Source: Candidatus Eisenbacteria bacterium
GTDB lineage: Bacteria > Eisenbacteria > RBG-16-71-46 > SZUA-252
Assembly (NCBI GenBank): GCA_005893275.1
Contig: VBOW01000035.1
Span: 1 to 64,000, forward strand
Direction: 5' to 3'
Length of the DNA: 64,000 nt
This document shows, one piece after another, positions 1-64,000 of the stretch. The position numbers were made by a program, and so were the translations under genes. Every line of letters begins with the position of its first letter. Positions within the stretch are counted from its first letter, which is position 1. A model generated the notes under the pieces. That model had not been told where the DNA came from and did no database searches. It saw only the letters and a list, made by a program, of their open reading frames with translations.

Positions 1-966
1 GCCGAGCGCGAGGCCGGCAAACGCGGCGCCAAGCCCCACGGGGCCGAGCCCTGCCGAGAGATCGAGCGCGTACCCCACGATATCCTTGATGTAGCGGAAC
101 GCGAACGACCCCGGATAGTGTAGGACGTACTCCAACACCCCCGGCAGATGAGCGCCGAGCATCCGCGACGACGAATAACCTGGATACTGCGGCGTGTAGA
201 GGAGCATCGGATTCCCCTGGATCGCGAAACCCCCGCGCGCCCCCTGAATCGCGGCGAGCCACGGCACGCAGAGCGCCGCGTATACCGCGGCGAACGCGAA
301 GGCGCGCGTCCATCGAGGCGCGCCTGCGCTGGGCTCGGACCGCGCCGCTATCCAGAGCCAGACCGGGAGGAACAGAAGCGATTCACCGCGCAGGTACCAC
401 GCCCCGGCGGCGGCCACCGCGGCCGTGCCGGCAGCCGGGATCCCACCTGAGCCGAGGAGGAGGATCCATACCGCGAGCTCGAGCAGGGCGGCGGGTACCT
501 GGCTCATCCCCGGATTGTAGAAGTCGAGCAGGAGCGGACAGGCGAGCGCGCATGCCGCGGCCCACGACCCAGCGCGGGAGGAATGAACCTTCGCGCCCCA
601 CCAGTAGGTCAGCGCGACAAGCAGGGCATGAGCCACCGCGCCCAGGTAGAGGAAGCCTGCCGGAAGCGGGACGCCGAGCTTGAGCAGAAGCGCGCCGAGC
701 ACCGCGTAGAGCGGCATGCGCCAGAGCACGGGGAACGGCGACCCTTCGTGGCCCAGAAAAACGGGATAGGTGTAGAGGGACGTGAAACCCTGGCCGCGCG
801 CGATCTGGCGGGCTTCCTGGGAATAATCCCAGAGATCGCTTCCGGGCGCGATCCCCGGGATCGCCGCGAGGGCGAAGACGCTCGCCGCCGCCAGCGCGAG
901 GATCGCCCAGAGGAGCGCGATCCGCAACCGGGCTCCACCCTGGGCCGATGGCCCTGAGAATCCCAT
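1..966 (-). CDS. GT-C type membrane glycosyltransferase (ArnT/PMT-like), 3' end cut by window edge
   Basis: This frame is open from an ATG at 966 down to base 1, so at least 322 residues are present and the C-terminus lies outside. It encodes hydrophobic helices from about residue 15 onward. The first long loop reads GSDLWDYSQEARQIARGQG, which matches the acidic D..Y..A motif of the periplasmic loop in GT-C enzymes (PMT/ArnT/GT39). Those enzymes transfer sugars from polyprenyl-phosphate donors outside the inner membrane. Family assignment rests on this loop and the following membrane topology. The acceptor is unknown. It lies 41 bases downstream of the symporter gene on the same strand. No good ribosome-binding site is visible. 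Confidence 0.7.
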   Translation of the reverse strand, partial: MGFSGPSAQGGARLRIALLWAILALAAASVFALAAIPGIAPGSDLWDYSQEARQIARGQGFTSLYTYPVFLGHEGSPFPVLWRMPLYAVLGALLLKLGVPLPAGFLYLGAVAHALLVALTYWWGAKVHSSRAGSWAAACALACPLLLDFYNPGMSQVPAALLELAVWILLLGSGGIPAAGTAAVAAAGAWYLRGESLLFLPVWLWIAARSEPSAGAPRWTRAFAFAAVYAALCVPWLAAIQGARGGFAIQGNPMLLYTPQYPGYSSSRMLGAHLPGVLEYVLHYPGSFAFRYIKDIVGYALDLSAGLGPVGLGAAFAGLALG

Positions 967-1007
967 GTCCGCAGAATACAGCAGAAAGCGCTTCGCGCGA
1001 CCTGAGC

Positions 1008-2429
1008 CTACGCTGCGACGCGATCGTCCGCGCTCTGCCTCGCCCGCCTCCCGCGGCCGAGCATCCAGAAGAGCACGCTCACAAGGAGTCCTGCGTAGAT
1101 CGGCTCCAAAGACAGGAAATAGGCTCCGGAGGGGCCGGGCCGGTATCGCGAGAGCAGCCAGGCCAGCGATACCCCGCCGCTCACCGCGATGCTCCACGCC
1201 GCCGCGGGAGGGCGCATCCGCCATCGAGGGTGATAGGAGCTTGCGAGAGGAACGAGGAGCGCCGGGACGCCAATCGAGCCCACGTCGTGCCATAGATCCA
1301 CGGCGGAGCGGAAAAATAGCGCGAGCACGACCGAGATGAGCGCCGTCACGAGAAATCCGATCTGTGCGTAGCGGTTCACCCGCGACTCATCCCGTTCCAG
1401 GCGCCATCGCCAAATCAAGTCCCGCCCGAAATTCACGCCGCCGATGAAAGTGTAGCCGTCGACGGTCGACATCACCGTCGCGAGAAGTCCGAGATAGAAG
1501 ACCCCCTGCACGACCGGGGGAAGAAAACCGATCGCGAGTGCCGGGTAGGAGGCGGTCGGGTTCGGGAGCGCCGGCATGAGCGCCCGGGCGTACATGCCGG
1601 TGAACGTGGTGAGGAAATCAAAGAGCATCCAGAAGCCGATCGAGATGAGTACGCCGCGTTGCGCGGTCCTTTCGTCTTTCGCCGCGAAGCAGCGCTGATA
1701 GAACGTGGGCTCGACCAGCGTCTGAAGGGCGATGAAATACCACACGAAGACGTACTGGGGCGAGTTCCCCCCGTGCCATACGAAATGGGACGGCGGGACG
1801 TGCGTCCGCAAGAAATCGAGGCCCCCGAACCTCGCGGCGAGGAGCGGCAGCCCGACCAGGAATCCCAGGTACATGAGAACGAATTGGACGTTGTCGACAT
1901 TGACCACCGACCGCATGCCGCCGCGGAAGGAATAGGCCGTGGAGAAGAACGTCCCCACGAGCACGGCCGGAATGAGAGCCCAGCCGAAGATCATCTGGAT
2001 CAGGATGCCGAGCATGAGAACGTACGGGGCGGGAGAGGAAAGCACCTGGATGACTCCCGCCCCGAGGAGCGCAGCCGGCCGGCCGTAGGCGCGATCCAGC
2101 TGGTCCGGGACCGTGTAGAGCTCCGAGCGGCGCGCGCGGCGCGCGAAAAAGATCGCGAAGAGCGCGGCCCCGAGATAGTACGGCACGCCAAAGACGAGCC
2201 AGTTCGAGACGCCGTAGCGGTAGGAATATTCCCCCACGCCGAGCACCCCGCCGTACCACGTGGAAACGAGGGTCGCCACGAAGGAGGGGAGCGCCAGGGT
2301 GCGTCCCATGACCAGGTATTCGACGGGCCCTCGGCGAGCCACTCCGAAGAGACGCGCGCCCACGTAGAGGAGAAAAGCCGCATACGCTGCGATGAGCGCC
2401 AGGTCTACGGGGTGGAGCGGTGCGCTCAG
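1008..2429 (-). CDS. Sodium:solute symporter (SSS family), probable thiamine or precursor permease
   Basis: The protein has about 473 residues and roughly 12-13 membrane helices. The family signature region GVLGVGEYSYRYG and the helix containing STAYSFRGGMRSVVNVDNVQ are typical of SSS transporters. No ATG, GTG or TTG precedes the first helix except far inside the upstream receptor gene. The best start is a CTG at 2429 that overlaps the receptor stop as CTGA, with AAGG seven bases upstream. That start gives an N-terminus SAPLHPVDLALIAAY, normal for the family. Co-transcription behind a TPP riboswitch and TonB receptor suggests thiamine-related uptake across the inner membrane. SSS members have been linked to thiamine regulons elsewhere. 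The substrate is inferred from context only. Confidence 0.8.
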   Translation of the reverse strand: MSAPLHPVDLALIAAYAAFLLYVGARLFGVARRGPVEYLVMGRTLALPSFVATLVSTWYGGVLGVGEYSYRYGVSNWLVFGVPYYLGAALFAIFFARRARRSELYTVPDQLDRAYGRPAALLGAGVIQVLSSPAPYVLMLGILIQMIFGWALIPAVLVGTFFSTAYSFRGGMRSVVNVDNVQFVLMYLGFLVGLPLLAARFGGLDFLRTHVPPSHFVWHGGNSPQYVFVWYFIALQTLVEPTFYQRCFAAKDERTAQRGVLISIGFWMLFDFLTTFTGMYARALMPALPNPTASYPALAIGFLPPVVQGVFYLGLLATVMSTVDGYTFIGGVNFGRDLIWRWRLERDESRVNRYAQIGFLVTALISVVLALFFRSAVDLWHDVGSIGVPALLVPLASSYHPRWRMRPPAAAWSIAVSGGVSLAWLLSRYRPGPSGAYFLSLEPIYAGLLVSVLFWMLGRGRRARQSADDRVAA

Positions 2430-4984
2430 AAGTCCGCCTTCAGGCTCGCGAAGACAGACCGCGTGGCGGCAGGATAGAAATACGGGACCTCCGCGTACAC
2501 ATATCCGGCCGTCTCGTAGCGGAGGTCCGTGAGATTCATGCCCCGCAATTCGAGAGAGAGGCGGCGCGCGCCAAGGGGCCCGAACCCGCCGGTCCCGCCG
2601 AGATCGAACGAAAGAAGTCCGTTCCATGTCGCGTGCTCTTCGATGAGCTTTTTCTGATACCCGGGAGCGCTCTGGAGCGCCGGGTTCTTCCGGTTGTCCT
2701 CGGAGTTGTCTAGGTATTGGCGGCCGGCTTCGTTCAGCGTGAGCGCCGCGCGCGCACGGCGATGCCTGTAACCGACCGTGAGATTAGCGAGTCGGCTTGG
2801 GAACCCCGCGATCGTATTCCCACCGAAGTCGTTCACCGTCGTCGAATCGACGAACTCGCGATAATCGCGGAATCGATTCCGGCTCAGGGAGACGTTTCCG
2901 GACACCTCGAATCCGCTCGCGTGGGCCCAGCCACCTTCGAGCTCGACCCCTTGGTGCACGGAGCGGGCCGCATTCCCCGTGATCGGGACCCCGAGAGCGT
3001 CGATCTGCCCGTTGGCCACGATTTCGTTTCGGAAATCAAGCCGGAACCCGGTGAGCCTCAGGTAGGAGTTCCCATTCCGGTAGCCGAGCCCCGCCTCGTA
3101 ATCGTTCAGGTGTTCCGGGTCGATCAGGGGATCCCGGTAAACATGGGCCGCGACATCGACGACCCGGAAGAGCGGAACCGCCGTGGGATCGTCCGCCCGG
3201 TAGATCTCGCTCAGAATCGGCTCGGTCTGCGTGTGCGCATAGTTTCCGAACACGTTCCACCGTTCCGTAGCGTTCCAGTTGAGCCCGATCCGGGGACTCA
3301 GGAACGAGTACGTGAGGTGGAAGTCATACCCCGAGTAGCGGTCCTTTCCAATCGCGTACCGGGTCTGTCGCCACTGGAGACTCCCCGTCAGCTTGAGATC
3401 GGGCCGGAGCAAGTACCCCTCCTGCACGAACCCCGACAGGGCCCTGACCCGGCCCGCGTAGTCGTAGAAAACGTGGTTCGGGTCCGTTCCCAGCGGCAGC
3501 GCCTGGGCCCAGGTCAGCTCGCCCCAGTGCCGGCCCTCGTGCTCGCGCCACTCCGCGCCCACGGTCAGCTCGCCTTTTCCGTGCGAATACCTCGCGCGGG
3601 GGATCCAGCCGTAATGACGGTTCCTCACCCAGAGCCGCTGCGTCATGTCCGAGCCGATCACGAGGAATCGGCCGTCCGGTTGCATCGCCGGCGCTCCGGT
3701 TGAATCGACGGCGTAGTAGCCCGCCGGGTAGAGCGAATCGGAGTCCACCTCGAAGCTCGGCAGGCGCCGTGATGAGAAGCTCTGGGGGCCATACGGGAAG
3801 TCATCGTAATAGCCCTTCCCGGGGAAATAGAACGCGGACGAGGTCAGGGCGACGCGCTCACCGAGTTTCACATCCTGGATCAGCTCGTAGTGCGGCTCGA
3901 AGAAATTGTCGGTTTCGTTTCGCCAATTGAGCGGGTTGATCCTTCGGTCCTTCCCGGCGTCGCCCGTGATCGCGCCGTCCAGGTAGGGACGGTCCACGCC
4001 GTAAAACGCCAGGTGGAGCTGCTCGGGGCCGCCGTACAGGTTGAGCCGCGACGTGATCCAGGAGTCGATCCGCGCGGCCGAGAGGTAATAGGACCAAAGT
4101 CTGGACCACGAGAGGTCGCGATAGCCCTGAGAAATGATCCGCGAGTAGCGCCCGGAAAGCGCGTAGGTGCCGTCGAGAAGCCCCGATTGATAGTCCATCG
4201 AGAAGCGCCGCGTGTCGTAGCTCCCGACGCCGGTCTGAATGGAGAGCCTCCGTTCCGTGGGAATCGCGACCGTCTCCAGATTCACCGAGCCCCCGACCGC
4301 GCTCGCCCCGTAGAGCGCGCTCCCCACCCCCCGCTGCACCTGAAGCGATTGCGCGCTCGAGACCAGGTCCGGGTGGTCCACCCAGTAGACCTCATGCGTT
4401 TCCGGGTCGTTGAGGGGAATGCCGTTGATCGTGACCGCAACGCGGCGCTGGGGGAACCCGCGAATCTTGACGTAGGAGTATCCGATCCCGTTTCCGGCGT
4501 CGGAGTAGGCGTAGACGCTCGGGGTCTCGGCGAGGAGCATCGGCACGTCCTGTGCCCAATAGTGCTCTTGAATCGTCTTTCGATCGAGGTCGGTGAACGC
4601 GACCGCGGACCCGCGCTCGGTCGCGCGCGTGGTGGTCACCTCCACGGGCGGAACGGGCACCGGCTTGGGCTCGAGCCGGAACTCGACCGAGACCGTGTCC
4701 GCGCCCAGGCTCACGCTCCGCCTTTCCGGCGCGAAACCAAGCCGGGACGCCTCGAGCTCGTAGGTTCCCGGGGCGACATTCGAGAACAGAAACTCCCCGC
4801 CGCGGCCGGTGGCCGTTTCCATGGCAGGAGCGAGGATCCGCACCCTGGCATCCGAGAGGGGCTCTCCGCTCCGTGCGTCGAGCACGCGGCCTGTGAGCGG
4901 CGCGCCGGGATCCGCCAAGGCATGGCTCGAGAGCGCAATCACGAGCGTGGCTGCAACGATAGGCAGAGCGGGGCGAAGCTTCAT
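2426..4984 (-). CDS. TonB-dependent outer-membrane receptor, TPP-riboswitch controlled
   Basis: This is a protein of about 852 residues. A signal peptide runs to about residue 24 (MKLRPALPIV..., ending SHALA). A carboxypeptidase-regulatory-like Ig domain (GRVLDARSGEPLSDARV) covers about 28-110. The plug domain follows with VKIRGFPQRRVAVTINGIPL and GVGSALYGASAVGGSVN. A large barrel ends in KADF, with the terminal Phe usual for outer-membrane proteins. ATG 4984 is preferred because AGGA lies 11 bases upstream; GTG 4993 is the alternative. The riboswitch upstream predicts repression by TPP, so the likely cargo is thiamine or a precursor. The symporter gene overlaps its stop by four bases. The cargo is inferred. 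Confidence 0.93.
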   Translation of the reverse strand: MKLRPALPIVAATLVIALSSHALADPGAPLTGRVLDARSGEPLSDARVRILAPAMETATGRGGEFLFSNVAPGTYELEASRLGFAPERRSVSLGADTVSVEFRLEPKPVPVPPVEVTTTRATERGSAVAFTDLDRKTIQEHYWAQDVPMLLAETPSVYAYSDAGNGIGYSYVKIRGFPQRRVAVTINGIPLNDPETHEVYWVDHPDLVSSAQSLQVQRGVGSALYGASAVGGSVNLETVAIPTERRLSIQTGVGSYDTRRFSMDYQSGLLDGTYALSGRYSRIISQGYRDLSWSRLWSYYLSAARIDSWITSRLNLYGGPEQLHLAFYGVDRPYLDGAITGDAGKDRRINPLNWRNETDNFFEPHYELIQDVKLGERVALTSSAFYFPGKGYYDDFPYGPQSFSSRRLPSFEVDSDSLYPAGYYAVDSTGAPAMQPDGRFLVIGSDMTQRLWVRNRHYGWIPRARYSHGKGELTVGAEWREHEGRHWGELTWAQALPLGTDPNHVFYDYAGRVRALSGFVQEGYLLRPDLKLTGSLQWRQTRYAIGKDRYSGYDFHLTYSFLSPRIGLNWNATERWNVFGNYAHTQTEPILSEIYRADDPTAVPLFRVVDVAAHVYRDPLIDPEHLNDYEAGLGYRNGNSYLRLTGFRLDFRNEIVANGQIDALGVPITGNAARSVHQGVELEGGWAHASGFEVSGNVSLSRNRFRDYREFVDSTTVNDFGGNTIAGFPSRLANLTVGYRHRRARAALTLNEAGRQYLDNSEDNRKNPALQSAPGYQKKLIEEHATWNGLLSFDLGGTGGFGPLGARRLSLELRGMNLTDLRYETAGYVYAEVPYFYPAATRSVFASLKADF

Positions 4985-5014
4985 CGACAGCACCGTCCTT
5001 TCGAAAATAATCGA

Positions 5015-5037
5015 GCCGCGCTCCGAGGGAACGCGGC
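5015..5037 (-). promoter_or_regulatory. Hairpin between TPP aptamer and receptor start (possible expression platform)
   Basis: On the minus strand GCCGCG pairs with CGCGGC across an 11-base loop. A T-rich stretch (TCGATTATTTT) follows just before the Shine-Dalgarno. It could act as a terminator-like element controlled by the aptamer. The stem is only 6 bp and the T run is interrupted, so the mechanism is uncertain. Confidence 0.35.
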
Positions 5038-5061
5038 ACAGTACGGAAGGTCGGACTGTCC

Positions 5062-5143
5062 CCGTTTCCCTACGCTGGCATGACCCAGATCAGGTTTTTA
5101 GGGTTTGCTCTCAGGCCGGTTTTCTTCCGGCCACCCCTAACGG
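5062..5143 (-). promoter_or_regulatory. TPP (THI element) riboswitch
   Basis: Read on the minus strand, the conserved THI-box parts occur in order. Closing stem CCGTT (5143-5139) pairs with AACGG (5066-5062). GGGGTGG follows, then a hairpin GGCCGG/CCGGCC, CTGAGA (5114-5109), ACCTGATCTGGGT (5095-5083) and GCCAGCGTAGGGA (5079-5067). This is the classic thiamine-pyrophosphate aptamer. It ends about 80 bases before the TonB receptor start and on the same strand. It should shut off the receptor and symporter when TPP is abundant. Confidence 0.96.
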
Positions 5144-5212
5144 TTAGAACAAGCATTGTGCCGGAGAGAGAGTGTGTCAAGCGGGAGTTGTGAAGCGGCG
5201 TCGGGCGCCGCG

Positions 5213-5632
5213 TTACTGCGTCGCGAAGGCAGCCGGGTCGGAAACTTCCACCCGGTCGGGGAAGAGCACGGTGAGCTGCCAGCGATAGACCGTCTGCCGC
5301 TTCATCCTCGCGCCGAGCTCTTGAGGGATGACCCAGGCGTTGTTCGTGAGCCGCGGGCTCACGAAAAGAGATTCCTCCTGCACGCCCATGACCTTGACCC
5401 TGTAGCCCGAGGCCCCGGTCACATCACGCCACTCGAGCCTGACGCGGTTCGGCTTCGAGAACGTCGAGTGCATCTGGTAGAGGATCGGGCCCTGCTCCGG
5501 CACCCTAGGAACCGGCTTCCCGTGCGGGGCCGCGCGCGGGGAGACGAACCCGAGATAGAGCCCGCTGCACGCGGTCAGAAGCGCGAAACCAGCGACCGCG
5601 ATGACCGACAAGGCTTCCCTGCGATTTGCCAT
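5213..5632 (-). CDS. Small lipoprotein with fibronectin-III-like domain
   Basis: The protein has 139 residues starting at ATG 5632, chosen because GGAGGGG lies six bases upstream. The N-terminus MANRREALSV leads into a hydrophobic stretch and a lipobox LLTAC, so it should be lipid-anchored. The remainder holds a pattern (RLEWRDVTGASGYRVKVMG ... VYRWQLTVLF) typical of Fn3-like beta-sandwiches, in which a W-x-(V)xGAxGYxV motif precedes a YRW strand. The gene lies just upstream of the TPP riboswitch on the same strand. Its stop is 70 bases before the aptamer, so it is probably a separate unit. Function unknown. Confidence 0.8.
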   Translation of the reverse strand: MANRREALSVIAVAGFALLTACSGLYLGFVSPRAAPHGKPVPRVPEQGPILYQMHSTFSKPNRVRLEWRDVTGASGYRVKVMGVQEESLFVSPRLTNNAWVIPQELGARMKRQTVYRWQLTVLFPDRVEVSDPAAFATQ

Positions 5633-5655
5633 CGTTTCCCCTCCGGTGCTAGGCT
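5626..5655 (+). promoter_or_regulatory. Candidate sigma70-type promoter for thiN
   Basis: TTGCCA at 5626-5631 and TAGGCT at 5650-5655 are separated by 18 bases. The -10 is preceded by TGC, an extended -10 form. The thiN ATG is 63 bases downstream. The -35 lies inside the divergent lipoprotein start. Seen by eye only. Confidence 0.4.
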
Positions 5656-5717
5656 GGCGCTGCGGCCACGTTGTCCGATGAGGCAGCATACCACCAGCCA
5701 CGATTGCGACCCGCGCG

Positions 5718-6365
5718 ATGCCCTACGCTGTCATTCTCACGAACGGAATGCCGCCCACCGCCGCCGCGCTCCGCCGGGCGCTCACCCGCTCCGCGCTCTT
5801 CGTCTGCGCGGACGGAGGCGCGAACACGGCCCGACAATTCGGCGTGACGCCGGCGGCCATCATCGGCGACTTCGACTCGGTGGCCCCGGACACGGTCAGC
5901 CATTTTCGGGACGTACCTCAGATCCGCGACGCGGGCGAGGATCGCACCGATACCGAGAAGGCGATCGAATACGCGCTTGGGAAGGGCGCCTTCGACGAGA
6001 TCAAACTGCTCGGCGGCGGCTCGGGGCGGCTCGATCACGTGATCGGCCACATCGGCCTTCTGCGGAAGTATCTCGGCCGCGTGCGGATCGTGATGGAGGG
6101 AGGCGACGGTCGTGCCTACGTCGCGGACAAGGATCAAGAAATCGAGTGCCCCCGAGGAACCGTGGTCTCCTTCTTCGCCGTCGCGAGCCCGGTGGAGGGC
6201 GTCACCACCGAAAATCTCCGCTACCCTCTCCGGAATCGCACGCTCGAGCTGGGACTTCAAGATTCCATCTCCAATATCGTGGAGGCGACTCCCGCCTGGA
6301 TCCGCTTCAAGCGCGGCACCCTCCTCGTCGTGGAAGTCACGAATCCGCGGACCGGCCGCGGGTGA
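5718..6365 (+). CDS. thiN: Thiamine pyrophosphokinase
   Basis: This protein of 215 residues is the usual length for the family, which converts thiamine and ATP to thiamine pyrophosphate in the cytoplasm. Diagnostic motifs appear in order: ADGGAN (31-36), GDFDS (50-54), DRTDTEKA (75-82) and GGGSGRLDH (99-107), followed by a C-terminal beta-sandwich substrate domain. It sits divergent to, and 0.6 kb from, a TPP-riboswitch-controlled TonB receptor and symporter. That context supports thiamine salvage: import, then pyrophosphorylation. It is not itself preceded by a riboswitch. The 3' end overlaps the convergent histidine kinase gene by 29 bases. No strong Shine-Dalgarno is visible at ATG 5718. 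Confidence 0.95.
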   Translation: MPYAVILTNGMPPTAAALRRALTRSALFVCADGGANTARQFGVTPAAIIGDFDSVAPDTVSHFRDVPQIRDAGEDRTDTEKAIEYALGKGAFDEIKLLGGGSGRLDHVIGHIGLLRKYLGRVRIVMEGGDGRAYVADKDQEIECPRGTVVSFFAVASPVEGVTTENLRYPLRNRTLELGLQDSISNIVEATPAWIRFKRGTLLVVEVTNPRTGRG

Positions 6366-8013
6366 TCGAGATGCCGACCGTCGTTCCCCGCCCTTCCCCG
6401 GGACTATCGATCGTCACCGTGCCTCCCATCATCTCGACCAGTTCCTTGACGATCACGAGACCCAACCCGCTCCCGCCGAACTTTCGCGTCATGGATGCGT
6501 CCGCCTGTGAAAATTTCTGGAACAGGAACTCGCGCCGTTGGAGCGGAATCCCGATCCCGGTATCCCGCACCTCGATGTCCACGTAGGGCGAGCCCGAGGG
6601 TGCCGCTACCGAGACCGACACCGACCCCTCGCTCGTGAACTTGATCGCGTTCCCGATGACGTTCACGAGGATCTGGCGGAGGCGCGCGGAATCGGCCTGG
6701 ACCACAATCCCGGGACTCAAGCCCGCAGAGCTGAGTCTGAGCCCCTTCGCGCGCGCCTGGACGTCGAGGGTCTCGATCACATCGGACAGCAGCGGCTCGA
6801 GCATCACATCCTCCAGCTCCACTTCGAGGCGCCCGGCTTCGATCCGCGAGAGATCGAGCACGTCGTTGATCAGGTCGAGGAGGTGCGTGCTGCTCGCGAG
6901 CGCGTGGCGAAGCAGCTCCTTTTGCTCGGCTTCATCCTGGCAGAGGTCGTCGATGATCAGGTTCAAGAACCCGATGATCGAGTTGAGCGGTGTTCGCAGC
7001 TCGTGCGACGTGTTCGCGAGGAATTCGCTCTTCATCCGGTCCGCGGCGCGAAGCCGCTCCACGAGACGTTCGAGCTGATCGTTCTTCTCCTGAAGCTCCG
7101 ATTCGTGCTGCCGAACCGACTCGACCAGCCGCACATTCTGCACGGCAGTCCCGATCTGATAACCCACCGCACGCAGGAGATCCGACTCGCGCGAGGAAAG
7201 CTTCTCCCCCGCGATGCTCAGAATGGAGATCACCCCCACCACCTCGCCTCGCGCGAGGAGCGGCATATGCACCACGGTGGCGATGCTCCGGTCGAGAAGC
7301 TCCGACTCGGCGACCAGCTCCCGCGTCTGCATGGCGCGAAGCACCGCTGGGTTGACCGAGTCGGGAATCATGCGGGGAGAGAGCTTGATCGAGGGGTTCA
7401 GGTAGCTGGCTTCGCCGACCAAGCGGAGAGCCGATTCCCCCGCGTCGTAGCGCTGGATCCAACACGCGTCCATGCCGAGGCCTTCCACCACCTGGCGCGA
7501 GACGGCGCCGAGCATCTCTTGAGGATCGTGGCTGCTTCCCGTCGCGACCGCGATCGCGGCGAACGCGGCCAGCTCCTGGGCGCGCCGAAGGGATTCCGCT
7601 TCGATCCAGCGCTGCTGACCCATCTCCACGACGGTGGCGATGTAACGCACCTCCGCGGACTCGCCGCCGGTGACCGGGGTGATCGCGAGCATCATCGGAC
7701 AGGAATCGCCGAGGGAGGAGCGGAAGTCCACTTCCCCGGCCCAGCGCCCCTCGCGGTCGACCTCCTCGAAGATGCGATCCTCGAGATCGCCGGCCTGGTC
7801 CGACCAGAGGAAGCGCCGGAGGAACGATCCGGGCAGGATCGAGGAGTTGATCCCGGCGAGGCTGGATAGGGCGTGGTTCACGGCGACGATGCGCCGGTCT
7901 TTCGCGAGAAGAATCATCCCCACCGGCGTGCGCTCGAAATGCTCGCGCAGGGCTTCGCCCAGACCGGGTACCTGGACCGACGCCGGCAGCATGGTTTGTC
8001 GAAGCGGAGCCAT
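6337..8013 (-). CDS. Cytoplasmic PAS-GAF sensor histidine kinase
   Basis: The protein has about 558 residues. A PAS domain lies at about 20-140 (FERTPVGMILLAKDRRIVAVN) and a GAF domain at about 155-305. A coiled-coil is followed by the HisKA box SHELRTPLNS with the phospho-acceptor His. The HATPase domain has N (NVIGNAIKFT), G1 (DTGIGI) and G2 (GGSGLGL) boxes. No membrane helix is evident, so it probably senses an internal signal. ATG 8013 is chosen over TTG 8031 because GGGGGA lies 10 bases upstream. No response regulator is adjacent. The 3' end overlaps thiN convergently. The signal is unknown. Confidence 0.92.
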   Translation of the reverse strand: MAPLRQTMLPASVQVPGLGEALREHFERTPVGMILLAKDRRIVAVNHALSSLAGINSSILPGSFLRRFLWSDQAGDLEDRIFEEVDREGRWAGEVDFRSSLGDSCPMMLAITPVTGGESAEVRYIATVVEMGQQRWIEAESLRRAQELAAFAAIAVATGSSHDPQEMLGAVSRQVVEGLGMDACWIQRYDAGESALRLVGEASYLNPSIKLSPRMIPDSVNPAVLRAMQTRELVAESELLDRSIATVVHMPLLARGEVVGVISILSIAGEKLSSRESDLLRAVGYQIGTAVQNVRLVESVRQHESELQEKNDQLERLVERLRAADRMKSEFLANTSHELRTPLNSIIGFLNLIIDDLCQDEAEQKELLRHALASSTHLLDLINDVLDLSRIEAGRLEVELEDVMLEPLLSDVIETLDVQARAKGLRLSSAGLSPGIVVQADSARLRQILVNVIGNAIKFTSEGSVSVSVAAPSGSPYVDIEVRDTGIGIPLQRREFLFQKFSQADASMTRKFGGSGLGLVIVKELVEMMGGTVTIDSPGEGRGTTVGISITRGRSADS

Positions 8014-8181
8014 TCGCGGGAAGTCCCCCAAAAGCCGGAGAGCAGCCTACCCAACGACTTATCGTCTCAGGATGGGGCCTTCTCCAGCCGTTTCTGGGGG
8101 TCTGGACGCCGCCGATCTGGGCGGTTATCTTCCGGTGCGGCATCTCCGAAGGCATGCACCCCACCCGGGGAGGGGTACGAG

Positions 8182-8508
8182 ATGACGAAGGTTTCGGCGG
8201 GGGTCTTGGCCGGGGTCTTGCTCGGTTTCCTTTACGGGTTGTTCAACGCCCGCGGCGAGGGCTCCGCGGCGGCGATATCGGCGAGCCTCCTCGGCCGGAC
8301 CTCGCAGGGAATCATCACCGGTATTCTGGCCGCCTACGCCAGCAAGGGCTCCACGCCGCTCTGGCGGGGTGCACTCTGGGGAGTCCTCATCGGGCTGGGG
8401 CTCGGCGTGCTCGCCGGCCTGCCCGCGCACGCGATCCCGCAATCGCTTCTACCTTCGGCGCTTCTCGGGCTCGCCTGCGGGCTCGCCGCGGCCAAGGCGA
8501 AGCGCTAG
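8182..8508 (+). CDS. Small membrane protein, about three to four helices
   Basis: This protein of 108 residues starts at ATG 8182, which is preceded by GGGGAGGGG. It begins MTKVSAGVLAGVLLGFLYG. Glycine-rich hydrophobic segments occur at about 4-22, 35-52, 60-80 and 88-104, and it ends in a basic tail AAAKAKR. The repeated G-x-L-x-G packing suggests a compact helical bundle in the inner membrane. It stands alone between the divergent sensor kinase and the convergent M16 protease gene. I recognise no family. Confidence 0.7.
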   Translation: MTKVSAGVLAGVLLGFLYGLFNARGEGSAAAISASLLGRTSQGIITGILAAYASKGSTPLWRGALWGVLIGLGLGVLAGLPAHAIPQSLLPSALLGLACGLAAAKAKR

Positions 8509-8538
8509 CGTCCTCGCCGCCTTCCCGGATCGGAGGGG

Positions 8539-11202
8539 CTACCGAGCGGAGGGCTTCGCCTTCGCTCCGGCCGCAGCCTCTTCCTTTCCCACCGCGACCC
8601 GCGTGAAGCGCGCGGGATCGAAATATTTCCGCGCGACCGAAGTCACCTCTTCCGGTCTGATCTTTCGAAGCATCTCCGGATAGCGATCCGCGAACTCGTA
8701 GCCCACGCCGGCCGATTCGTAGAAACAGAGGCGCTCTGCCTGCGAGGCGTTGTCTTGGATACCCAGGTAGTAACGGGACAGCATCTTCGCGACAATGTCC
8801 TTGAGCTCCGCCCTGGTCACTCCTTCGTGGGTCACGCGCGCGATGTCCTCGAGAACCCCCGCCGACGCCATCGAGAAATTGGCCGGGGTCACCCCCATCT
8901 CGTTTTGCGCGGACGCCTGCCCGAACCGGTCCGACATGTAGAACCAGGATCGATACGCGACGCCCTTCTCGTAGACGTATTTGAAAAAGAGCTTGTCACC
9001 GATCAGGCCCACGGCGGCCCTGAGCGGCACATAGTCGGGATCGCGGACGGAGCAGGCCGGCCAGCCGGTATTGTAGGTAACCTGCTCTTGATCCTTGTCC
9101 ACGAACAGGACGTGGCTCTCGGGCGGCGCCTCATCGCGCGGCGCCCCCGTGGCGACGGAATCCCCCGCGCGTAATTTCGAAAACGTGCGGCGCGCCAATT
9201 CCAGGGCGGAGGCGGCGTCGAAATCGCCCACGATCGCGACGACGAGATTTTTCCCGGAGAACATCGTCTCATAGGCTCGACGCAGATCGGCGAGTTGAAT
9301 CTTGGCGAGCGAGACCGTGTCGCCATGGACGGCGTGTCGATAAGGGGAGTTCTTGAACAATAGATTCTGGAACTGAACGTTGGTGTAGTCGAAGGGCCTG
9401 TCTCCGAGGCTCCTCGCGCGCTGCATGAGATCCTCGCGAACCTTCGCCACCTCACCGACAGGGAAGGTGGGGCGCGTGACCACGTCACGGAAAATATCCC
9501 ACGCCTTGGCGAAGTGGTGCGACGGCACGCGCCAGGAGACCCCCGCGTAATCGGGCGTCCCCTCCGTCTCGAGGGTCATGCCGAGGGCATCCGCCTTCTC
9601 GGAGATCTCCCGCGCGCTCATGGCGCCCGCGCCCCGGCGCAGGAGCATCGCCGTCATATTCGACACGCCCGCGAGACCCTCCGGCTCGATCCACTGCCCG
9701 CCGGCCGCCATCGCCGAAACCGCGACCACGGGAGCGGCGTGATCCTCCTTGAGGAGAAGCGTCACGCCGTTCGTCAGCACCTCCTTCCGCAGGGCCGTCG
9801 TCGGCGCCGGGGCGGTCTGCCCGGCCCAGCTCTCACGCCACGGCGCGAGCATCGCGCGCACGTCGTTCTCGGAGGGGCCGCTCGCGTCCTTGGGACGCAC
9901 GACGGAATAGGACACCTGATCGGCGGAGAGGTACCGCCTCGCGACACGCTGGAGATCCTCGGCCGTCACGCTTTGAATGAGCGAAGGCCAGAGCGGCTCG
10001 AGAGATACGTCCGACATGAGAGCGTAAAGACAGAGCCGCTCCGCCCGTCGGAAAAACAGCTCCGAAGCGAACGCGTACTGGGTTTGGAGACTCGATTTCA
10101 CCCGATCGAGCTCGGCCGGAGGCACCGTCCCCGTCGCGAGCCGCTTGAGCTCGTCGCGGACGATTCCGAAGACCTTGGCCTCGTTCCGGGGCGGAAGCTC
10201 GGCGGAGACGAGAAACATCCCCGGATCCCTGCGGACCTCGAAGTCGGCGTCGACCGAGGTGACGAGGTTCTCGCGTTCCTTGAGCGCCTTGTAGAGTCGC
10301 GACGAAGTCCCCTTGCCCAAGAGGGACGCGAGCACGGTGAGCGCCGGCGCGTCGGGATCGGAATAGGGGGGCACATGGAATCCAAGGTAGGTCCAGGTGC
10401 TGGGGGTCTTCATGGTTTCCACGCCCATGCGGAATTCTGTCTGGGGCATTTCGGTGAGACCCTGCTCGAAATCCTCCCGCCCGCGTTTATAGCCCGCGAA
10501 CGCCTTGGCCACTTTCGAGCGGACGGAGGCGGCGTCGAAATCCCCGACCAGCGCGAGGATCATTTGGTTGGGAACGTAACGCTCTTCGTAGAACGTCCGG
10601 AAGGTCGCGAGCGAGGCGTGCTCGATGACGTCTTTCAAGCCGATCGTGTCCCGCTTATACGGATGGTCACGGAACATGAGCCGCTCGATTTGATAGTAGA
10701 CCTTGTAATCGGGCCGATCCTCGCCCTGGTTGTACTCCTCCATTACAACCTGCCGCTCCCGGGCGACTTTCTCCTGCGTCAATTTCAAATTCATCCACGC
10801 ATCGATCGAGCGGTCGAGCGCTTCGTCAAAATTCTCCTTGGGGGCGGTGAACCCGTAGCAGGTGTAGTCGTTCGTCGTGTAGCCGCCGCTTTCCTCGCCG
10901 ATCCGCTGCATTTGCTTCCGGAACTCGAGCTCGCCCTGCTTCAGGGAACCGCCGCGGAAGATGAGGTGCTCGTAGTAGTGGCTCAGGCCAGAGAGGGCAG
11001 GGGTTTCGGTGCGGCTCCCCCCGTTCACGACCACGCACGCCGCTACCAGCGGCTTCGAGTGGTTCTCGACGAGAAGGACTCGGAGCCCGTTCGGGAGCGC
11101 TTCACGGCGGATGATCTCGGACGCGGCGGCGCGCCGCGGGGCGACGGCTGCCGGCGCCAAGGCCAGGCATAAAGCCGCGATGATGATGGGACGCGTGCGC
11201 AT
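8539..11202 (-). CDS. M16 zinc metallopeptidase with two tandem M16 units, exported
   Basis: The protein has 887 residues with a signal peptide to about residue 28. The first M16 half carries the inverted zinc motif HYYEH (75-79). The second half (about 470-880) resembles M16 but has no HxxEH at the equivalent site, the usual catalytic/non-catalytic arrangement. Such pitrilysin-like enzymes degrade peptides in the periplasm or process secreted proteins. The ATG at 11202 is preceded by GAGGGGGG. It lies downstream of the selenoprotein gene on the same strand, separated by a strong hairpin. The substrate is unknown. Confidence 0.93.
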   Translation of the reverse strand: MRTRPIIIAALCLALAPAAVAPRRAAASEIIRREALPNGLRVLLVENHSKPLVAACVVVNGGSRTETPALSGLSHYYEHLIFRGGSLKQGELEFRKQMQRIGEESGGYTTNDYTCYGFTAPKENFDEALDRSIDAWMNLKLTQEKVARERQVVMEEYNQGEDRPDYKVYYQIERLMFRDHPYKRDTIGLKDVIEHASLATFRTFYEERYVPNQMILALVGDFDAASVRSKVAKAFAGYKRGREDFEQGLTEMPQTEFRMGVETMKTPSTWTYLGFHVPPYSDPDAPALTVLASLLGKGTSSRLYKALKERENLVTSVDADFEVRRDPGMFLVSAELPPRNEAKVFGIVRDELKRLATGTVPPAELDRVKSSLQTQYAFASELFFRRAERLCLYALMSDVSLEPLWPSLIQSVTAEDLQRVARRYLSADQVSYSVVRPKDASGPSENDVRAMLAPWRESWAGQTAPAPTTALRKEVLTNGVTLLLKEDHAAPVVAVSAMAAGGQWIEPEGLAGVSNMTAMLLRRGAGAMSAREISEKADALGMTLETEGTPDYAGVSWRVPSHHFAKAWDIFRDVVTRPTFPVGEVAKVREDLMQRARSLGDRPFDYTNVQFQNLLFKNSPYRHAVHGDTVSLAKIQLADLRRAYETMFSGKNLVVAIVGDFDAASALELARRTFSKLRAGDSVATGAPRDEAPPESHVLFVDKDQEQVTYNTGWPACSVRDPDYVPLRAAVGLIGDKLFFKYVYEKGVAYRSWFYMSDRFGQASAQNEMGVTPANFSMASAGVLEDIARVTHEGVTRAELKDIVAKMLSRYYLGIQDNASQAERLCFYESAGVGYEFADRYPEMLRKIRPEEVTSVARKYFDPARFTRVAVGKEEAAAGAKAKPSAR

Positions 11203-11222
11203 GAACCCCCCTCTTAATGATT

Positions 11223-11243
11223 CGGCCCCGCGTCGCGGGGCCG
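11223..11243. terminator. Perfect 9-bp hairpin between selenoprotein and M16 genes
   Basis: CGGCCCCGC and GCGGGGCCG form a perfect GC stem with a 3-base loop. It lies 36 bases after the selenoprotein stop and 21 bases before the M16 start, both on the minus strand. It lacks a T run on either side. It may be an attenuator or RNA-stability hairpin rather than a full intrinsic terminator. Confidence 0.45.
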
Positions 11244-11279
11244 GATTCGCGAGACCGCCAAGGTCTTCTCGGGCTCACG

Positions 11280-11504
11280 TTACGTGGTCTTCTGGAGCGC
11301 TCCGATGATTTCCTTCGACTCGGGGAATCGGCCTACCGATTTCTTGGAGAAGATGACTTTTCCGTCCGCGGAAACTTCGAACACACCTCCACCGCCGGCG
11401 ATCAGCTTCGATTCAACACCCAACTGTTTCTTCAGCTCGGCCGCCAAACTGGAGGCCCTGGGGAGATAGTTTCACTCGCTACAGTACACGATCTCGATTT
11501 TCAT
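11280..11504 (-). CDS. selW: SelW/Rdx-family selenoprotein with in-frame UGA (Sec) codon
   Basis: From ATG 11504 to TAA 11282-11280 there are 75 codons. The only interruption is a TGA at codon 11 (11474-11472). Reading it as selenocysteine gives MKIEIVYCSE-U-NYLPRASSLAAEL. Further downstream come GGGGVFEV, DGKVIFSKK and GRFPE, all typical of bacterial SelT/SelW/SelH (Rdx) thioredoxin-fold proteins. The UGA occupies exactly the second redox position of the family's CxxC/CxxU motif (C8, U11). AAGGAGGG sits six bases before the ATG. About 74 residues is normal for bacterial members. Annotation pipelines would split or miss it. A nonsense mutation is the alternative, but 63 well-conserved codons after the UGA argue against decay. 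Confidence 0.88.
11444..11461 (-). promoter_or_regulatory. Candidate bacterial SECIS hairpin
   Basis: Immediately downstream of the UGA, CCAGG can pair with TTTGG (two G-U pairs) around an 8-base loop that begins with G, 16 bases after the UGA. This fits the loose bacterial SECIS pattern. The stem is weak, and a competing GGCC/GGCC fold exists at 11439-11457. Proposed from position and shape only. Confidence 0.35.
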
Positions 11505-11586
11505 GGGGGCCCTCCTTGGTGGGCGCGGCCGGGCTCGTGCCAGCACCGGCGCGCCACGGGTATTCTCCGCCCGCCCCGACGTGCTG

Positions 11587-12042
11587 TCAAGCTGCTGGGG
11601 TCCGCTTCCCGGCGATCATCCGGTCGATGGACAGGTTCCCCGCGCCGCCGATCAGGAGCGCCAGCGAAACGAGGAGGAGCGTCAGGGGATACTCGTAGCC
11701 ATGTCCCCGGCCGGCCTCGCCCATCCAGTTCAGGAAAAAGCCCCACTTCCAGTGCGTGGTCACGATCGCAACCAGCATGTTGATCGCGAGCCCGAGCGCG
11801 AAGAATCGCGTCAAGAATCCCAAGAGCATGGAGAACGCGCCGAGGAACTCGGTGAAGGCGGCGACGTATCCCAGGAATGAGGGCATTCCCATGCTGGCGA
11901 CGTAGCCCGCGAATCCCTGCAGGCCGGGGCCGTGATACATGCCGAGCACTTTCTGCGCCCCATGCATCCAGAAGACGAGAAAGAGCGCCAATCGAAGCGG
12001 GAGTTGCCAGTTCGTCGCGGTCGTGGAGAAAATGGATTTCAT
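11587..12042 (-). CDS. DoxX-family membrane protein
   Basis: The protein has 151 residues and four membrane helices. DoxX hallmarks are visible: RLALFLVFWMHGAQKVLGM near the N-terminus, then GYVAAFTEFLGAFSMLLGFLTR, and a third helix followed by W-rich loop residues. DoxX proteins are small quinone-linked or redox-associated membrane proteins, and several are tied to thiol stress. ATG 12042 has GGAGG 10 bases upstream and a TACAAT-like -10 at 12074-12069. The next gene on the strand encodes the thioredoxin-fold selenoprotein, so a shared redox role is possible but unproven. Confidence 0.85.
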   Translation of the reverse strand: MKSIFSTTATNWQLPLRLALFLVFWMHGAQKVLGMYHGPGLQGFAGYVASMGMPSFLGYVAAFTEFLGAFSMLLGFLTRFFALGLAINMLVAIVTTHWKWGFFLNWMGEAGRGHGYEYPLTLLLVSLALLIGGAGNLSIDRMIAGKRTPAA

Positions 12043-12123
12043 CCTCAGTCCTCCATTTCCTTGTGGGAATTGTAGAAGTCTCCGCCCCCCATCGCACCCG
12101 AAGACCCCATAGAGGTATCACAA

Positions 12124-15087
12124 TCAGAATGAAATCGGGAACGATTCGACCGAGGCAAGCCAGCGCACGCGCCACGGGCTTTGACCCGGCTCGGGGCGGC
12201 CGACCCAGAAAGGGATCGCGATCCGGAGCGGTCCCGCCACGAACGCGATCCCCGCGTCGGCAAGGGCGCGGCCCACGAGATCTCCCCCGGCCCCCTCGAT
12301 CCGCCCCAGGTCGGCGAAGACCGTGACCGGGGTCCCGGGCAACCCGACGTCCGCGCCGGCGCCCCACGCGCGCTTCCCCAGCGCCGCCCGCCCGCGATAA
12401 CCCCTGAGCCCGCCTCCTCCGGCGAGGAGATAGTGCCCGGAGGCCAGAAGGGGCCCGCGGTCGTTCAGGTAGAAGCGGTCGAGCGAATCGACGCGGCTTC
12501 CTTCGCCGGCGTCGAAGAGCAGCTCGCGCGGCGGGCGATGGAACGTCGAGCCGGCAAAAAACCTCCAGGAGACATGCGCGTTTCCACGCGGCAAGAGATC
12601 CAGCTCTTGACGCGCTTCGATGGAGGCGCGCTCGTAGGTAAACTCGGGATCATCGTTCGAGCGAAACGCAGAGGATCCGCCGCGGAGGTCGAGGCTCACG
12701 CGCTCGGCGCGGCGCGGACCCTGCGTATCGAGTGTGAAGGAAGCTTTGCCGTGAAGCCCTCTTCCGGGCGACCAGTAGCGTGGATCGACAGGTGCCAGGT
12801 CGTAACGGTCCCGGTAGTCGAGCGAAAGCTGCCAGGCACGAAACGGGTGGCGCCTCGAGGGGGCCGTGGCGAGGTTGCCCACGCGGATCCCGCTCCGGAG
12901 AAGGCCCTCATCGCGAGCCCCTTCGAACGCGAGCCGCCCACGGGCGCCGAAAGCGCCGAGCCGCCGCCCGACCCGGGCGCTCCACGCGAGGGCGCCGCGC
13001 CGCGTGCCGAATACGATACGCCCGCCCGCGTCCAGGATCCCCTCGGGGAAGTCGCTCGAAGGAAGATACCGCCCCGCCGTCCAGAGGCCGAGCCGCGCGC
13101 CCTCAGCATTGCCGTGCCAGATCATCGGCCCGTAGAGAAACGTCAGCGCCTCCGAGGAGCTGAAGTCGAAGAGCGGCTTGAACCGGAGCGGCGGCAGACC
13201 GTTCCGGTTGTCGAGGCCGATCTCCGCCGTCCCGGTCCCCTCGAGCCAGGGCCGAAACCACCCCCCGAGATCGCGCCCCGAGGCGCGTTCGGCGGCTTTC
13301 ACCACATCGGCCGGTCGGGGATGCCCGAGAAGGTTCGAGCGGTAGTACTCGCCGATGAACTCGCCGAACGTAGAGTCGCCGAGGTGGCCGCGCAGGGCGT
13401 ACAGCATCATCGCGGGCTTCGAGTAGGCGCCGACTGCGTAGCTCGCAAAGCCGTGATAAGCGTCCGCGGGTGTGGTCATGGGCTGCTCATCCCGCGCGTA
13501 GGCGCGGGAGAGGTAGCGATTCTCGTCCAGGAAAAAACCCCGGAGGGGGCTCGCCCAGGGGATGAGCTTCCGTCGCTGGAACAGCCCCCTGGGGTATTTC
13601 CAGTCGCCGTAGCGGTCCTCCATGTACTGTGTGAAGCCTTCATCGAGCCATGGGTGGGCGCGCTCATCGCTCCCCAGCATCCCGTAAAACCAGTTGTGCG
13701 CCACCTCGTGCGCGATCGTGACATCGAGCCGCGCGGCCCAGGGCGACGGCAAATCCGGCTCGTTCATGATGAGCATCGGATACTCCATCGCGCCCCCGCC
13801 GACCTGGCTTTCGGCGCTCGTAAGGGTGGGCCAGATGTACGGGCCGACTTCGCGGCTCATGAACGCCATCGCGGAGACAGCGAACGCCTTCTGGTCGCGC
13901 CAGCGATCCTGATCCTCGCGGAATGCGAGGGCGCGGATCGCGACCCCGTTCCATGCGGTGTCGCTGCGGACGTAGTTGGGGGACGCCACCCAGGCGAAAT
14001 CGTGGACGCGGTCGGCATGAAACCGGAGGGTCTTGAGTGAGGGAAGGATGCTGTCCTTGGGCGTGCTCGCCCGCGCGAGGGACCGCAGCGTGTCGACGAG
14101 CGTCGTACTGCGCCACGCGAGGATCAAATGAAGGGGACCCGGCCTTCCCTGCGCGTCCGCCTCCTCCTGCGATTCCTTCTCGGTTTCGACCCACGAATAG
14201 GTGTAATGGACCGGCGCCCCGCGGGGCACCCGGAGCGTCGCGCCTTTCTCCCGCTTCACCTCGACCGGTCTTTTTTCAATGCCTGGGGGCGGGGCGAGAT
14301 CGGACTCGACCGCGAGCATAGTCCGCGGCCACCGGCTCCGGAGCGAATCGGAAAGGACCGCGCGCAAGTGCACGGTCACGCTGTCGCGGTCGGTCTCGTA
14401 CTCCGCGAGCGGGATCTGATTGTCGCCTCCTTCGGCGCCCCTCAAGACCCCGGTCGCGCCGACCCAGAACCTGTCGGGAAGCGTGATCGCGACGTCGAAG
14501 ACGGCGTAGTCTCCGTAGAATTCGGACAGGTAGTGGTAGGGATCCGCGTGCCACCCCAGATCGTCGTAGACCGCGACCTTGGGGTACCACTGCCCAGCGG
14601 AGTAGGAATCCCCGACGTGGCCGAACCGAGCGAAGGGCTTGGGAACCTGGACCTCGAATCGGAGCGCGAGGGTGACCGAGTCCCGAGGCATGAGGGGCCG
14701 AGGCAGGTCCACCCGCGCCACGGTCTCGTTCATCGCGACCGACGCGGGGATGCCGTCGGCCGAGACCGAATCGATCGACATCCAGCCTCGCTGGCGCGCG
14801 CTCGCGAAGCGAAGCGCGTAATCTTCGCCCCACCGCTCCCCCTCGCTACCGAAGACCGTATGCGGGCCGCGGAACGCGTTCGGATAGGCGTGGAGATAGA
14901 CGGAATGAAGGAGGGAATCCGCGCCGCTCCGGTAGGTGATCGCGGCGCGCCCCGAAAGACGGTGCCGGAGGGGATCGAGGGTGACGTCGATTCGATACCG
15001 AATTCCTGGAACCGTGGTGCCGCCGGCGAGGGAAGGGGCGGTGGAACCGAGGAAAAGCAGAAGCAGAGCCGCCGAACGGCGGGTCAG
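12124..15087 (-). CDS. M1-family metallopeptidase with C-terminal outer-membrane beta-barrel-like domain
   Basis: The protein has about 987 residues. The signal peptide is TRRSAALLLLFLGSTAPSLA. An M1 N-terminal beta domain is followed by the gluzincin site HEVAH (460-464) and the third zinc ligand E483 in WLDEG, the HExxH-18-E spacing of aminopeptidase N-like enzymes. GGGAMEYPML resembles the GAMEN exopeptidase motif. After about residue 620 the sequence becomes alternating strands and turns ending ...SVESFPISF, an outer-membrane barrel-like C-terminus. The only sensible start is CTG 15087, overlapping the miaB stop as CTGA with GAGGA nine bases upstream; no ATG/GTG/TTG lies near. It is probably surface-anchored. 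The barrel is an inference from pattern. Confidence 0.88.
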   Translation of the reverse strand: MTRRSAALLLLFLGSTAPSLAGGTTVPGIRYRIDVTLDPLRHRLSGRAAITYRSGADSLLHSVYLHAYPNAFRGPHTVFGSEGERWGEDYALRFASARQRGWMSIDSVSADGIPASVAMNETVARVDLPRPLMPRDSVTLALRFEVQVPKPFARFGHVGDSYSAGQWYPKVAVYDDLGWHADPYHYLSEFYGDYAVFDVAITLPDRFWVGATGVLRGAEGGDNQIPLAEYETDRDSVTVHLRAVLSDSLRSRWPRTMLAVESDLAPPPGIEKRPVEVKREKGATLRVPRGAPVHYTYSWVETEKESQEEADAQGRPGPLHLILAWRSTTLVDTLRSLARASTPKDSILPSLKTLRFHADRVHDFAWVASPNYVRSDTAWNGVAIRALAFREDQDRWRDQKAFAVSAMAFMSREVGPYIWPTLTSAESQVGGGAMEYPMLIMNEPDLPSPWAARLDVTIAHEVAHNWFYGMLGSDERAHPWLDEGFTQYMEDRYGDWKYPRGLFQRRKLIPWASPLRGFFLDENRYLSRAYARDEQPMTTPADAYHGFASYAVGAYSKPAMMLYALRGHLGDSTFGEFIGEYYRSNLLGHPRPADVVKAAERASGRDLGGWFRPWLEGTGTAEIGLDNRNGLPPLRFKPLFDFSSSEALTFLYGPMIWHGNAEGARLGLWTAGRYLPSSDFPEGILDAGGRIVFGTRRGALAWSARVGRRLGAFGARGRLAFEGARDEGLLRSGIRVGNLATAPSRRHPFRAWQLSLDYRDRYDLAPVDPRYWSPGRGLHGKASFTLDTQGPRRAERVSLDLRGGSSAFRSNDDPEFTYERASIEARQELDLLPRGNAHVSWRFFAGSTFHRPPRELLFDAGEGSRVDSLDRFYLNDRGPLLASGHYLLAGGGGLRGYRGRAALGKRAWGAGADVGLPGTPVTVFADLGRIEGAGGDLVGRALADAGIAFVAGPLRIAIPFWVGRPEPGQSPWRVRWLASVESFPISF

Positions 15088-16421
15088 ACCGTGACGTCCT
15101 CGATGGTCGCGAAGGTCGCTGCCCGTACCCCCTCCCCGAGTAGCGCGTGCGGCGTCGCCGCGGCGACGCGGACCGAGATCAGATCTCCAACGCGCTCCCC
15201 TCGGTGCGGGAACACGGTCGTCTTGAAATGAGCGGATTTTCCGAACCATTCGGCCGGGTTCCGCTTGGTCGGACCCTCGACGAGCAGCTCCACGACCGAT
15301 CCGATATCCGCCTGGTTCTTGAGAAGGGAAATCCCCTTCTGCTGCTCGATCAGCAGGGTGATGCGCCGCGTCTTCTCCTCTTCGTCCACCGTCTCCGGCC
15401 ACTCCGCGGAGCGGGCCCCGGGGCGCGGAGAATACTTGAAGATGAACGCGCTCTCATACCCGATTCGCTCCATCGCCGCACGGGTCGCCTCGAAGTCCTC
15501 CGCGGTTTCCCCCGGAAAGCCCACGATGATGTCGGTCGAGAGCGCGACTCCGGGCACGGCGCGCCGGATGTTCCCTACCAGCGTCCCGTATTCCTCCATC
15601 GTGTAGGTGCGGCGCATCCGTTCGAGCACCGAGTCTGATCCCGACTGGAGGGGCAGATGCACGTGTGGCGAAACCTTCTCGCAGGCCGCGATCGCCTCGA
15701 TCGCGCGGTCGCTCATGTCGGATGGATGGGGCGAGGTGAACCGGATGCGGGCGATGCCCTCCACGCGGTTGGCGCGCGCCAAGAGCTCGGCAAAATCCAC
15801 GGCGCCGTCGCGGTAGGCGTTCACGGTCTGGCCGAGGAATACGATTTCGCGGAAACCCTCCGCCGCGGCGTGCTCGACCTGGCGTAGCACCTCGCCGACG
15901 GGGAGACTGCGCTCGCGGCCGCGCACGTAGGGAACGATGCAGAACGCGCAGAACTTGTCGCAACCGCGCATGATGCTCACCCACGCGCGCACGCCGTCGG
16001 CCCGCGCGGGCACGAGATCGCCGTAGGTCTCGACGCGGCTCAGGCGCACCGCGAGCGTGGGCTCCTCACGCGCCTCGTCGATCAGCTCGGGGAGCCGACG
16101 GTACCCGTCGGGCCCCACGACTAGATCCAGTTGCGGAACGCGCTCGATGAGCTTGGCGCGAAGGTGCTGCGCCATGCAGCCCGCGACGCCAAGCACCACG
16201 CCGGGGCGGCGCAGCTTGTGCCGCGTCAACTCGCCCAGGCGGCCGTAGATCCGCTGCTCCGCATGTTCCCGGATCGCGCAGGTATTCACGAGAATCACGT
16301 CCGCCTCATCCGCGCTCTCGACCCGGCGGTACCCTGCCCGGCCGAGCTGACCGAGCACGAGCTCCGAATCGGCCACGTTCATCTGGCAGCCGTACGTCTC
16401 GATGTAGAGTCGCCGCTCCAT
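15084..16421 (-). CDS. miaB: tRNA-2-methylthio-N6-isopentenyladenosine synthase MiaB
   Basis: This protein of 445 residues methylthiolates i6A37 of tRNAs. The UPF0004 domain supplies C12 (YGCQMN), C48 (NTCAIRE) and C82 (AGCMAQ) for the auxiliary 4Fe-4S cluster. The radical-SAM motif is C154-x3-C158-x2-C161 (GCDKFCAFC). A TRAM domain occupies the last 65 residues or so. Length and motif spacing are normal for MiaB rather than MtaB or RimO. The start has no Shine-Dalgarno, but a perfect TATAAT lies nine bases upstream, suggesting a nearly leaderless transcript. The M1 peptidase gene overlaps its stop. Confidence 0.96.
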   Translation of the reverse strand: MERRLYIETYGCQMNVADSELVLGQLGRAGYRRVESADEADVILVNTCAIREHAEQRIYGRLGELTRHKLRRPGVVLGVAGCMAQHLRAKLIERVPQLDLVVGPDGYRRLPELIDEAREEPTLAVRLSRVETYGDLVPARADGVRAWVSIMRGCDKFCAFCIVPYVRGRERSLPVGEVLRQVEHAAAEGFREIVFLGQTVNAYRDGAVDFAELLARANRVEGIARIRFTSPHPSDMSDRAIEAIAACEKVSPHVHLPLQSGSDSVLERMRRTYTMEEYGTLVGNIRRAVPGVALSTDIIVGFPGETAEDFEATRAAMERIGYESAFIFKYSPRPGARSAEWPETVDEEEKTRRITLLIEQQKGISLLKNQADIGSVVELLVEGPTKRNPAEWFGKSAHFKTTVFPHRGERVGDLISVRVAAATPHALLGEGVRAATFATIEDVTV

Positions 16422-16430
16422 GGGCCGGGA

Positions 16431-16436
16431 ATTATA
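16431..16436 (-). promoter_or_regulatory. Consensus -10 box (TATAAT) directly before miaB
   Basis: The minus strand reads GGGTATAATTCCCGGCCC then ATG. The predicted transcript start would be about three bases before the miaB start codon. A TTGAAT lies 21 bases further upstream, which is too far for a good -35. Confidence 0.45.
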
Positions 16437-16529
16437 CCCGAGGTTCGCTCACGAGAGATTCAAGTTTCGAGCCGCGGCTGCCGATGCATCGATCGGGTGT
16501 CCATCCGCGTTCCCAGCAAGCGAGGCCCC

Positions 16530-16901
16530 ATGGCCGAATCCAAAGGCACGGTCCTCGTCGTCGATGACGAAGAATCGATCCTACAGGTAGCCTCCGACAT
16601 CTTGAATTATCTCGGATACTCCGTCGTGACCTCACCGTCGGGCCAGGAAGCCGTGGACCGCCTGCTCCAGGGAGCGCGGCCGGACCTCGTCCTCCTCGAC
16701 GTGATCATGCCCGGCATGGACGGCGTCGAAACCTTCCGGAGGCTCCGCGAAATCGAGCCGAACCTCCCGATCCTGATCTCCACGGGATACGCGGAGCGGA
16801 GTGCCGTGGAGTCCCTGGCCGAGGAAAGCGTGACCGGATTCGTGAACAAGCCCTTCGCCATCGAAACACTCGCGAAGCGGCTCGAACAGATTCTAGGTTA
16901 G
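16530..16901 (+). CDS. Single-domain response regulator (CheY-like receiver)
   Basis: This protein of 123 residues consists of one receiver domain only. The acidic pair is in VLVVDDEE, the phospho-acceptor Asp is in [13 protein letters not shown], the conserved Thr is in ILISTGYA, and the Lys is in FVNKPF. With no output domain it probably acts by protein contact or in a phosphorelay, like other stand-alone receivers. ATG 16530 is preceded by GCGAGG. It has no adjacent kinase. The closest sensor kinase is at 6337-8013 on the other strand, and partnership is not shown. Confidence 0.9.
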
Positions 16902-17025
16902 CCGGCCCCCAGACCGCCCCGTTCCTTCCAACTCACCCGATCGGCCGTGGACCGGATGCGCCGGCCATGGCACAATGCCCCTACTCGAAGCATGCAGTAG
17001 AGGCCATCGTGGGACGGGGACACAC

Positions 17026-17577
17026 ATGATCAAGAGCGACAAGTGGATTCGGCGCATGTGCCGCGAGCACGGAATGATCGAGCCCTTCGAGGAGAAGCAA
17101 GTGCGCGAGCGGACGATCTCCTTCGGGGTCTCTTCCTACGGCTATGACCTCCGGATCGCCGATGAATTCAAGATCTTCACGAACATCAACAGCACGATCG
17201 TCGATCCGAAGGAGTTCGATTCGAAATCGTTCGTCGATTACAAAGGGGACGTCTGCATCGTCCCACCCAATTCGTTCGCGCTCGGCAGAAGTGTCGAGTA
17301 TTTCCGCATACCACGCCGCACGATGACGATCTGCGTCGGGAAATCGACCTACGCCCGGTGCGGGATCATCACCAACGTGACCCCGCTCGAGCCGGAATGG
17401 GAAGGACACGTGACGCTCGAGATCTCGAACACCACGCCCCTTCCGGCCCGCATCTACGCCAACGAGGGCATCGCGCAGGTCCTGTTCTTCGAGAGCGACG
17501 AGGACTGCTCGGTCTCGTACAAGGACAAGAAAGGCAAGTACCAATCCCAGCGGGGTGTCACGCTCCCGCGGGTCTGA
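17026..17577 (+). CDS. dcd: dCTP deaminase
   Basis: This protein of 183 residues matches the trimeric dCTP deaminase / dUTPase fold. The active-site segment [10 protein letters not shown] is followed by the family block with the catalytic Glu ([18 protein letters not shown]) and [10 protein letters not shown]. The enzyme supplies dUTP, or dUMP if bifunctional, for thymidylate synthesis in the cytoplasm. A short C-terminal tail ([13 protein letters not shown]) closes the nucleotide-binding site in the family. ATG 17026 was chosen over ATG-like codons further upstream because GGGACGGGGA lies just before it and MIKSDKWI is the family N-terminus. Whether dUTPase activity is also present cannot be read by eye. 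Confidence 0.93.
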
Positions 17578-17591
17578 GGCGCCGCGCCTTT

Positions 17592-18563
17592 CTACAACGC
17601 CGCGCGCGCGACCCCGAAGTAGAGGTTGGAACCCGAGACGAGGTTGATCCCGTTGACCCGCTGGTAGACGGGCAGCTGAACGACCCCGTACAAGGCGGTC
17701 TTCCCCGCCGCGTTCACCCGGATCCCCGGACTCACGTAGGCCCACGTCCCTCCCGTGTGGCCCGGCTCGGCGTCGGTATCACCGGCGTCGTCCTTCGAGC
17801 GAACGCGGAAATCTCCCGACAGCAGCAGCTCGACGGAGCGCGTCACCGGATAGCTCAGCCCGAGATTCGACTGCAGCTCCGATCCAACCCGGTAGCGCTC
17901 CGTCCCGCGCCCGTTCGCCCGCCCCATCAAGCTGAAACGGACCGGCAGGGATCCGTAGGCGCCCCCCGGCATCTTGGTCGTGGTCGTCCACTGGGCTCCC
18001 AACCCGGCGAGAGCGCCCCAGGCCCCGTTCCCCGGGCGCGCCGGCGGCTCCGGCTCCTCTCCATTGAATTCCTCGACGTGGCGGATTCCCGTGGGCGCCT
18101 TGACGCCAACCTCCACGTGATATCGGGTCGATTTCTCCTCCCCACGGGCGAAGTTTCGCGAGACCTGCGTTTCCAGATCTCCAACTCCCTGGTAGCTCCA
18201 CCGCATCCGCTCGGACGGATTTCCGGGCTCATTGTGGATGTGCTCGTGATAGCGGCTGACGAAGGGAAGCGCGGCCGTGATGGTCCAATGCTCGCTGGGC
18301 TGGTACACGGCCCGCGCGGTGGTGATCCGATTCACGGTTCGGACCTCGTCCTCGTGGCTCGGCAGTGCCCCGACGGCCGCGTCGTGCGTCCCGACGCGGG
18401 GCTGGTCCTGATCGATGTACTGCTGCGAAAGATCGAATGCGAGAAGCGAGCGTTCCCGGAGCATGCCCAGGTCGATGGGACAGTGCTCCGAGCCGCAGCT
18501 TGCGAGCGCGCCCTGTGGAAGGAGCGCGAGCACAGCAAACATGGCAACGACGCGCCAACGCAT
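17592..18563 (-). CDS. Outer-membrane beta-barrel protein (transporter-like)
   Basis: The protein has 323 residues. The signal peptide is MRWRVVAMFAVLALLPQGALA. The mature protein opens with a two-Cys segment CGSEHCPID. Alternating beta-strands follow (WTITAALPFV, GVGDLETQVSRNF, YHVEVGVKAPTG, LPVRFSLMGR), then YVSPGIRVN and a C-terminal strand NLYFGVARAAL. This resembles the loosely defined 'transporter/phenol MetA-like' barrel group. ATG 18563 has GGAGGA eight bases upstream. A Cys-rich secreted protein is encoded just upstream on the same strand, so the two may work together. Substrate unknown. Confidence 0.75.
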   Translation of the reverse strand: MRWRVVAMFAVLALLPQGALASCGSEHCPIDLGMLRERSLLAFDLSQQYIDQDQPRVGTHDAAVGALPSHEDEVRTVNRITTARAVYQPSEHWTITAALPFVSRYHEHIHNEPGNPSERMRWSYQGVGDLETQVSRNFARGEEKSTRYHVEVGVKAPTGIRHVEEFNGEEPEPPARPGNGAWGALAGLGAQWTTTTKMPGGAYGSLPVRFSLMGRANGRGTERYRVGSELQSNLGLSYPVTRSVELLLSGDFRVRSKDDAGDTDAEPGHTGGTWAYVSPGIRVNAAGKTALYGVVQLPVYQRVNGINLVSGSNLYFGVARAAL

Positions 18564-18648
18564 GGCGTTTGTCCTCCGAGGCAATCGTATGATTCGCGCT
18601 CCGAACGGAGCGCCGTGATTCGATGGTCGTTTGGGAAGCGTTGCCGCG

Positions 18649-19062
18649 CTAGGCGCGCGGAGGAGGATCGGTGGGCTTCGGCGTACGGGTCGAAGGGTCG
18701 TTCAAGGGGAGCCGGGACGGAGCGCCGGGCGCGAAATCGGCAGGCAAGGCGAACGAAGGCTCGAGCATGCCCGGGTCCGGTGCGCCTGGGGTCATGCGGG
18801 GGCTCTCGTCGGCGCAGGCGCCGACGCAGAGTTGCGGTTGGCTCCTCTGGCCGCTAGCCACCGCGGATCGAGTCGAAGCTGCGGCCGCGGCGCATGCCTC
18901 CTGCGGCTGGCACGCACGGACATGCATGCAGCAGGCCCTGGCGCCGCAGCAGGTCCCTCCGGAACGGGTTGGCGCCGATCGCGCGGAGCCGCTCTTGAGA
19001 AGGTCGGGGGCATGGGCGGCCACCATGATCGTGGCCAGGAGCATCGCAAGGGTACAGCGCAT
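18649..19062 (-). CDS. Secreted Cys- and Pro-rich protein of unknown function
   Basis: The protein has about 137 residues. The N-terminus MRCTLAMLLATIMVAAHA is a signal peptide. The mature part carries a cluster of cysteines (GGTCCGARACCMHVRAC, then CQPQEAC and CVGACA) and ends in a proline-rich tail (TPKPTDPPPRA). Cysteine pairs of this type suggest disulfides or metal binding. It precedes the outer-membrane barrel gene that also begins with two cysteines, about 85 bases away on the same strand. I recognise no family, and the low-complexity tail lowers confidence in function but not in coding. Confidence 0.6.
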   Translation of the reverse strand: MRCTLAMLLATIMVAAHAPDLLKSGSARSAPTRSGGTCCGARACCMHVRACQPQEACAAAAASTRSAVASGQRSQPQLCVGACADESPRMTPGAPDPGMLEPSFALPADFAPGAPSRLPLNDPSTRTPKPTDPPPRA

Positions 19063-19127
19063 CGTGCCCTCATCATATACCATTGGTACCGGATTCGAAT
19101 CCATCTCGGGATTCGTCGGGGGCGCGC

Positions 19128-19988
19128 ATGGCGGAAGGATCGATTCGAAGCGTTGTCGTGGTCGGCGCGGGAGTCATGGGGAGGGGTATCGCCCTTGCCT
19201 CGGCTCGCGCGGGTCTCAAGACGAGCGTGATCGAGCCGAGCGACGCGGCGACCCAGTCGGCGCGCGCGGACCTCGACAGGATCCTCGAGCGCTCGCGTGA
19301 GAAGGGGGAGCTGGACGAAGATGCGGCCCGCGCCACGCGGGAGCGGCTTGCGTGGGGCAGCTCCTACGACGCCGTCGGAGGGGCTGACCTCCTGATCGAG
19401 GCCGTACCCGAGTCGTTGGCGATCAAGGCGGAGGTGTACAAGAGCGTCGCGCCGCGCCTCAAGCCCGAGAGCGTCATCGCAACGAACACCTCCTCGCTCA
19501 GCATCACGGAGCTTGCGGCGACATCGGACCGCCCGGCCCGATTCGTCGGCATGCACTTTTTCAACCCTGTCCATCGAATGCGGCTCGTCGAGCTGGTGCG
19601 GGGCCTGGAGACGAGCGCGGAGACGCTCGCCCTCGCCGAGGGGGCCGCGCGGGCGATGGGCAAGGAAACGGTGGTCGTGCGCGAGTCTCCTGGATTCGTG
19701 ACGAGCCGGATCAACGTCCTGATCGGGAACGAAGCCTTCGCGATGCTCGAGTCGGGGGTCGCTTCGGCCCGCGACATCGACAAGGCCCTGAAGCTCGGGC
19801 TCAACCACCCCATGGGACCCTTCGAGCTGGTCGACCTGGTCGGCCTGGACACGCGCCTCAGCATCCTGGAGTATCTGCATCGAACGCTGGGCGACCGGTT
19901 CCGGCCTTCCCCGCTCCTCATCCAGTATGTGAAAGCGGGCCGCCTCGGCCGCAAGGTCGGACGCGGCGTCTACGATTACCCGAGCTAG
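19128..19988 (+). CDS. 3-hydroxyacyl-CoA dehydrogenase (3-hydroxybutyryl-CoA type)
   Basis: The protein has 286 residues, the size of the monofunctional Hbd/PaaH family. The NAD-binding Rossmann motif is VVVVGAGVMGRGIA. Asn/Ser residues occur in ATNTSSLSI, the catalytic His lies in MHFFNPVHRMRLVE, and the C-terminal helical dimer domain contains NHPMGPFELVDLVGLD. It oxidises (S)-3-hydroxyacyl-CoA with NAD+ in beta-oxidation or a related ring-degradation route. ATG 19128 is preferred to an upstream TTG at 19083 because it begins right before the Rossmann fold. The aldehyde dehydrogenase follows within 12 bases, so the two are an operon. Confidence 0.92.
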   Translation: MAEGSIRSVVVVGAGVMGRGIALASARAGLKTSVIEPSDAATQSARADLDRILERSREKGELDEDAARATRERLAWGSSYDAVGGADLLIEAVPESLAIKAEVYKSVAPRLKPESVIATNTSSLSITELAATSDRPARFVGMHFFNPVHRMRLVELVRGLETSAETLALAEGAARAMGKETVVVRESPGFVTSRINVLIGNEAFAMLESGVASARDIDKALKLGLNHPMGPFELVDLVGLDTRLSILEYLHRTLGDRFRPSPLLIQYVKAGRLGRKVGRGVYDYPS

Positions 19989-20000
19989 AGGATGGCGCGC

Positions 20001-21479
20001 ATGAACCCGACCGAAACCCTGCCCAAACCCGCCCTCGCTTCCGGCGGCCGCATGCTGATCGGCGGCGACTGGCGCGAAGCGCAGTCGGGCAAGCGCTTCC
20101 GCACGCTGAACCCGGCCACCGGGGACACGCTCCTCGAAGTCGCGGAAGGGGACGCGCCCGATGTGGATCTCGCGGTTCAAGCCGCGCGGCGGGCGCTCGA
20201 CGGGCCATGGGGAAAAATGTCCGCCTCGGAGCGGGGGCGGCTCCTCTGGAAGCTGGGCGATCTTGTGAACGAGAAAGCCGCCGAAGTAGCCCAGCTCGAG
20301 ACGCTCGATACCGGGAAGGCGATCTGGGAGTCCTCGAAAATCGACGTGCCGCTCAGCGCGGACACGTTCCACTACTACGCTGGCGCCGCGACCAAGCTCG
20401 AAGGGCGGACGATCCCGGTCAGCGGGCCTTACCTGAACTACACCCTCCTCGAGCCGCTGGGCGTCGTGGGGCTCATCGTTCCGTGGAATTTCCCGCTGCT
20501 CCTCGCGGCGCGCAAGGTGGCTCCCGCGCTCGCCGCGGGAAACGCCGCAATCTTAAAACCGGCCGAGGAGACGCCTCTTTCCGCGCTCCGGCTGGGCGAG
20601 CTTGCGTTGGAAGCGGGAATCCCGCCCGGCGTGCTCAACGTCGTGCCGGGGCTCGGGCCGACGGCGGGGGCCGCGCTCGTCGCGCACCCGGGCGTCCAGG
20701 GGATCGCCTTCACGGGCGAGACGACAACGGGCCAGCTCATCATGCAGAACGCCGCGCGCACTCTGAAGAAGATCTCGCTCGAGCTGGGTGGGAAATCCCC
20801 CAACATCGTGTTCGCGGACGCGGATCTCGAGTCGGCGGCCCGCGGATCGATCTTCGCCATCTTCTACAACAAGGGCGAGGTTTGCACGGCGGGGTCGCGG
20901 CTCTTCGTGGAGAAAGGGATCCATGACGCGATGCTCGAAAAGGTGATCGACCGCGCGCAGAAGTTTCCCCAGGGAGATCCGTTCGATCCCAAGACCCGGC
21001 TCGGCGCCCAGACCTCGGAGGCCCAGATCGAGAAGATCGCCCGGTACGTCGACATCGGCAAGAAGGAGGGCGCGAAGCTTGTCCTGGGGGGCGAGCCGGC
21101 GCGCGTCGGAAACGGCCGCGGATACTTCTGGAAACCGACCATCTTCGACAACGTCACGAACAGCATGACGATCGCGCGCGAGGAGATCTTCGGACCCGTG
21201 CTCTCCGTGATCGCCTTCGATGATTTCGACCGGGCGCTCGAGGAGGCGAACGATTCCTTCTACGGCCTGAGCGCCGCCGTCTGGACGCGCGATATCAAGA
21301 AGGCGCACCACGCCGCCCGGCTGCTCCAAACGGGAACCGTGTGGATCAATACCTACAACCTCTACGACGCGGCCTCTCCGTACGGCGGCACCAAGGGATC
21401 CGGGTTCGGCCGCGAGTCCGGCATGCAGGGGCTCGACTTCTACACCCAGACCAAGAGCGTCTGGGTGGACCTGGGCTGA
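20001..21479 (+). CDS. NAD(P)+-dependent aldehyde dehydrogenase
   Basis: The protein has about 492 residues, a full-length ALDH superfamily enzyme oxidising an aldehyde to the acid. Motifs are the catalytic general base in LELGGKSPN, the nucleophilic Cys in KGEVCTAGSRL, VPWNFPLL in the coenzyme domain, and EEIFGPVLSV near the C-terminus. ATG 20001 is preferred to ATG 19992 because GAGG lies nine bases before it; both are in frame. It follows the hydroxyacyl-CoA dehydrogenase and precedes hydratase and CoA-transferase genes. A role in feeding aromatic or aliphatic aldehydes into CoA metabolism is plausible. The substrate cannot be read from sequence. Confidence 0.93.
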   Translation: MNPTETLPKPALASGGRMLIGGDWREAQSGKRFRTLNPATGDTLLEVAEGDAPDVDLAVQAARRALDGPWGKMSASERGRLLWKLGDLVNEKAAEVAQLETLDTGKAIWESSKIDVPLSADTFHYYAGAATKLEGRTIPVSGPYLNYTLLEPLGVVGLIVPWNFPLLLAARKVAPALAAGNAAILKPAEETPLSALRLGELALEAGIPPGVLNVVPGLGPTAGAALVAHPGVQGIAFTGETTTGQLIMQNAARTLKKISLELGGKSPNIVFADADLESAARGSIFAIFYNKGEVCTAGSRLFVEKGIHDAMLEKVIDRAQKFPQGDPFDPKTRLGAQTSEAQIEKIARYVDIGKKEGAKLVLGGEPARVGNGRGYFWKPTIFDNVTNSMTIAREEIFGPVLSVIAFDDFDRALEEANDSFYGLSAAVWTRDIKKAHHAARLLQTGTVWINTYNLYDAASPYGGTKGSGFGRESGMQGLDFYTQTKSVWVDLG

Positions 21480-21483
21480 CCCG

Positions 21484-21735
21484 ATGGTCGACGTGCTCGT
21501 CGAGCGGCGCGAGGCGTTCGAGAACACCGGCCGTGACTCCGGCGTGCGGGCGATCGTGGTCACCGGAGCACTGGCCGAAATCAAGCGCTCGGTCAGGGCC
21601 TCGCTCGGCTATACTCTCGAGCAGGCGCTCGAACGGGAGATTGAAGCCCAAGAGCGCTGCTGGAGCTCGAAGGACGCTCGTGAGGGCTTCGCCGCATTTC
21701 TCGCGAAACGCGAGCCGCGCTACGAAGGCCGCTGA
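21484..21735 (+). pseudogene. Enoyl-CoA hydratase remnant with large internal deletion
   Basis: The frame is intact for 83 codons but looks like the two ends of a crotonase joined together. The start (RDSGVRAIVVTGA) is the early strand that precedes the oxyanion-hole loop in enoyl-CoA hydratases. It runs straight into LAEIKRSVRASLGYTLEQAL and SSKDAREGFAAFLAKREP, the family C-terminus. About 150 residues containing both catalytic glutamates are missing. The intact hydratase downstream shares the C-terminal pattern (IKRSVQSG ... TSEDAREGLNAY). It is probably non-functional, although a short expressed peptide cannot be excluded. Confidence 0.7.
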
Positions 21736-21799
21736 GGCGGCGTAGACCGCGGAGGCCACGAGGAGCTTGAATCCCATCCCGAAGAAGGAGGGTCCACCC

Positions 21800-22615
21800 G
21801 TGACACCCGAGACGCAGACTCTTCCGGCCGCGGGGACGCGGGTTCTCTACCGCGTCGAAAACGGCATCGCGATTTTCGAGCTGAACGACCCGCCCGCGAA
21901 CACGTACACCTACGAGATGATGCGCGACCTGGACGACGCGATCTTGAAGGCGCGCTTCGATCCCGGCGTCCACGTGATCCTGATCCGCGGCGCGGGCGAC
22001 AAGTTCTTCTGCGCGGGCGCGAACATCAAAATGCTTCAGACCGCGGATCCAACGTTCAAGTATTTCTTCTGCCTCCACGCCAACGAAACGCTGAACCGCC
22101 TCGAGCAAACGCCGAAGCTCGTCATCGCCGCCATCAACGGGCATTGCGTGGGGGGCGGTCTCGAGATCGCCATGGCGGCCGATATCCGAATCGCGAAGCG
22201 GAACGCCGGAAAGATCGGCCTTCCCGAGGTGACGCTGGGGGTGCTTCCCGGCACCGGCGGAACGCAGCGGATGGGGCGCCTGGTCGGCAAATCGCGGGCG
22301 ATCGAGCTGATGGCGACCGGATCCACGTTCTCCTTCGAGGACGGGGAGCGCTACGGGCTCGTGAACCACGTGTACGAGGCGGAAGACTTCGATGCGAAGG
22401 TCATGGAATACGCGCGCCAGTTCGTCCCGCCCGGCAAAGCCGCGAGGGCCGTCGGCCGGATCAAGCGCTCCGTGCAGTCGGGGCTCGAGGTGGCGTTCAG
22501 CGAAGCGCTCGCGATCGAGCGCGAGCTTCAGCAGCAGCTCTTCACGAGCGAGGACGCGCGCGAGGGGCTGAACGCCTACGTGGAGAAGCGCCCGCCCAAG
22601 TTCAGCGGCAAGTAG
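21800..22615 (+). CDS. Enoyl-CoA hydratase / isomerase
   Basis: The protein has 271 residues from GTG 21800, chosen because AAGGAGGG lies seven bases upstream; ATG 21767 has none. Crotonase motifs are the oxyanion segment GAGDKFFCAGANIKML, the helix containing INGHCVGGGLEIAMAADIR with the first catalytic Glu, and GLPEVTLGVLPGTGG with the second. It hydrates trans-2-enoyl-CoA. The C-terminus ends RPPKFSGK. Its neighbours (dehydrogenase, aldehyde dehydrogenase, CoA-transferase) suggest an acyl-CoA catabolic operon. A degenerate paralogue lies directly upstream. Confidence 0.93.
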   Translation: MTPETQTLPAAGTRVLYRVENGIAIFELNDPPANTYTYEMMRDLDDAILKARFDPGVHVILIRGAGDKFFCAGANIKMLQTADPTFKYFFCLHANETLNRLEQTPKLVIAAINGHCVGGGLEIAMAADIRIAKRNAGKIGLPEVTLGVLPGTGGTQRMGRLVGKSRAIELMATGSTFSFEDGERYGLVNHVYEAEDFDAKVMEYARQFVPPGKAARAVGRIKRSVQSGLEVAFSEALAIERELQQQLFTSEDAREGLNAYVEKRPPKFSGK

Positions 22616-22650
22616 CCGGGCCGCGCGCGGTCACGCGTCCCGGATGGTGA

Positions 22651-23421
22651 ATGCGTAGCCTTGCGCCGCGCGAGCGGATGGTCCTCCGTGCGGCGCGCGA
22701 GATCCAGGAGGGGGAGACCGTGTTCGTGGGAACGCGGCTCCCCCTTCTTGCGTACCTGGTCGCGAAAGACACCCACGCCCCCCATGCCGTCGCGCTCTAT
22801 GAAAACGGCCTCATCCGGGAGGAAGCCGCCCGCGAGCTCCTGTTCACGATGGGCGATCCGCCGAACATCCTGAACGCGACTTCGGCCTCCACAACGCTCG
22901 ACGTCATGGGCATGATGCAGGCGGGGCGCGTCGATCTGGGGCTGCTCGGCGGGGCGGAGGTGGATCGATTCGGCAACGTCAATTCAACGGAAGTCGAGGA
23001 CCCATCAGGGCACTTGACTCGCCTCCCGGGGAGCGGCGGCGCCGCGGACATCGCCTCGCTCGCTCGCCGGACGGTGATTCTCATCCCGCACGAGAAACGC
23101 AGATTGGTGGAGCGGGTGCGTTTTCGCACCAGCCCCGGATATGGGGACGGACCGGGCTTCCGCGAGGGAGCCGGCCTGCCGCCCGGCGGTCCCACAGCGA
23201 TCGTCACGACGCACGCGGTATTCCGCTTCGATCGCGCCATCGCCGAGGCGTACCTGTACGAGATCTTTCCGGGCGTCACGGTGGATCACGTCCTCGTGGA
23301 CATGAGCTGGTCGCCGCGGATCGCTCAGCCGCTCGGCATGACGCGTCCATTCTCCGAGGGGGAAATCGGATCGCTCCGTCGAATCGACCCGGATGGCTTC
23401 TGGACCGGCGGGCGCGGTTGA
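22651..23421 (+). CDS. CoA-transferase B subunit (glutaconate/IpdB-like)
   Basis: The protein has 256 residues. The class I CoA-transferase fold is indicated by GETVFVGTRLPLLAYLVA, then ALYENG containing E51 at the position of the catalytic glutamate of GctB, and LGLLGGAEVDRFGNVNST. In the family, B subunits pair with A subunits to move CoA between acyl groups, or in IpdAB to open steroid-derived rings. The matching A subunit is not adjacent but at 30315-31394 on the opposite strand. It begins 35 bases after the hydratase gene, so it shares that operon. True substrate unknown. Confidence 0.85.
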   Translation: MRSLAPRERMVLRAAREIQEGETVFVGTRLPLLAYLVAKDTHAPHAVALYENGLIREEAARELLFTMGDPPNILNATSASTTLDVMGMMQAGRVDLGLLGGAEVDRFGNVNSTEVEDPSGHLTRLPGSGGAADIASLARRTVILIPHEKRRLVERVRFRTSPGYGDGPGFREGAGLPPGGPTAIVTTHAVFRFDRAIAEAYLYEIFPGVTVDHVLVDMSWSPRIAQPLGMTRPFSEGEIGSLRRIDPDGFWTGGRG

Positions 23422-23457
23422 CATGTTACCTCCGGGGCCCCGCTCCATCGTTGACGA

Positions 23458-23486
23458 TTGCGCCTCGCCCGCGCCGGTGCTAGAGT
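23458..23486 (+). promoter_or_regulatory. Candidate promoter before the OMP/lipoprotein pair
   Basis: TTGCGC (23458-23463) and TAGAGT (23481-23486) are spaced by 17 bases, with TGC before the -10 (extended form, GGTGCTAGAGT). The start codon of the next gene is 35 bases downstream. By-eye call, supported by recurrence of GTGCTA elements upstream of other genes. Confidence 0.45.
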
Positions 23487-23521
23487 CCGTCGCCTCTCCA
23501 TCGCCACCACAGGGGGAAATC

Positions 23522-24097
23522 ATGAAACGAATCTTCGCGTTAACTCTGCTCGGCCTGGTCGTGGCGGGTGGGGCGGCCCAGGCTGGACCCGTCGGCGTCA
23601 GCATCGGCGTCTTCGGCGGCCTGACCATCCCCGTCTTACAGGATGTATCGACCAGCTCGTTCAGCCCCGGAGACGCGTTCGGCGCAACCGGCTCCCAGTT
23701 CGGGATCCGCGTGCCGGTGCGCGCCATCCCCGTGATCACCTTCGAGCCTTATTACGCGAAGTCCTCGTATAAGGATCGCGACGAGACGATCGGCGGGATC
23801 ACCTATACGCGCGAGGGGTTCGACGGAAAGTCGTTCGGGCTGAACGCGATTCTCGGCAGGCCGGACGGGAGCGGATTCCACTTCTTCCCCTACATCGGAC
23901 TCGGCAAGACCAAGCTAGAGCGCACCGGGGAGGAAATCAACAAGACCGGCTACAACTTCGGCCTCGGGCTCGGGCTTTCGCCGGCGGCCAAGATTTCCGT
24001 CCAGGCTCGTGGGGAGTTCGCGATGGTGGCAACCGGCGATACGTCGCGTAAATTCACGAACGCGACCCTCGGCTTGACCTACAGCCTCAAACCCTGA
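23522..24097 (+). CDS. Outer-membrane beta-barrel protein, OmpA-like barrel type
   Basis: The protein has 191 residues. The signal peptide MKRIFALTLLGLVVAGGAAQA is followed by glycine/aromatic beta-strands (VGVSIGVFGGLTIPVL, GIRVPVRAIPVITFEPYY, FFPYIGLGKTKLER, NFGLGLGLSPAAK). It ends TLGLTYSLKP, typical of small eight-stranded porin-like barrels. ATG 23522 has AGGGGGAAAT upstream. It is followed ten bases later by a lipoprotein gene and a strong terminator, so the two form one transcription unit. No specific function can be assigned. Confidence 0.8.
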   Translation: MKRIFALTLLGLVVAGGAAQAGPVGVSIGVFGGLTIPVLQDVSTSSFSPGDAFGATGSQFGIRVPVRAIPVITFEPYYAKSSYKDRDETIGGITYTREGFDGKSFGLNAILGRPDGSGFHFFPYIGLGKTKLERTGEEINKTGYNFGLGLGLSPAAKISVQARGEFAMVATGDTSRKFTNATLGLTYSLKP

Positions 24098-24107
24098 AAG
24101 GGCACCC

Positions 24108-24656
24108 ATGAGACGCTATGGATGGATGATCCTGGCCCTCGGGCTGGGGCTGACGACCGGGGGATGCATTCTCACCTCGGGTCAGATTCAGGTTACCTTC
24201 GATCTACCCAACTTCACCGCGAGCAGCACGACCGGAATCGATGGAACCACGATCGATCTCAATTCCGAGAAGGAGTACAAGGACAACAAGGATAAGCTCA
24301 AGGATCTCTCCGACCTCGCGGTCTTGGGAAAGTTCACCAACAACTCCGCGAGCGCGGTGAACGTCGATGTCTGGATGACCACGACCCCTTCGAACCACGC
24401 GACCGAAGCGGCGCTCATGGCCGATCCCACCCGGATCAAGGTATGGGGGCCGTTCCAGGTCGCGCCCTCGGCGACCAAAGTGATCGACTGGAATCAATCG
24501 GCGTTGCTCTTCTCGACGGCAGGCAAAGCCGCGCTCCTGGGCGAGGCGAAGGGAGACGGGCAATTCACCTTGTACGTGGTCGGGCCCGCGGGGGCGTCCT
24601 ATGATTTCAGCGTGGCCAATGGGGCCCTGGTGCTGGTGATCGACGTGGGCATCTAA
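24108..24656 (+). CDS. Lipoprotein of unknown function
   Basis: The protein has 182 residues. The N-terminus MRRYGWMILALGLGLTTGGC carries a lipobox (TTGGC), so the mature protein is lipid-anchored at Cys20. The rest is soluble, with a charged segment EKEYKDNKDKLKDLSDLAVL followed by a beta-rich domain (GKFTNNSASAVNVDVWMTT ... FTLYVVGPAGASYDFSVANG). It is the last gene before the terminator at 24678-24710 and follows a small barrel protein gene. The two may form an envelope complex. I recognise no domain family. Confidence 0.75.
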   Translation: MRRYGWMILALGLGLTTGGCILTSGQIQVTFDLPNFTASSTTGIDGTTIDLNSEKEYKDNKDKLKDLSDLAVLGKFTNNSASAVNVDVWMTTTPSNHATEAALMADPTRIKVWGPFQVAPSATKVIDWNQSALLFSTAGKAALLGEAKGDGQFTLYVVGPAGASYDFSVANGALVLVIDVGI

Positions 24657-24677
24657 TCGGCTTCGAAGCTGGGTTCG

Positions 24678-24710
24678 GCGCCGGGTCCCGACGGACCCGG
24701 CGCTTTTTTT
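24678..24710 (+). terminator. Strong intrinsic terminator
   Basis: An 11-bp perfect stem GCGCCGGGTCC / GGACCCGGCGC with a CGAC loop is followed immediately by seven T residues. It ends the two-gene barrel/lipoprotein unit 22 bases after the lipoprotein stop. It is the clearest Rho-independent terminator in the window. Confidence 0.97.
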
Positions 24711-24775
24711 GTTGGCCCGCCGGGTTTAGACTCCCGGCATCCCCTTCCGTCAGCCAGGCCCACGTCGGAGGAAGC

Positions 24776-27700
24776 TTGCGCCCGCGCGTTCGATCCTACC
24801 GAGCCTTGGTTCCCCTGCTCGGCGTGCTCCTCGCCCCGCAAGCGCTCGCCGTGCCGTTCGTGACCCAAACCGTCGACTCGCTCGGGATCCGTGGCAACCA
24901 CAACTCCCTGGCGCTCGATTCGCGCCAGGATGCGCATATCGCCTACGCCGGCGCGGGCCGCCTCTTGTACGCGTCTCAGCACGACACCACGTGGGCGGTC
25001 GAAACAGCCGACTCCTCCGGCAACCTGGGCTACTACACGTCGCTCGCTCTCGACGGAGCCGACGTCCCCCATATCAGCTACTTCGATCTCGACCATGAGG
25101 ACCTGCGCTATGCCACGAAGGTGTCCGGATCCTGGATCACCCAGGTCGTCGATTCGGCCGGAAGCGTGGGGCATTACAGCTCGATCGCGCTGGATTCCGG
25201 CGGGAATCCAAGGATCACGTACTACGACAAGACGCACGGGGACTTGAAATACGCGGCGATGGCGGGCGGCGTGTGGACCATCGAGACGGTGGATTCAGTC
25301 GGCGACGTGGGGTTTTACACCTCGCTGGCGCTCGACGCCCTCGGCGACCCGAGCGTCAGCTACTCGGACATCGGGAGCGGAGGGCTCAAGTACGCGCACA
25401 AGGCGGAGGGTACGTGGACCATCCAGACCGTGGACCCAGGCGCCACGATCGGGGCGTACTCCTCCCTCGCGCTCGAATCGTCCGGCCGGGCCCATATCAG
25501 CTACGCCGACCTCGGGAGCCAAAACCTCAAATACGCCACGGAAAATGGCGCTGGATGGTTCATCGACACGGTGGATGGGAGCGGTTCGGTAGGCTATTAC
25601 ACCTCGATTCAGCTCGCCGGGGGAACGAGCCCGCGAATCAGCTACATCGATCTCGCACACAAGACGCTTCTCTACGCGGCGCGCGCGGGGTTCGGCTGGA
25701 ATATCGAGACGGTGGACCAGGTGACGCAGGCCTCCTTCTACACATCCCTCAAGCTCGACCGCGAGGACAACCCGAAGATCAGCTACTACGACAACGAGAA
25801 AGGCGACCTCAAGTTCGCCGATTCGGCGGTTCGCCTCCTCGCACCCAAAGGGGGCGAGCGCTGGCCCTCCGGGAGCACCCAGCGGGTGGTCTGGACCGGG
25901 ATCGGACCGGTCGAAGTTCAGCTCTCTCAGGACGGCGGCGTGAGCTACACCCCGGCCCTGCCTTCCCCCGTGGCGGAGCACGAGGTCTCTGTCCCGGTGC
26001 CATCGTGGACGACGACCCAGGGCCGGGTGAGGATTGTCAGGAGCTCGCCCCGGTCCTCGTCGGCAAGCCCGGGATTCCTCACGATCGCACCCGGCATCAC
26101 CTCGCCTTGGTGGGTGAAGACCGTCGACGCTTTGGGTTCCACGGGATTCAATCCCTCGCTCCGCCTGACCGCGGCGGGAACCCCGCGAATCGCATACTGG
26201 GATCAGTCGGCACGCGCGGTCCGGTTCGCATCGCGCGTCGCCGGGGTCTGGAATCTCGAAACCGTGGACGTCACCGGCGGATCGATCACGGCCACGCCTC
26301 TCGCGATCAACGCCTTCGGGGTTCCCTCGATCGCGTACTTCGACAACGCAGTGCGGCAGCTCAGATATGCGGTCCGGTTGGAAGGCGCGTGGTCGAGCGA
26401 GGGCGTGCGAACGCTGACCGCCGTGGGCGAACATTGCTCGCTGGCGCTCGACTCGTATGCAAGGCCGCGGATCGCCTATTACGAAAGCTCGCCGGCCCGG
26501 CTTGTCCTCGCCGCGCAATTCGGCGATTCATGGGCCACGGAGGACGTCGACGCCGGAACCGATGTCGGCCTCATGAACTCGCTCGCGCTCGACAGTATCG
26601 GATATCCGTACATCAGCTACTACGACGCCGCCCATCAGGACCTGAAATTCGCCTCCAAGACGAGCGGGACGTGGGTGATCGAGACGGTCGATGCGGCCGG
26701 GAACGTCGGAGCCTATTCCTCGCTCGTGCTGGACGCCGACCGAAATCCGCACGTGAGCTACATCGACGTCGCGAACGGATATTTGAAATACGCCACCAAA
26801 GCGGGGGGCCCGTGGACGATCGAGACGGTGGACTTCGGAGGGCACGTCGATGGATCCACGTCCATTGCTCTCGACGGCAGCGGCCAGCCGCAGATCGCCT
26901 ACTATGACGCCGCCGCCGCGCGGCTCCGCTATGCGTCCCGGTCCGCGGGGGCCTGGATCACGGAGACCATCGACCCGACCGCGGGCGGAGGGAGGCTGAG
27001 CTCCCTCGTCTTGGACGCGGACGGAAGTCCACGGATCGCCTTCCTGCACGTTCTCTCAAGCGATCTGCGCTACGCCTCGGGCGCGATCGAGCTTTCCACT
27101 CCGGCGACCGCGGTGGTATGGCCCGTGGGAGCGAATCGGGTCGTGCGCTGGGATGGAACCGGACTCGCGGACCTCTCGATCTCGACCGACGGTGGGGCCT
27201 CCTTCCAGACGATCGCGCCCGGGATCAGCGGAGGCGCCTATACGCTGCTCGTGCCACGGTCTCCGTCGACGCAATGCCGCATCCGGGTCCAACGCTCGCT
27301 CCCATACTCCGCTTCGTTCTCCGAATCCTTGTTTCAGATCAGGGCGGGCGTGGATCTCGTGACCTTCCGCGCGGACCCCGTGCCGTTCGAGGCGGGCGCG
27401 CTCGTCACGTGGAGAACCAACCCGGATATCATCGATCTCGCGGGGTACCGGCTCGAGAAGTCGGTGGGCCCGGGCGGCTTCGCCTCGGTCCTCGCGCTCA
27501 CGCGCGAGCTCTCCTACCGCGATCCCGGGGCCGGTCCGTCCACCCGGTACCGGCTGACCGCGGTGAACGGCCTGGGGGATGACCTACTCCTGGGAGAAGC
27601 CGACTTCCTGCCCCAAAAACCGCTCGCTGTGGGACCGCTGCCGTACCGCGGCGGGAATCTGACGATTTCCTTCGCGTCCTCCGGCGGGCCCGGGGGCACA

Positions 27701-27904
27701 TCCGCGCCAGCCGTAGTGGCCTTGTACGACGTCCGCGGCCGCTTGGTGCGCACGATCGTGCGCGGCGGGTACCCGTCCGGCTTCCAAAGCGCCGGGTGGA
27801 ACGGCAAGGACGACGGCGGTCGTCGCGTCGCCTCCGGGATCTATTTCTTGAAATCGGCGAGCGGCGGGCACGAGGAAACGATCAAGATTTCGGTGCTTCG
27901 ATGA
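24776..27904 (+). CDS. Secreted protein with two predicted seven-bladed propellers and FlgD-like C-terminal domain
   Basis: The protein has 1042 residues from TTG 24776, with GGAGGA five bases upstream. A signal peptide runs to about residue 24. Seven repeats of about 47 residues follow (25-350), each of the form W-x-IETVD-x-G-x-VG-x-Y-x-SLALD-x-PxISYYD-x-DLKYA. An Ig-like domain comes next (GGERWPSGSTQRVVW). A second run of seven similar repeats (about 445-775) and a second Ig-like domain (WPVGANRVVRWDGTGL) follow. An Fn3-like segment leads to the FlgD-type tail (YDVRGRLVRTIV ... WNGKDDGGRR ... SGIYFLK). Seven repeats per block suggests beta-propellers. The tail resembles sorting domains of FCB-group secreted proteins. 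The ligand is unknown. Confidence 0.88.
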   Translation: MRPRVRSYRALVPLLGVLLAPQALAVPFVTQTVDSLGIRGNHNSLALDSRQDAHIAYAGAGRLLYASQHDTTWAVETADSSGNLGYYTSLALDGADVPHISYFDLDHEDLRYATKVSGSWITQVVDSAGSVGHYSSIALDSGGNPRITYYDKTHGDLKYAAMAGGVWTIETVDSVGDVGFYTSLALDALGDPSVSYSDIGSGGLKYAHKAEGTWTIQTVDPGATIGAYSSLALESSGRAHISYADLGSQNLKYATENGAGWFIDTVDGSGSVGYYTSIQLAGGTSPRISYIDLAHKTLLYAARAGFGWNIETVDQVTQASFYTSLKLDREDNPKISYYDNEKGDLKFADSAVRLLAPKGGERWPSGSTQRVVWTGIGPVEVQLSQDGGVSYTPALPSPVAEHEVSVPVPSWTTTQGRVRIVRSSPRSSSASPGFLTIAPGITSPWWVKTVDALGSTGFNPSLRLTAAGTPRIAYWDQSARAVRFASRVAGVWNLETVDVTGGSITATPLAINAFGVPSIAYFDNAVRQLRYAVRLEGAWSSEGVRTLTAVGEHCSLALDSYARPRIAYYESSPARLVLAAQFGDSWATEDVDAGTDVGLMNSLALDSIGYPYISYYDAAHQDLKFASKTSGTWVIETVDAAGNVGAYSSLVLDADRNPHVSYIDVANGYLKYATKAGGPWTIETVDFGGHVDGSTSIALDGSGQPQIAYYDAAAARLRYASRSAGAWITETIDPTAGGGRLSSLVLDADGSPRIAFLHVLSSDLRYASGAIELSTPATAVVWPVGANRVVRWDGTGLADLSISTDGGASFQTIAPGISGGAYTLLVPRSPSTQCRIRVQRSLPYSASFSESLFQIRAGVDLVTFRADPVPFEAGALVTWRTNPDIIDLAGYRLEKSVGPGGFASVLALTRELSYRDPGAGPSTRYRLTAVNGLGDDLLLGEADFLPQKPLAVGPLPYRGGNLTISFASSGGPGGTSAPAVVALYDVRGRLVRTIVRGGYPSGFQSAGWNGKDDGGRRVASGIYFLKSASGGHEETIKISVLR

Positions 27905-28014
27905 GCGCGGTTGCCGGCGATCGCTGACCCCGGTCGCACGCTCGCGCCCGGAGATCCGTCCGGAGCCTCCCGGCCGCAGTAGGCTCGGATTCTATCGTGT
28001 GCTACGGTAGGAGC

Positions 28015-28785
28015 ATGGCCGAGCGCGAAGTCGTCAGCTACATCTTGGAAGACCGTGTGGGCCGCGTCACGCTCGACCGCCCGCCGCTTCACATCCTGGA
28101 TCTCGCAACGATCCGTGAATACTCGGCCGCTCTGAGCCGCGTCGAGCGCGACCGTGCCGTGGTGTGCATCCTCGGCGCCGGGGGGGACAAGGCCTTTTCC
28201 GCGGGGGTGGATATCGCGGACCATACGCGGGAGAAGGCCCCCGCGATGCTCGAGCAGTTCCATGGCCTGATCCGAAAAGTAAGGCGTCTCGAATGCGTCA
28301 CGATCGCGGCCGTTCGAGGGATGGCATTGGGCGGCGGTTTCGAGCTGGCGCTCGCATGCGACATGATCGTCGCGGAAGAGGGAGCGACCTTCGGTGTCCC
28401 GGAGATCTGGCTCGGATGTTTTCCCCCGGTCGCGGCCGCGGTCCTCCCGAGGCACATCGCGCCTCAGAAGGCCTACGAGCTGGTCCTGAGCGGCGAGCCG
28501 ATCACGGCGGCGGAGGCGACCCAGATGGGGCTCGTCAATGCGCTCGCGGCCCGCGGAAAGCTCGAGGAGACGCTCGATCGGTTCGTGGCGCGATTCACGG
28601 AGAAAAGCGGCGCCGCCCTGCGTGTTGCCAAGCGCGCCCTTCGGGTCTCGGAAGACGCCGCTTTCGGGGCGGCGCTCGAAGCGATCGAGCGGTTGTACCT
28701 GGACGAGCTCATGCGCACGCACGACGCGGAGGAGGGCATCCGGGCATTCCTGGAGCGACGCCAGCCGAAATGGGAAGACGGGTGA
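28015..28785 (+). CDS. Enoyl-CoA hydratase/isomerase family, possibly cyclohexadienecarbonyl-CoA hydratase-like
   Basis: The protein has 256 residues from ATG 28015. The crotonase fold is evident: RVTLDRPPLHILDLATI near the N-terminus, oxyanion segment AGGDKAFSAGVDIADHT, ALGGGFELALACDMIVA and FGVPEIWLGCFPP. The PPLHILDL N-terminal pattern is reminiscent of cyclohexa-1,5-diene-1-carbonyl-CoA hydratases of benzoyl-CoA degradation. That is a resemblance, not a firm call. It is monocistronic, convergent with pabB. A GTGCTA-type element (TACGGT at 28003-28008) is only seven bases before the ATG, hinting at a leaderless transcript. GTG 27997 is the alternative start. Confidence 0.85.
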   Translation: MAEREVVSYILEDRVGRVTLDRPPLHILDLATIREYSAALSRVERDRAVVCILGAGGDKAFSAGVDIADHTREKAPAMLEQFHGLIRKVRRLECVTIAAVRGMALGGGFELALACDMIVAEEGATFGVPEIWLGCFPPVAAAVLPRHIAPQKAYELVLSGEPITAAEATQMGLVNALAARGKLEETLDRFVARFTEKSGAALRVAKRALRVSEDAAFGAALEAIERLYLDELMRTHDAEEGIRAFLERRQPKWEDG

Positions 28786-28813
28786 GCCGCCGCGGCCACG
28801 CGGCAGGCGGCCA

Positions 28814-30325
28814 CTAGGCCTCCCAGCGCACCCCCAGCGACCGCATCATCCCGCGCGCTTTGACCAGCGTTTCCTCGTATTCCCCCTCCGGCGTCGAGTC
28901 GGCGACGATGCCGCCCCCCGCGTGAAACGACGCCGTCCCCGCTTCGACCACGATCGTCCGGATCGCGATACTGAAGTCGCAGGCGCCGCCTACGTCCCAA
29001 TAGCCGATCGCGCCGGTGTAGAGCCCCCGCCGCGTCGGCTCGAGGATGTCGATGATTTCGACCGCGCGTATCTTGGGAGCGCCCGTGATCGACCCGCCCG
29101 GGAACATGGCGCGGATCACGTCGACCGGGCCCGCGTCTTCGCGCAACGTGCCCTCCACCCTCGAGACCAGGTGATGCACGTCGGCATAGCTCGCGACCTC
29201 GCAGAGGGAGGAAACCTGGACGCTCCCGATTTCGCAGATCCTGCCCAGGTCGTTCCGCTCGAGATCCACGATCATCACATTTTCGGCGCGGTCCTTGGCG
29301 CTTGCCTGGAGCGCCGAGGCAAGCGCGGCATCCTCACGAGGCGTCGAGCCGCGCGGCCGGGTCCCCTTGATCGGCCAGGTCTCGATCCGGTTCCCCTCGA
29401 TCCGGAAAAACCGTTCGGGAGAGGAAGAGGCGATCGCCGCGCCCGGCATCGTGAGAAACGCGGAGAATGGGGCGGGCGATTCCTCGCGCAGCGAGCGGAA
29501 GAGAAGGGCCGGGTCCGGCGCCGACGTGAGCTGGAAGCGCTGCGCGAGGTTTACCTGGTAGACATCCCCCGCCGCGATATGCTCGAGCGCCCGCTCGACG
29601 ACTCGGCAGTAGCCGTCTCGCGTGAAGTTGGACTCCACCCGGACCGGGACCGCGGCGCCGACCGGCGGCGCCTGCGCCGCGCGGGCGGGGGGCGCGGCTC
29701 CGCCGGCCGCGGAAGATGCTCCGACGATCCGCTCCCATTGACGCGTCAACCGCGCCTCCGCGCACGCTTCACGCGAGCGCGGGTCGGGCTCGGAGAGCCC
29801 GGTGGAGACGACCCAGCCGCGCCCGCTGCCTCGGTCCCACGCCCACGCGACATCGTAGAATCCGAGCGAAAGATCCGGAAGCGAGGACTCGCGACGCGCC
29901 TTACCGGGATACCGCTCGAGCTCGTCTTTCAAATCATAGGAGAGATATCCGGCGAGACCGGATACGAACGGCAGGTTGTTCGCGCCCCCCGGGCCCGCCG
30001 ACATCGACGGGGCCTCGCCGTCATGAACGGACCGCGCGGGCCACATCCGAGCCAGCGCCTCCATCCCCCTCCCCGGTTGAGCGACCGCTCCGCCGCCGGC
30101 CAGCTTCCATAGCGTGCCGCCGCGCAACTCGAGGCGCCAGGCCGGCTCGAACGCGAGGATCGTCCAGCGCGCGCCCTCATCCACCGTTCCGAGCGACTCG
30201 AAGAGCACCGTGTAGGGCTCTCGCTCGACCGCGGTGAGCGCCTGAAGGGGCGTCAGATCGCGGGGAAGCATGCGAACGACGGGGTGGACCTGAGACCCGG
30301 TCCGCTCGGCCGCGTTAGTAGCCAT
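28814..30325 (-). CDS. pabB: Aminodeoxychorismate synthase component I (PabB)
   Basis: The protein has about 503 residues of the chorismate-utilising superfamily. PIKGTRPRG, with the catalytic Lys of PabB in place of the PxAGT of anthranilate synthase, supports aminodeoxychorismate formation for folate synthesis. Other motifs are DLERNDLGRIC, PGGSITGAPKIRA and the GDVYQVNLAQRF segment. An N-terminal domain (about 1-150) with FVSGLAGYLSYDL is typical of bacterial PabB. ATG 30325 overlaps the stop of the upstream CoA-transferase gene by 11 bases, so translation is probably coupled. No PabA or PabC is encoded nearby. Confidence 0.93.
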   Translation of the reverse strand: MATNAAERTGSQVHPVVRMLPRDLTPLQALTAVEREPYTVLFESLGTVDEGARWTILAFEPAWRLELRGGTLWKLAGGGAVAQPGRGMEALARMWPARSVHDGEAPSMSAGPGGANNLPFVSGLAGYLSYDLKDELERYPGKARRESSLPDLSLGFYDVAWAWDRGSGRGWVVSTGLSEPDPRSREACAEARLTRQWERIVGASSAAGGAAPPARAAQAPPVGAAVPVRVESNFTRDGYCRVVERALEHIAAGDVYQVNLAQRFQLTSAPDPALLFRSLREESPAPFSAFLTMPGAAIASSSPERFFRIEGNRIETWPIKGTRPRGSTPREDAALASALQASAKDRAENVMIVDLERNDLGRICEIGSVQVSSLCEVASYADVHHLVSRVEGTLREDAGPVDVIRAMFPGGSITGAPKIRAVEIIDILEPTRRGLYTGAIGYWDVGGACDFSIAIRTIVVEAGTASFHAGGGIVADSTPEGEYEETLVKARGMMRSLGVRWEA

Positions 30326-31394
30326 AATCCACCGGTTCCGGGAAGTGGTGGTCGAGAGGAATGAGCGCCGCGACGCGCTCGTTTCCGAGACGCGCCAGGT
30401 ACCCGCCGAGGCTTTCCACCCCTTCGACCCAATCCGCCCGCCAGCGCCCGTATCCCTCCGCACTCTTGGTCGCGCGGTGGTACTCCGAATAGGCCTCGTG
30501 ATCCCGCCGGTAATAGCCCTGCACGGGAGAAGGGTGCGCGCCCCAGCGCGCTTCGCATACCGCGGAAACCGTGAGGCCCGGAATCACCACCCGATTCGGA
30601 TCGCGCCGGATTTGCTCCGGCGTAACGATCTCCTCGGCGGTCAGGATCACCGCCCGGGCCGCCCGAACCGCGTCGGGCGTGATCCCGAGGCTCCCCCACA
30701 TGATCCCGTTTCCGTGCGCATCCGCGCGTTGCACGTGCACGATTGCCGTGTCGGGAACGAGCGGCCGTACGGCGAGGACCGGCTCGCCTCCGAGCGGGCT
30801 CGCGACCGGCTGGAGATAGGGATTCCGCGCGATCAGGTCCGTCCCCAGCGCCGAGCGCGTCGGGAGGAACGGCGCCCCGATCGCGGCCGCGTGGAGGGCA
30901 AGCGCCAGGGTGAAATTCGAGAACTCGACCACTTCGAGCGGCCGCGGCTCGCCGTGTTCCACCGCCCGCCGGAAGCAGTACGCCGAGCCCATCATCACGT
31001 TTCCCACCCAGGCGGCCACCACGCGCCGCGCGAGCCCCGCGCCGATGAGTTGGTCGAAGCAGATGTCCGAAACGGGGCCGATCAGGGAAAGGTCCCCGAT
31101 CTTGCGGCGGATGATCTCGTGGGTGGCCGCGAACGGAATCATTTGCTCGAGGCACGTGCCGAGCACGATCGAGGCGCCGGGCCGGACGAAGCGCTCGATC
31201 GCGTCGCCGAGCGGCAGCAGCTTCTCCCGACCGCGATGGTGCGGTAGCGCGTCCGGCCGCTCGGCCGCACGCCTCGGGGCCAGGTCGTCCATCCGGATGT
31301 CATGCGTCTTCGCCATCCCTAGGAGCCTGCCGTCGGCTTTTCCCTGACGAGCGCCGCTTCGCGCCAGCAGGAATGCTCTAAATTCACCGATCAT
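30315..31394 (-). CDS. CoA-transferase A subunit (glutaconate/IpdA-like)
   Basis: The protein has about 359 residues. Motifs of the A subunit are FVRPGASIVLGTCLEQMIPFAATHEIIRR (read in parts), SDICFDQLIGAGLARRVVAAW and HVQRADAHGNGIMWG. The last part (residues 260-359) is an acidic/aromatic extension seen in IpdA-like proteins. ATG 31394 was chosen because GGAGGA lies seven bases upstream, whereas the first ATG at 31460 has none. It pairs in principle with the B subunit at 22651-23421, 7 kb away on the other strand. PabB is translated from an overlapping start. The substrate is unknown. Confidence 0.85.
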   Translation of the reverse strand: MIGEFRAFLLARSGARQGKADGRLLGMAKTHDIRMDDLAPRRAAERPDALPHHRGREKLLPLGDAIERFVRPGASIVLGTCLEQMIPFAATHEIIRRKIGDLSLIGPVSDICFDQLIGAGLARRVVAAWVGNVMMGSAYCFRRAVEHGEPRPLEVVEFSNFTLALALHAAAIGAPFLPTRSALGTDLIARNPYLQPVASPLGGEPVLAVRPLVPDTAIVHVQRADAHGNGIMWGSLGITPDAVRAARAVILTAEEIVTPEQIRRDPNRVVIPGLTVSAVCEARWGAHPSPVQGYYRRDHEAYSEYHRATKSAEGYGRWRADWVEGVESLGGYLARLGNERVAALIPLDHHFPEPVDYGY

Positions 31395-31496
31395 CGATCG
31401 ATCCTCCGAGGTGGAAACGATCTCCCCGTCCGCGTATCCTGCGCTCGCGCCCTGCGTCATCGAATGATCACCCGGGCCGCATGAAATCTACCAGAC

Positions 31497-32825
31497 ATGC
31501 TCCGATGGCTCGACAGCGTCTTTCCCCGCCGCGCCCTCTTCCAAAGGGACCGCCGTCTCCTGCACCTATTCCTCGGCCGCGTTCTTGCGTCGACCGGGTT
31601 CGCGATCGTCATCCCGTTCCTGAGCCTTTACCTGCACGGCGAGCGGCACGTCCCGATGAGCGCCGTCGGCGCGATCTTCTTTTTTGCGGCGCTCGCGGGC
31701 GCCCTGGGGCAGGTCGTCGGAGGGGAACTGACAGACAGGCTGGGGCGGAAGGTGGTGATCGTCGGAACCCAGATCGTCCGCGCCGGCGCCTTCGTCGCGC
31801 TCGGCGCCGCGGTGCTCGTGCACGCGCCGATCATCTGGTTCGGTCTGCTCACCGCGGTGAGCGCCCTGGCCGGCCGCGCCTTCGAGCCCCCTTCCGGCGC
31901 GATGGTCGCGGACATCGCGGCGGGAAGCGCGCGCAGCGAGTACTACGCGATTCTTCGCATCGGGGGAAACCTCGGCTGGGCGCTCGGCCCCGCGATCGGC
32001 GGCTTTCTCGCCGCGCTCTCCTACCCGACGCTCTTCATGATCGCTGCGTTGGTGCTCCTCGCGTCGGGGGTATTCATGGCGGTCAAAGTCGAGGAGACAT
32101 CCCCGCACCGCCTCACGCACTCGCTCGAGGCGCAGGAGGCGGCGACCATCCTTCCCTCTTCGCCCGGAACGGCTCCGCTCGCCCGGTTCGGCCTCGAGCA
32201 GCTGGGACATGCGCTCCGGGACGCGACCTTCGTGCGGTACTGCGTCGTCTCGCTCCTCCTCTTCACCGTGATGTCCCAGCTCATCTCGACCCTGTCGGTC
32301 TATTCGGTGCAATGGGCGGGGATCTCGAAGGTGGAGCTGGGCGCTCTCTACACCTTGAACGGCCTCATGGTTGTGTTCTTGCAATTTCCGATCGTGCGCG
32401 TTCTCACCCCGTATCGGATGACCACCGCGCTCGTCGCCGGGAGTATTCTTTACGCGCTGGGCTACGCGATGATGGGGCTCGGCCGAGGGCTGCCTCTTCT
32501 GAGCATCGCCATGTTCGTCGTAACGACCGGTGAAATCGTCACGACCCCGGCTTCGATGAACCTGGTTGCCAATTTCTCGACCGTCTCCCTCCGAGGGCGG
32601 TACATGGGTGTGTACGGCTTGTTCAATTCCTTCGGGTGGTCGATCGGTCCCCTGATCGGCGGTGTTCTGCTCGACTTGGCTTCCGGACGATCGATGCTGC
32701 TCTGGACGCCGATCGGGTGCCTGGCTCTCGTCGCGGCGGCGGGGTATTGGGATTTGAGGCGGAGGATCGATCGCGCGATGGACTTGAATTACGAGTACTC
32801 GGCGGGAGAAACCGCCACGGCGTGA
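31497..32825 (+). CDS. MFS multidrug-type transporter
   Basis: The protein has 442 residues with 12 predicted helices. The major facilitator signature after helix 2 is GGELTDRLGRKVVIVG, and helix 5 carries RIGGNLGWALGPAIGG, close to the antiporter motif C of drug:H+ exporters. A second motif VLTPYRMT follows helix 8. The central loop (about 200-225) is charged. It is probably an inner-membrane exporter. It is followed 27 bases later by an OsmC-family gene, so the pair may respond to oxidants or toxic organics. No regulator gene is adjacent. Confidence 0.9.
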   Translation: MLRWLDSVFPRRALFQRDRRLLHLFLGRVLASTGFAIVIPFLSLYLHGERHVPMSAVGAIFFFAALAGALGQVVGGELTDRLGRKVVIVGTQIVRAGAFVALGAAVLVHAPIIWFGLLTAVSALAGRAFEPPSGAMVADIAAGSARSEYYAILRIGGNLGWALGPAIGGFLAALSYPTLFMIAALVLLASGVFMAVKVEETSPHRLTHSLEAQEAATILPSSPGTAPLARFGLEQLGHALRDATFVRYCVVSLLLFTVMSQLISTLSVYSVQWAGISKVELGALYTLNGLMVVFLQFPIVRVLTPYRMTTALVAGSILYALGYAMMGLGRGLPLLSIAMFVVTTGEIVTTPASMNLVANFSTVSLRGRYMGVYGLFNSFGWSIGPLIGGVLLDLASGRSMLLWTPIGCLALVAAAGYWDLRRRIDRAMDLNYEYSAGETATA

Positions 32826-32851
32826 ACCCCGACCACGAGGAGGAGCGCAAG

Positions 32852-33340
32852 ATGAGCGCGACGCAGACGGACCGGCATCGATTCCTATGCCGCCTGGTGT
32901 GGGCCGGCGCCGCCCAGGGACCCACCACGAGCTACGAAGGCTATTCCCGTGAATATCGAATCGACATCCCAGGGAAGCCTTCGCTTCGCGGCTCGGCAGC
33001 CGCGGCCTTTCGCGGGGACGCGACGCTCCACGACCCAGAGGACCTCCTCGTGGCCGCCCTTTCGGCGTGCCATTGCCTGAGCTACCTGGCTCTCTGCGCT
33101 CGGGCGGGCGTCCACGTCGTCTCCTACGAGGACGAGACCGAGGGCACGATGGACAAGGTGGACGGCGTCGTGCGCTTCACCGAGGTGACGCTCCATCCGA
33201 AGGTGACGCTCGCGCCCGGGTCGGACCCCGAAAAGGCCCGTGCGCTCCACGAGCGGGCGCACGCGATCTGTTTCATCGCGAACTCGGTCAACTTTCCCGT
33301 TAGGAACAAGCCCACGATCACCGCGGCGGCGCCGGTTTGA
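32852..33340 (+). CDS. OsmC/Ohr-family peroxide-handling protein
   Basis: The protein has 162 residues from ATG 32852, preceded by GAGGAGGAGC. OsmC fold hallmarks: GSAAAAFRGDATLHDPEDLLVAAL carries the Glu/Asp-Leu-Leu segment, the two redox cysteines fall in LSACHCLSYLALCARAG and HAICFIANSV, and VRFTEVTLHPKV forms a core strand. Members reduce organic hydroperoxides using the paired Cys. Several extra Cys lie beside the first. It lies directly downstream of an MFS exporter. Its 3' end overlaps the convergent DUF2079 gene by 23 bases. Confidence 0.9.
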   Translation: MSATQTDRHRFLCRLVWAGAAQGPTTSYEGYSREYRIDIPGKPSLRGSAAAAFRGDATLHDPEDLLVAALSACHCLSYLALCARAGVHVVSYEDETEGTMDKVDGVVRFTEVTLHPKVTLAPGSDPEKARALHERAHAICFIANSVNFPVRNKPTITAAAPV

Positions 33341-34898
33341 CGCGCCGGAGGATGTAGAAGTTTTTCACCGAAGACCGGTTGACGTAGCGTTCTGAGGCGA
33401 GCGCACGGTCGACGATCCGTTGCGGCTCCCCCGGCGGGAGCGGCCACGCGGTCCCGTCGGTGCGCAAGACGGCATAGTCGGAGGTCAGCTCCGCGCCGTT
33501 TCGAATCAGGGACTTTTCGCGGTCGTATCCCAGAACCGGGTAAAAACAGGCCATCGCCTGGACCGACGCCGTATCTGGAATCATCCGGAGCTCAAGAAGG
33601 AAGCGCGGCCGCTCGCGTGGTATCTCGGGGTAGCTCAGGTGCGCGACGTTCAACACGACGGCGACGCATGCGGCCCCAACCGCGAAGCGCGGGGCGACGA
33701 GCCGGCGAAAGGCGGGCGAGGCCAGTCCGAACGCGCCAGCGACGGCGGAGAACGCGAGGAGCGGGATCCCGTAGTAGAGACCGAGCGCCGCCTGCTGCGC
33801 GGAACCGCTCGTCGCCGGTACGACCCACGGGATCAGGAAAAGGAGCCACCCGGCGCCGGTGAAGAATGGAGCGAAGAGAAGGCTCGTGAAAAACTTAAGA
33901 TAGGGCCACGCCAGAAGCCTCTGCGTGAGCTGAATCGGGTGGGTTGCGAACCCCCAGGCGATGGGGCCCCACCCGTGGCCCCATTCGTTCCAGCGCGAGA
34001 GAAACGAGTACCCGGGCTCGCCCCCGAACGCCGGCATCGCGACCCGGAGCGCGAAGGCCGTCCACGCCAGCCCCGCCGCCGCCGTCGAGATGCCCACCAC
34101 CCGCCGTTTGCCCGCGATCGCCGCAAAGAGCCCAAAGCCCGCGACGTAAAGCCCCGCATCCTCTTTGACCGCGAGCGCTAGCGCCGCCGCGACGACATAT
34201 CTCCCCATGGCCCCTCGCTGGTAGCTCAGGACCATCGAGAACACGAAGAGGGGCAGAAGGCACTCCATGTGGAACACGTACAGAAGCGTTGCGATTTGGA
34301 CCGGGTGGTTGAAATAGACGAGGCACGCAAGGTTCGAGGTCGCCGGGGCGACACCCGCCCGGGCCAGAATCGACCGCAGGAGGACGCCGCTCCCCCAGAG
34401 CGCGACCGGCTGGAGCACGACGAGGAGGTAGGGGGATCGAACCGCCGCGTGGACCGGAACGAGCAAGGCCAGAATCGGAGAGAAATGCTCGCTCAGGAAG
34501 CTCCGCCCCAGGACCGGCGAGTAGAGGAGCGGCTTGTGCGCGTGCGGGACGAGGGCTTCGTCGATCATCGAGAAATCGTGCGAATAGGTATGGAACGACA
34601 GGTGCTGGGTCCATGCCGCGAGCACGTAGAGGGCGAGCATCGTCGCCGACAACCACGGAAAGAAGCGCGGGTGCTCGAGGAGCGCCCGGAGCCGGGCGGC
34701 CCACGCCTGGACGAACGCCGCGCGATCCCGTCGAAGGAGCGCGAACAGGGCGAGGGCACCGAAGAGAGCCCATGTCGGCTCCCGGAAGCGCTTGAGGTGG
34801 AACGAGCCGACGTGGGTCACGTTGAGCGCCACGAGGGGAAGAACGGCCGCGCAGACGAGAGCCAGCACGAGGGCTCCCCGGCGGAGGGCGCTCAACAT
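33318..34898 (-). CDS. DUF2079 multi-spanning membrane protein
   Basis: The protein has about 526 residues and about 12 membrane helices. The DUF2079 signature is visible: FHTYSHDFSMIDEAL, then SFLSEHFSPILALLVPVHA and LLVVLQPVALWGSGVLL. These proteins resemble GT-C glycosyltransferases in layout and may transfer sugars from lipid-linked donors, but the activity is not established. ATG 34898 is preferred to TTG 34913. It stands divergent to a small membrane protein gene (34958) and convergent with osmC. A second GT-C-like protein is at the left edge of the window. Confidence 0.85.
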   Translation of the reverse strand: MLSALRRGALVLALVCAAVLPLVALNVTHVGSFHLKRFREPTWALFGALALFALLRRDRAAFVQAWAARLRALLEHPRFFPWLSATMLALYVLAAWTQHLSFHTYSHDFSMIDEALVPHAHKPLLYSPVLGRSFLSEHFSPILALLVPVHAAVRSPYLLVVLQPVALWGSGVLLRSILARAGVAPATSNLACLVYFNHPVQIATLLYVFHMECLLPLFVFSMVLSYQRGAMGRYVVAAALALAVKEDAGLYVAGFGLFAAIAGKRRVVGISTAAAGLAWTAFALRVAMPAFGGEPGYSFLSRWNEWGHGWGPIAWGFATHPIQLTQRLLAWPYLKFFTSLLFAPFFTGAGWLLFLIPWVVPATSGSAQQAALGLYYGIPLLAFSAVAGAFGLASPAFRRLVAPRFAVGAACVAVVLNVAHLSYPEIPRERPRFLLELRMIPDTASVQAMACFYPVLGYDREKSLIRNGAELTSDYAVLRTDGTAWPLPPGEPQRIVDRALASERYVNRSSVKNFYILRRVKPAPPR

Positions 34899-34957
34899 GA
34901 TGGTATGATGCAAACCATGCCGTGGACTCGAAGTAAGCGACCGGACGGCGCCGACGA

Positions 34958-35449
34958 ATGAGCCCGCACAGCCTAGCGGAGCAGCGGGGCACCGTAAATC
35001 GGCCGATTCAGATCTACGTCCTCGTGGCGCTCTGGGCGGTCAAAGGTTTTGAGGAGGTGTTCCGGGGCGTGATCGGCGGCGTCTTCTACATCGTCCAGCA
35101 AACGTCCCAGGGAAAACTCGACGGCTATATGCTCCACCTCGCGATCCAGAGCGCGCTCTTCGCGGCGGTGATGGCGGCGGGAAGCTTCTACGTCATGACC
35201 GCGCTCTGGCTCGGGCGCGGCGCCGCCCGGGGATGGGGAATCGCGTTCGCGCTCGTGAACGAGCTTTCCGTGTTGGCCTACCTCATCACAAGGCCCCCGG
35301 AGTTTGGAGGCGACATCCCGATTATCCGAACCGTGATCATCGCCTCGATCGTGAATTTGGGAATCGTGGGGGTCCTGCTCTTCGACGGGAACCTGGCGCG
35401 ATTTCTGGGCAGCGCGCGGCTGGTCGGCGGGTGGTCTCCTCGGCGGTAG
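34958..35449 (+). CDS. Four-helix membrane protein of unknown function
   Basis: The protein has 163 residues. Hydrophobic segments occur at about 19-40 (IQIYVLVALWAVKGF), 62-85, 92-112 and 124-146. The N-terminus is short and cytoplasmic in character, and the C-terminus is basic (GGWSPRR). No conserved motif is recognisable to me. It lies divergent from the DUF2079 gene across about 60 bases and convergent with fabL. Coding is supported by the helix pattern and GC-rich third positions; function is open. Confidence 0.7.
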   Translation: MSPHSLAEQRGTVNRPIQIYVLVALWAVKGFEEVFRGVIGGVFYIVQQTSQGKLDGYMLHLAIQSALFAAVMAAGSFYVMTALWLGRGAARGWGIAFALVNELSVLAYLITRPPEFGGDIPIIRTVIIASIVNLGIVGVLLFDGNLARFLGSARLVGGWSPRR

Positions 35450-35485
35450 GGCCGGACCGCGTGCCGGCGGGGCCGGGCTCCGACG

Positions 35486-36235
35486 CTAGCCCAGCGTATA
35501 GCCCCCGTCCACGATGATCACCTGCCCCGTCACCCACGAAGCGCGGGCGGTGCAAAGAAACGCGGCCACGTTCGCGACTTCCTCCGGCGTTCCCACGCGT
35601 CCCGAAGGCGTGCGCCGGGTCGACTCCCGAATGATCTCGTCGTACGAGGGAAAGATTTTCAGGGAATCGGTGTCGATGAATCCTCCCGAAACCGCGTTCA
35701 CGTTGATATTCCGCGACCCCAGCTCGTACGCGAGATAACGCACCAGGGTCTCGATCGCGGCTTTCGATACCCCGATCGCCGCGTATCCGGGGATGTAGCG
35801 GTGCGAGCCGAGAGAGGTAAGCGCCACGATCCGGCCGCCATCGGGCATCATCTTCACGGCTTCCTGGGCGCAGAAGAGCAGCGCCTTCGCGTTCGTGCTC
35901 ATCGCGACATCCCACATCTTGTCGTTCACGTCGAGCACGTTTCCGAAATGCCCGAGCGCCGCATTCGAGACCAGGATGTCCACCTTGCCGAAGCCGCTCT
36001 TCAGCTCCGCGAACATCTTGGGGATCTGTTCTTCGTTCCCGACGTTCGCGCGCACGGCGAGCGCCCGGACCCCCCGCTTCTCGATCTCCTCGGCCGTCGC
36101 CTTCGCCGATTCCCGGCTGCGGAAGAAGTTGATCGCGACGTCGGCGCCCATATCGGCGAGGGCAAGGGCAATGGCGCGACCGATCCCGCGCGTGCCCCCG
36201 GTGACGAGCGCGGACTTCCCCTCCAGCTCACCCAT
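35486..36235 (-). CDS. fabL: Enoyl-ACP reductase FabL-type short-chain dehydrogenase
   Basis: The protein has 249 residues. The cofactor motif is TGGTRGIGRAIA. The active site has Tyr151 and Lys158 in YAAIGVSK, a Y-x6-K spacing that distinguishes FabL/FabI-type enoyl reductases from the usual Y-x3-K of SDRs. VNAVSGGFIDTDSLKIFP matches the FabL substrate-loop region well. FabL uses NADPH to reduce trans-2-enoyl-ACP in fatty-acid elongation and resists triclosan in Bacillus. Monocistronic, with a start at ATG 36235 preceded by GGAGG. 3-oxoacyl-ACP reductase is the alternative but fits the spacing less well. Confidence 0.88.
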   Translation of the reverse strand: MGELEGKSALVTGGTRGIGRAIALALADMGADVAINFFRSRESAKATAEEIEKRGVRALAVRANVGNEEQIPKMFAELKSGFGKVDILVSNAALGHFGNVLDVNDKMWDVAMSTNAKALLFCAQEAVKMMPDGGRIVALTSLGSHRYIPGYAAIGVSKAAIETLVRYLAYELGSRNINVNAVSGGFIDTDSLKIFPSYDEIIRESTRRTPSGRVGTPEEVANVAAFLCTARASWVTGQVIIVDGGYTLG

Positions 36236-36320
36236 GCCACCTCCGTGTAAGTCTTTGAATGGGCGGCAATTCTCGGGAGGCCGCGCGGGATTGTCAACGG
36301 CTAAGTAGGCCGGGCTCTAT

Positions 36321-36863
36321 CTACGTGATGCCGCGCGCTTCGCGGGCGACCAGCGTAAGGGCGCCCTTGCCACGCCAGCCCTCCACGATCGCGATCAACC
36401 GTACCGGCGTCCCACGGTCGGGGCGGGCAAGGGAGGGCGTCATGTCCAAGGGGAAGCTCTGTCCCGTATCCCGGAGGGTGAACGTGGTGGATCCAGCAGA
36501 GGTTCTCGCGATCGTCCCTTCGGCCTCGAAGAGGACGTCGACCAAGGTCAGATCATGGAGCCGGTTTTCCGCGAGGCGCCGGATCACGTCGCGGAGCGGG
36601 ACAGGACGCGGTTTGGGGTAGCGCACTTCCACCGCTTCGGTCGAAACACGCGCTTCTCCTCCGCCGGAGCCGGCGCGCGCCATTTGCCGGATCGTGGCCC
36701 GGCAGTGAGAGCACGAGGTGCAGCCCCGAAGCGCCAGATAGATGCGCGCGAAAGGGACCGGTGGTTCGGTGGCGCGTGAACCCCCCGCGGAGGCGTGCGC
36801 CGTGAAGACGAGCGCCGCGATGGCGCCGATCAGAATCGAGCTGCGGAAGCGAGCGCGGATCAT
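36321..36863 (-). CDS. Exported HMA-like (heavy-metal-associated) protein
   Basis: The protein has 180 residues. A signal peptide runs to about 26. A ferredoxin-like HMA-type segment follows: YLALRGCTSCSHCRATIRQ has C48-x2-C51-x2-C54 where HMA domains have GMxCxxC, then VEVRYPKPRPVPLRDVIRRL as the second half. The C-terminal half (about 95-180) is a beta-rich domain resembling OB folds (FTLRDTGQSFPLDM, RLIAIVEGWRGKGALTLVA). It probably binds a thiophilic metal in the periplasm. The porin gene is 13 bases upstream on the same strand, so they are co-transcribed. No identified partner pump. Confidence 0.7.
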   Translation of the reverse strand: MIRARFRSSILIGAIAALVFTAHASAGGSRATEPPVPFARIYLALRGCTSCSHCRATIRQMARAGSGGGEARVSTEAVEVRYPKPRPVPLRDVIRRLAENRLHDLTLVDVLFEAEGTIARTSAGSTTFTLRDTGQSFPLDMTPSLARPDRGTPVRLIAIVEGWRGKGALTLVAREARGIT

Positions 36864-36876
36864 CGGGGGCCCCTCG

Positions 36877-38001
36877 CTAGAACATGAACGCGGCGCCGAG
36901 ATTCACGCGATCGACCTTCGCGCCGGTGCCGTCTTTCCAATGCTCGATATCACCCTTGAACGCGACCTTCTCCATCGGGTAATAGGAGGCGCCGGCGGTC
37001 GAGACGGTCCGCCCGGCGGCGGGATCACGGATGAATCCCGCCGGGATCTCCTCGTTCGTGTCGAGATCTTCATGGCGACCGAAGAGAACGAGCGACCGTC
37101 TTCCTTCGGTGCGGTCTCGGCGCAGCACGTCATAGGCCGCCTCGACGTACCAGCCCTGCATCGCCGACCCGATCGTCTCGCTGACAAAGGCGCTCACCCT
37201 GTCCGCGCCATCCAGCGTGACCCGCGCGTAGTTGCCGCGAAGATCGAATCCGGCGCGACGATACCGCGCGTCCGCGCCCAGGAGCTCCACGGTCACCTTC
37301 CCCAGTCCCGGCGTTCGCTGGTCCGCGCCGCCGTAGTACGCCGAGCCGGCGAGCATGAACCCGCGGGCCGGCGCGATCTCGAGGCGGCCGACGCCGGCCA
37401 GGTCATCCGCCTTGGATTCGGACCCCTTGGAGCTCACGTCGTGCAATCCGCCGATCGAGGTGATCCTCGTGGCATCCAGACCCGCCGTGACGTACGCCCG
37501 GTAGCTCGCTTTCCCTGACCACGCCTGTCCGGCGAAGCCGGTGCCGTTCTCCTGCCAGGTGGTCGGGATGATGAAGCGCTCCACGTAGGGACGCTCCACG
37601 CTGTAGTAGAGCGGGGGCTCGTGGGATTCGTTCAGCGGCCCGACCGGCATGAGGAGGCTTCCAACCCGGACCGCGAGGGTCGGCGATAGGTCGCACTCGA
37701 GGAATGCTTCCTCCAGCTCGATCTCGCGGGCCGCGTGCTCGTAGTCGAGCTCTCCTTCCACGCGCATCTTGGCCGAGAACTCGTACTCCCAGCCGAGGAC
37801 GAAGCGGTGAAAATCGAGCCCGTTCCCGGCAGCCGGCGACATGGCGTCGATCTTCGGGTTGTTGTAGTGGATCTCCCCGTAGCCGTGAAACTGGAGCCTA
37901 TCCGTTTCCTCGGCGCTCGCGCCCTGCACAGGAGCCGTACGCCCCGTCAGGATCGCAACCGAGACCACCACCGTCACAGCCTGCATTGCCCCGAATTTCA
38001 A
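36877..38001 (-). CDS. Outer-membrane porin (phosphate-selective porin-like)
   Basis: The protein has 374 residues. The signal peptide ends near residue 28. FHGYGEIHYNNPK is the first strand, followed by FHRFVLGWEYEFSAKMRVEGELDYEHA split over two strands. Then comes the porin O/P-like block LEEAFLECDLSPTLAVRVGSLLMPVGPLNE, described here in parts. The C-terminus NLGAAFMF ends in Phe. Such 16-stranded barrels admit small anions or nutrients. It is transcribed ahead of the HMA-like protein gene. The 207-base region to the divergent LiaF-like gene probably holds its promoter. Substrate unknown. Confidence 0.83.
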   Translation of the reverse strand: MKFGAMQAVTVVVSVAILTGRTAPVQGASAEETDRLQFHGYGEIHYNNPKIDAMSPAAGNGLDFHRFVLGWEYEFSAKMRVEGELDYEHAAREIELEEAFLECDLSPTLAVRVGSLLMPVGPLNESHEPPLYYSVERPYVERFIIPTTWQENGTGFAGQAWSGKASYRAYVTAGLDATRITSIGGLHDVSSKGSESKADDLAGVGRLEIAPARGFMLAGSAYYGGADQRTPGLGKVTVELLGADARYRRAGFDLRGNYARVTLDGADRVSAFVSETIGSAMQGWYVEAAYDVLRRDRTEGRRSLVLFGRHEDLDTNEEIPAGFIRDPAAGRTVSTAGASYYPMEKVAFKGDIEHWKDGTGAKVDRVNLGAAFMF

Positions 38002-38208
38002 CTGTACGCCGATCCCTTGTATGCCCCGCGGCCTCCAGAATCGAAGCCCCGTGGCGGTTCCGTCGTGATTCGCTTGTGAGATAGAACCCCAGTTAGTGCC
38101 TTATCCGGAGCGCGTAGAATCCTCTGTGACGCTCGCAATTTCAACAGCAAAGATGGGCGTGTGGAACGGCCCTTGCGCCGCACCTGATCCCGTGGTACCG
38201 CTTCTCGA

Positions 38209-39399
38209 ATGAATTTCGGGAAGGTGGCCTTCGGCACACTTCTCCTCGCCGCCGGCGCGCTTCTTCTCGCGATCCGGCTGGGGTTCGTCCCGACCGACAC
38301 CCTCGCCTTTCTTCTGCGGTTCTGGCCGGTCCTTCTCATCGCGTTCGGTCTCGCGTTCCTGGCGGGCGCGCTCAAGAACCCGCTCCTGGGATGCCTGGCC
38401 TCGATCCTGATCCTGGGGGGCATCGCGTTCGGTGCCTTGTGGATCGCCCACCGCCACAAGGAGGGCAAGGTTTCCCATGGCGCGGCCGCGATCGATCTCG
38501 GAACGTCGAAGGTGGGATCGCTCACCGTGCGCGTGCGCACCTTCGCGGGGAGCTTCGGCGTCGAGGGCGCTCCGGCCAAATCGCGTACCCTCGCGATTCA
38601 TGTCCGGAACTTTGCGGGGGACTCGGCCGGCGGCTACCGATTCTTCGCCTCGGGAAAAACGGGGGTTTTCGAATGGCCGCGGCGCCTGGACGGCCTCGGC
38701 CTTGCGCCCCTGGGCGCCGGGGTGGACCTCCAAGTACCGGAGGCGATTCCTGTGTTATTCGATTGGCGCGGACGATTCTCGTCGATGCGCGCGGATCTCA
38801 CCCGTCTCATGCCCGTGCGGTGTCGATTCCACGCGGCCTTCTCGTCGCTCCGGTTGGACCTCGGGGACGCCGGGCGGCCGGATGAGATTCGCATCGGGGG
38901 GTTTCTCTCGAGCGCCCGCATCGAGATACCACCGGATGTACCCGTGCAGGTCGTGGCTCGCTCCACGCTGATCATGAAGGCGCTTCCCCCGGATTTCGTG
39001 GAGCGCGCGCGGGGGCGCGGCAAGGGACGCGTGTACGCAGCCGAGGGGCGAGGTCGTCTGGTGAAGATTTTCGTGGAGGGGGATCTCCTTCACATCACAA
39101 TCGAGCGTACCCGGGGGGAAGGAGTCGTACATGGCCGGAGCCGGCAAGTCGAGCCTCGCGTTTCCACTGATCCTGATCGTGGTCGGAGCCATGCTGCTTC
39201 TGAAAGAGTTCGGCTATCTGCACGGAAATATCTTGCGCTATTGGCCGGTGCTCCTGATCGTCTGGGGTCTCGGGATGATCTGGGCGGCGCGGAAGGGGTG
39301 AGGGGGCCAGGGATTCACCGTCGGGGGCCAGGGCCTCGGAACTTACGATCGGACTATGGGGTTGACAAGACAAGGCTTCGCGAAGGAAGCTCGGTTTGA
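38209..39399 (+). CDS. LiaF-like membrane protein (LiaI/LiaF-TM domain plus toastrack-like region), 3' end uncertain
   Basis: The protein starts MNFGKVAFGTLLLAAGALLL and has three or four N-terminal helices, including FWPVLLIAFGLAFLAGAL, the LiaI/LiaF-TM signature. The later part (about 90-300) is beta-rich (GSLTVRVRTFAGSFGVEG, RIGGFLSSARIEIPPD), like the C-terminal region of cell-wall-stress LiaF proteins. Normal similarity stops near residue 305 (LLHITIERTRG). The remaining 90 residues are Arg-rich, overlap two other genes in different frames and look like frame-shifted translation. A G6 run at 39113-39118 is a likely slip or sequencing site. The true C-terminus probably lies near 39120-39165. 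Confidence 0.7.
   Translation: MNFGKVAFGTLLLAAGALLLAIRLGFVPTDTLAFLLRFWPVLLIAFGLAFLAGALKNPLLGCLASILILGGIAFGALWIAHRHKEGKVSHGAAAIDLGTSKVGSLTVRVRTFAGSFGVEGAPAKSRTLAIHVRNFAGDSAGGYRFFASGKTGVFEWPRRLDGLGLAPLGAGVDLQVPEAIPVLFDWRGRFSSMRADLTRLMPVRCRFHAAFSSLRLDLGDAGRPDEIRIGGFLSSARIEIPPDVPVQVVARSTLIMKALPPDFVERARGRGKGRVYAAEGRGRLVKIFVEGDLLHITIERTRGEGVVHGRSRQVEPRVSTDPDRGRSHAASERVRLSARKYLALLAGAPDRLGSRDDLGGAEGVRGPGIHRRGPGPRNLRSDYGVDKTRLREGSSV
39131..39301 (+). CDS. Small LiaI/LiaF-TM membrane protein
   Basis: The protein has 56 residues starting at ATG 39131, with the strong site GGGGGGAAGGAG just upstream. The sequence MAGAGKSSLAFPLILIVVG continues with MLLLKEFGYLHGN and RYWPVLLIVWGLGMIW, then ends AARKG. This is two helices with the WPVLLI motif of the LiaI/LiaF-TM domain, the same domain as at the start of the preceding gene. 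The pair therefore looks like a tandem LiaF/LiaI set for envelope stress. It lies within the apparent 3' tail of the preceding reading frame. Confidence 0.75.
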   Translation: MAGAGKSSLAFPLILIVVGAMLLLKEFGYLHGNILRYWPVLLIVWGLGMIWAARKG

Positions 39400-39718
39400 G
39401 TCGGCCGTCGATCCAACGCAGGGGAACATCCTGAATACTCTGAGCCACATCCGTCGCTTCGACACCTGGTTCCGCGGGTTGCTCGTGCTCTACCTCTTGA
39501 GCACCCTCTTCCTCGCCGCGGAGCACCAGCACCACCGCCTCCAGACCGACAACTGCGCACTCTGCACGATTTCCCACACGCCCGCGACGGTCGCCTCGAG
39601 CGTCGATCACCAGACGGCCCCCGCGAACACTGAATACGTCCTCGCGATTACCGCAGATCAGGGCTGGGAGTCCCAGTCTCACCGCACCACTCGGAGCCGC
39701 GCTCCACCCCTAGTCTAA
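39356..39718 (+). CDS. Small membrane protein with His/Cys cluster, likely metal-linked
   Basis: The protein has 120 residues from ATG 39356; a shorter CTG start at 39431 preceded by AGGGG is also possible. One helix (WFRGLLVLYLLSTLFLAA) is followed by EHQHHRLQTDNCALCTISHTP, a His/Cys cluster suited to binding zinc or copper on the periplasmic side. The C-terminus is basic with RSRAPPLV. Such small HxH...CxxC proteins often accompany metal uptake genes. Here an outer-membrane protein and ZnuA/ZnuB homologues follow. The family resemblance (DUF2946-like) is weak. Confidence 0.65.
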   Translation: MGLTRQGFAKEARFESAVDPTQGNILNTLSHIRRFDTWFRGLLVLYLLSTLFLAAEHQHHRLQTDNCALCTISHTPATVASSVDHQTAPANTEYVLAITADQGWESQSHRTTRSRAPPLV

Positions 39719-39861
39719 ATCTCCGCAGTCCGGCGCATAGCCCCGCGCGCAGGTATTCGCGCCCATCCGAGCTGTGCGCCCATTCGAACCACACCGTCTG
39801 GTGGAATTCCGCCCGCGGTGAGGTTGCTCCGTTCCAACCACTCCCGGGAGGTTCCGTGCGC

Positions 39862-40956
39862 ATGAGCCTTCGCATGTTTTCATGTCTCGTCGCCGCGCTG
39901 ATTTGCGCGCCGACATTCGCGACCGCCCAGACGCGGTCGATGTTCTCGAACCTGGCCAACCCGTCCATCGGAATGAACGCCCTCTTCTCCGGGCAGGCTG
40001 CACACAACCTGGATCAGCCCTATGGTCTCCATTTCGACGAAGCGGAGATCAGCCTCATCTCCGTCGTGGATCCGTACTGGACGCTCGTGAGCAACATCGT
40101 CTTCCTCGACGGCGGATCGGTGGACCCGGAGGAGGTCTGGGTCCGCACCACCAGCATCCCCGCGATTCAACTCAAGCTGGGAAAGATCCGCGGCATGTTC
40201 GGGAAGCACGGGCTGCTCCACACGCACGCGTTTCCGTTCATCCAGGCCCCGGTCATCATGCCCAACACCATCGGCGAAGAAGGATTCAAGGACGCCGGTC
40301 TGGAAGCCGCGTGGCTCACCCCGCTGCCCTGGTTCGCCGAGTTGACAGGAGGCTTCTACGAAGGAATCGGCGCCGATGGCGACCATCCACTCGATTTAGG
40401 GTCCACCCGGCACGACAATGTCCCGTTTCTGGACCATTTCAAGAACCAGTTCGACCTGAACGACGCTACGACGCTGGAGGTCGGACAGTCCTTCATGCAG
40501 GGCCGCGGGAGCGACGGGTTCATCCACTCCGCCCTAGGGGCGGACGTGACCATCCGGAACGTGCCGCCGAAGAATTCGAACCGGCGCGGATGGATTCTGC
40601 AGGGCGAATACATCCAGAAGGGTTCGAGGGCCGGGGGGACCTACCGCAGGGAACAGCACGGCGGGTATGCGTCGTTCCAGTATCGTCTTTCGCAAGTCTG
40701 GTGGGCAGGCATCCGCGGCGAGCAGGCCCGCCAGAGCTTCACGGACTTTCTCGTCGACACCGCGGGAGATCCGATTCCAGGCAAGGTGACGCGGGGCAAC
40801 GCCAACATCCAGTGGATGCCCTCGGAGTTCTCGTTCGTTCGATTCGAATACAGCCACGCCAAGGCGGACAACGGAGCTGGGATCAATCCGACGGACGACC
40901 GCTTCATGGTTCAAATGAGCTATACGATCGGTTACCACCCGGCCCACGCGTACTGA
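39862..40956 (+). CDS. Outer-membrane protein of the metal-uptake operon
   Basis: The protein has about 364 residues. The signal peptide is MSLRMFSCLVAALICAPTFATA. The mature part begins FSNLANPSIGMNALFSGQ and continues as a barrel (LHFDEAEISLISVVDPYWT, IQLKLGKIRGMFGKHGLLH, GGYASFQYRLSQVWWAG). It ends FMVQMSYTIGYHPAHAY with several His. GTG 39856 and ATG 39862 both follow GGGAGG; ATG is preferred. It lies immediately before the ZnuA homologue, about 60 bases away, suggesting a zinc- or metal-specific outer-membrane conduit. Function by context only. Confidence 0.8.
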   Translation: MSLRMFSCLVAALICAPTFATAQTRSMFSNLANPSIGMNALFSGQAAHNLDQPYGLHFDEAEISLISVVDPYWTLVSNIVFLDGGSVDPEEVWVRTTSIPAIQLKLGKIRGMFGKHGLLHTHAFPFIQAPVIMPNTIGEEGFKDAGLEAAWLTPLPWFAELTGGFYEGIGADGDHPLDLGSTRHDNVPFLDHFKNQFDLNDATTLEVGQSFMQGRGSDGFIHSALGADVTIRNVPPKNSNRRGWILQGEYIQKGSRAGGTYRREQHGGYASFQYRLSQVWWAGIRGEQARQSFTDFLVDTAGDPIPGKVTRGNANIQWMPSEFSFVRFEYSHAKADNGAGINPTDDRFMVQMSYTIGYHPAHAY

Positions 40957-41017
40957 AAGCATCGACGAGCCGCAGAACGCGCGAGCCTAGGAAGCACAGG
41001 ATTCTATGGAGGATTCT

Positions 41018-41950
41018 ATGAAGGCGCTGATTCGATGGATGTTGGTATTGATACCAGGGCTGTTGGCGACCGCGCCAGCCTATGCCGATCTGAAGGTCGC
41101 CACCTCATTGACCGACCTGGCTTCCGTCGCCCGATTTGTCGGCGGGAAGCACGTGTCGGCTCAGAGCCTCTGCCGAGGCTACGAAGACCCGCACTTCGTC
41201 CCGGCCAAGCCCAGTCTCATGAAGGCGATTCAGCACGCCAACGTCTTCGTGTCGGTGGGCCTGGAACTTGACGCCGGCTGGTTGCCGCTCGTGCTTCCTG
41301 GAAGTCGCAATTCCAAGATCCAGCCGGGGACGAGCGGTTTCGTGGATGCTTCCGAAGGCATCGACGTGCTCGAGAAGCCCGTGGGAACGGTCAGCCGCGC
41401 CGAGGGGGACATCCACCCGCTCGGCAATCCGCATTACTACGTCGACCCGAAGAGCCTCGAGGTCGTGGCCGACAAGCTCGCCGAGGTCTTCTCCCGGCTC
41501 GACCCGGCGAACGCGGCCGACTATGCCGCGAACGCCAAGGCATTCGACGAAAGGATGGAGACGTCCCTGGCCAAGTGGGAAAAACAGATGGCGCCCTACA
41601 AGGGGGCGTCGATCGTGACCTACCACACGAATTTCGCGTACTTCGCCAATCGCTTCGGACTCAAGCTGTTCGGCAACGTCGAGCCAAAACCCGGCATCCC
41701 ACCCACGCCCCGGCATATCGCCGAGCTTGCGGATGCCATGAAGAAGGCCGGCGTCAAGGTTGTGGCGTACCAGCCCTACTACAGCGCTGCAGCCAGCCGA
41801 CAGTTGGCGAGCAAGGCCGGCGGGGTCGCGGTCGAGATCGCCACCGAGGCCGGCGGCCTGCCCGGGACGGACGACGTCTTCTCCAAGTTCGACGTCCTGG
41901 TCTCGTCGGTGGCGGGGGCGCTGTCCGGAAAGTCGGGAGGTGCCCAGTGA
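41018..41950 (+). CDS. znuA: Metal ABC transporter substrate-binding protein (ZnuA/TroA family)
   Basis: The protein has 310 residues. The signal peptide ends ...APAYA. Cluster A-I binding proteins use three His and one acidic ligand. Here the His residues are in YEDPHFVPAKP, LGNPHYYVDP and VTYHTNFAYFANRFG, with a late Asp in LPGTDDVFSKF. There is no long His-rich loop, unlike classical ZnuA. GGAGGATTCT just before ATG 41018 decides the start; a second ATG at 41006 lies within a duplicated GGATTCTATG (40999-41008 and 41011-41020). It overlaps the permease gene as GTGA. The metal is probably zinc, possibly manganese. Confidence 0.9.
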   Translation: MKALIRWMLVLIPGLLATAPAYADLKVATSLTDLASVARFVGGKHVSAQSLCRGYEDPHFVPAKPSLMKAIQHANVFVSVGLELDAGWLPLVLPGSRNSKIQPGTSGFVDASEGIDVLEKPVGTVSRAEGDIHPLGNPHYYVDPKSLEVVADKLAEVFSRLDPANAADYAANAKAFDERMETSLAKWEKQMAPYKGASIVTYHTNFAYFANRFGLKLFGNVEPKPGIPPTPRHIAELADAMKKAGVKVVAYQPYYSAAASRQLASKAGGVAVEIATEAGGLPGTDDVFSKFDVLVSSVAGALSGKSGGAQ

Positions 41951-42837
41951 GCTTCCTTACCGTGATGACGCTGCCGCTGTTGGCCTGTCTTCTGTTGGCC
42001 CTGATTCTCCCGACGCTGGGCCGGCACGTGCTCGCCCGGGGCGTGATCTTCGTAGATCTCGCACTCGCGCAGATCGCGGCGCTGGGCCAGAGCGTCGCGT
42101 ACCTGCTAGGGGCCGAGCCGCATGATCCCAGCATGTATTACTGGGCCTTCGGATTCACGTTGCTGGGCGCCGCCTTGTTCAGCTTCCTCTGGGACCGGAG
42201 CCACTCGGTGCTGCAGGAAGCCTTCATTGGGATCTCGTTCGCGGTGGCGACCGCCGCCACGTTGCTGATGCTGACGAACGCCCCGCACGGAGCGGAGCAC
42301 GTGCAGGGGACACTGAGCGGGGAGGCGCTCGGTTGGGTCACTTGGCGTGACATTGTGATCATGCTGGCGATCTACACGGTCGTCGGCGCCTTCCTCTACT
42401 TCGCCCGCAGGAAGCTTCGGGTCTGCTCCGAAGATCCCGCGCGCGCCAAGGCCATGGGACTGTCGGTCAAGAAGTGGGATTTTTTGTTCTACGCGGCGTT
42501 CGGCCTCGTGGTCACGAGTTCGGTGAAGGTCTCGGGCGTGCTGGCCGTGTTTTCCTACCTGATCGTACCGATCGTGTGCTCGACCCTGCTCGCCCGGAGA
42601 GGCCGCGCCCGGATGTATTGGGCCTGGATCATCGCATTCGGGGCCTCCGTTCTGGGCGCAGTGTTTTCCTACCTCAAGGACTGGCCGATGGGTGCCACGA
42701 TCGTGTGCCTGTTCGGGGTGACGGTGGCGGTCGTTTCGCTGTCGGTCCGCATGAAGTACGTGGAAGCCAAGGCGAAGGTGGACCAACCCGCGAGGCCGGA
42801 ACTTCGATCGACGAGCGCCGATGCGATCCACCAATGA
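41947..42837 (+). CDS. znuB: Metal ABC transporter permease (ZnuB-like, ABC-3 family)
   Basis: The protein has 296 residues starting at GTG 41947 inside the GTGA overlap with znuA. It has about 8 helices of the ABC-3 permease family, with GVIFVDLALAQIAALGQSVAYLLG near the N-terminus (read in parts) and VKVSGVLAVFSYLIVPIVC in the second half. The family's EAA-like loop lies before the latter. A soluble tail (about 260-296) follows. No ATP-binding subunit (ZnuC) gene occurs in the operon or anywhere in the window. The transporter must borrow one encoded elsewhere. Confidence 0.9.
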   Translation: MSFLTVMTLPLLACLLLALILPTLGRHVLARGVIFVDLALAQIAALGQSVAYLLGAEPHDPSMYYWAFGFTLLGAALFSFLWDRSHSVLQEAFIGISFAVATAATLLMLTNAPHGAEHVQGTLSGEALGWVTWRDIVIMLAIYTVVGAFLYFARRKLRVCSEDPARAKAMGLSVKKWDFLFYAAFGLVVTSSVKVSGVLAVFSYLIVPIVCSTLLARRGRARMYWAWIIAFGASVLGAVFSYLKDWPMGATIVCLFGVTVAVVSLSVRMKYVEAKAKVDQPARPELRSTSADAIHQ

Positions 42838-42934
42838 CCGGCTCTTGCCGTCTCCCGGACGCGCCTTATAGCCCGCAGTTCGGTTCCGGACGGCGGGCGT
42901 GGAGGCTCATGGACACGACTGAAACCCGCCGACC

Positions 42935-42945
42935 TGTGCTAGCGT
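42935..42945 (+). promoter_or_regulatory. Extended -10-like element
   Basis: TGTGCTAGCGT lies 43 bases before the start of the next gene and shares GTGCTA with elements upstream of thiN (5645) and the barrel gene (23478). No convincing -35 sits 16-18 bases upstream. Confidence 0.3.
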
Positions 42946-42988
42946 AAGGGCATCAAGGCTCCTTTGGTCCCTCCCTCGGAGAGAACCC

Positions 42989-43351
42989 ATGTCCCGACGT
43001 GCCGGAATCTGGATCGCGGCCCTGGTCCTCATCTCGCTGGTGATGGGGGTCCTTTGGACCATCCGGCTCGCTCCCCCCTCTCCCGCTCCCTGGTGGTGGG
43101 GGAAGGAGACGGCCCTTCACGTCGAGGTCTGGGAGCCCGGGAAGGACATGGCCACGGTCGCCATGACGATGCCGAAAAAGACGATCGACACGATGTTCGC
43201 GCTGGGCCTCCCCGCCGAAATCAGCGCGGGCGGCCACAAAATCCGTCTGAACGAAGTTCGTTCCAAGATCGAGCGCCTTCCGCGCGGGGAGAAACTCACG
43301 GTGCGGGAGGGCGGCGCGACCTTCTACCTTTGGCTCGATGTGAAGAAGTGA
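42989..43351 (+). CDS. Membrane-anchored small protein of unknown function
   Basis: The protein has 120 residues with GGAGAG six bases before ATG 42989. A single N-terminal helix (GIWIAALVLISLVMGVLWTI) anchors a soluble domain beginning PSPAPWWWGKET. That domain has a regular beta/alpha pattern (LHVEVWEPGKDMATVAMTMP, KKTIDTMFALGL, KLTVREGGATFYLWLDVKK). The domain of about 90 residues could face the periplasm. It is downstream of the metal-transport genes by 150 bases and convergent with topoisomerase VI. I recognise no family. Confidence 0.7.
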   Translation: MSRRAGIWIAALVLISLVMGVLWTIRLAPPSPAPWWWGKETALHVEVWEPGKDMATVAMTMPKKTIDTMFALGLPAEISAGGHKIRLNEVRSKIERLPRGEKLTVREGGATFYLWLDVKK

Positions 43352-43376
43352 GCCGGGGAGGGAGCAGGACCCCGCC

Positions 43377-44462
43377 CTAGGGCAAGAACTTCTCCGGGTG
43401 CGCGATCTTCTGCGGCAGATACTTGTCGATCACGTAGTTCAACCCGTGCGCGGCCAGGGCCTGCTGCTCCGCGCGGACCCCCATCGAGACCAGATGCTCG
43501 ATCGCCTTCGCCCATTCTTTGTGATGCAGGAAGAAGGGGTCGTTCTTGAGCGCGTCCTTGGCCCGCTTCACGTCCACTTCCTTCAGAGGGTGCGTCGGTA
43601 GCTTGTAGTCGATGATGTCTTGGGGTGTGATACCCAGGAAGCGCGCCTGCGGCACGCAGAAGAACTCGTTGATGTGCGCCGCGTTCCCCGAGCCGACCTT
43701 GAATGTGCGATAGATGTTGCTGATCCCGTAGGGATCTCCGTCCACGAAGACGTAGACCGGGATCTTCTTCACGTCGGCGAGACGCCGGATGAAGCGTCTG
43801 CAGGCACGCGTCGGCACCCCCCCCATCGAGACCAGGACGCAGTTCGCCGTCTTCCAGTAGCCGTGCTTCACGAGCCGCTGGAACATCCCCGCGGTCTCGA
43901 TCACCAGAATGAACTTGGCCTTGGTCTCGAAGCCCAGGTCCTCGACCGAGATCGGAATCGAGTAGGCGCCGGAGCCGAACTTGGTGCAGTCGATCTGGAT
44001 CGTCTTCCCCGTGTTGGGATCTTTGTCGATCACGATCAGGTTCCCCGCGACGTCCCCTCCCTTTTCCTCGGGGACGAACCCCAGCTGCTCGCGGTTCACC
44101 TCGAAGAGCGCCTCAACGTCGTCCATCACGGTATCGGACTCCGTTTGCTCCAGAAAGCGCGCCTCGTCCCAATTCTTCGAGACGTAGTACGCCTCGCGCT
44201 TCGTCGCGATGTCGTCGGTTTCCACGAGGGTCTTCGAGAGGGCCATCATGCGAAGCGTCTGGGCGAACGTTTTCACGGTGTTCACGGTCAACGTCCGCTC
44301 CTTCTTGCGTCCGCGGATCTCGAAGTACCCTTCCTTCTCGAGATAGCGCACGTTCGCCAGGGATCGGATCGGGAATCGAAGGGAGGGCTTCTTCCTTTTC
44401 AAGATAGACTCCTCGACCCCTTTCGCCTCCTTCTTGATCTTCGGTACGACGCTCTCACTCAT
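43377..44462 (-). CDS. top6A: DNA topoisomerase VI subunit A
   Basis: This protein of 361 residues is the Spo11-like catalytic subunit of the type IIB topoisomerase. The winged-helix/CAP region has [11 protein letters not shown], where the second Tyr (Y93) aligns with the DNA-cleaving tyrosine. The Toprim domain supplies Glu in [12 protein letters not shown] and the metal-binding acids in [17 protein letters not shown]. Length is normal for archaeal Top6A. It starts eight bases inside the 3' end of top6B on the same strand, so translation is coupled. Topoisomerase VI is standard in archaea but patchy in bacteria. Confidence 0.95.
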
Positions 44463-46125
44463 TTTTCCGGCTCCGTTCCAAAGTGTCTTTCAGGGTCGCG
44501 CAGACCTTCTCTTTCCGTTTGTCGTCGATTCCGAGAATCTCCTGGAGCGCGATCCCGATATGGGGAATGTATTTTTCGATGTACGAACGCTTCTTCTCTG
44601 CGTCCGCCTCACGCAGCCCGCGTCGGATGTAGAGCCCGAGCTTCCGGCCCACGTCCTGAAGGGCAAGCCGGATTTCCTTCATGATCTCGGGGTAGGAGGC
44701 GACCGCCTCCTTGCTCTCCGAAGTGAAGGGCACCCAGACCGAGGCGATGTGCACCATCAGGACCATCGGCGCCGACGGGAGCGCGCCCCGCGCCTGCTGG
44801 ATCCCGTACGTTTTCCACGTGGTCTGGACCACCGATTTCGTCACCGCGCAGGCGGACTGCTGGTACAGGAGCGGCACCCGGTTCGCGAATCGCAAGAGCG
44901 TCATCAGCTCGTCCGCCGGGAGATGGCCGCCGCCATAGGCAAGGGCCGCCTCGACCAGGAACGGATTCCCGCGATACACCGCGGGGCTGCGGGAGGTGGC
45001 GGCGTAGAAATCGGCCGTGACCTGCTTCCTGAGCCCCTCGAGAAGAAGCTCCTCGCCGATCGGAGAAAGCACGTTCGACTGCGGCGCCATGAGCTTCGCG
45101 GCCTGAATCGCCGTGTAGAGCGCCTCCGCCTGCTCGCGGGCCGCCTTGTGCGGCGACATCGACGGGGAGAGGCCGGCGGCTTTCGCGATTTCCTCCGCGA
45201 CCGGGGAGCTCACGCGCGAGAACTCGGTGTGGAGAAAGGATCCGATGTTCCGCGCCTTGGTCTCGTGGAGCATCTTGAGGAGGATTCCCAGCTCGATCCC
45301 GTGGGGGTGCGGCTTGATCTCGAGCGGCGCCCTGGGAAGATGCTCCGCGACACGCGGGTACTCGCGCCGCTCCCCGTCGGGAGCCGTGTACGCCACCCGG
45401 GCGTGCGGGTTCGCGATCGCGGTCTGCTCGACGTAACCGTCGACCGAGTGGCGGCCTTTCTTGTACGTCGCCTCGATCTCGAGCTCGACCCGTGTTCCGT
45501 GGGCGATCTCCCCCTTTTCGCCGCTCGAAGGATCGACGTCTTTCCAATCCCGCTCCCGGTCCGAGACGACGACAGGCTGATTCCGCTTGGTGTCGATCTG
45601 AATCTCGAACTCGTGCGCCGGCTTGGTCGGTCCGGTTTTCGAGACGATCCGGATCGGCTTGCCCGTCGTAAGCTGTCCGTACATGCCCGCCGCGGAGATC
45701 CCGATCCCCTGCTGGCCGCGCGCCTGCCGCAGCGTGTGGAACTTTGAGCCGTAGAGGAGCTGGCCGAAGATCTTGGGGATCTGGGCCTTCACGATGCCGG
45801 GGCCGTTGTCTTGGACCGAGACGCGGTACCGCGTCTCGGAAATCTCCCCGATCTCGATCACCAGGTCCGGCAGGATGCCGGCCTCTTCGCACGCATCGAG
45901 CGCGTTATCGACGGCTTCTTTGACCGTGGTGAGGAGGGCCTTCGCGGGGCTGTCGAATCCGAGGAGATGGCGGTTCTTGGTGAAGAACTCGCTGACCGAT
46001 ATCTCGCGCTGGCGAGCCGCGAGATCGTGGGCGGTCAGGCGAACGACGGGCTTGGGGGCGGCCTTCTTGCCGACCCGGCCGAACTTTTCTTTCCGAGCGA
46101 TCCGCTTGAGCTGTGGTTGCGCCAT
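44455..46125 (-). CDS. top6B: DNA topoisomerase VI subunit B
   Basis: This protein of 556 residues is the ATPase subunit. GHKL motifs are [15 protein letters not shown] (N box), VQDNGPGIV (G1) and [18 protein letters not shown] (G2), with the switch-lysine region in the transducer. The N-terminus has the family phrase [14 protein letters not shown] preceded by a basic extension of about 45 residues. A central helix-two-turn-helix region and transducer domain complete the protein. With subunit A it relaxes and decatenates DNA using ATP. The upstream 262 bases contain repeated CCGCGAGAACC elements and should hold the promoter for both genes. Confidence 0.95.
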
Positions 46126-46149
46126 GGCCTCCCTTGTTGTCGGATGGAG

Positions 46150-46176
46150 CCGCGAGAACCTGAACCCGCGAGAACC
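46150..46176. repeat. Two 11-base direct repeats with 16-base period before top6B
   Basis: CCGCGAGAACC occurs at 46150-46160 and 46166-46176. A degraded third copy (CCGAGAATC) follows at about 46184-46192. The array starts 25 bases upstream of the top6B start codon. Possible operator or leader element; no known binding protein is suggested. Confidence 0.5.
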
Positions 46177-46387
46177 CGGGTCGCCGAGAATCTAACCGCT
46201 TTTGCATCCCGGCGGCTACCTATTTGCTAGCTGGCGCCCATCCAAGAGCATCCGCTCGATCCCCCAAAGCCCCTCTGCGCGCGTCGCTTGAGACGGATCG
46301 ACGGCCCCTCCGACCCGGTGGCACATGCCTTGCGATTTACCGCATCGCGGGAACCGTTCGTTCCACCCAGGCGGCGAGGTGTGAACC

Positions 46388-47854
46388 GTGACCAGGTCCA
46401 ATATTCCGACGAGAACCCTGACTTCCATCCTCGTCGAGAGCGGAATCGTCACCGAAGCCCAGGTCGAGCAGGGGCTCGTGCGCCAGCGCGAAACCGGGAA
46501 TCTCATAGGAGAGAGCCTGGTCGAGCTGGGCTTTACCTCCGAGGAGAACATCGGCTGGGCGCTCTCGAAACAGCTCGGCATTCCCTATGTCGACGTGCGC
46601 CCCGAGGCCATCGATTCGGAGCAGGTGCGCCGGTTCCCCGAGCAAGTGCTGCGCAGGGTTCAAGCCGTGCCGCTCTTCGGTTCACGGAGCGAGCTGACGG
46701 TCGCCATGGCGGATCCGACCGACCAGGACGCCGTGGCGGAGTTGCGCCAAATCGTGGGCGGGTCCCTGTCCCTCGTCATCGGTGCCCCCGGCTCGCTGCG
46801 CAGGGCCATCGACGCGGTCTACGGAGGGCGGAAAGAGGGGGGCGCGGCGGCGGAGACCGCGAAGGTCACTGCTGGCGATGCCGGCTGGGAGACCGTTCGC
46901 CGCGACGTCGTCTGGGACCGGGCGGGCACGAACTTTCTCCTGTTTCATTTACACACCGCGCGCCGAAAGAACGCGTCCGAAATCCACTTCCTCCCCGCGG
47001 AAGGAGCCCTCTCCGTCCTGTATCGAACCGACATCGGACTGGAGCTGCAGCCCGCGGAGCGCCCCGAGGCAGCGCTGTACTTGAGAGCCCGCCTCGGCGT
47101 GCTGGGTATTTTCGATCTCGAGGGAACGAGGGACGTCGTCTCGGCAGGCTCCGTTCCGGTCGAAGTCGGCGGGGACCGCATGGTCTTGAACGTGTCCCAC
47201 TGCCGGACCTCCTCCGGCATCGCGACCGTGGTGCGGCTCTCCCCGCGCCCCACGGAGGTGCCCGAGTTGAACACCCTCGGCGTTTCTCCGGTCGCGGAGG
47301 CCGAGATACGCGACATGGTGGACGGACCGGAGGGAATCGTGATCGTCCATGGGCCGCCGCGCTCGAACGGCTCGCTCGTTCTCGCGTCGTTGGCTTCGCT
47401 GGCCGCCCGTCCGGAGAGGCGCATGCTCGCCATCGAGCCGAACGGGGCCGCACCCTATCCAGAGTCGGTGGGCCGCGTGATCTACGGCAAGCGGGAGGAA
47501 GCGCTCGCCAACTGGGCCGAGCTGGTCGTAGGGCAGGGCACCGACGTCGCCATCCTCGACGATTTCCTCCTCGGGGACGCCGTCGGAGAGGCGCTGGGCG
47601 GCGCCTCGGTCGGGCGGCTCGTGTTCGTGCGAACCGATTGGCTCGACGGAAAGGCGCTCCTTTCGTATCTGGCCAGAAGCCGCCACGGGCGCGCCGTCCT
47701 CGCCGATCGGCCGTTCGCTCTGCTCGGCCTGCCTGCGGCGAGACGGGACGGCGCTTCGGTCTGGGACGTTCCCGAAAGCGGGACCGGGGGCATCACCGCG
47801 ACCATCCTGACGGACGAGGATCGCGACTCGATCATGAACGAGAACCTCCCCTGA
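46388..47854 (+). CDS. PilB/GspE-family protein with degenerate P-loop (pseudo-ATPase)
   Basis: The protein has 488 residues from GTG 46388. The N-terminal MshEN/T2SSE_N domain (about 10-145) contains IGESLVELGFTSEENIGWALSKQLGIPYVD, in family style, here described rather than quoted whole. The N2-like region has ASEIHFLPAEGALSVLYRTD, matching the ASDIH-E-P block of PilB. In the ATPase core the Walker A reads HGPPRSNGSL (321-330) instead of GPTGSGKT: the Lys is Gly. The Asp and His boxes and tetracysteine zinc site are missing or weak. Its stop overlaps the pilT start (TGATG). It is probably a regulatory or scaffold relative of PilB. Confidence 0.8.
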   Translation: MTRSNIPTRTLTSILVESGIVTEAQVEQGLVRQRETGNLIGESLVELGFTSEENIGWALSKQLGIPYVDVRPEAIDSEQVRRFPEQVLRRVQAVPLFGSRSELTVAMADPTDQDAVAELRQIVGGSLSLVIGAPGSLRRAIDAVYGGRKEGGAAAETAKVTAGDAGWETVRRDVVWDRAGTNFLLFHLHTARRKNASEIHFLPAEGALSVLYRTDIGLELQPAERPEAALYLRARLGVLGIFDLEGTRDVVSAGSVPVEVGGDRMVLNVSHCRTSSGIATVVRLSPRPTEVPELNTLGVSPVAEAEIRDMVDGPEGIVIVHGPPRSNGSLVLASLASLAARPERRMLAIEPNGAAPYPESVGRVIYGKREEALANWAELVVGQGTDVAILDDFLLGDAVGEALGGASVGRLVFVRTDWLDGKALLSYLARSRHGRAVLADRPFALLGLPAARRDGASVWDVPESGTGGITATILTDEDRDSIMNENLP

Positions 47855-48975
47855 TGCCCCAAACCATCGCGTCACTCCTCACGTCCACCCGGGACGCGGG
47901 GGCCTCGGATCTTCATCTCTCGGCGGGGATGCCGCCGCTTGTCCGCATGCGCGGGGAGATGGTCCGCGCCAACCTGCCCGCTCTGAGCGCGGACGAGACG
48001 CGCACGATGCTCTACGAGATCATGAGCCCGGACCAGCGCGCCCATTTCGAAACTCACAACGAAATCGATTTCGGATTCGAGATACCGGAGGTCGCGCGCT
48101 TCCGAGCCAACGTGTTCACGCAACGGCGCGGCCCCGGCGCCGTATTCCGAGTCATCCCGACCAAGATCCGAACGCTCGAGGAGCTGGGGTGCCCGCCGGT
48201 CCTGCGCGAGATGGCGATGAAAGAGCGCGGGCTCGTGCTCGTGACGGGACCCACCGGCAGCGGAAAGTCGACGACGCTCGCCGCGATGATCGATTACCTG
48301 AACTCGAACAAGCAGGGCCACATCATCACCATCGAAGACCCGATCGAGTTTGTGCACGAGAGCAAGAAATGCCTCATCAACCAGCGGGAAGTCGGGGGGC
48401 ACACGAAGGATTTCGCCACAGCGCTCAGGAGCGCTCTCCGGGAAGATCCGGACTGCCTGCTGGTCGGCGAGCTCCGGGATCTCGAGACGACCTCGCTCGC
48501 GATCACCGCCGCCGAAACAGGACACCTCGTCTTCGGAACGCTCCACACCAATTCCGCCGCCAAAACGATCGACCGGCTCATCGACGTCTTCCCCGGGGAC
48601 CGCCAGTCCCAGATCCGGACGATGCTGAGCGAGTCCCTGGAGGGCGTGATCGCCCAGACCCTGATCCCTACGGCCGACGGGAAATCCCGGGTCGCCGCCC
48701 TCGAGATCCTGATCGGGATCCCGGCGCTTCGAAACTTGGTGCGCGAGGAAAAGACGGCCCAGATCCTGAGCATCATGCAAGTAGGAGCCCAACATGGAAT
48801 GCAGACCCTGGACCAAGCACTCAAAGATTTGGTCACGTCAGGCAAGATCACCCGGGATGAGGCGCTCAAGCGCACGACGAATCCACGCCTGTTCGAAGCC
48901 TCGGGCGCCGGTGTCAGCGCGGGCCCGGCGGGCGCGGGAGCTCGAGCCGCGGCGGGTGTGGGAGCCCGGGCTTGA
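47854..48975 (+). CDS. pilT: Type IV pilus retraction ATPase PilT
   Basis: The protein has 373 residues. Walker A is GPTGSGKST (132-140), Walker B is LLVGELRD, the His box is GHLVFGTLHTNSAAKTIDR, and the C-terminal AIRNLIRE-like motif is GIPALRNLVRE. These identify a PilT retraction motor rather than PilB. ATG 47854 lies in a TGATG overlap with the preceding PilB-like gene, which shows translational coupling. The C-terminal tail is Ala/Gly-rich (VSAGPAGAGARAAAGVGARA) and probably disordered. No pilin or PilC genes are in the window. Confidence 0.95.
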   Translation: MPQTIASLLTSTRDAGASDLHLSAGMPPLVRMRGEMVRANLPALSADETRTMLYEIMSPDQRAHFETHNEIDFGFEIPEVARFRANVFTQRRGPGAVFRVIPTKIRTLEELGCPPVLREMAMKERGLVLVTGPTGSGKSTTLAAMIDYLNSNKQGHIITIEDPIEFVHESKKCLINQREVGGHTKDFATALRSALREDPDCLLVGELRDLETTSLAITAAETGHLVFGTLHTNSAAKTIDRLIDVFPGDRQSQIRTMLSESLEGVIAQTLIPTADGKSRVAALEILIGIPALRNLVREEKTAQILSIMQVGAQHGMQTLDQALKDLVTSGKITRDEALKRTTNPRLFEASGAGVSAGPAGAGARAAAGVGARA

Positions 48976-49000
48976 CGCGGCTCGCCGAGCGGTGGTACCA

Positions 49001-49750
49001 ATGCGGCCGGTGACCAAGCTGCTGGCTCTGGCATTCCTCGCCGTCACGGCTCCGCATTTCTCCTCCGGCGCGCTCGCGGAGGAGGCGCCGAATGAAATCC
49101 GTCTCGGGCATCCGCCGCCGCCCGCGCCCAAGCCCGATCAGGCCGAAGTGCGCGCCGTCGAGCGATTTCTCGCAGCGAGACAGACCGCGAGCCTCGACCG
49201 TTCCCGGGAAGCGGCGGCCCGGCGCATTCTCGCGGGAGGGGCCAAGGTCGATCCCGCGACGCTCGCCGGGGAGCGCGGGGAGACGCTCATGGCCTTCGAC
49301 TTCAACGATGGCGCGATCGTTCACCTGGCTTCGGGACGGTTCCGCCTTCCGGTGTATCTCCTGTTCGCAGACCGCGACGGAAGGGTCACGAGGAGCCGCG
49401 ACGAAGAGCTCACGTTCGAGGGCGGGCGCGGCGCTTTTCTCTGCGCGTCGATCAAGGTAAGGGGCGTGATGAGCTGGGATTCCGGGGAGGTCGCCAAGAC
49501 CGCCGACCGGCTCAAGGCGAGCGAAGCGCTCGAGCGCGCCGATGATTTCCTCCGGGCCTGGGCCAAGCGCCAGACCCGACCGGCCGGCTATTCGATCTCG
49601 GATCTTTATGCCGCCGATCCGGCGAGGGTCGTGATTCCCTGTCTTCGCTTCACGGCGCAGCCCGGAAAGCGCGGCTATGATGTGACCGATTTGCCGCTTA
49701 TGATGAGCAGAGGTCCGAAAGGGTACCAGCTCGAGCCGGCCGCCAATTAG
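49001..49750 (+). CDS. Secreted protein of unknown function
   Basis: The protein has 249 residues from ATG 49001. The N-terminus MRPVTKLLALAFLAVTAPHF is a signal peptide. A short Pro-rich linker (HPPPPAPKPDQAE) follows, then a helical segment (about 50-90) and a beta-rich domain (ETLMAFDFNDGAIVHLASGRF, LPVYLLFADRDGRV, GAFLCASIKVRGVM). It lies 25 bases after pilT on the same strand and ahead of a HAD gene, so a pilus or envelope link is possible. I recognise no family. Confidence 0.75.
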   Translation: MRPVTKLLALAFLAVTAPHFSSGALAEEAPNEIRLGHPPPPAPKPDQAEVRAVERFLAARQTASLDRSREAAARRILAGGAKVDPATLAGERGETLMAFDFNDGAIVHLASGRFRLPVYLLFADRDGRVTRSRDEELTFEGGRGAFLCASIKVRGVMSWDSGEVAKTADRLKASEALERADDFLRAWAKRQTRPAGYSISDLYAADPARVVIPCLRFTAQPGKRGYDVTDLPLMMSRGPKGYQLEPAAN

Positions 49751-49778
49751 AACGAGCACCACCGAGACCGAGATCAGG

Positions 49779-50480
49779 ATGCGTCTCGCACTTTTCGACA
49801 TCGACGGAACGCTCCTCCGCGAGGGCATCGCCCCCAAGCTTGCGTTCGCGCGGGCCCTCCGGGAAACCTACGATACGACAGGACCGGTCACCGGCTTCCG
49901 TTTCGCGGGCATGACCGATCCGCAGTGCGTGGTCGAAATCATGCGGATGGCGGGCGTGCCCGACGACGTGATCCTCGAGCGCAGGGGCGCGTGCCTGGAC
50001 CGCTATGCCGGTCACCTGGCACGCGAGATGAAGAACCACGACGGCGCGAAGCTCTATCCGGGGGTCAAGGAGCTGCTCCGACACCTGAGCGGGCGGCCCG
50101 ACGTGATCGTGGGCCTCCTGACGGGAAACGTTCATCGGGGAGCGATGCTCAAGCTCCGGCGGTTTGGCCTCGGCGAATACTTTCGCTTCGGCGCCTTCGG
50201 GGACGAGCACGAGAACCGCAGCATGCTTGCCCGGATCGCGCTCGAGAAGGCGGCGGGGCTCTTGGGGCGGCGCGTCACGGGAGGCGAGGCGACCGTGATC
50301 GGGGACACGCCGCGCGATGTCGAGTGCGCCCGCGCGATCGGCGCGCGGGCGGTGATCGTCGCGACGGGCCTCGCGTCGAGGGATGAGCTCCTCGCGGCCG
50401 AGCCCGACGCCATTCTGGATTCGTTCGAGAATCTCGAGGGGACCCTCCGGGCGATCCTCCCTGAACCGGGAGCCGAATAG
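49779..50480 (+). CDS. HAD-superfamily phosphatase (phosphoglycolate phosphatase-like)
   Basis: The protein has 233 residues. HAD motif I is LALFDIDGTLL (nucleophile Asp7, acid Asp9). Motif II is VGLLTGNVHRG, the conserved Lys lies in the EKAAGLLG region, and motif III is VIGDTPRDVECARAIGA. A helical cap domain (about 18-95) is of the C1 type, as in phosphoglycolate phosphatase and beta-phosphoglucomutase. It hydrolyses a small phosphoester. The start ATG follows GAGATCAGG. Whether it serves the downstream polysaccharide genes is unclear. Confidence 0.9.
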   Translation: MRLALFDIDGTLLREGIAPKLAFARALRETYDTTGPVTGFRFAGMTDPQCVVEIMRMAGVPDDVILERRGACLDRYAGHLAREMKNHDGAKLYPGVKELLRHLSGRPDVIVGLLTGNVHRGAMLKLRRFGLGEYFRFGAFGDEHENRSMLARIALEKAAGLLGRRVTGGEATVIGDTPRDVECARAIGARAVIVATGLASRDELLAAEPDAILDSFENLEGTLRAILPEPGAE

Positions 50481-50562
50481 AACCGCGGTTCTACCGAGTG
50501 CGCTCCCCTCTGGAGCTACGCGAGTATTGCGACAGCTTGGCACCTGACGGAGGGCCGGTCCG

Positions 50563-50709
50563 ATCTCTCGTGCATGGCGCGCGGTCCCATCACTCCTAGT
50601 TCTCCTGAGCGCCGCTTCCTCCATCCGTGGCGGCGCTTCCGAGCCTTCCCGGTACGTCCGCGCGCGCGGAGACCGGTTCGAGGTCGTCACGGGCGGCGGC
50701 TCGCGTCCG
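50563..50709 (+). other. In-frame signal-peptide extension without a standard start codon
   Basis: Upstream of ATG 50710 the same frame stays open back to a TGA at 50545 and reads RAVPSLLVLLSAASS, then YVRARGDRFEVVTGGG leading into MFIRGVN. That is a convincing signal peptide and first strand, yet there is no ATG, GTG or TTG. GGAGGG at 50549-50554 points to ATC 50563 (SRAWRAVPSLLVLL). Either a rare ATC start is used or a frameshift lies between ATG 50574 (another frame) and here. Confidence 0.55.
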
Positions 50710-52968
50710 ATGTTCATCCGCGGCGTCAATCTTGGCGCAGGCACGGCCGGGCACTTCCCCGGAGAGTTCGCGATCACCAAGGCGGACTATCGCCGCTGGC
50801 TCCGATTCGCGCGGGCACTCCACGCGAACGCGATCCGCGTCTACGCGCTCCATCCCCCCGATTTCTATCAGGCGCTCAAGGAAGAAAACGAAGCGCACCC
50901 CAGGGAGCCCCTGTGGCTCTTTCAGGAGGTGTGGACCGAGCTTCCGGAGCGGAACGATTTCTGGGACCCGGCATTCATCCGGGGATTTGATTCGGAGATC
51001 AAGTCCTCCATCGACGCGATCCACGGAAACGCGGTGATCCCGCCGCGGCCGGGCCACGCGGCCGGGCGCTACGCGGCCGACGTCTCCCCCTACGTGGCGG
51101 GCTGGCTCCTGGGCCGCGAATGGGAGCCGTACGCCGTGCGCGTCACGCAGCGGACGCACCCCGGCGTGACCTCCTTCCGCGGAACCTTTTTCTCGGTCGA
51201 AGAAGGCACGCCGATGGAATGCTGGCTGGGGCGTGAGCTTGATCTGGCGGCGTCCTACGAGGCGGATCGCTACGGTCTGAGCCGTGCCGTTTCGTTCGTG
51301 AACTGGCCCACGCTGGACGTGATGCGCCATCCGACCGAAACGGAGCCGGGAGGGCACCAGGCCGAACACGACGAGGACGCGTTCTCGGTCGATCCTGGGA
51401 AGATTCGACCGATCCGGGGGCCCTCGCCGCTCAACCGGACGCTGGGCTATTTCGCGAACTATCACGTGTACCCCTACTATCCCGATTTCATGAATCTCGA
51501 TCCGGGGTACTCGGCGTATCGCGACAAGCACGGGGCATGCAATTACGCCGGATATCTCGCGGATCTCAAGGCGCACACCCGGGGCATCCCTCTCCTCATC
51601 GGGGAATTCGGCGTTCCGACGAGCCGCGGCATCGCCCACCTGCAACCTCAGGGGATCAATCACGGCGGGATGTCCGAGGAGGAGCAGGGGCGACAGGATG
51701 TCCGCCTCGTCGAGGACATCCAGGGCACGGGCTGCGCCGGCGCGCTCTTGTTCGCGCTCTTCGACGAATGGTTCAAGGTGAACTGGCTGGTCATGCGCGC
51801 GGAGCAGCCGCGCGACCGTGACCCCTTGTGGCACAACCTGCTCGACCCGGAGGAGAGCTACGGGCTCATCGGTTTCGATCCGCCCTCCGTGATCCACGTG
51901 GACGGGAACCCCGAGGACTGGGCCGGAATCGCTCCGTACGCCACGGCCGCGGAGGGGGCGCTCCTTCGCGCGCTGTACGTCACCTCGGACCAAAACCGCT
52001 TCTATGTGCGGATCGATCTCGCGGAGGCTCCTCGGCGCGGCGGAGAGGGACCGCGAACCGGTCCGGCGCCCCCGCCGATGATCGGAGTCTCCCTCGACGT
52101 GCTCGATCCCAAGCGCGGCGACCGCGGGCTGCCCCGGCCCCTTCGCGCGACCTGGTCCCGCGGAGCGGAATTCGTGCTGCTGATCGATCCGGGGGACCTG
52201 CGCGACCGCGGGAAGCGCCCGCCCAGGGCCGAGCTTTTCATCGACAAGGCGATGAACTATTCGGTTTGGTCGCGTGTGCTCGTGGACGGGCGCTTTGAAT
52301 CCAACACGAGCCCGTTCCGTCCCGTGGCGAACGTGGACGGACGTTATATCCCGCTCATCATCGAGACGAACCGCGAGCGCGTCTCCCGAAGCGGCAAGGT
52401 GTACCCGTCACGACACCTCGACTGGGGCCGCCTGGAGCTCGGCCGCGAGCCCTCGCGCGCTCCCGCCTGGCCGGGCGGCGATTCGACCTTTGAATACGAT
52501 CCGCACGCCGAGTGGGCCATGGACGAGGCGCGCGAAACGATCGAGATCGCCCTTCCCTGGGGCCTCTTGAACGTCGGGGATCCCTCGAGCCGGGCCGTTC
52601 TGGATGACAAGCCCGCGACGAGCGAGGTCGAAGTCTCCCGGACGGAGGGCATCGGGCTCCTGGCATGGGCGACGAGGCTTCCCCTGTTCCGGGCCGATTC
52701 CCTCGGGCCGGCTCGGACGGGGCTCTCCGCACGGATCAAACCGGGCGAGGTCGATTTCCTGGGCCCGCCGGGCACCGCTCAAGGCGTTGTCGCACAAGAG
52801 CTTCGCGTGACCGCCCCCGAATCCAACTCCTATGTGTGGAAAGGATGGGAGATGCCGATGATCTCAGAGCGAATCAAGAAGTCTGCAAAGTGGTTGCGGG
52901 ATTCTTTCGAGGGAATGGACGCCCGTGAGCAACGAAACCAAACGGACCTCGACGCGAAACGGGAATAG
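50710..52968 (+). CDS. Secreted glycoside-hydrolase-like (clan GH-A type) protein of polysaccharide cluster
   Basis: The protein has 752 residues from the first ATG; coding extends upstream (see 50563-50709). The N-terminal 400 residues look like a TIM-barrel glycosidase: MFIRGVNLGAG, RFARALHANAIRVYALHPP and LLIGEFGVPTSRG, where the Glu lies in a strand like the nucleophile of clan GH-A. ALLFALFDEWFKVNW follows as the next barrel element. The C-terminal 300 residues are beta-rich and resemble DOMON/CBM9-like folds (VDGNPEDWAGIAPYA). It overlaps the YaiO-like barrel gene by 44 bases. It probably trims or binds the exported glycan. The family is not certain. Confidence 0.8.
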   Translation: MFIRGVNLGAGTAGHFPGEFAITKADYRRWLRFARALHANAIRVYALHPPDFYQALKEENEAHPREPLWLFQEVWTELPERNDFWDPAFIRGFDSEIKSSIDAIHGNAVIPPRPGHAAGRYAADVSPYVAGWLLGREWEPYAVRVTQRTHPGVTSFRGTFFSVEEGTPMECWLGRELDLAASYEADRYGLSRAVSFVNWPTLDVMRHPTETEPGGHQAEHDEDAFSVDPGKIRPIRGPSPLNRTLGYFANYHVYPYYPDFMNLDPGYSAYRDKHGACNYAGYLADLKAHTRGIPLLIGEFGVPTSRGIAHLQPQGINHGGMSEEEQGRQDVRLVEDIQGTGCAGALLFALFDEWFKVNWLVMRAEQPRDRDPLWHNLLDPEESYGLIGFDPPSVIHVDGNPEDWAGIAPYATAAEGALLRALYVTSDQNRFYVRIDLAEAPRRGGEGPRTGPAPPPMIGVSLDVLDPKRGDRGLPRPLRATWSRGAEFVLLIDPGDLRDRGKRPPRAELFIDKAMNYSVWSRVLVDGRFESNTSPFRPVANVDGRYIPLIIETNRERVSRSGKVYPSRHLDWGRLELGREPSRAPAWPGGDSTFEYDPHAEWAMDEARETIEIALPWGLLNVGDPSSRAVLDDKPATSEVEVSRTEGIGLLAWATRLPLFRADSLGPARTGLSARIKPGEVDFLGPPGTAQGVVAQELRVTAPESNSYVWKGWEMPMISERIKKSAKWLRDSFEGMDAREQRNQTDLDAKRE

Positions 52969-54643
52969 CAAGGCGGGGAAACCGCAGATTAGAAAGGCGG
53001 CGGCGGCGCGCGTGGCGCGCCTGGCGCTGGCCGGCCTGATCGGCTCCGCCCTGTTCCCGCTCGCCGCGGCCGCGCGCTCGGATCCACCCCTGTCGCCCCC
53101 CGGGTTGATGCCGACCTCCGAGGCGGCCGAGGATTCCGTGGCCCGATCCGACGAGGCCTTGCGGGCCGCGAGGGAGTCGAGCGACCGCAAGGATTTCAGT
53201 AGAGCCGCCGCCACCCTACGCGAGGCCCTGAGGGATGACCCCGAAAACAGGGAGCTCCTCTCGCTCCTCGCGCGCGTGCTCGCGTGGTCGCGGCATTTCG
53301 ACGAGTCGATCGCTGCCTACCGCAAACTTCTCGCGCTCCATCCCGACGACGCGTTCGACAGGGCGGGGTACGCCCGGGCGCTCGCATGGTCGGGCCGGAG
53401 CGACCGGTCGATCGCCGAGTTCCGGCGGGCGATCGCGGCCGACTCCACGGATTTGGAAACCCGTATCGGCTACGCGCACGCTCTCTCCTGGAACGGCGAT
53501 CTCGCCGGCGCATCGAGGGAATACCTGGAGGTGCTCAAGGCGGATCCCCGAAACGGCGACGCCTGGCTCGGGCTCGCTACCGTGGCCCGCTGGCGCGATG
53601 CGCCGACTGCGTCCGATGCCTTCACGGAGAAGGCGGCGTCGCGAGGCGCCGATGCCGAAGGGCTCAAGGAGGAGCGCGACGCGGTTCGCCTCGCGCTCCG
53701 TCCGGCGGTGGGAAGCGGGTGGCTGAGACACCGCGAGCGGCAGATCACATCCGATTCGACCGCGTTCAAGCTCGAGACCGTGGGCGGGTTCATCGACGGG
53801 CGCGCCACCCTGGCCCGCTCGGTCGGGATCCTGGTCCGTGGCTCGAGGCTCCACCAGTGGGAGAAGAACCCGGGCAACCCGCCGGACACGACCCTGAACT
53901 ACGACCTGAACAGCACGGGAATCCGCGGCGACATGAGCTTCCTCCGGCGCTACCCGGTGCAGCTCGCCGCGGGGCTCGCGTACCAGCGGTTCGAGAGCAG
54001 AAATCCTCGCGTGCTCTACCCGTTGGGGCAGGACGACGACTTCTTCGGCTTCCACTCGCGGCTGTGGGGCTACTTCGGACGTTTCTCCCCGAGCCTCGGC
54101 GTGAGCCGGGATTTCGTCGCGATCAAGACGGTCGATGCCACGGGCGGAAACGTCCTCGTCCCGGGCGGCGTGACCGACGCGGGCCTGGACCTTCGCTGGG
54201 ACTGGAGCGGGCGCGGCCACGCGGAGGGCTCCTTCTCCAGGGCAACCTACACGGACGACAACGAGCGCACGAGCGTGGCCGGATCCGTGGGATACCGCAT
54301 CAACGCAAGGCAACCACGGCTCACCCTGGACTACGGGCTCACGTGGTCCGATTTCTCCAAGCCCTCCCCGAGCTACTTCACACCCCTCGAGAGCGTCAAA
54401 CACGCGGCGGGCGTGACCGCTTCCGGCTACTCCGAGCGCGGGGCGCTCGACTACGGCGCCCGGTACGAATTCTCGTTCCTGACCTCGACGAACTTCGACG
54501 ACATCGCCTCCAACGTCTGGTCCGCGTACCTGAACGGGACGGTTCTCGGCGAGATCCCGCTGGGCGTGGAGGGCTACTACTCCGTGGACAACCACTCATA
54601 CGCCACCTGGGGGCTCACGCTCTCAGGTTCGGTGCGCTGGTGA
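52925..54643 (+). CDS. TPR protein with C-terminal YaiO-like outer-membrane beta-barrel
   Basis: The protein has 572 residues from GTG 52925. The signal/anchor (ARLALAGLIGSALFPLAAAA) is preceded by a basic stretch of about 30 residues. Tetratricopeptide repeats cover about 75-235 (YRKLLALHPDDAFDRAGYARALAW, in parts). From about 250 the pattern is a 12-16 strand barrel ending YATWGLTLSGSVRW with a terminal aromatic. TPR plus barrel is the layout of polysaccharide export pores (PgaA/AlgK-AlgE type) and of YaiO-family proteins. It is transcribed with GH-like, HEAT and GT2 genes, supporting glycan export. Confidence 0.85.
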   Translation: MSNETKRTSTRNGNSKAGKPQIRKAAAARVARLALAGLIGSALFPLAAAARSDPPLSPPGLMPTSEAAEDSVARSDEALRAARESSDRKDFSRAAATLREALRDDPENRELLSLLARVLAWSRHFDESIAAYRKLLALHPDDAFDRAGYARALAWSGRSDRSIAEFRRAIAADSTDLETRIGYAHALSWNGDLAGASREYLEVLKADPRNGDAWLGLATVARWRDAPTASDAFTEKAASRGADAEGLKEERDAVRLALRPAVGSGWLRHRERQITSDSTAFKLETVGGFIDGRATLARSVGILVRGSRLHQWEKNPGNPPDTTLNYDLNSTGIRGDMSFLRRYPVQLAAGLAYQRFESRNPRVLYPLGQDDDFFGFHSRLWGYFGRFSPSLGVSRDFVAIKTVDATGGNVLVPGGVTDAGLDLRWDWSGRGHAEGSFSRATYTDDNERTSVAGSVGYRINARQPRLTLDYGLTWSDFSKPSPSYFTPLESVKHAAGVTASGYSERGALDYGARYEFSFLTSTNFDDIASNVWSAYLNGTVLGEIPLGVEGYYSVDNHSYATWGLTLSGSVRW

Positions 54644-54653
54644 GGAGGATGGC

Positions 54654-55736
54654 GTGATCGACTACCAGGCCCTCCTGGTCACTCTGGGGCTCCTTCTCTG
54701 CATCGTGGCGCTCACGACCATCGCCGCCATTGCGAACAAGATCTATTCGGACCGCGAGGAGTCCTCGAAACGCGCCTTCCTGGAGCGCTTGAGGAAGCAA
54801 TTCCTGCTCTTGAAGACCGGGATTCCCGAGGACCGCGCCGAGGCGATGGGGCAGATCGTCCATGCGCTCTCGGGCCGCTGGTCCGAGTTGGCGGCGGACG
54901 AAGTGAGCCAGCTCGAGCTGGCGCTGCGTCTCGACGTGATTCAGGCGATCGAAGAGGCGGGCGTCGTCCCCCGCTATCTCCGGAATGCGAGAAGCCCCAT
55001 GAAGTGGACCCGCGCCCACGCGCTCCGGGTCCTCGGGGAGCTCAAAGTGCCGAGCTCCGTGCCGACGCTCCTGAGGGCGCTCGAGGATAAGGACGCCGAC
55101 GTGCGAAACGTCGCGGCGCGTTCGCTGGGCCGAATGAGGCTCCAGGCCGCCGAGGAGGCTCTCGTCCAGCTTCTGGGAAAGCATGATCAAGCGGTGTCGG
55201 CCCGGATCGCAGCGATCTGTATCGAGATGGGACCGCGCACCGCTCCCCTCCTGATCCGAACGCTCCGAGAGGGAGCGCCTAAGGCGCGCTTCTGGGCCGC
55301 GCGGATCCTGGGCGAGATCAAAGACGCGCGCGCCACGCGATCGCTCGGCGGCGCGGTCGCGGACAGGGAACCCGACGTTCGCTCCGCCGCGGTCTGGGCC
55401 CTCGGCATGATCGCCGACCGTGCCAGCGCATCCCTGGTCGAGCCCTTGCTCCGGGACCCGGTCTGGTACGTCCAGGCGCACGCGGCCGAGGCGCTCGGCC
55501 GCATCGGAGACGCCAACGCGATCCCGGCGCTCGCCGAGGCGCTCAAGGATCGATCGTGGTGGGTCCGTAGGAACGCGCTCGACGCGCTCGTGCGGATGGG
55601 GGAAGCCGCGAAGGCAGCGCTTCTACGGACGCTGAACGGGGAGGACCGCTTCGCCCGCGATTGCGCGGTGGAGGCTCTGATGACGCTCGGAATGCCGCTC
55701 CCGGAGACCGCGGTGAGCGACGGAGGAGGTTCCTAG
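54654..55736 (+). CDS. Membrane-anchored HEAT-repeat protein
   Basis: The protein has 360 residues from GTG 54654, 10 bases after the barrel gene. A single N-terminal helix (LLVTLGLLLCIVALTTIAAI) is followed by at least seven HEAT-type repeats from about residue 100 to 345. Typical units are DVRNVAARSLGRMRLQAAEEAL, DVRSAAVWALGMIADRASASL and YVQAHAAEALGRIGDANAIPAL, stated here by example and partly shortened. Such scaffolds bind other proteins. It overlaps the ribosome-binding site of the GT2 gene two bases downstream, so the stoichiometry is likely coupled. A synthase partner or regulator is the best guess. Confidence 0.85.
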   Translation: MIDYQALLVTLGLLLCIVALTTIAAIANKIYSDREESSKRAFLERLRKQFLLLKTGIPEDRAEAMGQIVHALSGRWSELAADEVSQLELALRLDVIQAIEEAGVVPRYLRNARSPMKWTRAHALRVLGELKVPSSVPTLLRALEDKDADVRNVAARSLGRMRLQAAEEALVQLLGKHDQAVSARIAAICIEMGPRTAPLLIRTLREGAPKARFWAARILGEIKDARATRSLGGAVADREPDVRSAAVWALGMIADRASASLVEPLLRDPVWYVQAHAAEALGRIGDANAIPALAEALKDRSWWVRRNALDALVRMGEAAKAALLRTLNGEDRFARDCAVEALMTLGMPLPETAVSDGGGS

Positions 55737-55738
55737 AG

Positions 55739-57190
55739 ATGCCGGCGCTCACCGCACCCGAATGGCTCCTACCCGCGGTCAACGTGATCAGCTTGGTGAT
55801 CCTCATCTATTTCAGCGCGCTTCAGCTTGTGTTGTTCGGGCTCTTGATTCTCTCCTTCTTCGACATGCGTCGCCGGCTCGCTCAGAACTTCTACGCCGAC
55901 TACGAGGCGGTCGCGAAGTCTCACTTCACCTTCCCGATCACGGTGCTCGTGCCGGCGTACAACGAGGAGTCGAACGTGGCCGCGGCCGTGCGTTCGGTGC
56001 TGTCCCTCGATTACCCGCAGCACGAGATCATCGTCATCAACGACGGCTCGACCGACGGGACCCTGGACCGGCTGCGCAGCGAATACAAGTTGTCGCCCCG
56101 CGATACCGTCTATCGCAAGAGCTTGCCGATCGTCGGCCCCATCCGCGGCATCTACCGCTCGTCCACGAATCCGAACCTCCTGGTCATCGACAAGGTGCAC
56201 GCGGGAAAGAGCGCGGCGCTGAACGCGGGCATCAATCTTTCGCACTACCCCCTCGTCTGCACGATCGACGCCGACTCGCTCTTCCAGGAGAATGCCCTCC
56301 TGCGCGTCGTGCGCCCGTTCCTCGAGGATCCGGACCGCGTCATAGCCGTGGGCGGCCAGGTTCGGGTGGCGAACGGATGCAAGGTGGAACGCGGGCGCAT
56401 CGTGCAGCCCCGGCTGCCGCAGAACATCCTCGCGGCCTTCCAGGTCGTCGAATACCTGCGCGCGTTCGTGGCAAGCCGGCTCGGGCTTTCGGCCATGAAC
56501 AACCTGCTCATCCTCTCGGGCGTGTTCAGCCTATTCCGGAAGGATGTGGTGATCGAGGTGGGGGGCTACCGCTCGGACGTGGTCACCGAGGATATGGAGC
56601 TGGTCCTGCGCCTGCATCGCCACATGCGGGACCAGAAGCGACCCTACGTCGTCCAGTTCCTCCCGGACCCCATCTGCTGGACCGAGGTGCCGCAGAAGAT
56701 AGGCGCGCTCGCGCGCCAGCGAAACCGCTGGCACCGCGGGCTGATCCACTCCCTCTGGATTCACCGCTCGCTCGCCTGGGGAAGCCGGTCGGGATCGTTG
56801 CGTTGGATCGGCCTGCCCTACTACGTCTTCTTCGAGGTACTTGGACCGATCGTGGAGCTGGTGGGCTACGTCCTGATCCCGATCGCGTTTTTCCTCGGGT
56901 TCCTCTCGCCGCTCTACTTTTGGGCCTTTCTCTTCCTGGCGATCACCTCGGGGGCATTCCTCTCCATCTCCGCGGTCTTCCTCGAGGAGCTCTCTTTCGG
57001 ACTGTACCGGAGCTGGGGTGATTTCGCCCTCATGATCGGGGTCGGCGTGCTGGAGAACTTCTCCTACCGCCTCCTGACTCTCCTCTTCCGCCTCGGCGCC
57101 GTGCTCGATATCATTCTGGGGCGCGGAGGTTGGGGGAAGCAGGAGCGCGCCGGCTTCGACCGCATCGGTTCCTCCCCCGCCAAAGCCTGA
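55739..57190 (+). CDS. Processive GT2-family membrane glycosyltransferase (polysaccharide synthase)
   Basis: The protein has 483 residues from ATG 55739, with GGAGGAGG ten bases upstream. Two N-terminal helices precede a GT-A domain. VLVPAYNEESN and IVINDGSTDGT bind the nucleotide sugar. The metal-binding DxD is D177-A-D179 (TIDADS), VVTEDMELVLRL holds the catalytic TED, and RQRNRWHRG is the Q-x-x-R-W motif. Further helices follow from about 345. This is the pattern of cellulose, hyaluronan and poly-GlcNAc synthases, whose products pass through the inner membrane. The sugar is undetermined. The upstream HEAT and barrel genes suggest an export machine. Confidence 0.93.
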   Translation: MPALTAPEWLLPAVNVISLVILIYFSALQLVLFGLLILSFFDMRRRLAQNFYADYEAVAKSHFTFPITVLVPAYNEESNVAAAVRSVLSLDYPQHEIIVINDGSTDGTLDRLRSEYKLSPRDTVYRKSLPIVGPIRGIYRSSTNPNLLVIDKVHAGKSAALNAGINLSHYPLVCTIDADSLFQENALLRVVRPFLEDPDRVIAVGGQVRVANGCKVERGRIVQPRLPQNILAAFQVVEYLRAFVASRLGLSAMNNLLILSGVFSLFRKDVVIEVGGYRSDVVTEDMELVLRLHRHMRDQKRPYVVQFLPDPICWTEVPQKIGALARQRNRWHRGLIHSLWIHRSLAWGSRSGSLRWIGLPYYVFFEVLGPIVELVGYVLIPIAFFLGFLSPLYFWAFLFLAITSGAFLSISAVFLEELSFGLYRSWGDFALMIGVGVLENFSYRLLTLLFRLGAVLDIILGRGGWGKQERAGFDRIGSSPAKA

Positions 57191-57232
57191 CCAGACGGCC
57201 GCGCCACTCTCCTGCCGGAAGGGGGTTTTTGC

Positions 57233-60200
57233 GTGCGGCTACGGGTCACCATCGTCGGGGTTTGCCTTCTTGCCGGCCTTGCTCCCAAGGCTCACGCCGT
57301 CGCTCCGATCTTCACCGAAACGCGCCTCCGCGGGACGCATGCCGCCGCGGCCGCGCTGGAGCGACTCGCCCGCAAGCCCGCCGGGGTAGACCGGGCCGAA
57401 CGCCTCCGGATCACGTCCTCACGGCACTACCGGGCGATCGTGATCCTTCTGCAGTTCCCGCCGGACCCGGCCATACCGGGGGACCCGGGAAACCTCGCCG
57501 ACACCCTGGCCCACCCCACGTCCGCCTTCGATACGCTCCTTTTCAGCGTGGGGACGCGGCCGGGCGGAAGCCTCCGCGACTATTACCGGGAGGTCTCGAG
57601 GGATTCCTTCGACATCAGCGGCGTGGTGACGCGCTGGTACACGGCGCCCCACCCGTATGGCTATTACACGGACGCCCAGTCCGGATTCGGCGCCCCCCCC
57701 CGTAACGCGCAGCAGATGGCCTACGATGCCGTGACGCTCGCGGACCAGGACCTCGATTTTCGCCTCTTCGACAGCGATGGCCCGGACGGGATCCCGGACT
57801 CCGGTGATGACGACGGGTTCGTGGACGGGGTGTTCGTCGTCCACGCGGGGCCGGGGGGTGAGGAGACCGCGTCCGAGAACGACATCCATTCGCACAAGTG
57901 GACGCTTCCCAGCGTGTACGTGAGCGGCGATATCGGAGCCGGCGGCCCGATCAAGGCGAACGCGTACACGACCGAGGCGGAACGGTGGAAGGGCGCGGCC
58001 GCGGGCGGAGCCCCGCACACGGCGGTCAACCAGATCATGTCCATCGGGACCTTCTGCCACGAGTTCGGACACGTCCTGGGGCTCCCCGATCTCTACGACA
58101 CGGGCCCCGTGAACACCGAGGGCATTGGCGAATGGGACCTCATGGGCTCGGGGAACTTCAACCACGCCCCGGGCGAATCGCTCGGCACGAGCCCGGCGCA
58201 CTTCTCGGCCTGGTCGAAGCAGACGCTGGGATGGGTCACGCCGACGATCGTCCCGGTGGATCAGATCGGCACGGTGATTCAACCGGTCGAGTCGGGGGGA
58301 GCGACCTACCGCCTTTGGACCAACGGGGACAACATCGGCGAGTATTTCCTCGTCGAGAATCGTCAACCGGTCGGGTTCGATAGGGGGCTGGTGCGCCGGT
58401 CTGTCGAGATCGAGGGCCTTCAGGCTCACGGGCTCCTCATCTACCACGTCGATGAATCGGTGGTCGGAAACAACAATCCCGAGCACAAGATGGTCGACGT
58501 CGAGGAGGCGGGTGGGGTGGAGTCGGTCTCGGGTCCGGAGGGCGTGCAGAATCTGGACGTTCATCGAGGTTTGACCGAGTCGCAGTCGGCTTGCGGCGCC
58601 GCGGCGAGCGTCACCGGAAATCGCGGGGAACGCTACGATCCGTGGCCCGGAGCGCTCCTCGCGACCGAATTCAGTTCGACTTCCTGCCCCTCCAGCGCGT
58701 CGAACTGCGGCGACCTTTCGCAGGTCGCGATCCGGAACATCGTGGAGAACGGGGGCGTGATCACAGCCGATCTCCTCGTGGCGGCCACCTCGGTGCAAAG
58801 GACGGCGATCGCCCTGGACGACGCCCCCCGGACGGGTACCCCGAACGACGGCGACGGGCTGGCCGAGCCTGGGGAGTCGGTCCGGCTGCGTTTTCCTCTG
58901 ATCAACCCCGGCGCCTCGCCCACCCCGCCCCTCTACGCAAAGGTGACGTCTTTGGACGGCCTCACAACCGTCACCGCGGGAGATTCCATCGCGTACGCCG
59001 CGGTCGGACCGGCCCAGACCGACTCGGGAACCACCGTGGAGGCGACGATCAACTCCTCGCCCGACCCGATCGGCGCCGCATACCGCTACATGGTTTTCTC
59101 CCCGAACGGCCTCGTGCTGGCCGACACCGTGCAGTTGCTCCTCGGCGTGAAACGAGGCATCTGCGACGACTTCGAAGGAACCGCGCAGCCCTGGCACGGA
59201 CTCGAGCGGTCGTGTTCGAACGGAAACGAGTGGCATCGCGAGTCGGGCCTGAACCACACGCCGGCCGGAGCCTGGGCCTGGAAGCTCGGGCCCGTGGGCC
59301 CCGTGGGCAGCTATGCGGCCGGAGAGGATGCTTCGCTCATCAGCCAGCCGGTTCGGCTCACCGGATCGAACGATACGCTGAGCTTTTGGCAGCGATACAG
59401 CACGGAGACGGGGTCGGATGGGCTCTCCGTGGAAATCAGCACCGACGCGGGCGCGACGTGGACGCTCCTCCATCCCGTACCCGATTATCCGTTCACCGAT
59501 CGCTGGAGCGGGACCCAGACCGTGTTCACCCAGGCGAAGGTGCCGCTCACAGGCTACAGCGGAACCGTCCAGATCGGATTCCGCTTCCGGTCGTCGACGC
59601 TCACGTTCGGAGGCAGCGGCTGGTGGATCGACGACGTCTCGGTCAATGGCGATGCGACCTGTGCGACCACCGGCGCGGAAGTCATCCCCTTCGATGCCGA
59701 ATACGACCCTGTCCAATCGCGGGTCCGGGTCACCTGGGATCTGGGCGGAGCCGGGTACCCCACCGTCGGGATCGAGCGGGCGCAGGACGGGGGATCGCGC
59801 GTCCGGGTCGCGAACCCGGTGGGATATTTCGGCCCGGGCGAATGGGAGGACCGCGATCTGGCGGCCGGGACCACCTATTCCTACTGGGTCACCGCGCCGC
59901 GCGAGGGAGCTCCGAATCTCGAGTACGGACCGGTCCGGGTGGCAATCCCCGCGAGCCCCCCGGCGCCGCGCGTTCTGGCGCTCGGGCCCGTGCGGCCGAA
60001 CCCCTTCCATCCCGCGGCGACCCTGCCGGTGTCGCTGGACCGCGATGGCCGGTTCGTGTTGCGTGTCTTCCGCGTGAACGGAGCGCTGGTCCGCACGCTC
60101 CAGGACGGACCGGGGGCACCCGGCCTTCATCCTTATACCTGGGACGGTCGGGACGATCGCGGCGTCGCGGTCCCGGGAGGGGTGTACCTCATCGAGCTTA

Positions 60201-60247
60201 CATCGGGCGGCAGAACCCGGGTGGCAAAGGCGGTCCTGCTTCGATGA
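57233..60247 (+). CDS. M6-family (immune inhibitor A-like) secreted metalloprotease with FlgD-like tail
   Basis: The protein has 1004 residues from GTG 57233. A signal peptide runs to about residue 23. The M6 domain spans about 60-420 with zinc motif HEFGH (276-280), followed by GLPDLYD with the third ligand and a downstream GEWDLMGSGNF. VENRQPVGFDRGL and the later domains are beta-sandwich type. About 640-820 resembles a MAM/CBM-like module (STETGSDGLSVEIS), then an Fn3-like domain. The C-terminal 85 residues are a FlgD-like domain (FRVNGALVRTLQ ... WDGRDDRGVAVPGGVYLIEL). It overlaps the GNAT gene by four bases. Probably an extracellular or surface protease. Confidence 0.9.
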   Translation: MRLRVTIVGVCLLAGLAPKAHAVAPIFTETRLRGTHAAAAALERLARKPAGVDRAERLRITSSRHYRAIVILLQFPPDPAIPGDPGNLADTLAHPTSAFDTLLFSVGTRPGGSLRDYYREVSRDSFDISGVVTRWYTAPHPYGYYTDAQSGFGAPPRNAQQMAYDAVTLADQDLDFRLFDSDGPDGIPDSGDDDGFVDGVFVVHAGPGGEETASENDIHSHKWTLPSVYVSGDIGAGGPIKANAYTTEAERWKGAAAGGAPHTAVNQIMSIGTFCHEFGHVLGLPDLYDTGPVNTEGIGEWDLMGSGNFNHAPGESLGTSPAHFSAWSKQTLGWVTPTIVPVDQIGTVIQPVESGGATYRLWTNGDNIGEYFLVENRQPVGFDRGLVRRSVEIEGLQAHGLLIYHVDESVVGNNNPEHKMVDVEEAGGVESVSGPEGVQNLDVHRGLTESQSACGAAASVTGNRGERYDPWPGALLATEFSSTSCPSSASNCGDLSQVAIRNIVENGGVITADLLVAATSVQRTAIALDDAPRTGTPNDGDGLAEPGESVRLRFPLINPGASPTPPLYAKVTSLDGLTTVTAGDSIAYAAVGPAQTDSGTTVEATINSSPDPIGAAYRYMVFSPNGLVLADTVQLLLGVKRGICDDFEGTAQPWHGLERSCSNGNEWHRESGLNHTPAGAWAWKLGPVGPVGSYAAGEDASLISQPVRLTGSNDTLSFWQRYSTETGSDGLSVEISTDAGATWTLLHPVPDYPFTDRWSGTQTVFTQAKVPLTGYSGTVQIGFRFRSSTLTFGGSGWWIDDVSVNGDATCATTGAEVIPFDAEYDPVQSRVRVTWDLGGAGYPTVGIERAQDGGSRVRVANPVGYFGPGEWEDRDLAAGTTYSYWVTAPREGAPNLEYGPVRVAIPASPPAPRVLALGPVRPNPFHPAATLPVSLDRDGRFVLRVFRVNGALVRTLQDGPGAPGLHPYTWDGRDDRGVAVPGGVYLIELTSGGRTRVAKAVLLR

Positions 60248-60753
60248 GCACCGGAACCAACACGCGCATCGACGGACCTCTGGTGTACCTCGAAGCCCCG
60301 GGGCCGGAGCATCTCCCCGCGATTTGGAAGGTCTATCTGGACGCGCCCGATTATTTCGAGGCGCTGACCGGAAGCGCGGATTTCGATCCCACCGCGGTCG
60401 AGATGCTCTACGAGGATGCGCTGTCCGAGGACAGTCGGTATTACCTCGCCATCCGCCGCACGGACACGAAATCGCTCGTGGGCACGATCGAGTTCGAGGC
60501 CGGGGCCGACGATGTGCCCGCAACGCTGCGGGGACTCGTCGTCGCGCAGGGAGAGAGGGGACGGGGCTACGGACGGGCGGCGCTCGAGCTGGCCGAAGGG
60601 TTCCTCGCGAACGACCTCGGCGTCACGACGATTGCGGCCGACGTCCCGGAAGGCTACGACGATGGCGCGAGGTTCCTGGAGGCGCTCGGCTACCGCGAGC
60701 GGCGTCTCAAGTCCGCCGAGGTTCGCTGGGTGAAGCGGATCGCCGGGGCCTAG
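60244..60753 (+). CDS. GNAT-family N-acetyltransferase
   Basis: The protein has 169 residues. The start lies in an ATGA overlap with the M6 protease gene. The acetyl-CoA binding loop is GERGRGYGRAALELAE, matching Q/RxxGxG/A. YLAIRRTDTKSLVGTIEFEAG supplies the beta4 strand, and the C-terminus FLEALGYRERRLKSAEVRW is the usual end of RimI/RimJ-like enzymes. The N-terminal segment (YLEAPGPEHLPAIWKVYLDAP) resembles RimJ/RimL type. The substrate could be an amine or protein N-terminus. It overlaps the convergent hybrid kinase gene by 47 bases. Confidence 0.85.
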   Translation: MSTGTNTRIDGPLVYLEAPGPEHLPAIWKVYLDAPDYFEALTGSADFDPTAVEMLYEDALSEDSRYYLAIRRTDTKSLVGTIEFEAGADDVPATLRGLVVAQGERGRGYGRAALELAEGFLANDLGVTTIAADVPEGYDDGARFLEALGYRERRLKSAEVRWVKRIAGA

Positions 60754-63076
60754 GAGCCCGAGAGGCCAGCGCCTCGTTCACCCTCGACGCGAGCACGCCC
60801 ACTTCGAAGGGCTTGCTGACCACGAAATCGATCCCGTGGGCGACCATCACCTCGTCGCTCACCGTCGCGCCCCAGCCCGTGACGAGCCCCAGAACGATGC
60901 CCGGGCCCCCCTCGGCACGGACGATCCGCGCCACCTCCCATCCGCTCACGTCGGGCATGCCGAGATCGGTCAACACCGCGTCGAATTTCCCGGAGCGAAA
61001 CCGGTCGATTCCTTCGGTGCCGCAGTTTCCGGTGACGATCTCATGCCCCTCGCAGACGAGCGCGTCGCGCATCACTTCCAGGAGATCGGGCTCGTCGTCG
61101 ACCACCAGGATGCGCGCCTTGAACGGCGCGGGGTGGCGGTCGGGTCTCGCGAGGTTCGCCCTCGCGGGATCCACGGAGGGGAACCGCATGCGCACCACGG
61201 TCCCCACATGTTCCGTGGACTCCACTTCGATCGAGCCGCGGTGGCGGCTCACGATCCCGTAGACCATCGAGAGCCCCAGGCCGTTCCCGGAAAGGCCTTT
61301 GGTCGTAAAGAACGGCTCGAACATGCGGCTCTTCACGTCCTCGGACATCCCGACGCCGTTGTCCTCCACCTCGAAAACGGACTCGGCGCCCTCGACGCGC
61401 GCCCGAATCACGATCGTGCCCCCCATCGGGAGCGCATCCACGGCGTTGAAGATGAGGTTCGTCAGCGCCTCTCGGATTTCCGCCCGGGTGCCCAGAATGG
61501 GCGCGGCGGCCTCCGCCTCGATCCGGATTTCCACCTTCACGCCTCGTCGCTCCGCTTCGTTCTTCCATTTCCCCTTGGTGATTTCAATCACCTCGGCCGC
61601 GACGGAAGGGAGATGGAGCACTTCGTTCTGCGACTCTTCCCGGACGCGCGTGTACTGCTGGATCCGGCGCACCGTCTGCCCTCCGTCCATGGCGGCCTGG
61701 CGGATGACCTCGAGACCCGCGGTCAGTTCCGGATCGGCCACTTTCATCTGGAGAAGCTGCGTCCGGCCCAGGATGATGCCGAGATTATTGTTGAAATCGT
61801 GCGCGACTCCCGCAGCCAGCTCCCCGAGCGCGCGCAGCTTCTCCCCCCGGATGAGGCGCTCTTGTAAGTCGCGCTGGGCGGAGATGTCAGAGATCAGGAT
61901 CATCGTCGCCGGCGCGTTCTGGAAGAGAAGCCCGACGGCATACACCTCGACGAAGATCTGCTTGCCCGACGGCTGGCAAATCTGCCCTTCCACCTGGGCG
62001 CCGTTCCCGTTCTCGAGCACGGCCTTGCGCACCTGATGCTCCGATTCCGGATCGAACACGCCGAAGGGATCGATCCCCGGCTGGAGCAGCGCCGTCGCGT
62101 CCCGCCCGGTCATCCGCTCGAAGGCCTTGTTCACGAAGACCGCCCGGCCGGCCTGGACGATCAGGATGCCCAGGGGAGAGCTCTCGACCAGGATGCGGTA
62201 CTTGCCCTCCGACTCGGCGAGGGCGTGGGTCCGGGATTCCACCGTGGCCTCGAGCCTCTCGTTGAGCCTGCGGAGATCCTCCCGACTCGCCAGAATTTCC
62301 GCCTGCTGCTGCTGCACCTCGTCGGCCATTCGGTCGAAGTGCCATGCCAGCGTCTCGAGCTCATCGCCGCTGCGTAGATTCAGTCGCTGCGAGTAATCCC
62401 CTCGGGTAATCGCGCGAATCGCGACCACCAGCCGCTCGATCGGGCGCGTGATCGCGCGCGCCGCGAAACGCGCGCCGATCAGGCAGAGGATCGCCGCGAC
62501 GATCCCCGCGAGAACGAGGTGGTGGGTCGTCCGCTGAATATCCGCGTTTACTTCCGCGAGAGAGATCCCGACCCTCACGGTCCCCCACTTCACGTCGTGC
62601 TCACCCACGTACACGGGAACGAGGAACTCGATCGCAGGCGCCCGTTCTGACAACGCGGCCGGGACGATCATCCAGCGGTCCTCGCGCGTCTGAGCGGCTT
62701 CCGTGTCCGCGCGTTCGCGCCGCGGATGCCCGAAGGAGTTTCGCTCCCGGCTGTCGGCGGCGACCTGGCCCTCTTTGTCGTAGATCACGACGTAGGCCAC
62801 TGCGGCGTCCCCGCGGGAGCGGCTCGCGGCCTGGCTCAGCGCCACATAGTTGTACGAGAGGAGGGATGGCGTGGACAGCCACGCGATGCTGTGGGCGAGC
62901 GCGAATCCCTTTTCGCGGGTCTGGCCGAGGAGCGATTCCGTTTGGTTCCGGACCACGTAGGCCAGCGAGGCGCCCACGAGCCCGACGACGATCAGCCCGA
63001 AGGTGAGGACGATCCGGGTCTGGAGCCCGAACCGGCGCCCTGCGGGCGGGTCAAGGGAGCGCTTGTATTGGCTCAC
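60707..63076 (-). CDS. Hybrid sensor histidine kinase with HAMP, PAS and receiver domains
   Basis: The protein has about 789 residues. Two helices (FGLIVVGLVGASLAYVV and LVLAGIVAAILCLIGARFAA) flank a periplasmic sensor of about 150 residues. HAMP follows (RPIERLVVAIRAITRGDYSQRL), then a coiled-coil, a PAS domain (ILVESSPLGILIVQAGRAVFVN) and a HisKA His in AAGVAHDFNNNLG, like NtrB-type kinases. HATPase boxes are NLIFNAVDALP, EDNGVGMS and GLSGNGLGLSM. A C-terminal receiver has the Asp in DAVLTDLGMPDVSG. GTG 63076 is preferred to TTG 63097. The preceding SBP gene overlaps its start. The ligand may be periplasmic. Confidence 0.92.
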   Translation of the reverse strand: MSQYKRSLDPPAGRRFGLQTRIVLTFGLIVVGLVGASLAYVVRNQTESLLGQTREKGFALAHSIAWLSTPSLLSYNYVALSQAASRSRGDAAVAYVVIYDKEGQVAADSRERNSFGHPRRERADTEAAQTREDRWMIVPAALSERAPAIEFLVPVYVGEHDVKWGTVRVGISLAEVNADIQRTTHHLVLAGIVAAILCLIGARFAARAITRPIERLVVAIRAITRGDYSQRLNLRSGDELETLAWHFDRMADEVQQQQAEILASREDLRRLNERLEATVESRTHALAESEGKYRILVESSPLGILIVQAGRAVFVNKAFERMTGRDATALLQPGIDPFGVFDPESEHQVRKAVLENGNGAQVEGQICQPSGKQIFVEVYAVGLLFQNAPATMILISDISAQRDLQERLIRGEKLRALGELAAGVAHDFNNNLGIILGRTQLLQMKVADPELTAGLEVIRQAAMDGGQTVRRIQQYTRVREESQNEVLHLPSVAAEVIEITKGKWKNEAERRGVKVEIRIEAEAAAPILGTRAEIREALTNLIFNAVDALPMGGTIVIRARVEGAESVFEVEDNGVGMSEDVKSRMFEPFFTTKGLSGNGLGLSMVYGIVSRHRGSIEVESTEHVGTVVRMRFPSVDPARANLARPDRHPAPFKARILVVDDEPDLLEVMRDALVCEGHEIVTGNCGTEGIDRFRSGKFDAVLTDLGMPDVSGWEVARIVRAEGGPGIVLGLVTGWGATVSDEVMVAHGIDFVVSKPFEVGVLASRVNEALASRAPRPRRSASPSEPRRT

Positions 63077-64000
63077 GTTCGTGGATGGGCTTTCCAATCC
63101 GGAGCTTCTCCATCGCGAGTGTGGATATACCCAACGGATTCACTTCCAGCCCCGAGAGGTCCTCCCTCAGCCCGACGAACGTGGACGAATGGAAAAGCGG
63201 TATCAGCGGCGCGGCCTGGACCACGCGTTTCTCCACGTCCCGGTACGCGTTCATCCGCAGATCGGAATTCGCCGTCCTTTGCGCGACGTCGAGGAGCGAG
63301 TCCACGGTCCGGTCCGCGAACCGGAAATAGTTGGTTCCGCTGGAGGAGTAGAACAGCGCGCGGAGAAAGGTGTCGGGATCCGGAATATCCGCGACCCAGG
63401 CCAGCCCGAACATCTGGGCGTGCCTGCCCGTGATGACGCTGTCCAGCTCCGCCCACGAGACGTACTTGAGCTTGATGTGGATTCCCGCCTCCGCGAGCGA
63501 GCTCACCATCACCGCATCCACTTGGCGAACGCTCTGGTTCGCGGTCGACTTCCAGAGCGTGATGGCCGGCAGGGGATGGCTGGGCCCGAACCCTGCCGAC
63601 GCGAGCATGCGGCGCGCGGTTTCGGGATCGTGGGAAAAGGTTCGCTGCTCGGGGGAGTAGGCGGGCAGCCCCGGAGGCAGGATCCCTTGGGAGAGCACCT
63701 TCCCCGCCGGCCATAGGTTCAGCATCGCCTTGCGGTCCATGGCGAGCGCGATCGCCTGCCTCACCTTGGGATTGTTGAGCGGAGGCCTTCTCGTGTTGAT
63801 TCCGATGAACGAAAGGCTCAGATCCTGCCAGCGCACGACGCGGATGTTCGGCTTTCCCCTGAATTCCTCGAGCAGGTTGAGCGGCAAATTCGCCATCGCC
63901 GCTTCGCCGCGGATCAGGGCCTCGGCTCCTTGGGTATCCACCCCTTCCGCGCCCGCCTTCGGCGTGTAGAAGACGATGGAATCGATCGCGGGTTTGCCGA
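63051..64000 (-). CDS. ABC transporter family 5 solute-binding protein, 5' end cut by window edge
   Basis: The frame is open from base 64000 down to the stop at 63051, giving at least 316 residues of the C-terminal part. Family 5 features are FIGINTRRPPLNNPKVRQAIALAMDR, described in parts, and LPPGLPAYSPEQRTFSHDPE. IHIKLKYVSWAELDSVITGRHAQMF is the C-lobe strand typical of oligopeptide/nickel/antimicrobial-peptide binding proteins. The signal peptide and N-lobe lie outside the window, and no permease is visible. It overlaps the hybrid kinase gene, so it may act as the sensor's periplasmic partner. Ligand unknown. Confidence 0.88.
   Translation of the reverse strand, partial: GKPAIDSIVFYTPKAGAEGVDTQGAEALIRGEAAMANLPLNLLEEFRGKPNIRVVRWQDLSLSFIGINTRRPPLNNPKVRQAIALAMDRKAMLNLWPAGKVLSQGILPPGLPAYSPEQRTFSHDPETARRMLASAGFGPSHPLPAITLWKSTANQSVRQVDAVMVSSLAEAGIHIKLKYVSWAELDSVITGRHAQMFGLAWVADIPDPDTFLRALFYSSSGTNYFRFADRTVDSLLDVAQRTANSDLRMNAYRDVEKRVVQAAPLIPLFHSSTFVGLREDLSGLEVNPLGISTLAMEKLRIGKPIHEREPIQALP

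Follow-up and report, generated by a model that had tools for sequence, protein, structure and literature searches.

The window analysed here, 64,000 nucleotides at the start of a contig from a Candidatus Eisenbacteria bacterium, carries on its minus strand a short selW-like gene interrupted by an in-frame UGA at codon 11. The features of the locus are:

11504 to 11280, minus strand: selW-like coding sequence, 74 residues plus TAA, with the UGA at codon 11 proposed to be read as selenocysteine (Sec)
11474-11472, minus strand: in-frame UGA, proposed Sec codon (codon 11), U11 of C8-S-E-U11
11511..11516, minus strand: Shine-Dalgarno sequence AGGAGG, 6 nt upstream of the ATG, read from the sequence itself
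11562..11590, minus strand: sigma-70-like promoter match TTGACA-17-GAGAAT, located 57 nt upstream of the ATG, a consensus match only
11457-11439, minus strand: SECIS hairpin GGCC-U-CC-AGUUU-GG-C-GGCC, spanning nucleotides 18-36 with the U of the UGA as nucleotide 1
11446..11450, minus strand: SECIS apical loop AGUUU, whose second nucleotide is the invariant G

The gene and its surroundings

The minus-strand frame translates as MKIEIVYCSE-U-NYLPRASSLAAELKKQLGVESKLIAGGGGVFEVSADGKVIFSKKSVGRFPESKEIIGALQKTT, which with the UGA counted as a residue is the full protein, and closes in TAA; 63 sense codons follow the UGA. An earlier sequence-only reading had proposed a hidden SelW/Rdx selenoprotein at this position. 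Its coordinates, length and motif positions (C8 and U11) were right, as was its count of 63 codons beyond the UGA, and the perfect Shine-Dalgarno sequence that it mentioned is the AGGAGG listed above; the strand, which it did not give, is minus. A plus-strand reading of 11280..11504 gave no recognisable protein.

On the minus strand the gene order is an aminopeptidase-like gene, a DoxX-like gene, selW and an M16 peptidase gene. The promoter-like TTGACA-17-GAGAAT is found where the DoxX gene ends, directly upstream of selW, so that selW may have a transcript of its own. Within the taxonomic family of the window, M16 follows selW at all seven loci and DoxX precedes it at four of the seven, and the order is lost outside this family. 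The earlier suggestion that the DoxX and M16 genes hint at a redox context therefore finds little support, since the M16 adjacency is confined to the family and DoxX is present at 4/7 loci; moreover, no convincing connection of M16 peptidases to redox function is apparent. The DoxX-like neighbour (11587-12042, minus strand) reached 63.5 bits with the model of the HvfX copper-RiPP maturation family, short of the cut-off of 80 for membership. A G+C-rich inverted repeat without a T run (GGCCCCGCG-A-CGCGGGGCC, 11224-11242) is located between selW and the M16 gene.

Family membership and predicted fold

The protein is a member of the SelT/SelW/SelH (Rdx) family, the similarity that had been read from the codons beyond the UGA. 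In profile searches it matched PF10262 (Rdx) with 70.2 bits (cut-off 22.6, E 1.7e-19), TIGR02174 with 58 bits (cut-off 34.2) and the NCBIfam equivalog model NF041051 with 99.1 bits (cut-off 88). The Rdx and NF041051 scores, together with conservation on both sides of the UGA in 31 other genomes and at 80 loci (see below), exclude a chance origin of the frame.

An AlphaFold2 model, built from 44 aligned homologues with U11 modelled as cysteine, has a pLDDT of 93.8 and a thioredoxin-like fold with the order E3-8, H14-28, E32-37, E42-46, E49-53 and H63-73, in which C8-U11 sits between strand 1 and helix 1. The top matches to this model in the PDB were the bacterial SelW-related proteins 2fa8, 2obk and 2ojl (TM 0.90-0.95 by query length), with 2fa8 the best (TM 0.91); after the bacterial structures came MIEN1 (2ljk) and mouse SelW (2npb, TM 0.72). 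The best match, Agrobacterium Atu0228, is a cysteine-type Rdx protein which, like the rhizobial plasmid copies, shares the fold but has CxxC in place of CxxU. Cysteine occupies the U11 column both in 2fa8 and in a Neorhizobium copy from a rhizobial plasmid, so that the in-frame UGA stands where homologues have cysteine. Thiol/selenol exchange is the likely chemistry at C8-U11. Eukaryotic SelW and MIEN1 belong to the same fold family as the window protein with lower similarity, and eukaryotic SECIS elements are found in the 3' UTR, whereas the bacterial element here lies within the coding sequence.

Bacterial relatives of this kind have been known since at least 2005. In the Sargasso Sea set no selenoprotein family was more abundant than SelW-like, with 48 genes (PMC1088965), and cysteine homologues of SelW-like proteins are few in organisms that use Sec (PMC1794560). 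The bacterial SelW-like proteins from the Sargasso Sea and from Geobacter, Desulfotalea and Symbiobacterium (PMC1088965; PMC1794560) share with the window gene the CxxU motif, a SECIS element whose small apical loop holds a G and a Sec form with few cysteine homologues, but differ in host lineage, which here is Eisenbacteria. Campylobacter SelW, of about 75-80 residues, falls under the same equivalog model (NF041051) and also has UGA as Sec; it comes from another phylum, and in C. jejuni (CJnc60) translation past the UGA has been confirmed by Ribo-seq and proteomics (PMC11955535), whereas that of the window gene is predicted. Eisenbacteria and selenoproteins were never mentioned together in the literature searched. 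The window gene adds a well-supported member to the family and is only mildly surprising.

Conservation of the UGA codon and the SECIS hairpin

A selW-like match was found in 32 of 59 genomes, its own included, and every match has exactly one internal stop, TGA. In the 30 of these frames that were read, the start, C8 and the C-terminal part are kept and the UGA occupies the same column, and a Shine-Dalgarno-like stretch lies upstream of nearly all of them. Close relatives that stop at the UGA or are frameshifted had been named as a possible refutation of the earlier reading; they show the same UGA, the same frame and the same end, and none stops or is frameshifted. Scanning genome contigs yielded 207 relatives, 80 of which were kept as named loci (some of these genomes overlap the set of relatives). 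According to their MAG labels they come from Candidatus Eisenbacteria, Acidobacteria, Planctomycetota/Phycisphaerae, Deltaproteobacteria, Myxococcota, Zixiibacteriota, SAR324, Betaproteobacteria, Nitrospirae and others. TGA stands at the Sec position in 80/80 loci and cysteine in 0/80, with a scan pattern that is biased towards close relatives; cysteine-type proteins occur further out. Among viral contigs, 177 pattern matches included no relative.

G002 and G003, two genomes from the same genus, have Sec machinery without a selW-like gene, which indicates that the gene is dispensable. Both also lack a close M16 orthologue (best identity 27-28%); replacement of selW in situ by a cysteine copy is not apparent in these genomes, the M16 orthologue being gone as well. 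Very weak second matches at G006:C16:48778-48981 and G040:C139:6201-6371 (23-30% identity, one TGA each) are possibly unrelated or distant Sec-type paralogues.

The SECIS hairpin, which the sequence-only reading did not include, starts 14 nt after the UGA and contains one U-C mismatch. Bacterial SECIS elements have been described as hairpins shortly downstream of the UGA with a small apical loop and a conserved G (PMC1088965; PMC4607533), and the position and loop G of the window hairpin agree with this description. The consensus is a GGCCnCC/GGnGGCC stem with an [A/G]GU[U/C]U loop. Codon 19, within the loop, is AGT in 19/19 relatives with serine and GGT in 9/9 with glycine, whereas in the long frames of these loci AGT makes up 4.8% of serine codons and GGT 16.8% of glycine codons; two further relatives have arginine (AGG). 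At the 80 named loci the codon is AGT in 69 and GGT in 11, with no other. The one cysteine-type copy that was read has GGC TGG (Gly-Trp) at codons 18-19, and so lacks the AGT/GGT loop codon.

Compared with synonymous-codon shuffles, the loop NGUNU is present in 28/30 sequences versus 8.7%, the number of stem pairs is 6.33 versus 4.65 and the mean hairpin MFE is -13.2 versus -8.4 kcal/mol; these shuffle counts are not independent probabilities, because the sequences are related. On the ungapped alignment pairing holds in 90.5% of pair cells, every slid register falls far below, and RNAalifold, unprompted, returned essentially the same stem. Two-sided changes occur at pairs 18-36, 21-33 and 22-32, with 21-33 changing from C-G to both G-C and U-A. 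The signal emerged only with the alignment and the synonymous-codon controls: for the window sequence alone the control is marginal (about 5-6% of shuffles equal it), the single-sequence fold of a wider 67-nt region does not exceed shuffles in stability (z 0.17) and an Rfam search gave no match.

Selenocysteine machinery and interpretation

The sequence-only reading implied that the host encodes SelA, SelB, SelD and tRNA-Sec, none of them in the window, and named a genome lacking them as a possible refutation. All four were found in the 2.88 Mb genome that carries the window (99.65% complete), each on a contig other than that of the window (C35). The selA match (576.2 bits) is on contig 20 and the selB match (359.1 bits) on contig 36, while contig 14 carries tRNA-Sec (69.1 bits, anticodon tca; ARAGORN) and, on the same strand at a distance of about 112 nt, the selD match (372.8 bits). 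This adjoining of tRNA-Sec and selD on one strand (G000:C14:124458-125590) is repeated in many relatives. In the same-genus genome G002 the selD match contains a TGA, unlike SelD of the window genome. As to other selenoproteins in the window genome, internal TGA codons were found in 0/8 AhpC/TSA matches and in 0/2 molybdopterin Fe4S4 matches, the latter with a profile that does not cover the formate dehydrogenase Sec residue.

tRNA-Sec was found in 38/46 relatives. In a search of 36 good genomes of relatives, a selA match was present in 19/19 with selW and in 11/17 without it (Fisher p about 0.006, calculated by hand), a comparison that is confounded by phylogeny because the six genomes lacking selA all lie outside the class. 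Cases of selW without a selA match are confined to two genomes that are only 65-80% complete (G042 and G044), and a third (G022, 75%) has only a selA fragment.

These observations lead us to propose, with a probability of about 0.97, that this is a genuine selW-like selenoprotein gene of a Candidatus Eisenbacteria-type bacterium with SelB-dependent Sec insertion at the UGA; the machinery, the conserved UGA and frame and the SECIS hairpin all support the original idea of a hidden, read-through SelW/Rdx protein. The cysteine form of the family is common, for example in rhizobia, and a cysteine codon (TGC or TGT) turned into TGA by mutation or sequencing error would leave a dead or misread gene. 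However, the TGA is common to 31 other genomes and to all of the named loci, and this sharing already refutes such an explanation; with the downstream frame and RNA hairpin also conserved, its likelihood is negligible. A conserved internal UGA would by itself also fit a general reassignment of the codon in the lineage, to tryptophan or glycine for instance, so that residue 11 would not be Sec. Against this, TGA ends four of the five neighbouring gene frames, which as ordinary stops argue that the code is not globally reassigned, and it also ends the selW genes of many relatives. The selA, selB and selD matches of the window genome contain no internal TGA, housekeeping genes have none in frame, and the UGA falls exactly at the redox position of the family in a genome with complete Sec machinery, making reassignment scarcely conceivable.

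The UGA might instead serve mainly as a regulatory stop, yielding mostly a 10-residue peptide, with read-through by Sec tracking the selenium supply. It does lie very early in the frame, and Sec insertion is generally inefficient, but conservation extends over the whole protein downstream as a folded domain, which argues that selection acts on the read-through product; we consider a mainly regulatory role very improbable.

For Sec insertion at codon 11, which we infer from sequence, translation would start at 11504, SelB with Sec-tRNA(UCA) would bind the hairpin beginning 14 nt downstream of the UGA and Sec would be inserted in place of termination. The product would be a 74-residue thioredoxin-fold protein with C8-x-x-U11 at the beta1-alpha1 loop, where it most likely performs thiol/selenol redox chemistry through formation and reduction of a selenenylsulfide. 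Both this redox activity and any partner of the protein are predictions.

A putative SelB-binding core, CC[A/G]GU[U/C]UGG within GGCCnCC..GGnGGCC, appears near-fixed and alike in Eisenbacteria, Planctomycetes, Acidobacteria and Deltaproteobacteria. That it reflects unusually strong constraint on this single SECIS across phyla, or recent horizontal spread of Sec-type selW together with its recoding element, is a speculative and rather unlikely proposition.

Omission of the selW-like gene by automatic gene callers, as had been predicted, is plausible by analogy with two other cases. In epsilonproteobacteria, selW genes were entirely missed by annotation (PMC4607533). On the Thermomicrobium roseum plasmid NC_011961.1 (408170-408409) the gene annotated as 'Rdx family protein' begins downstream of an in-frame TGA; the codons upstream of the annotated start (IEYCTS-TGA-GYRGRA) continue the family, so that this gene looks like a truncated selenoprotein call. 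The selW-like gene of the window is of a sort that tends to slip through standard annotation, and it shows that UGA is very probably decoded as selenocysteine in an uncultured lineage. Aligned across phyla, the SECIS element provides a clean case of a single coding sequence under overlapping constraints from protein and RNA.
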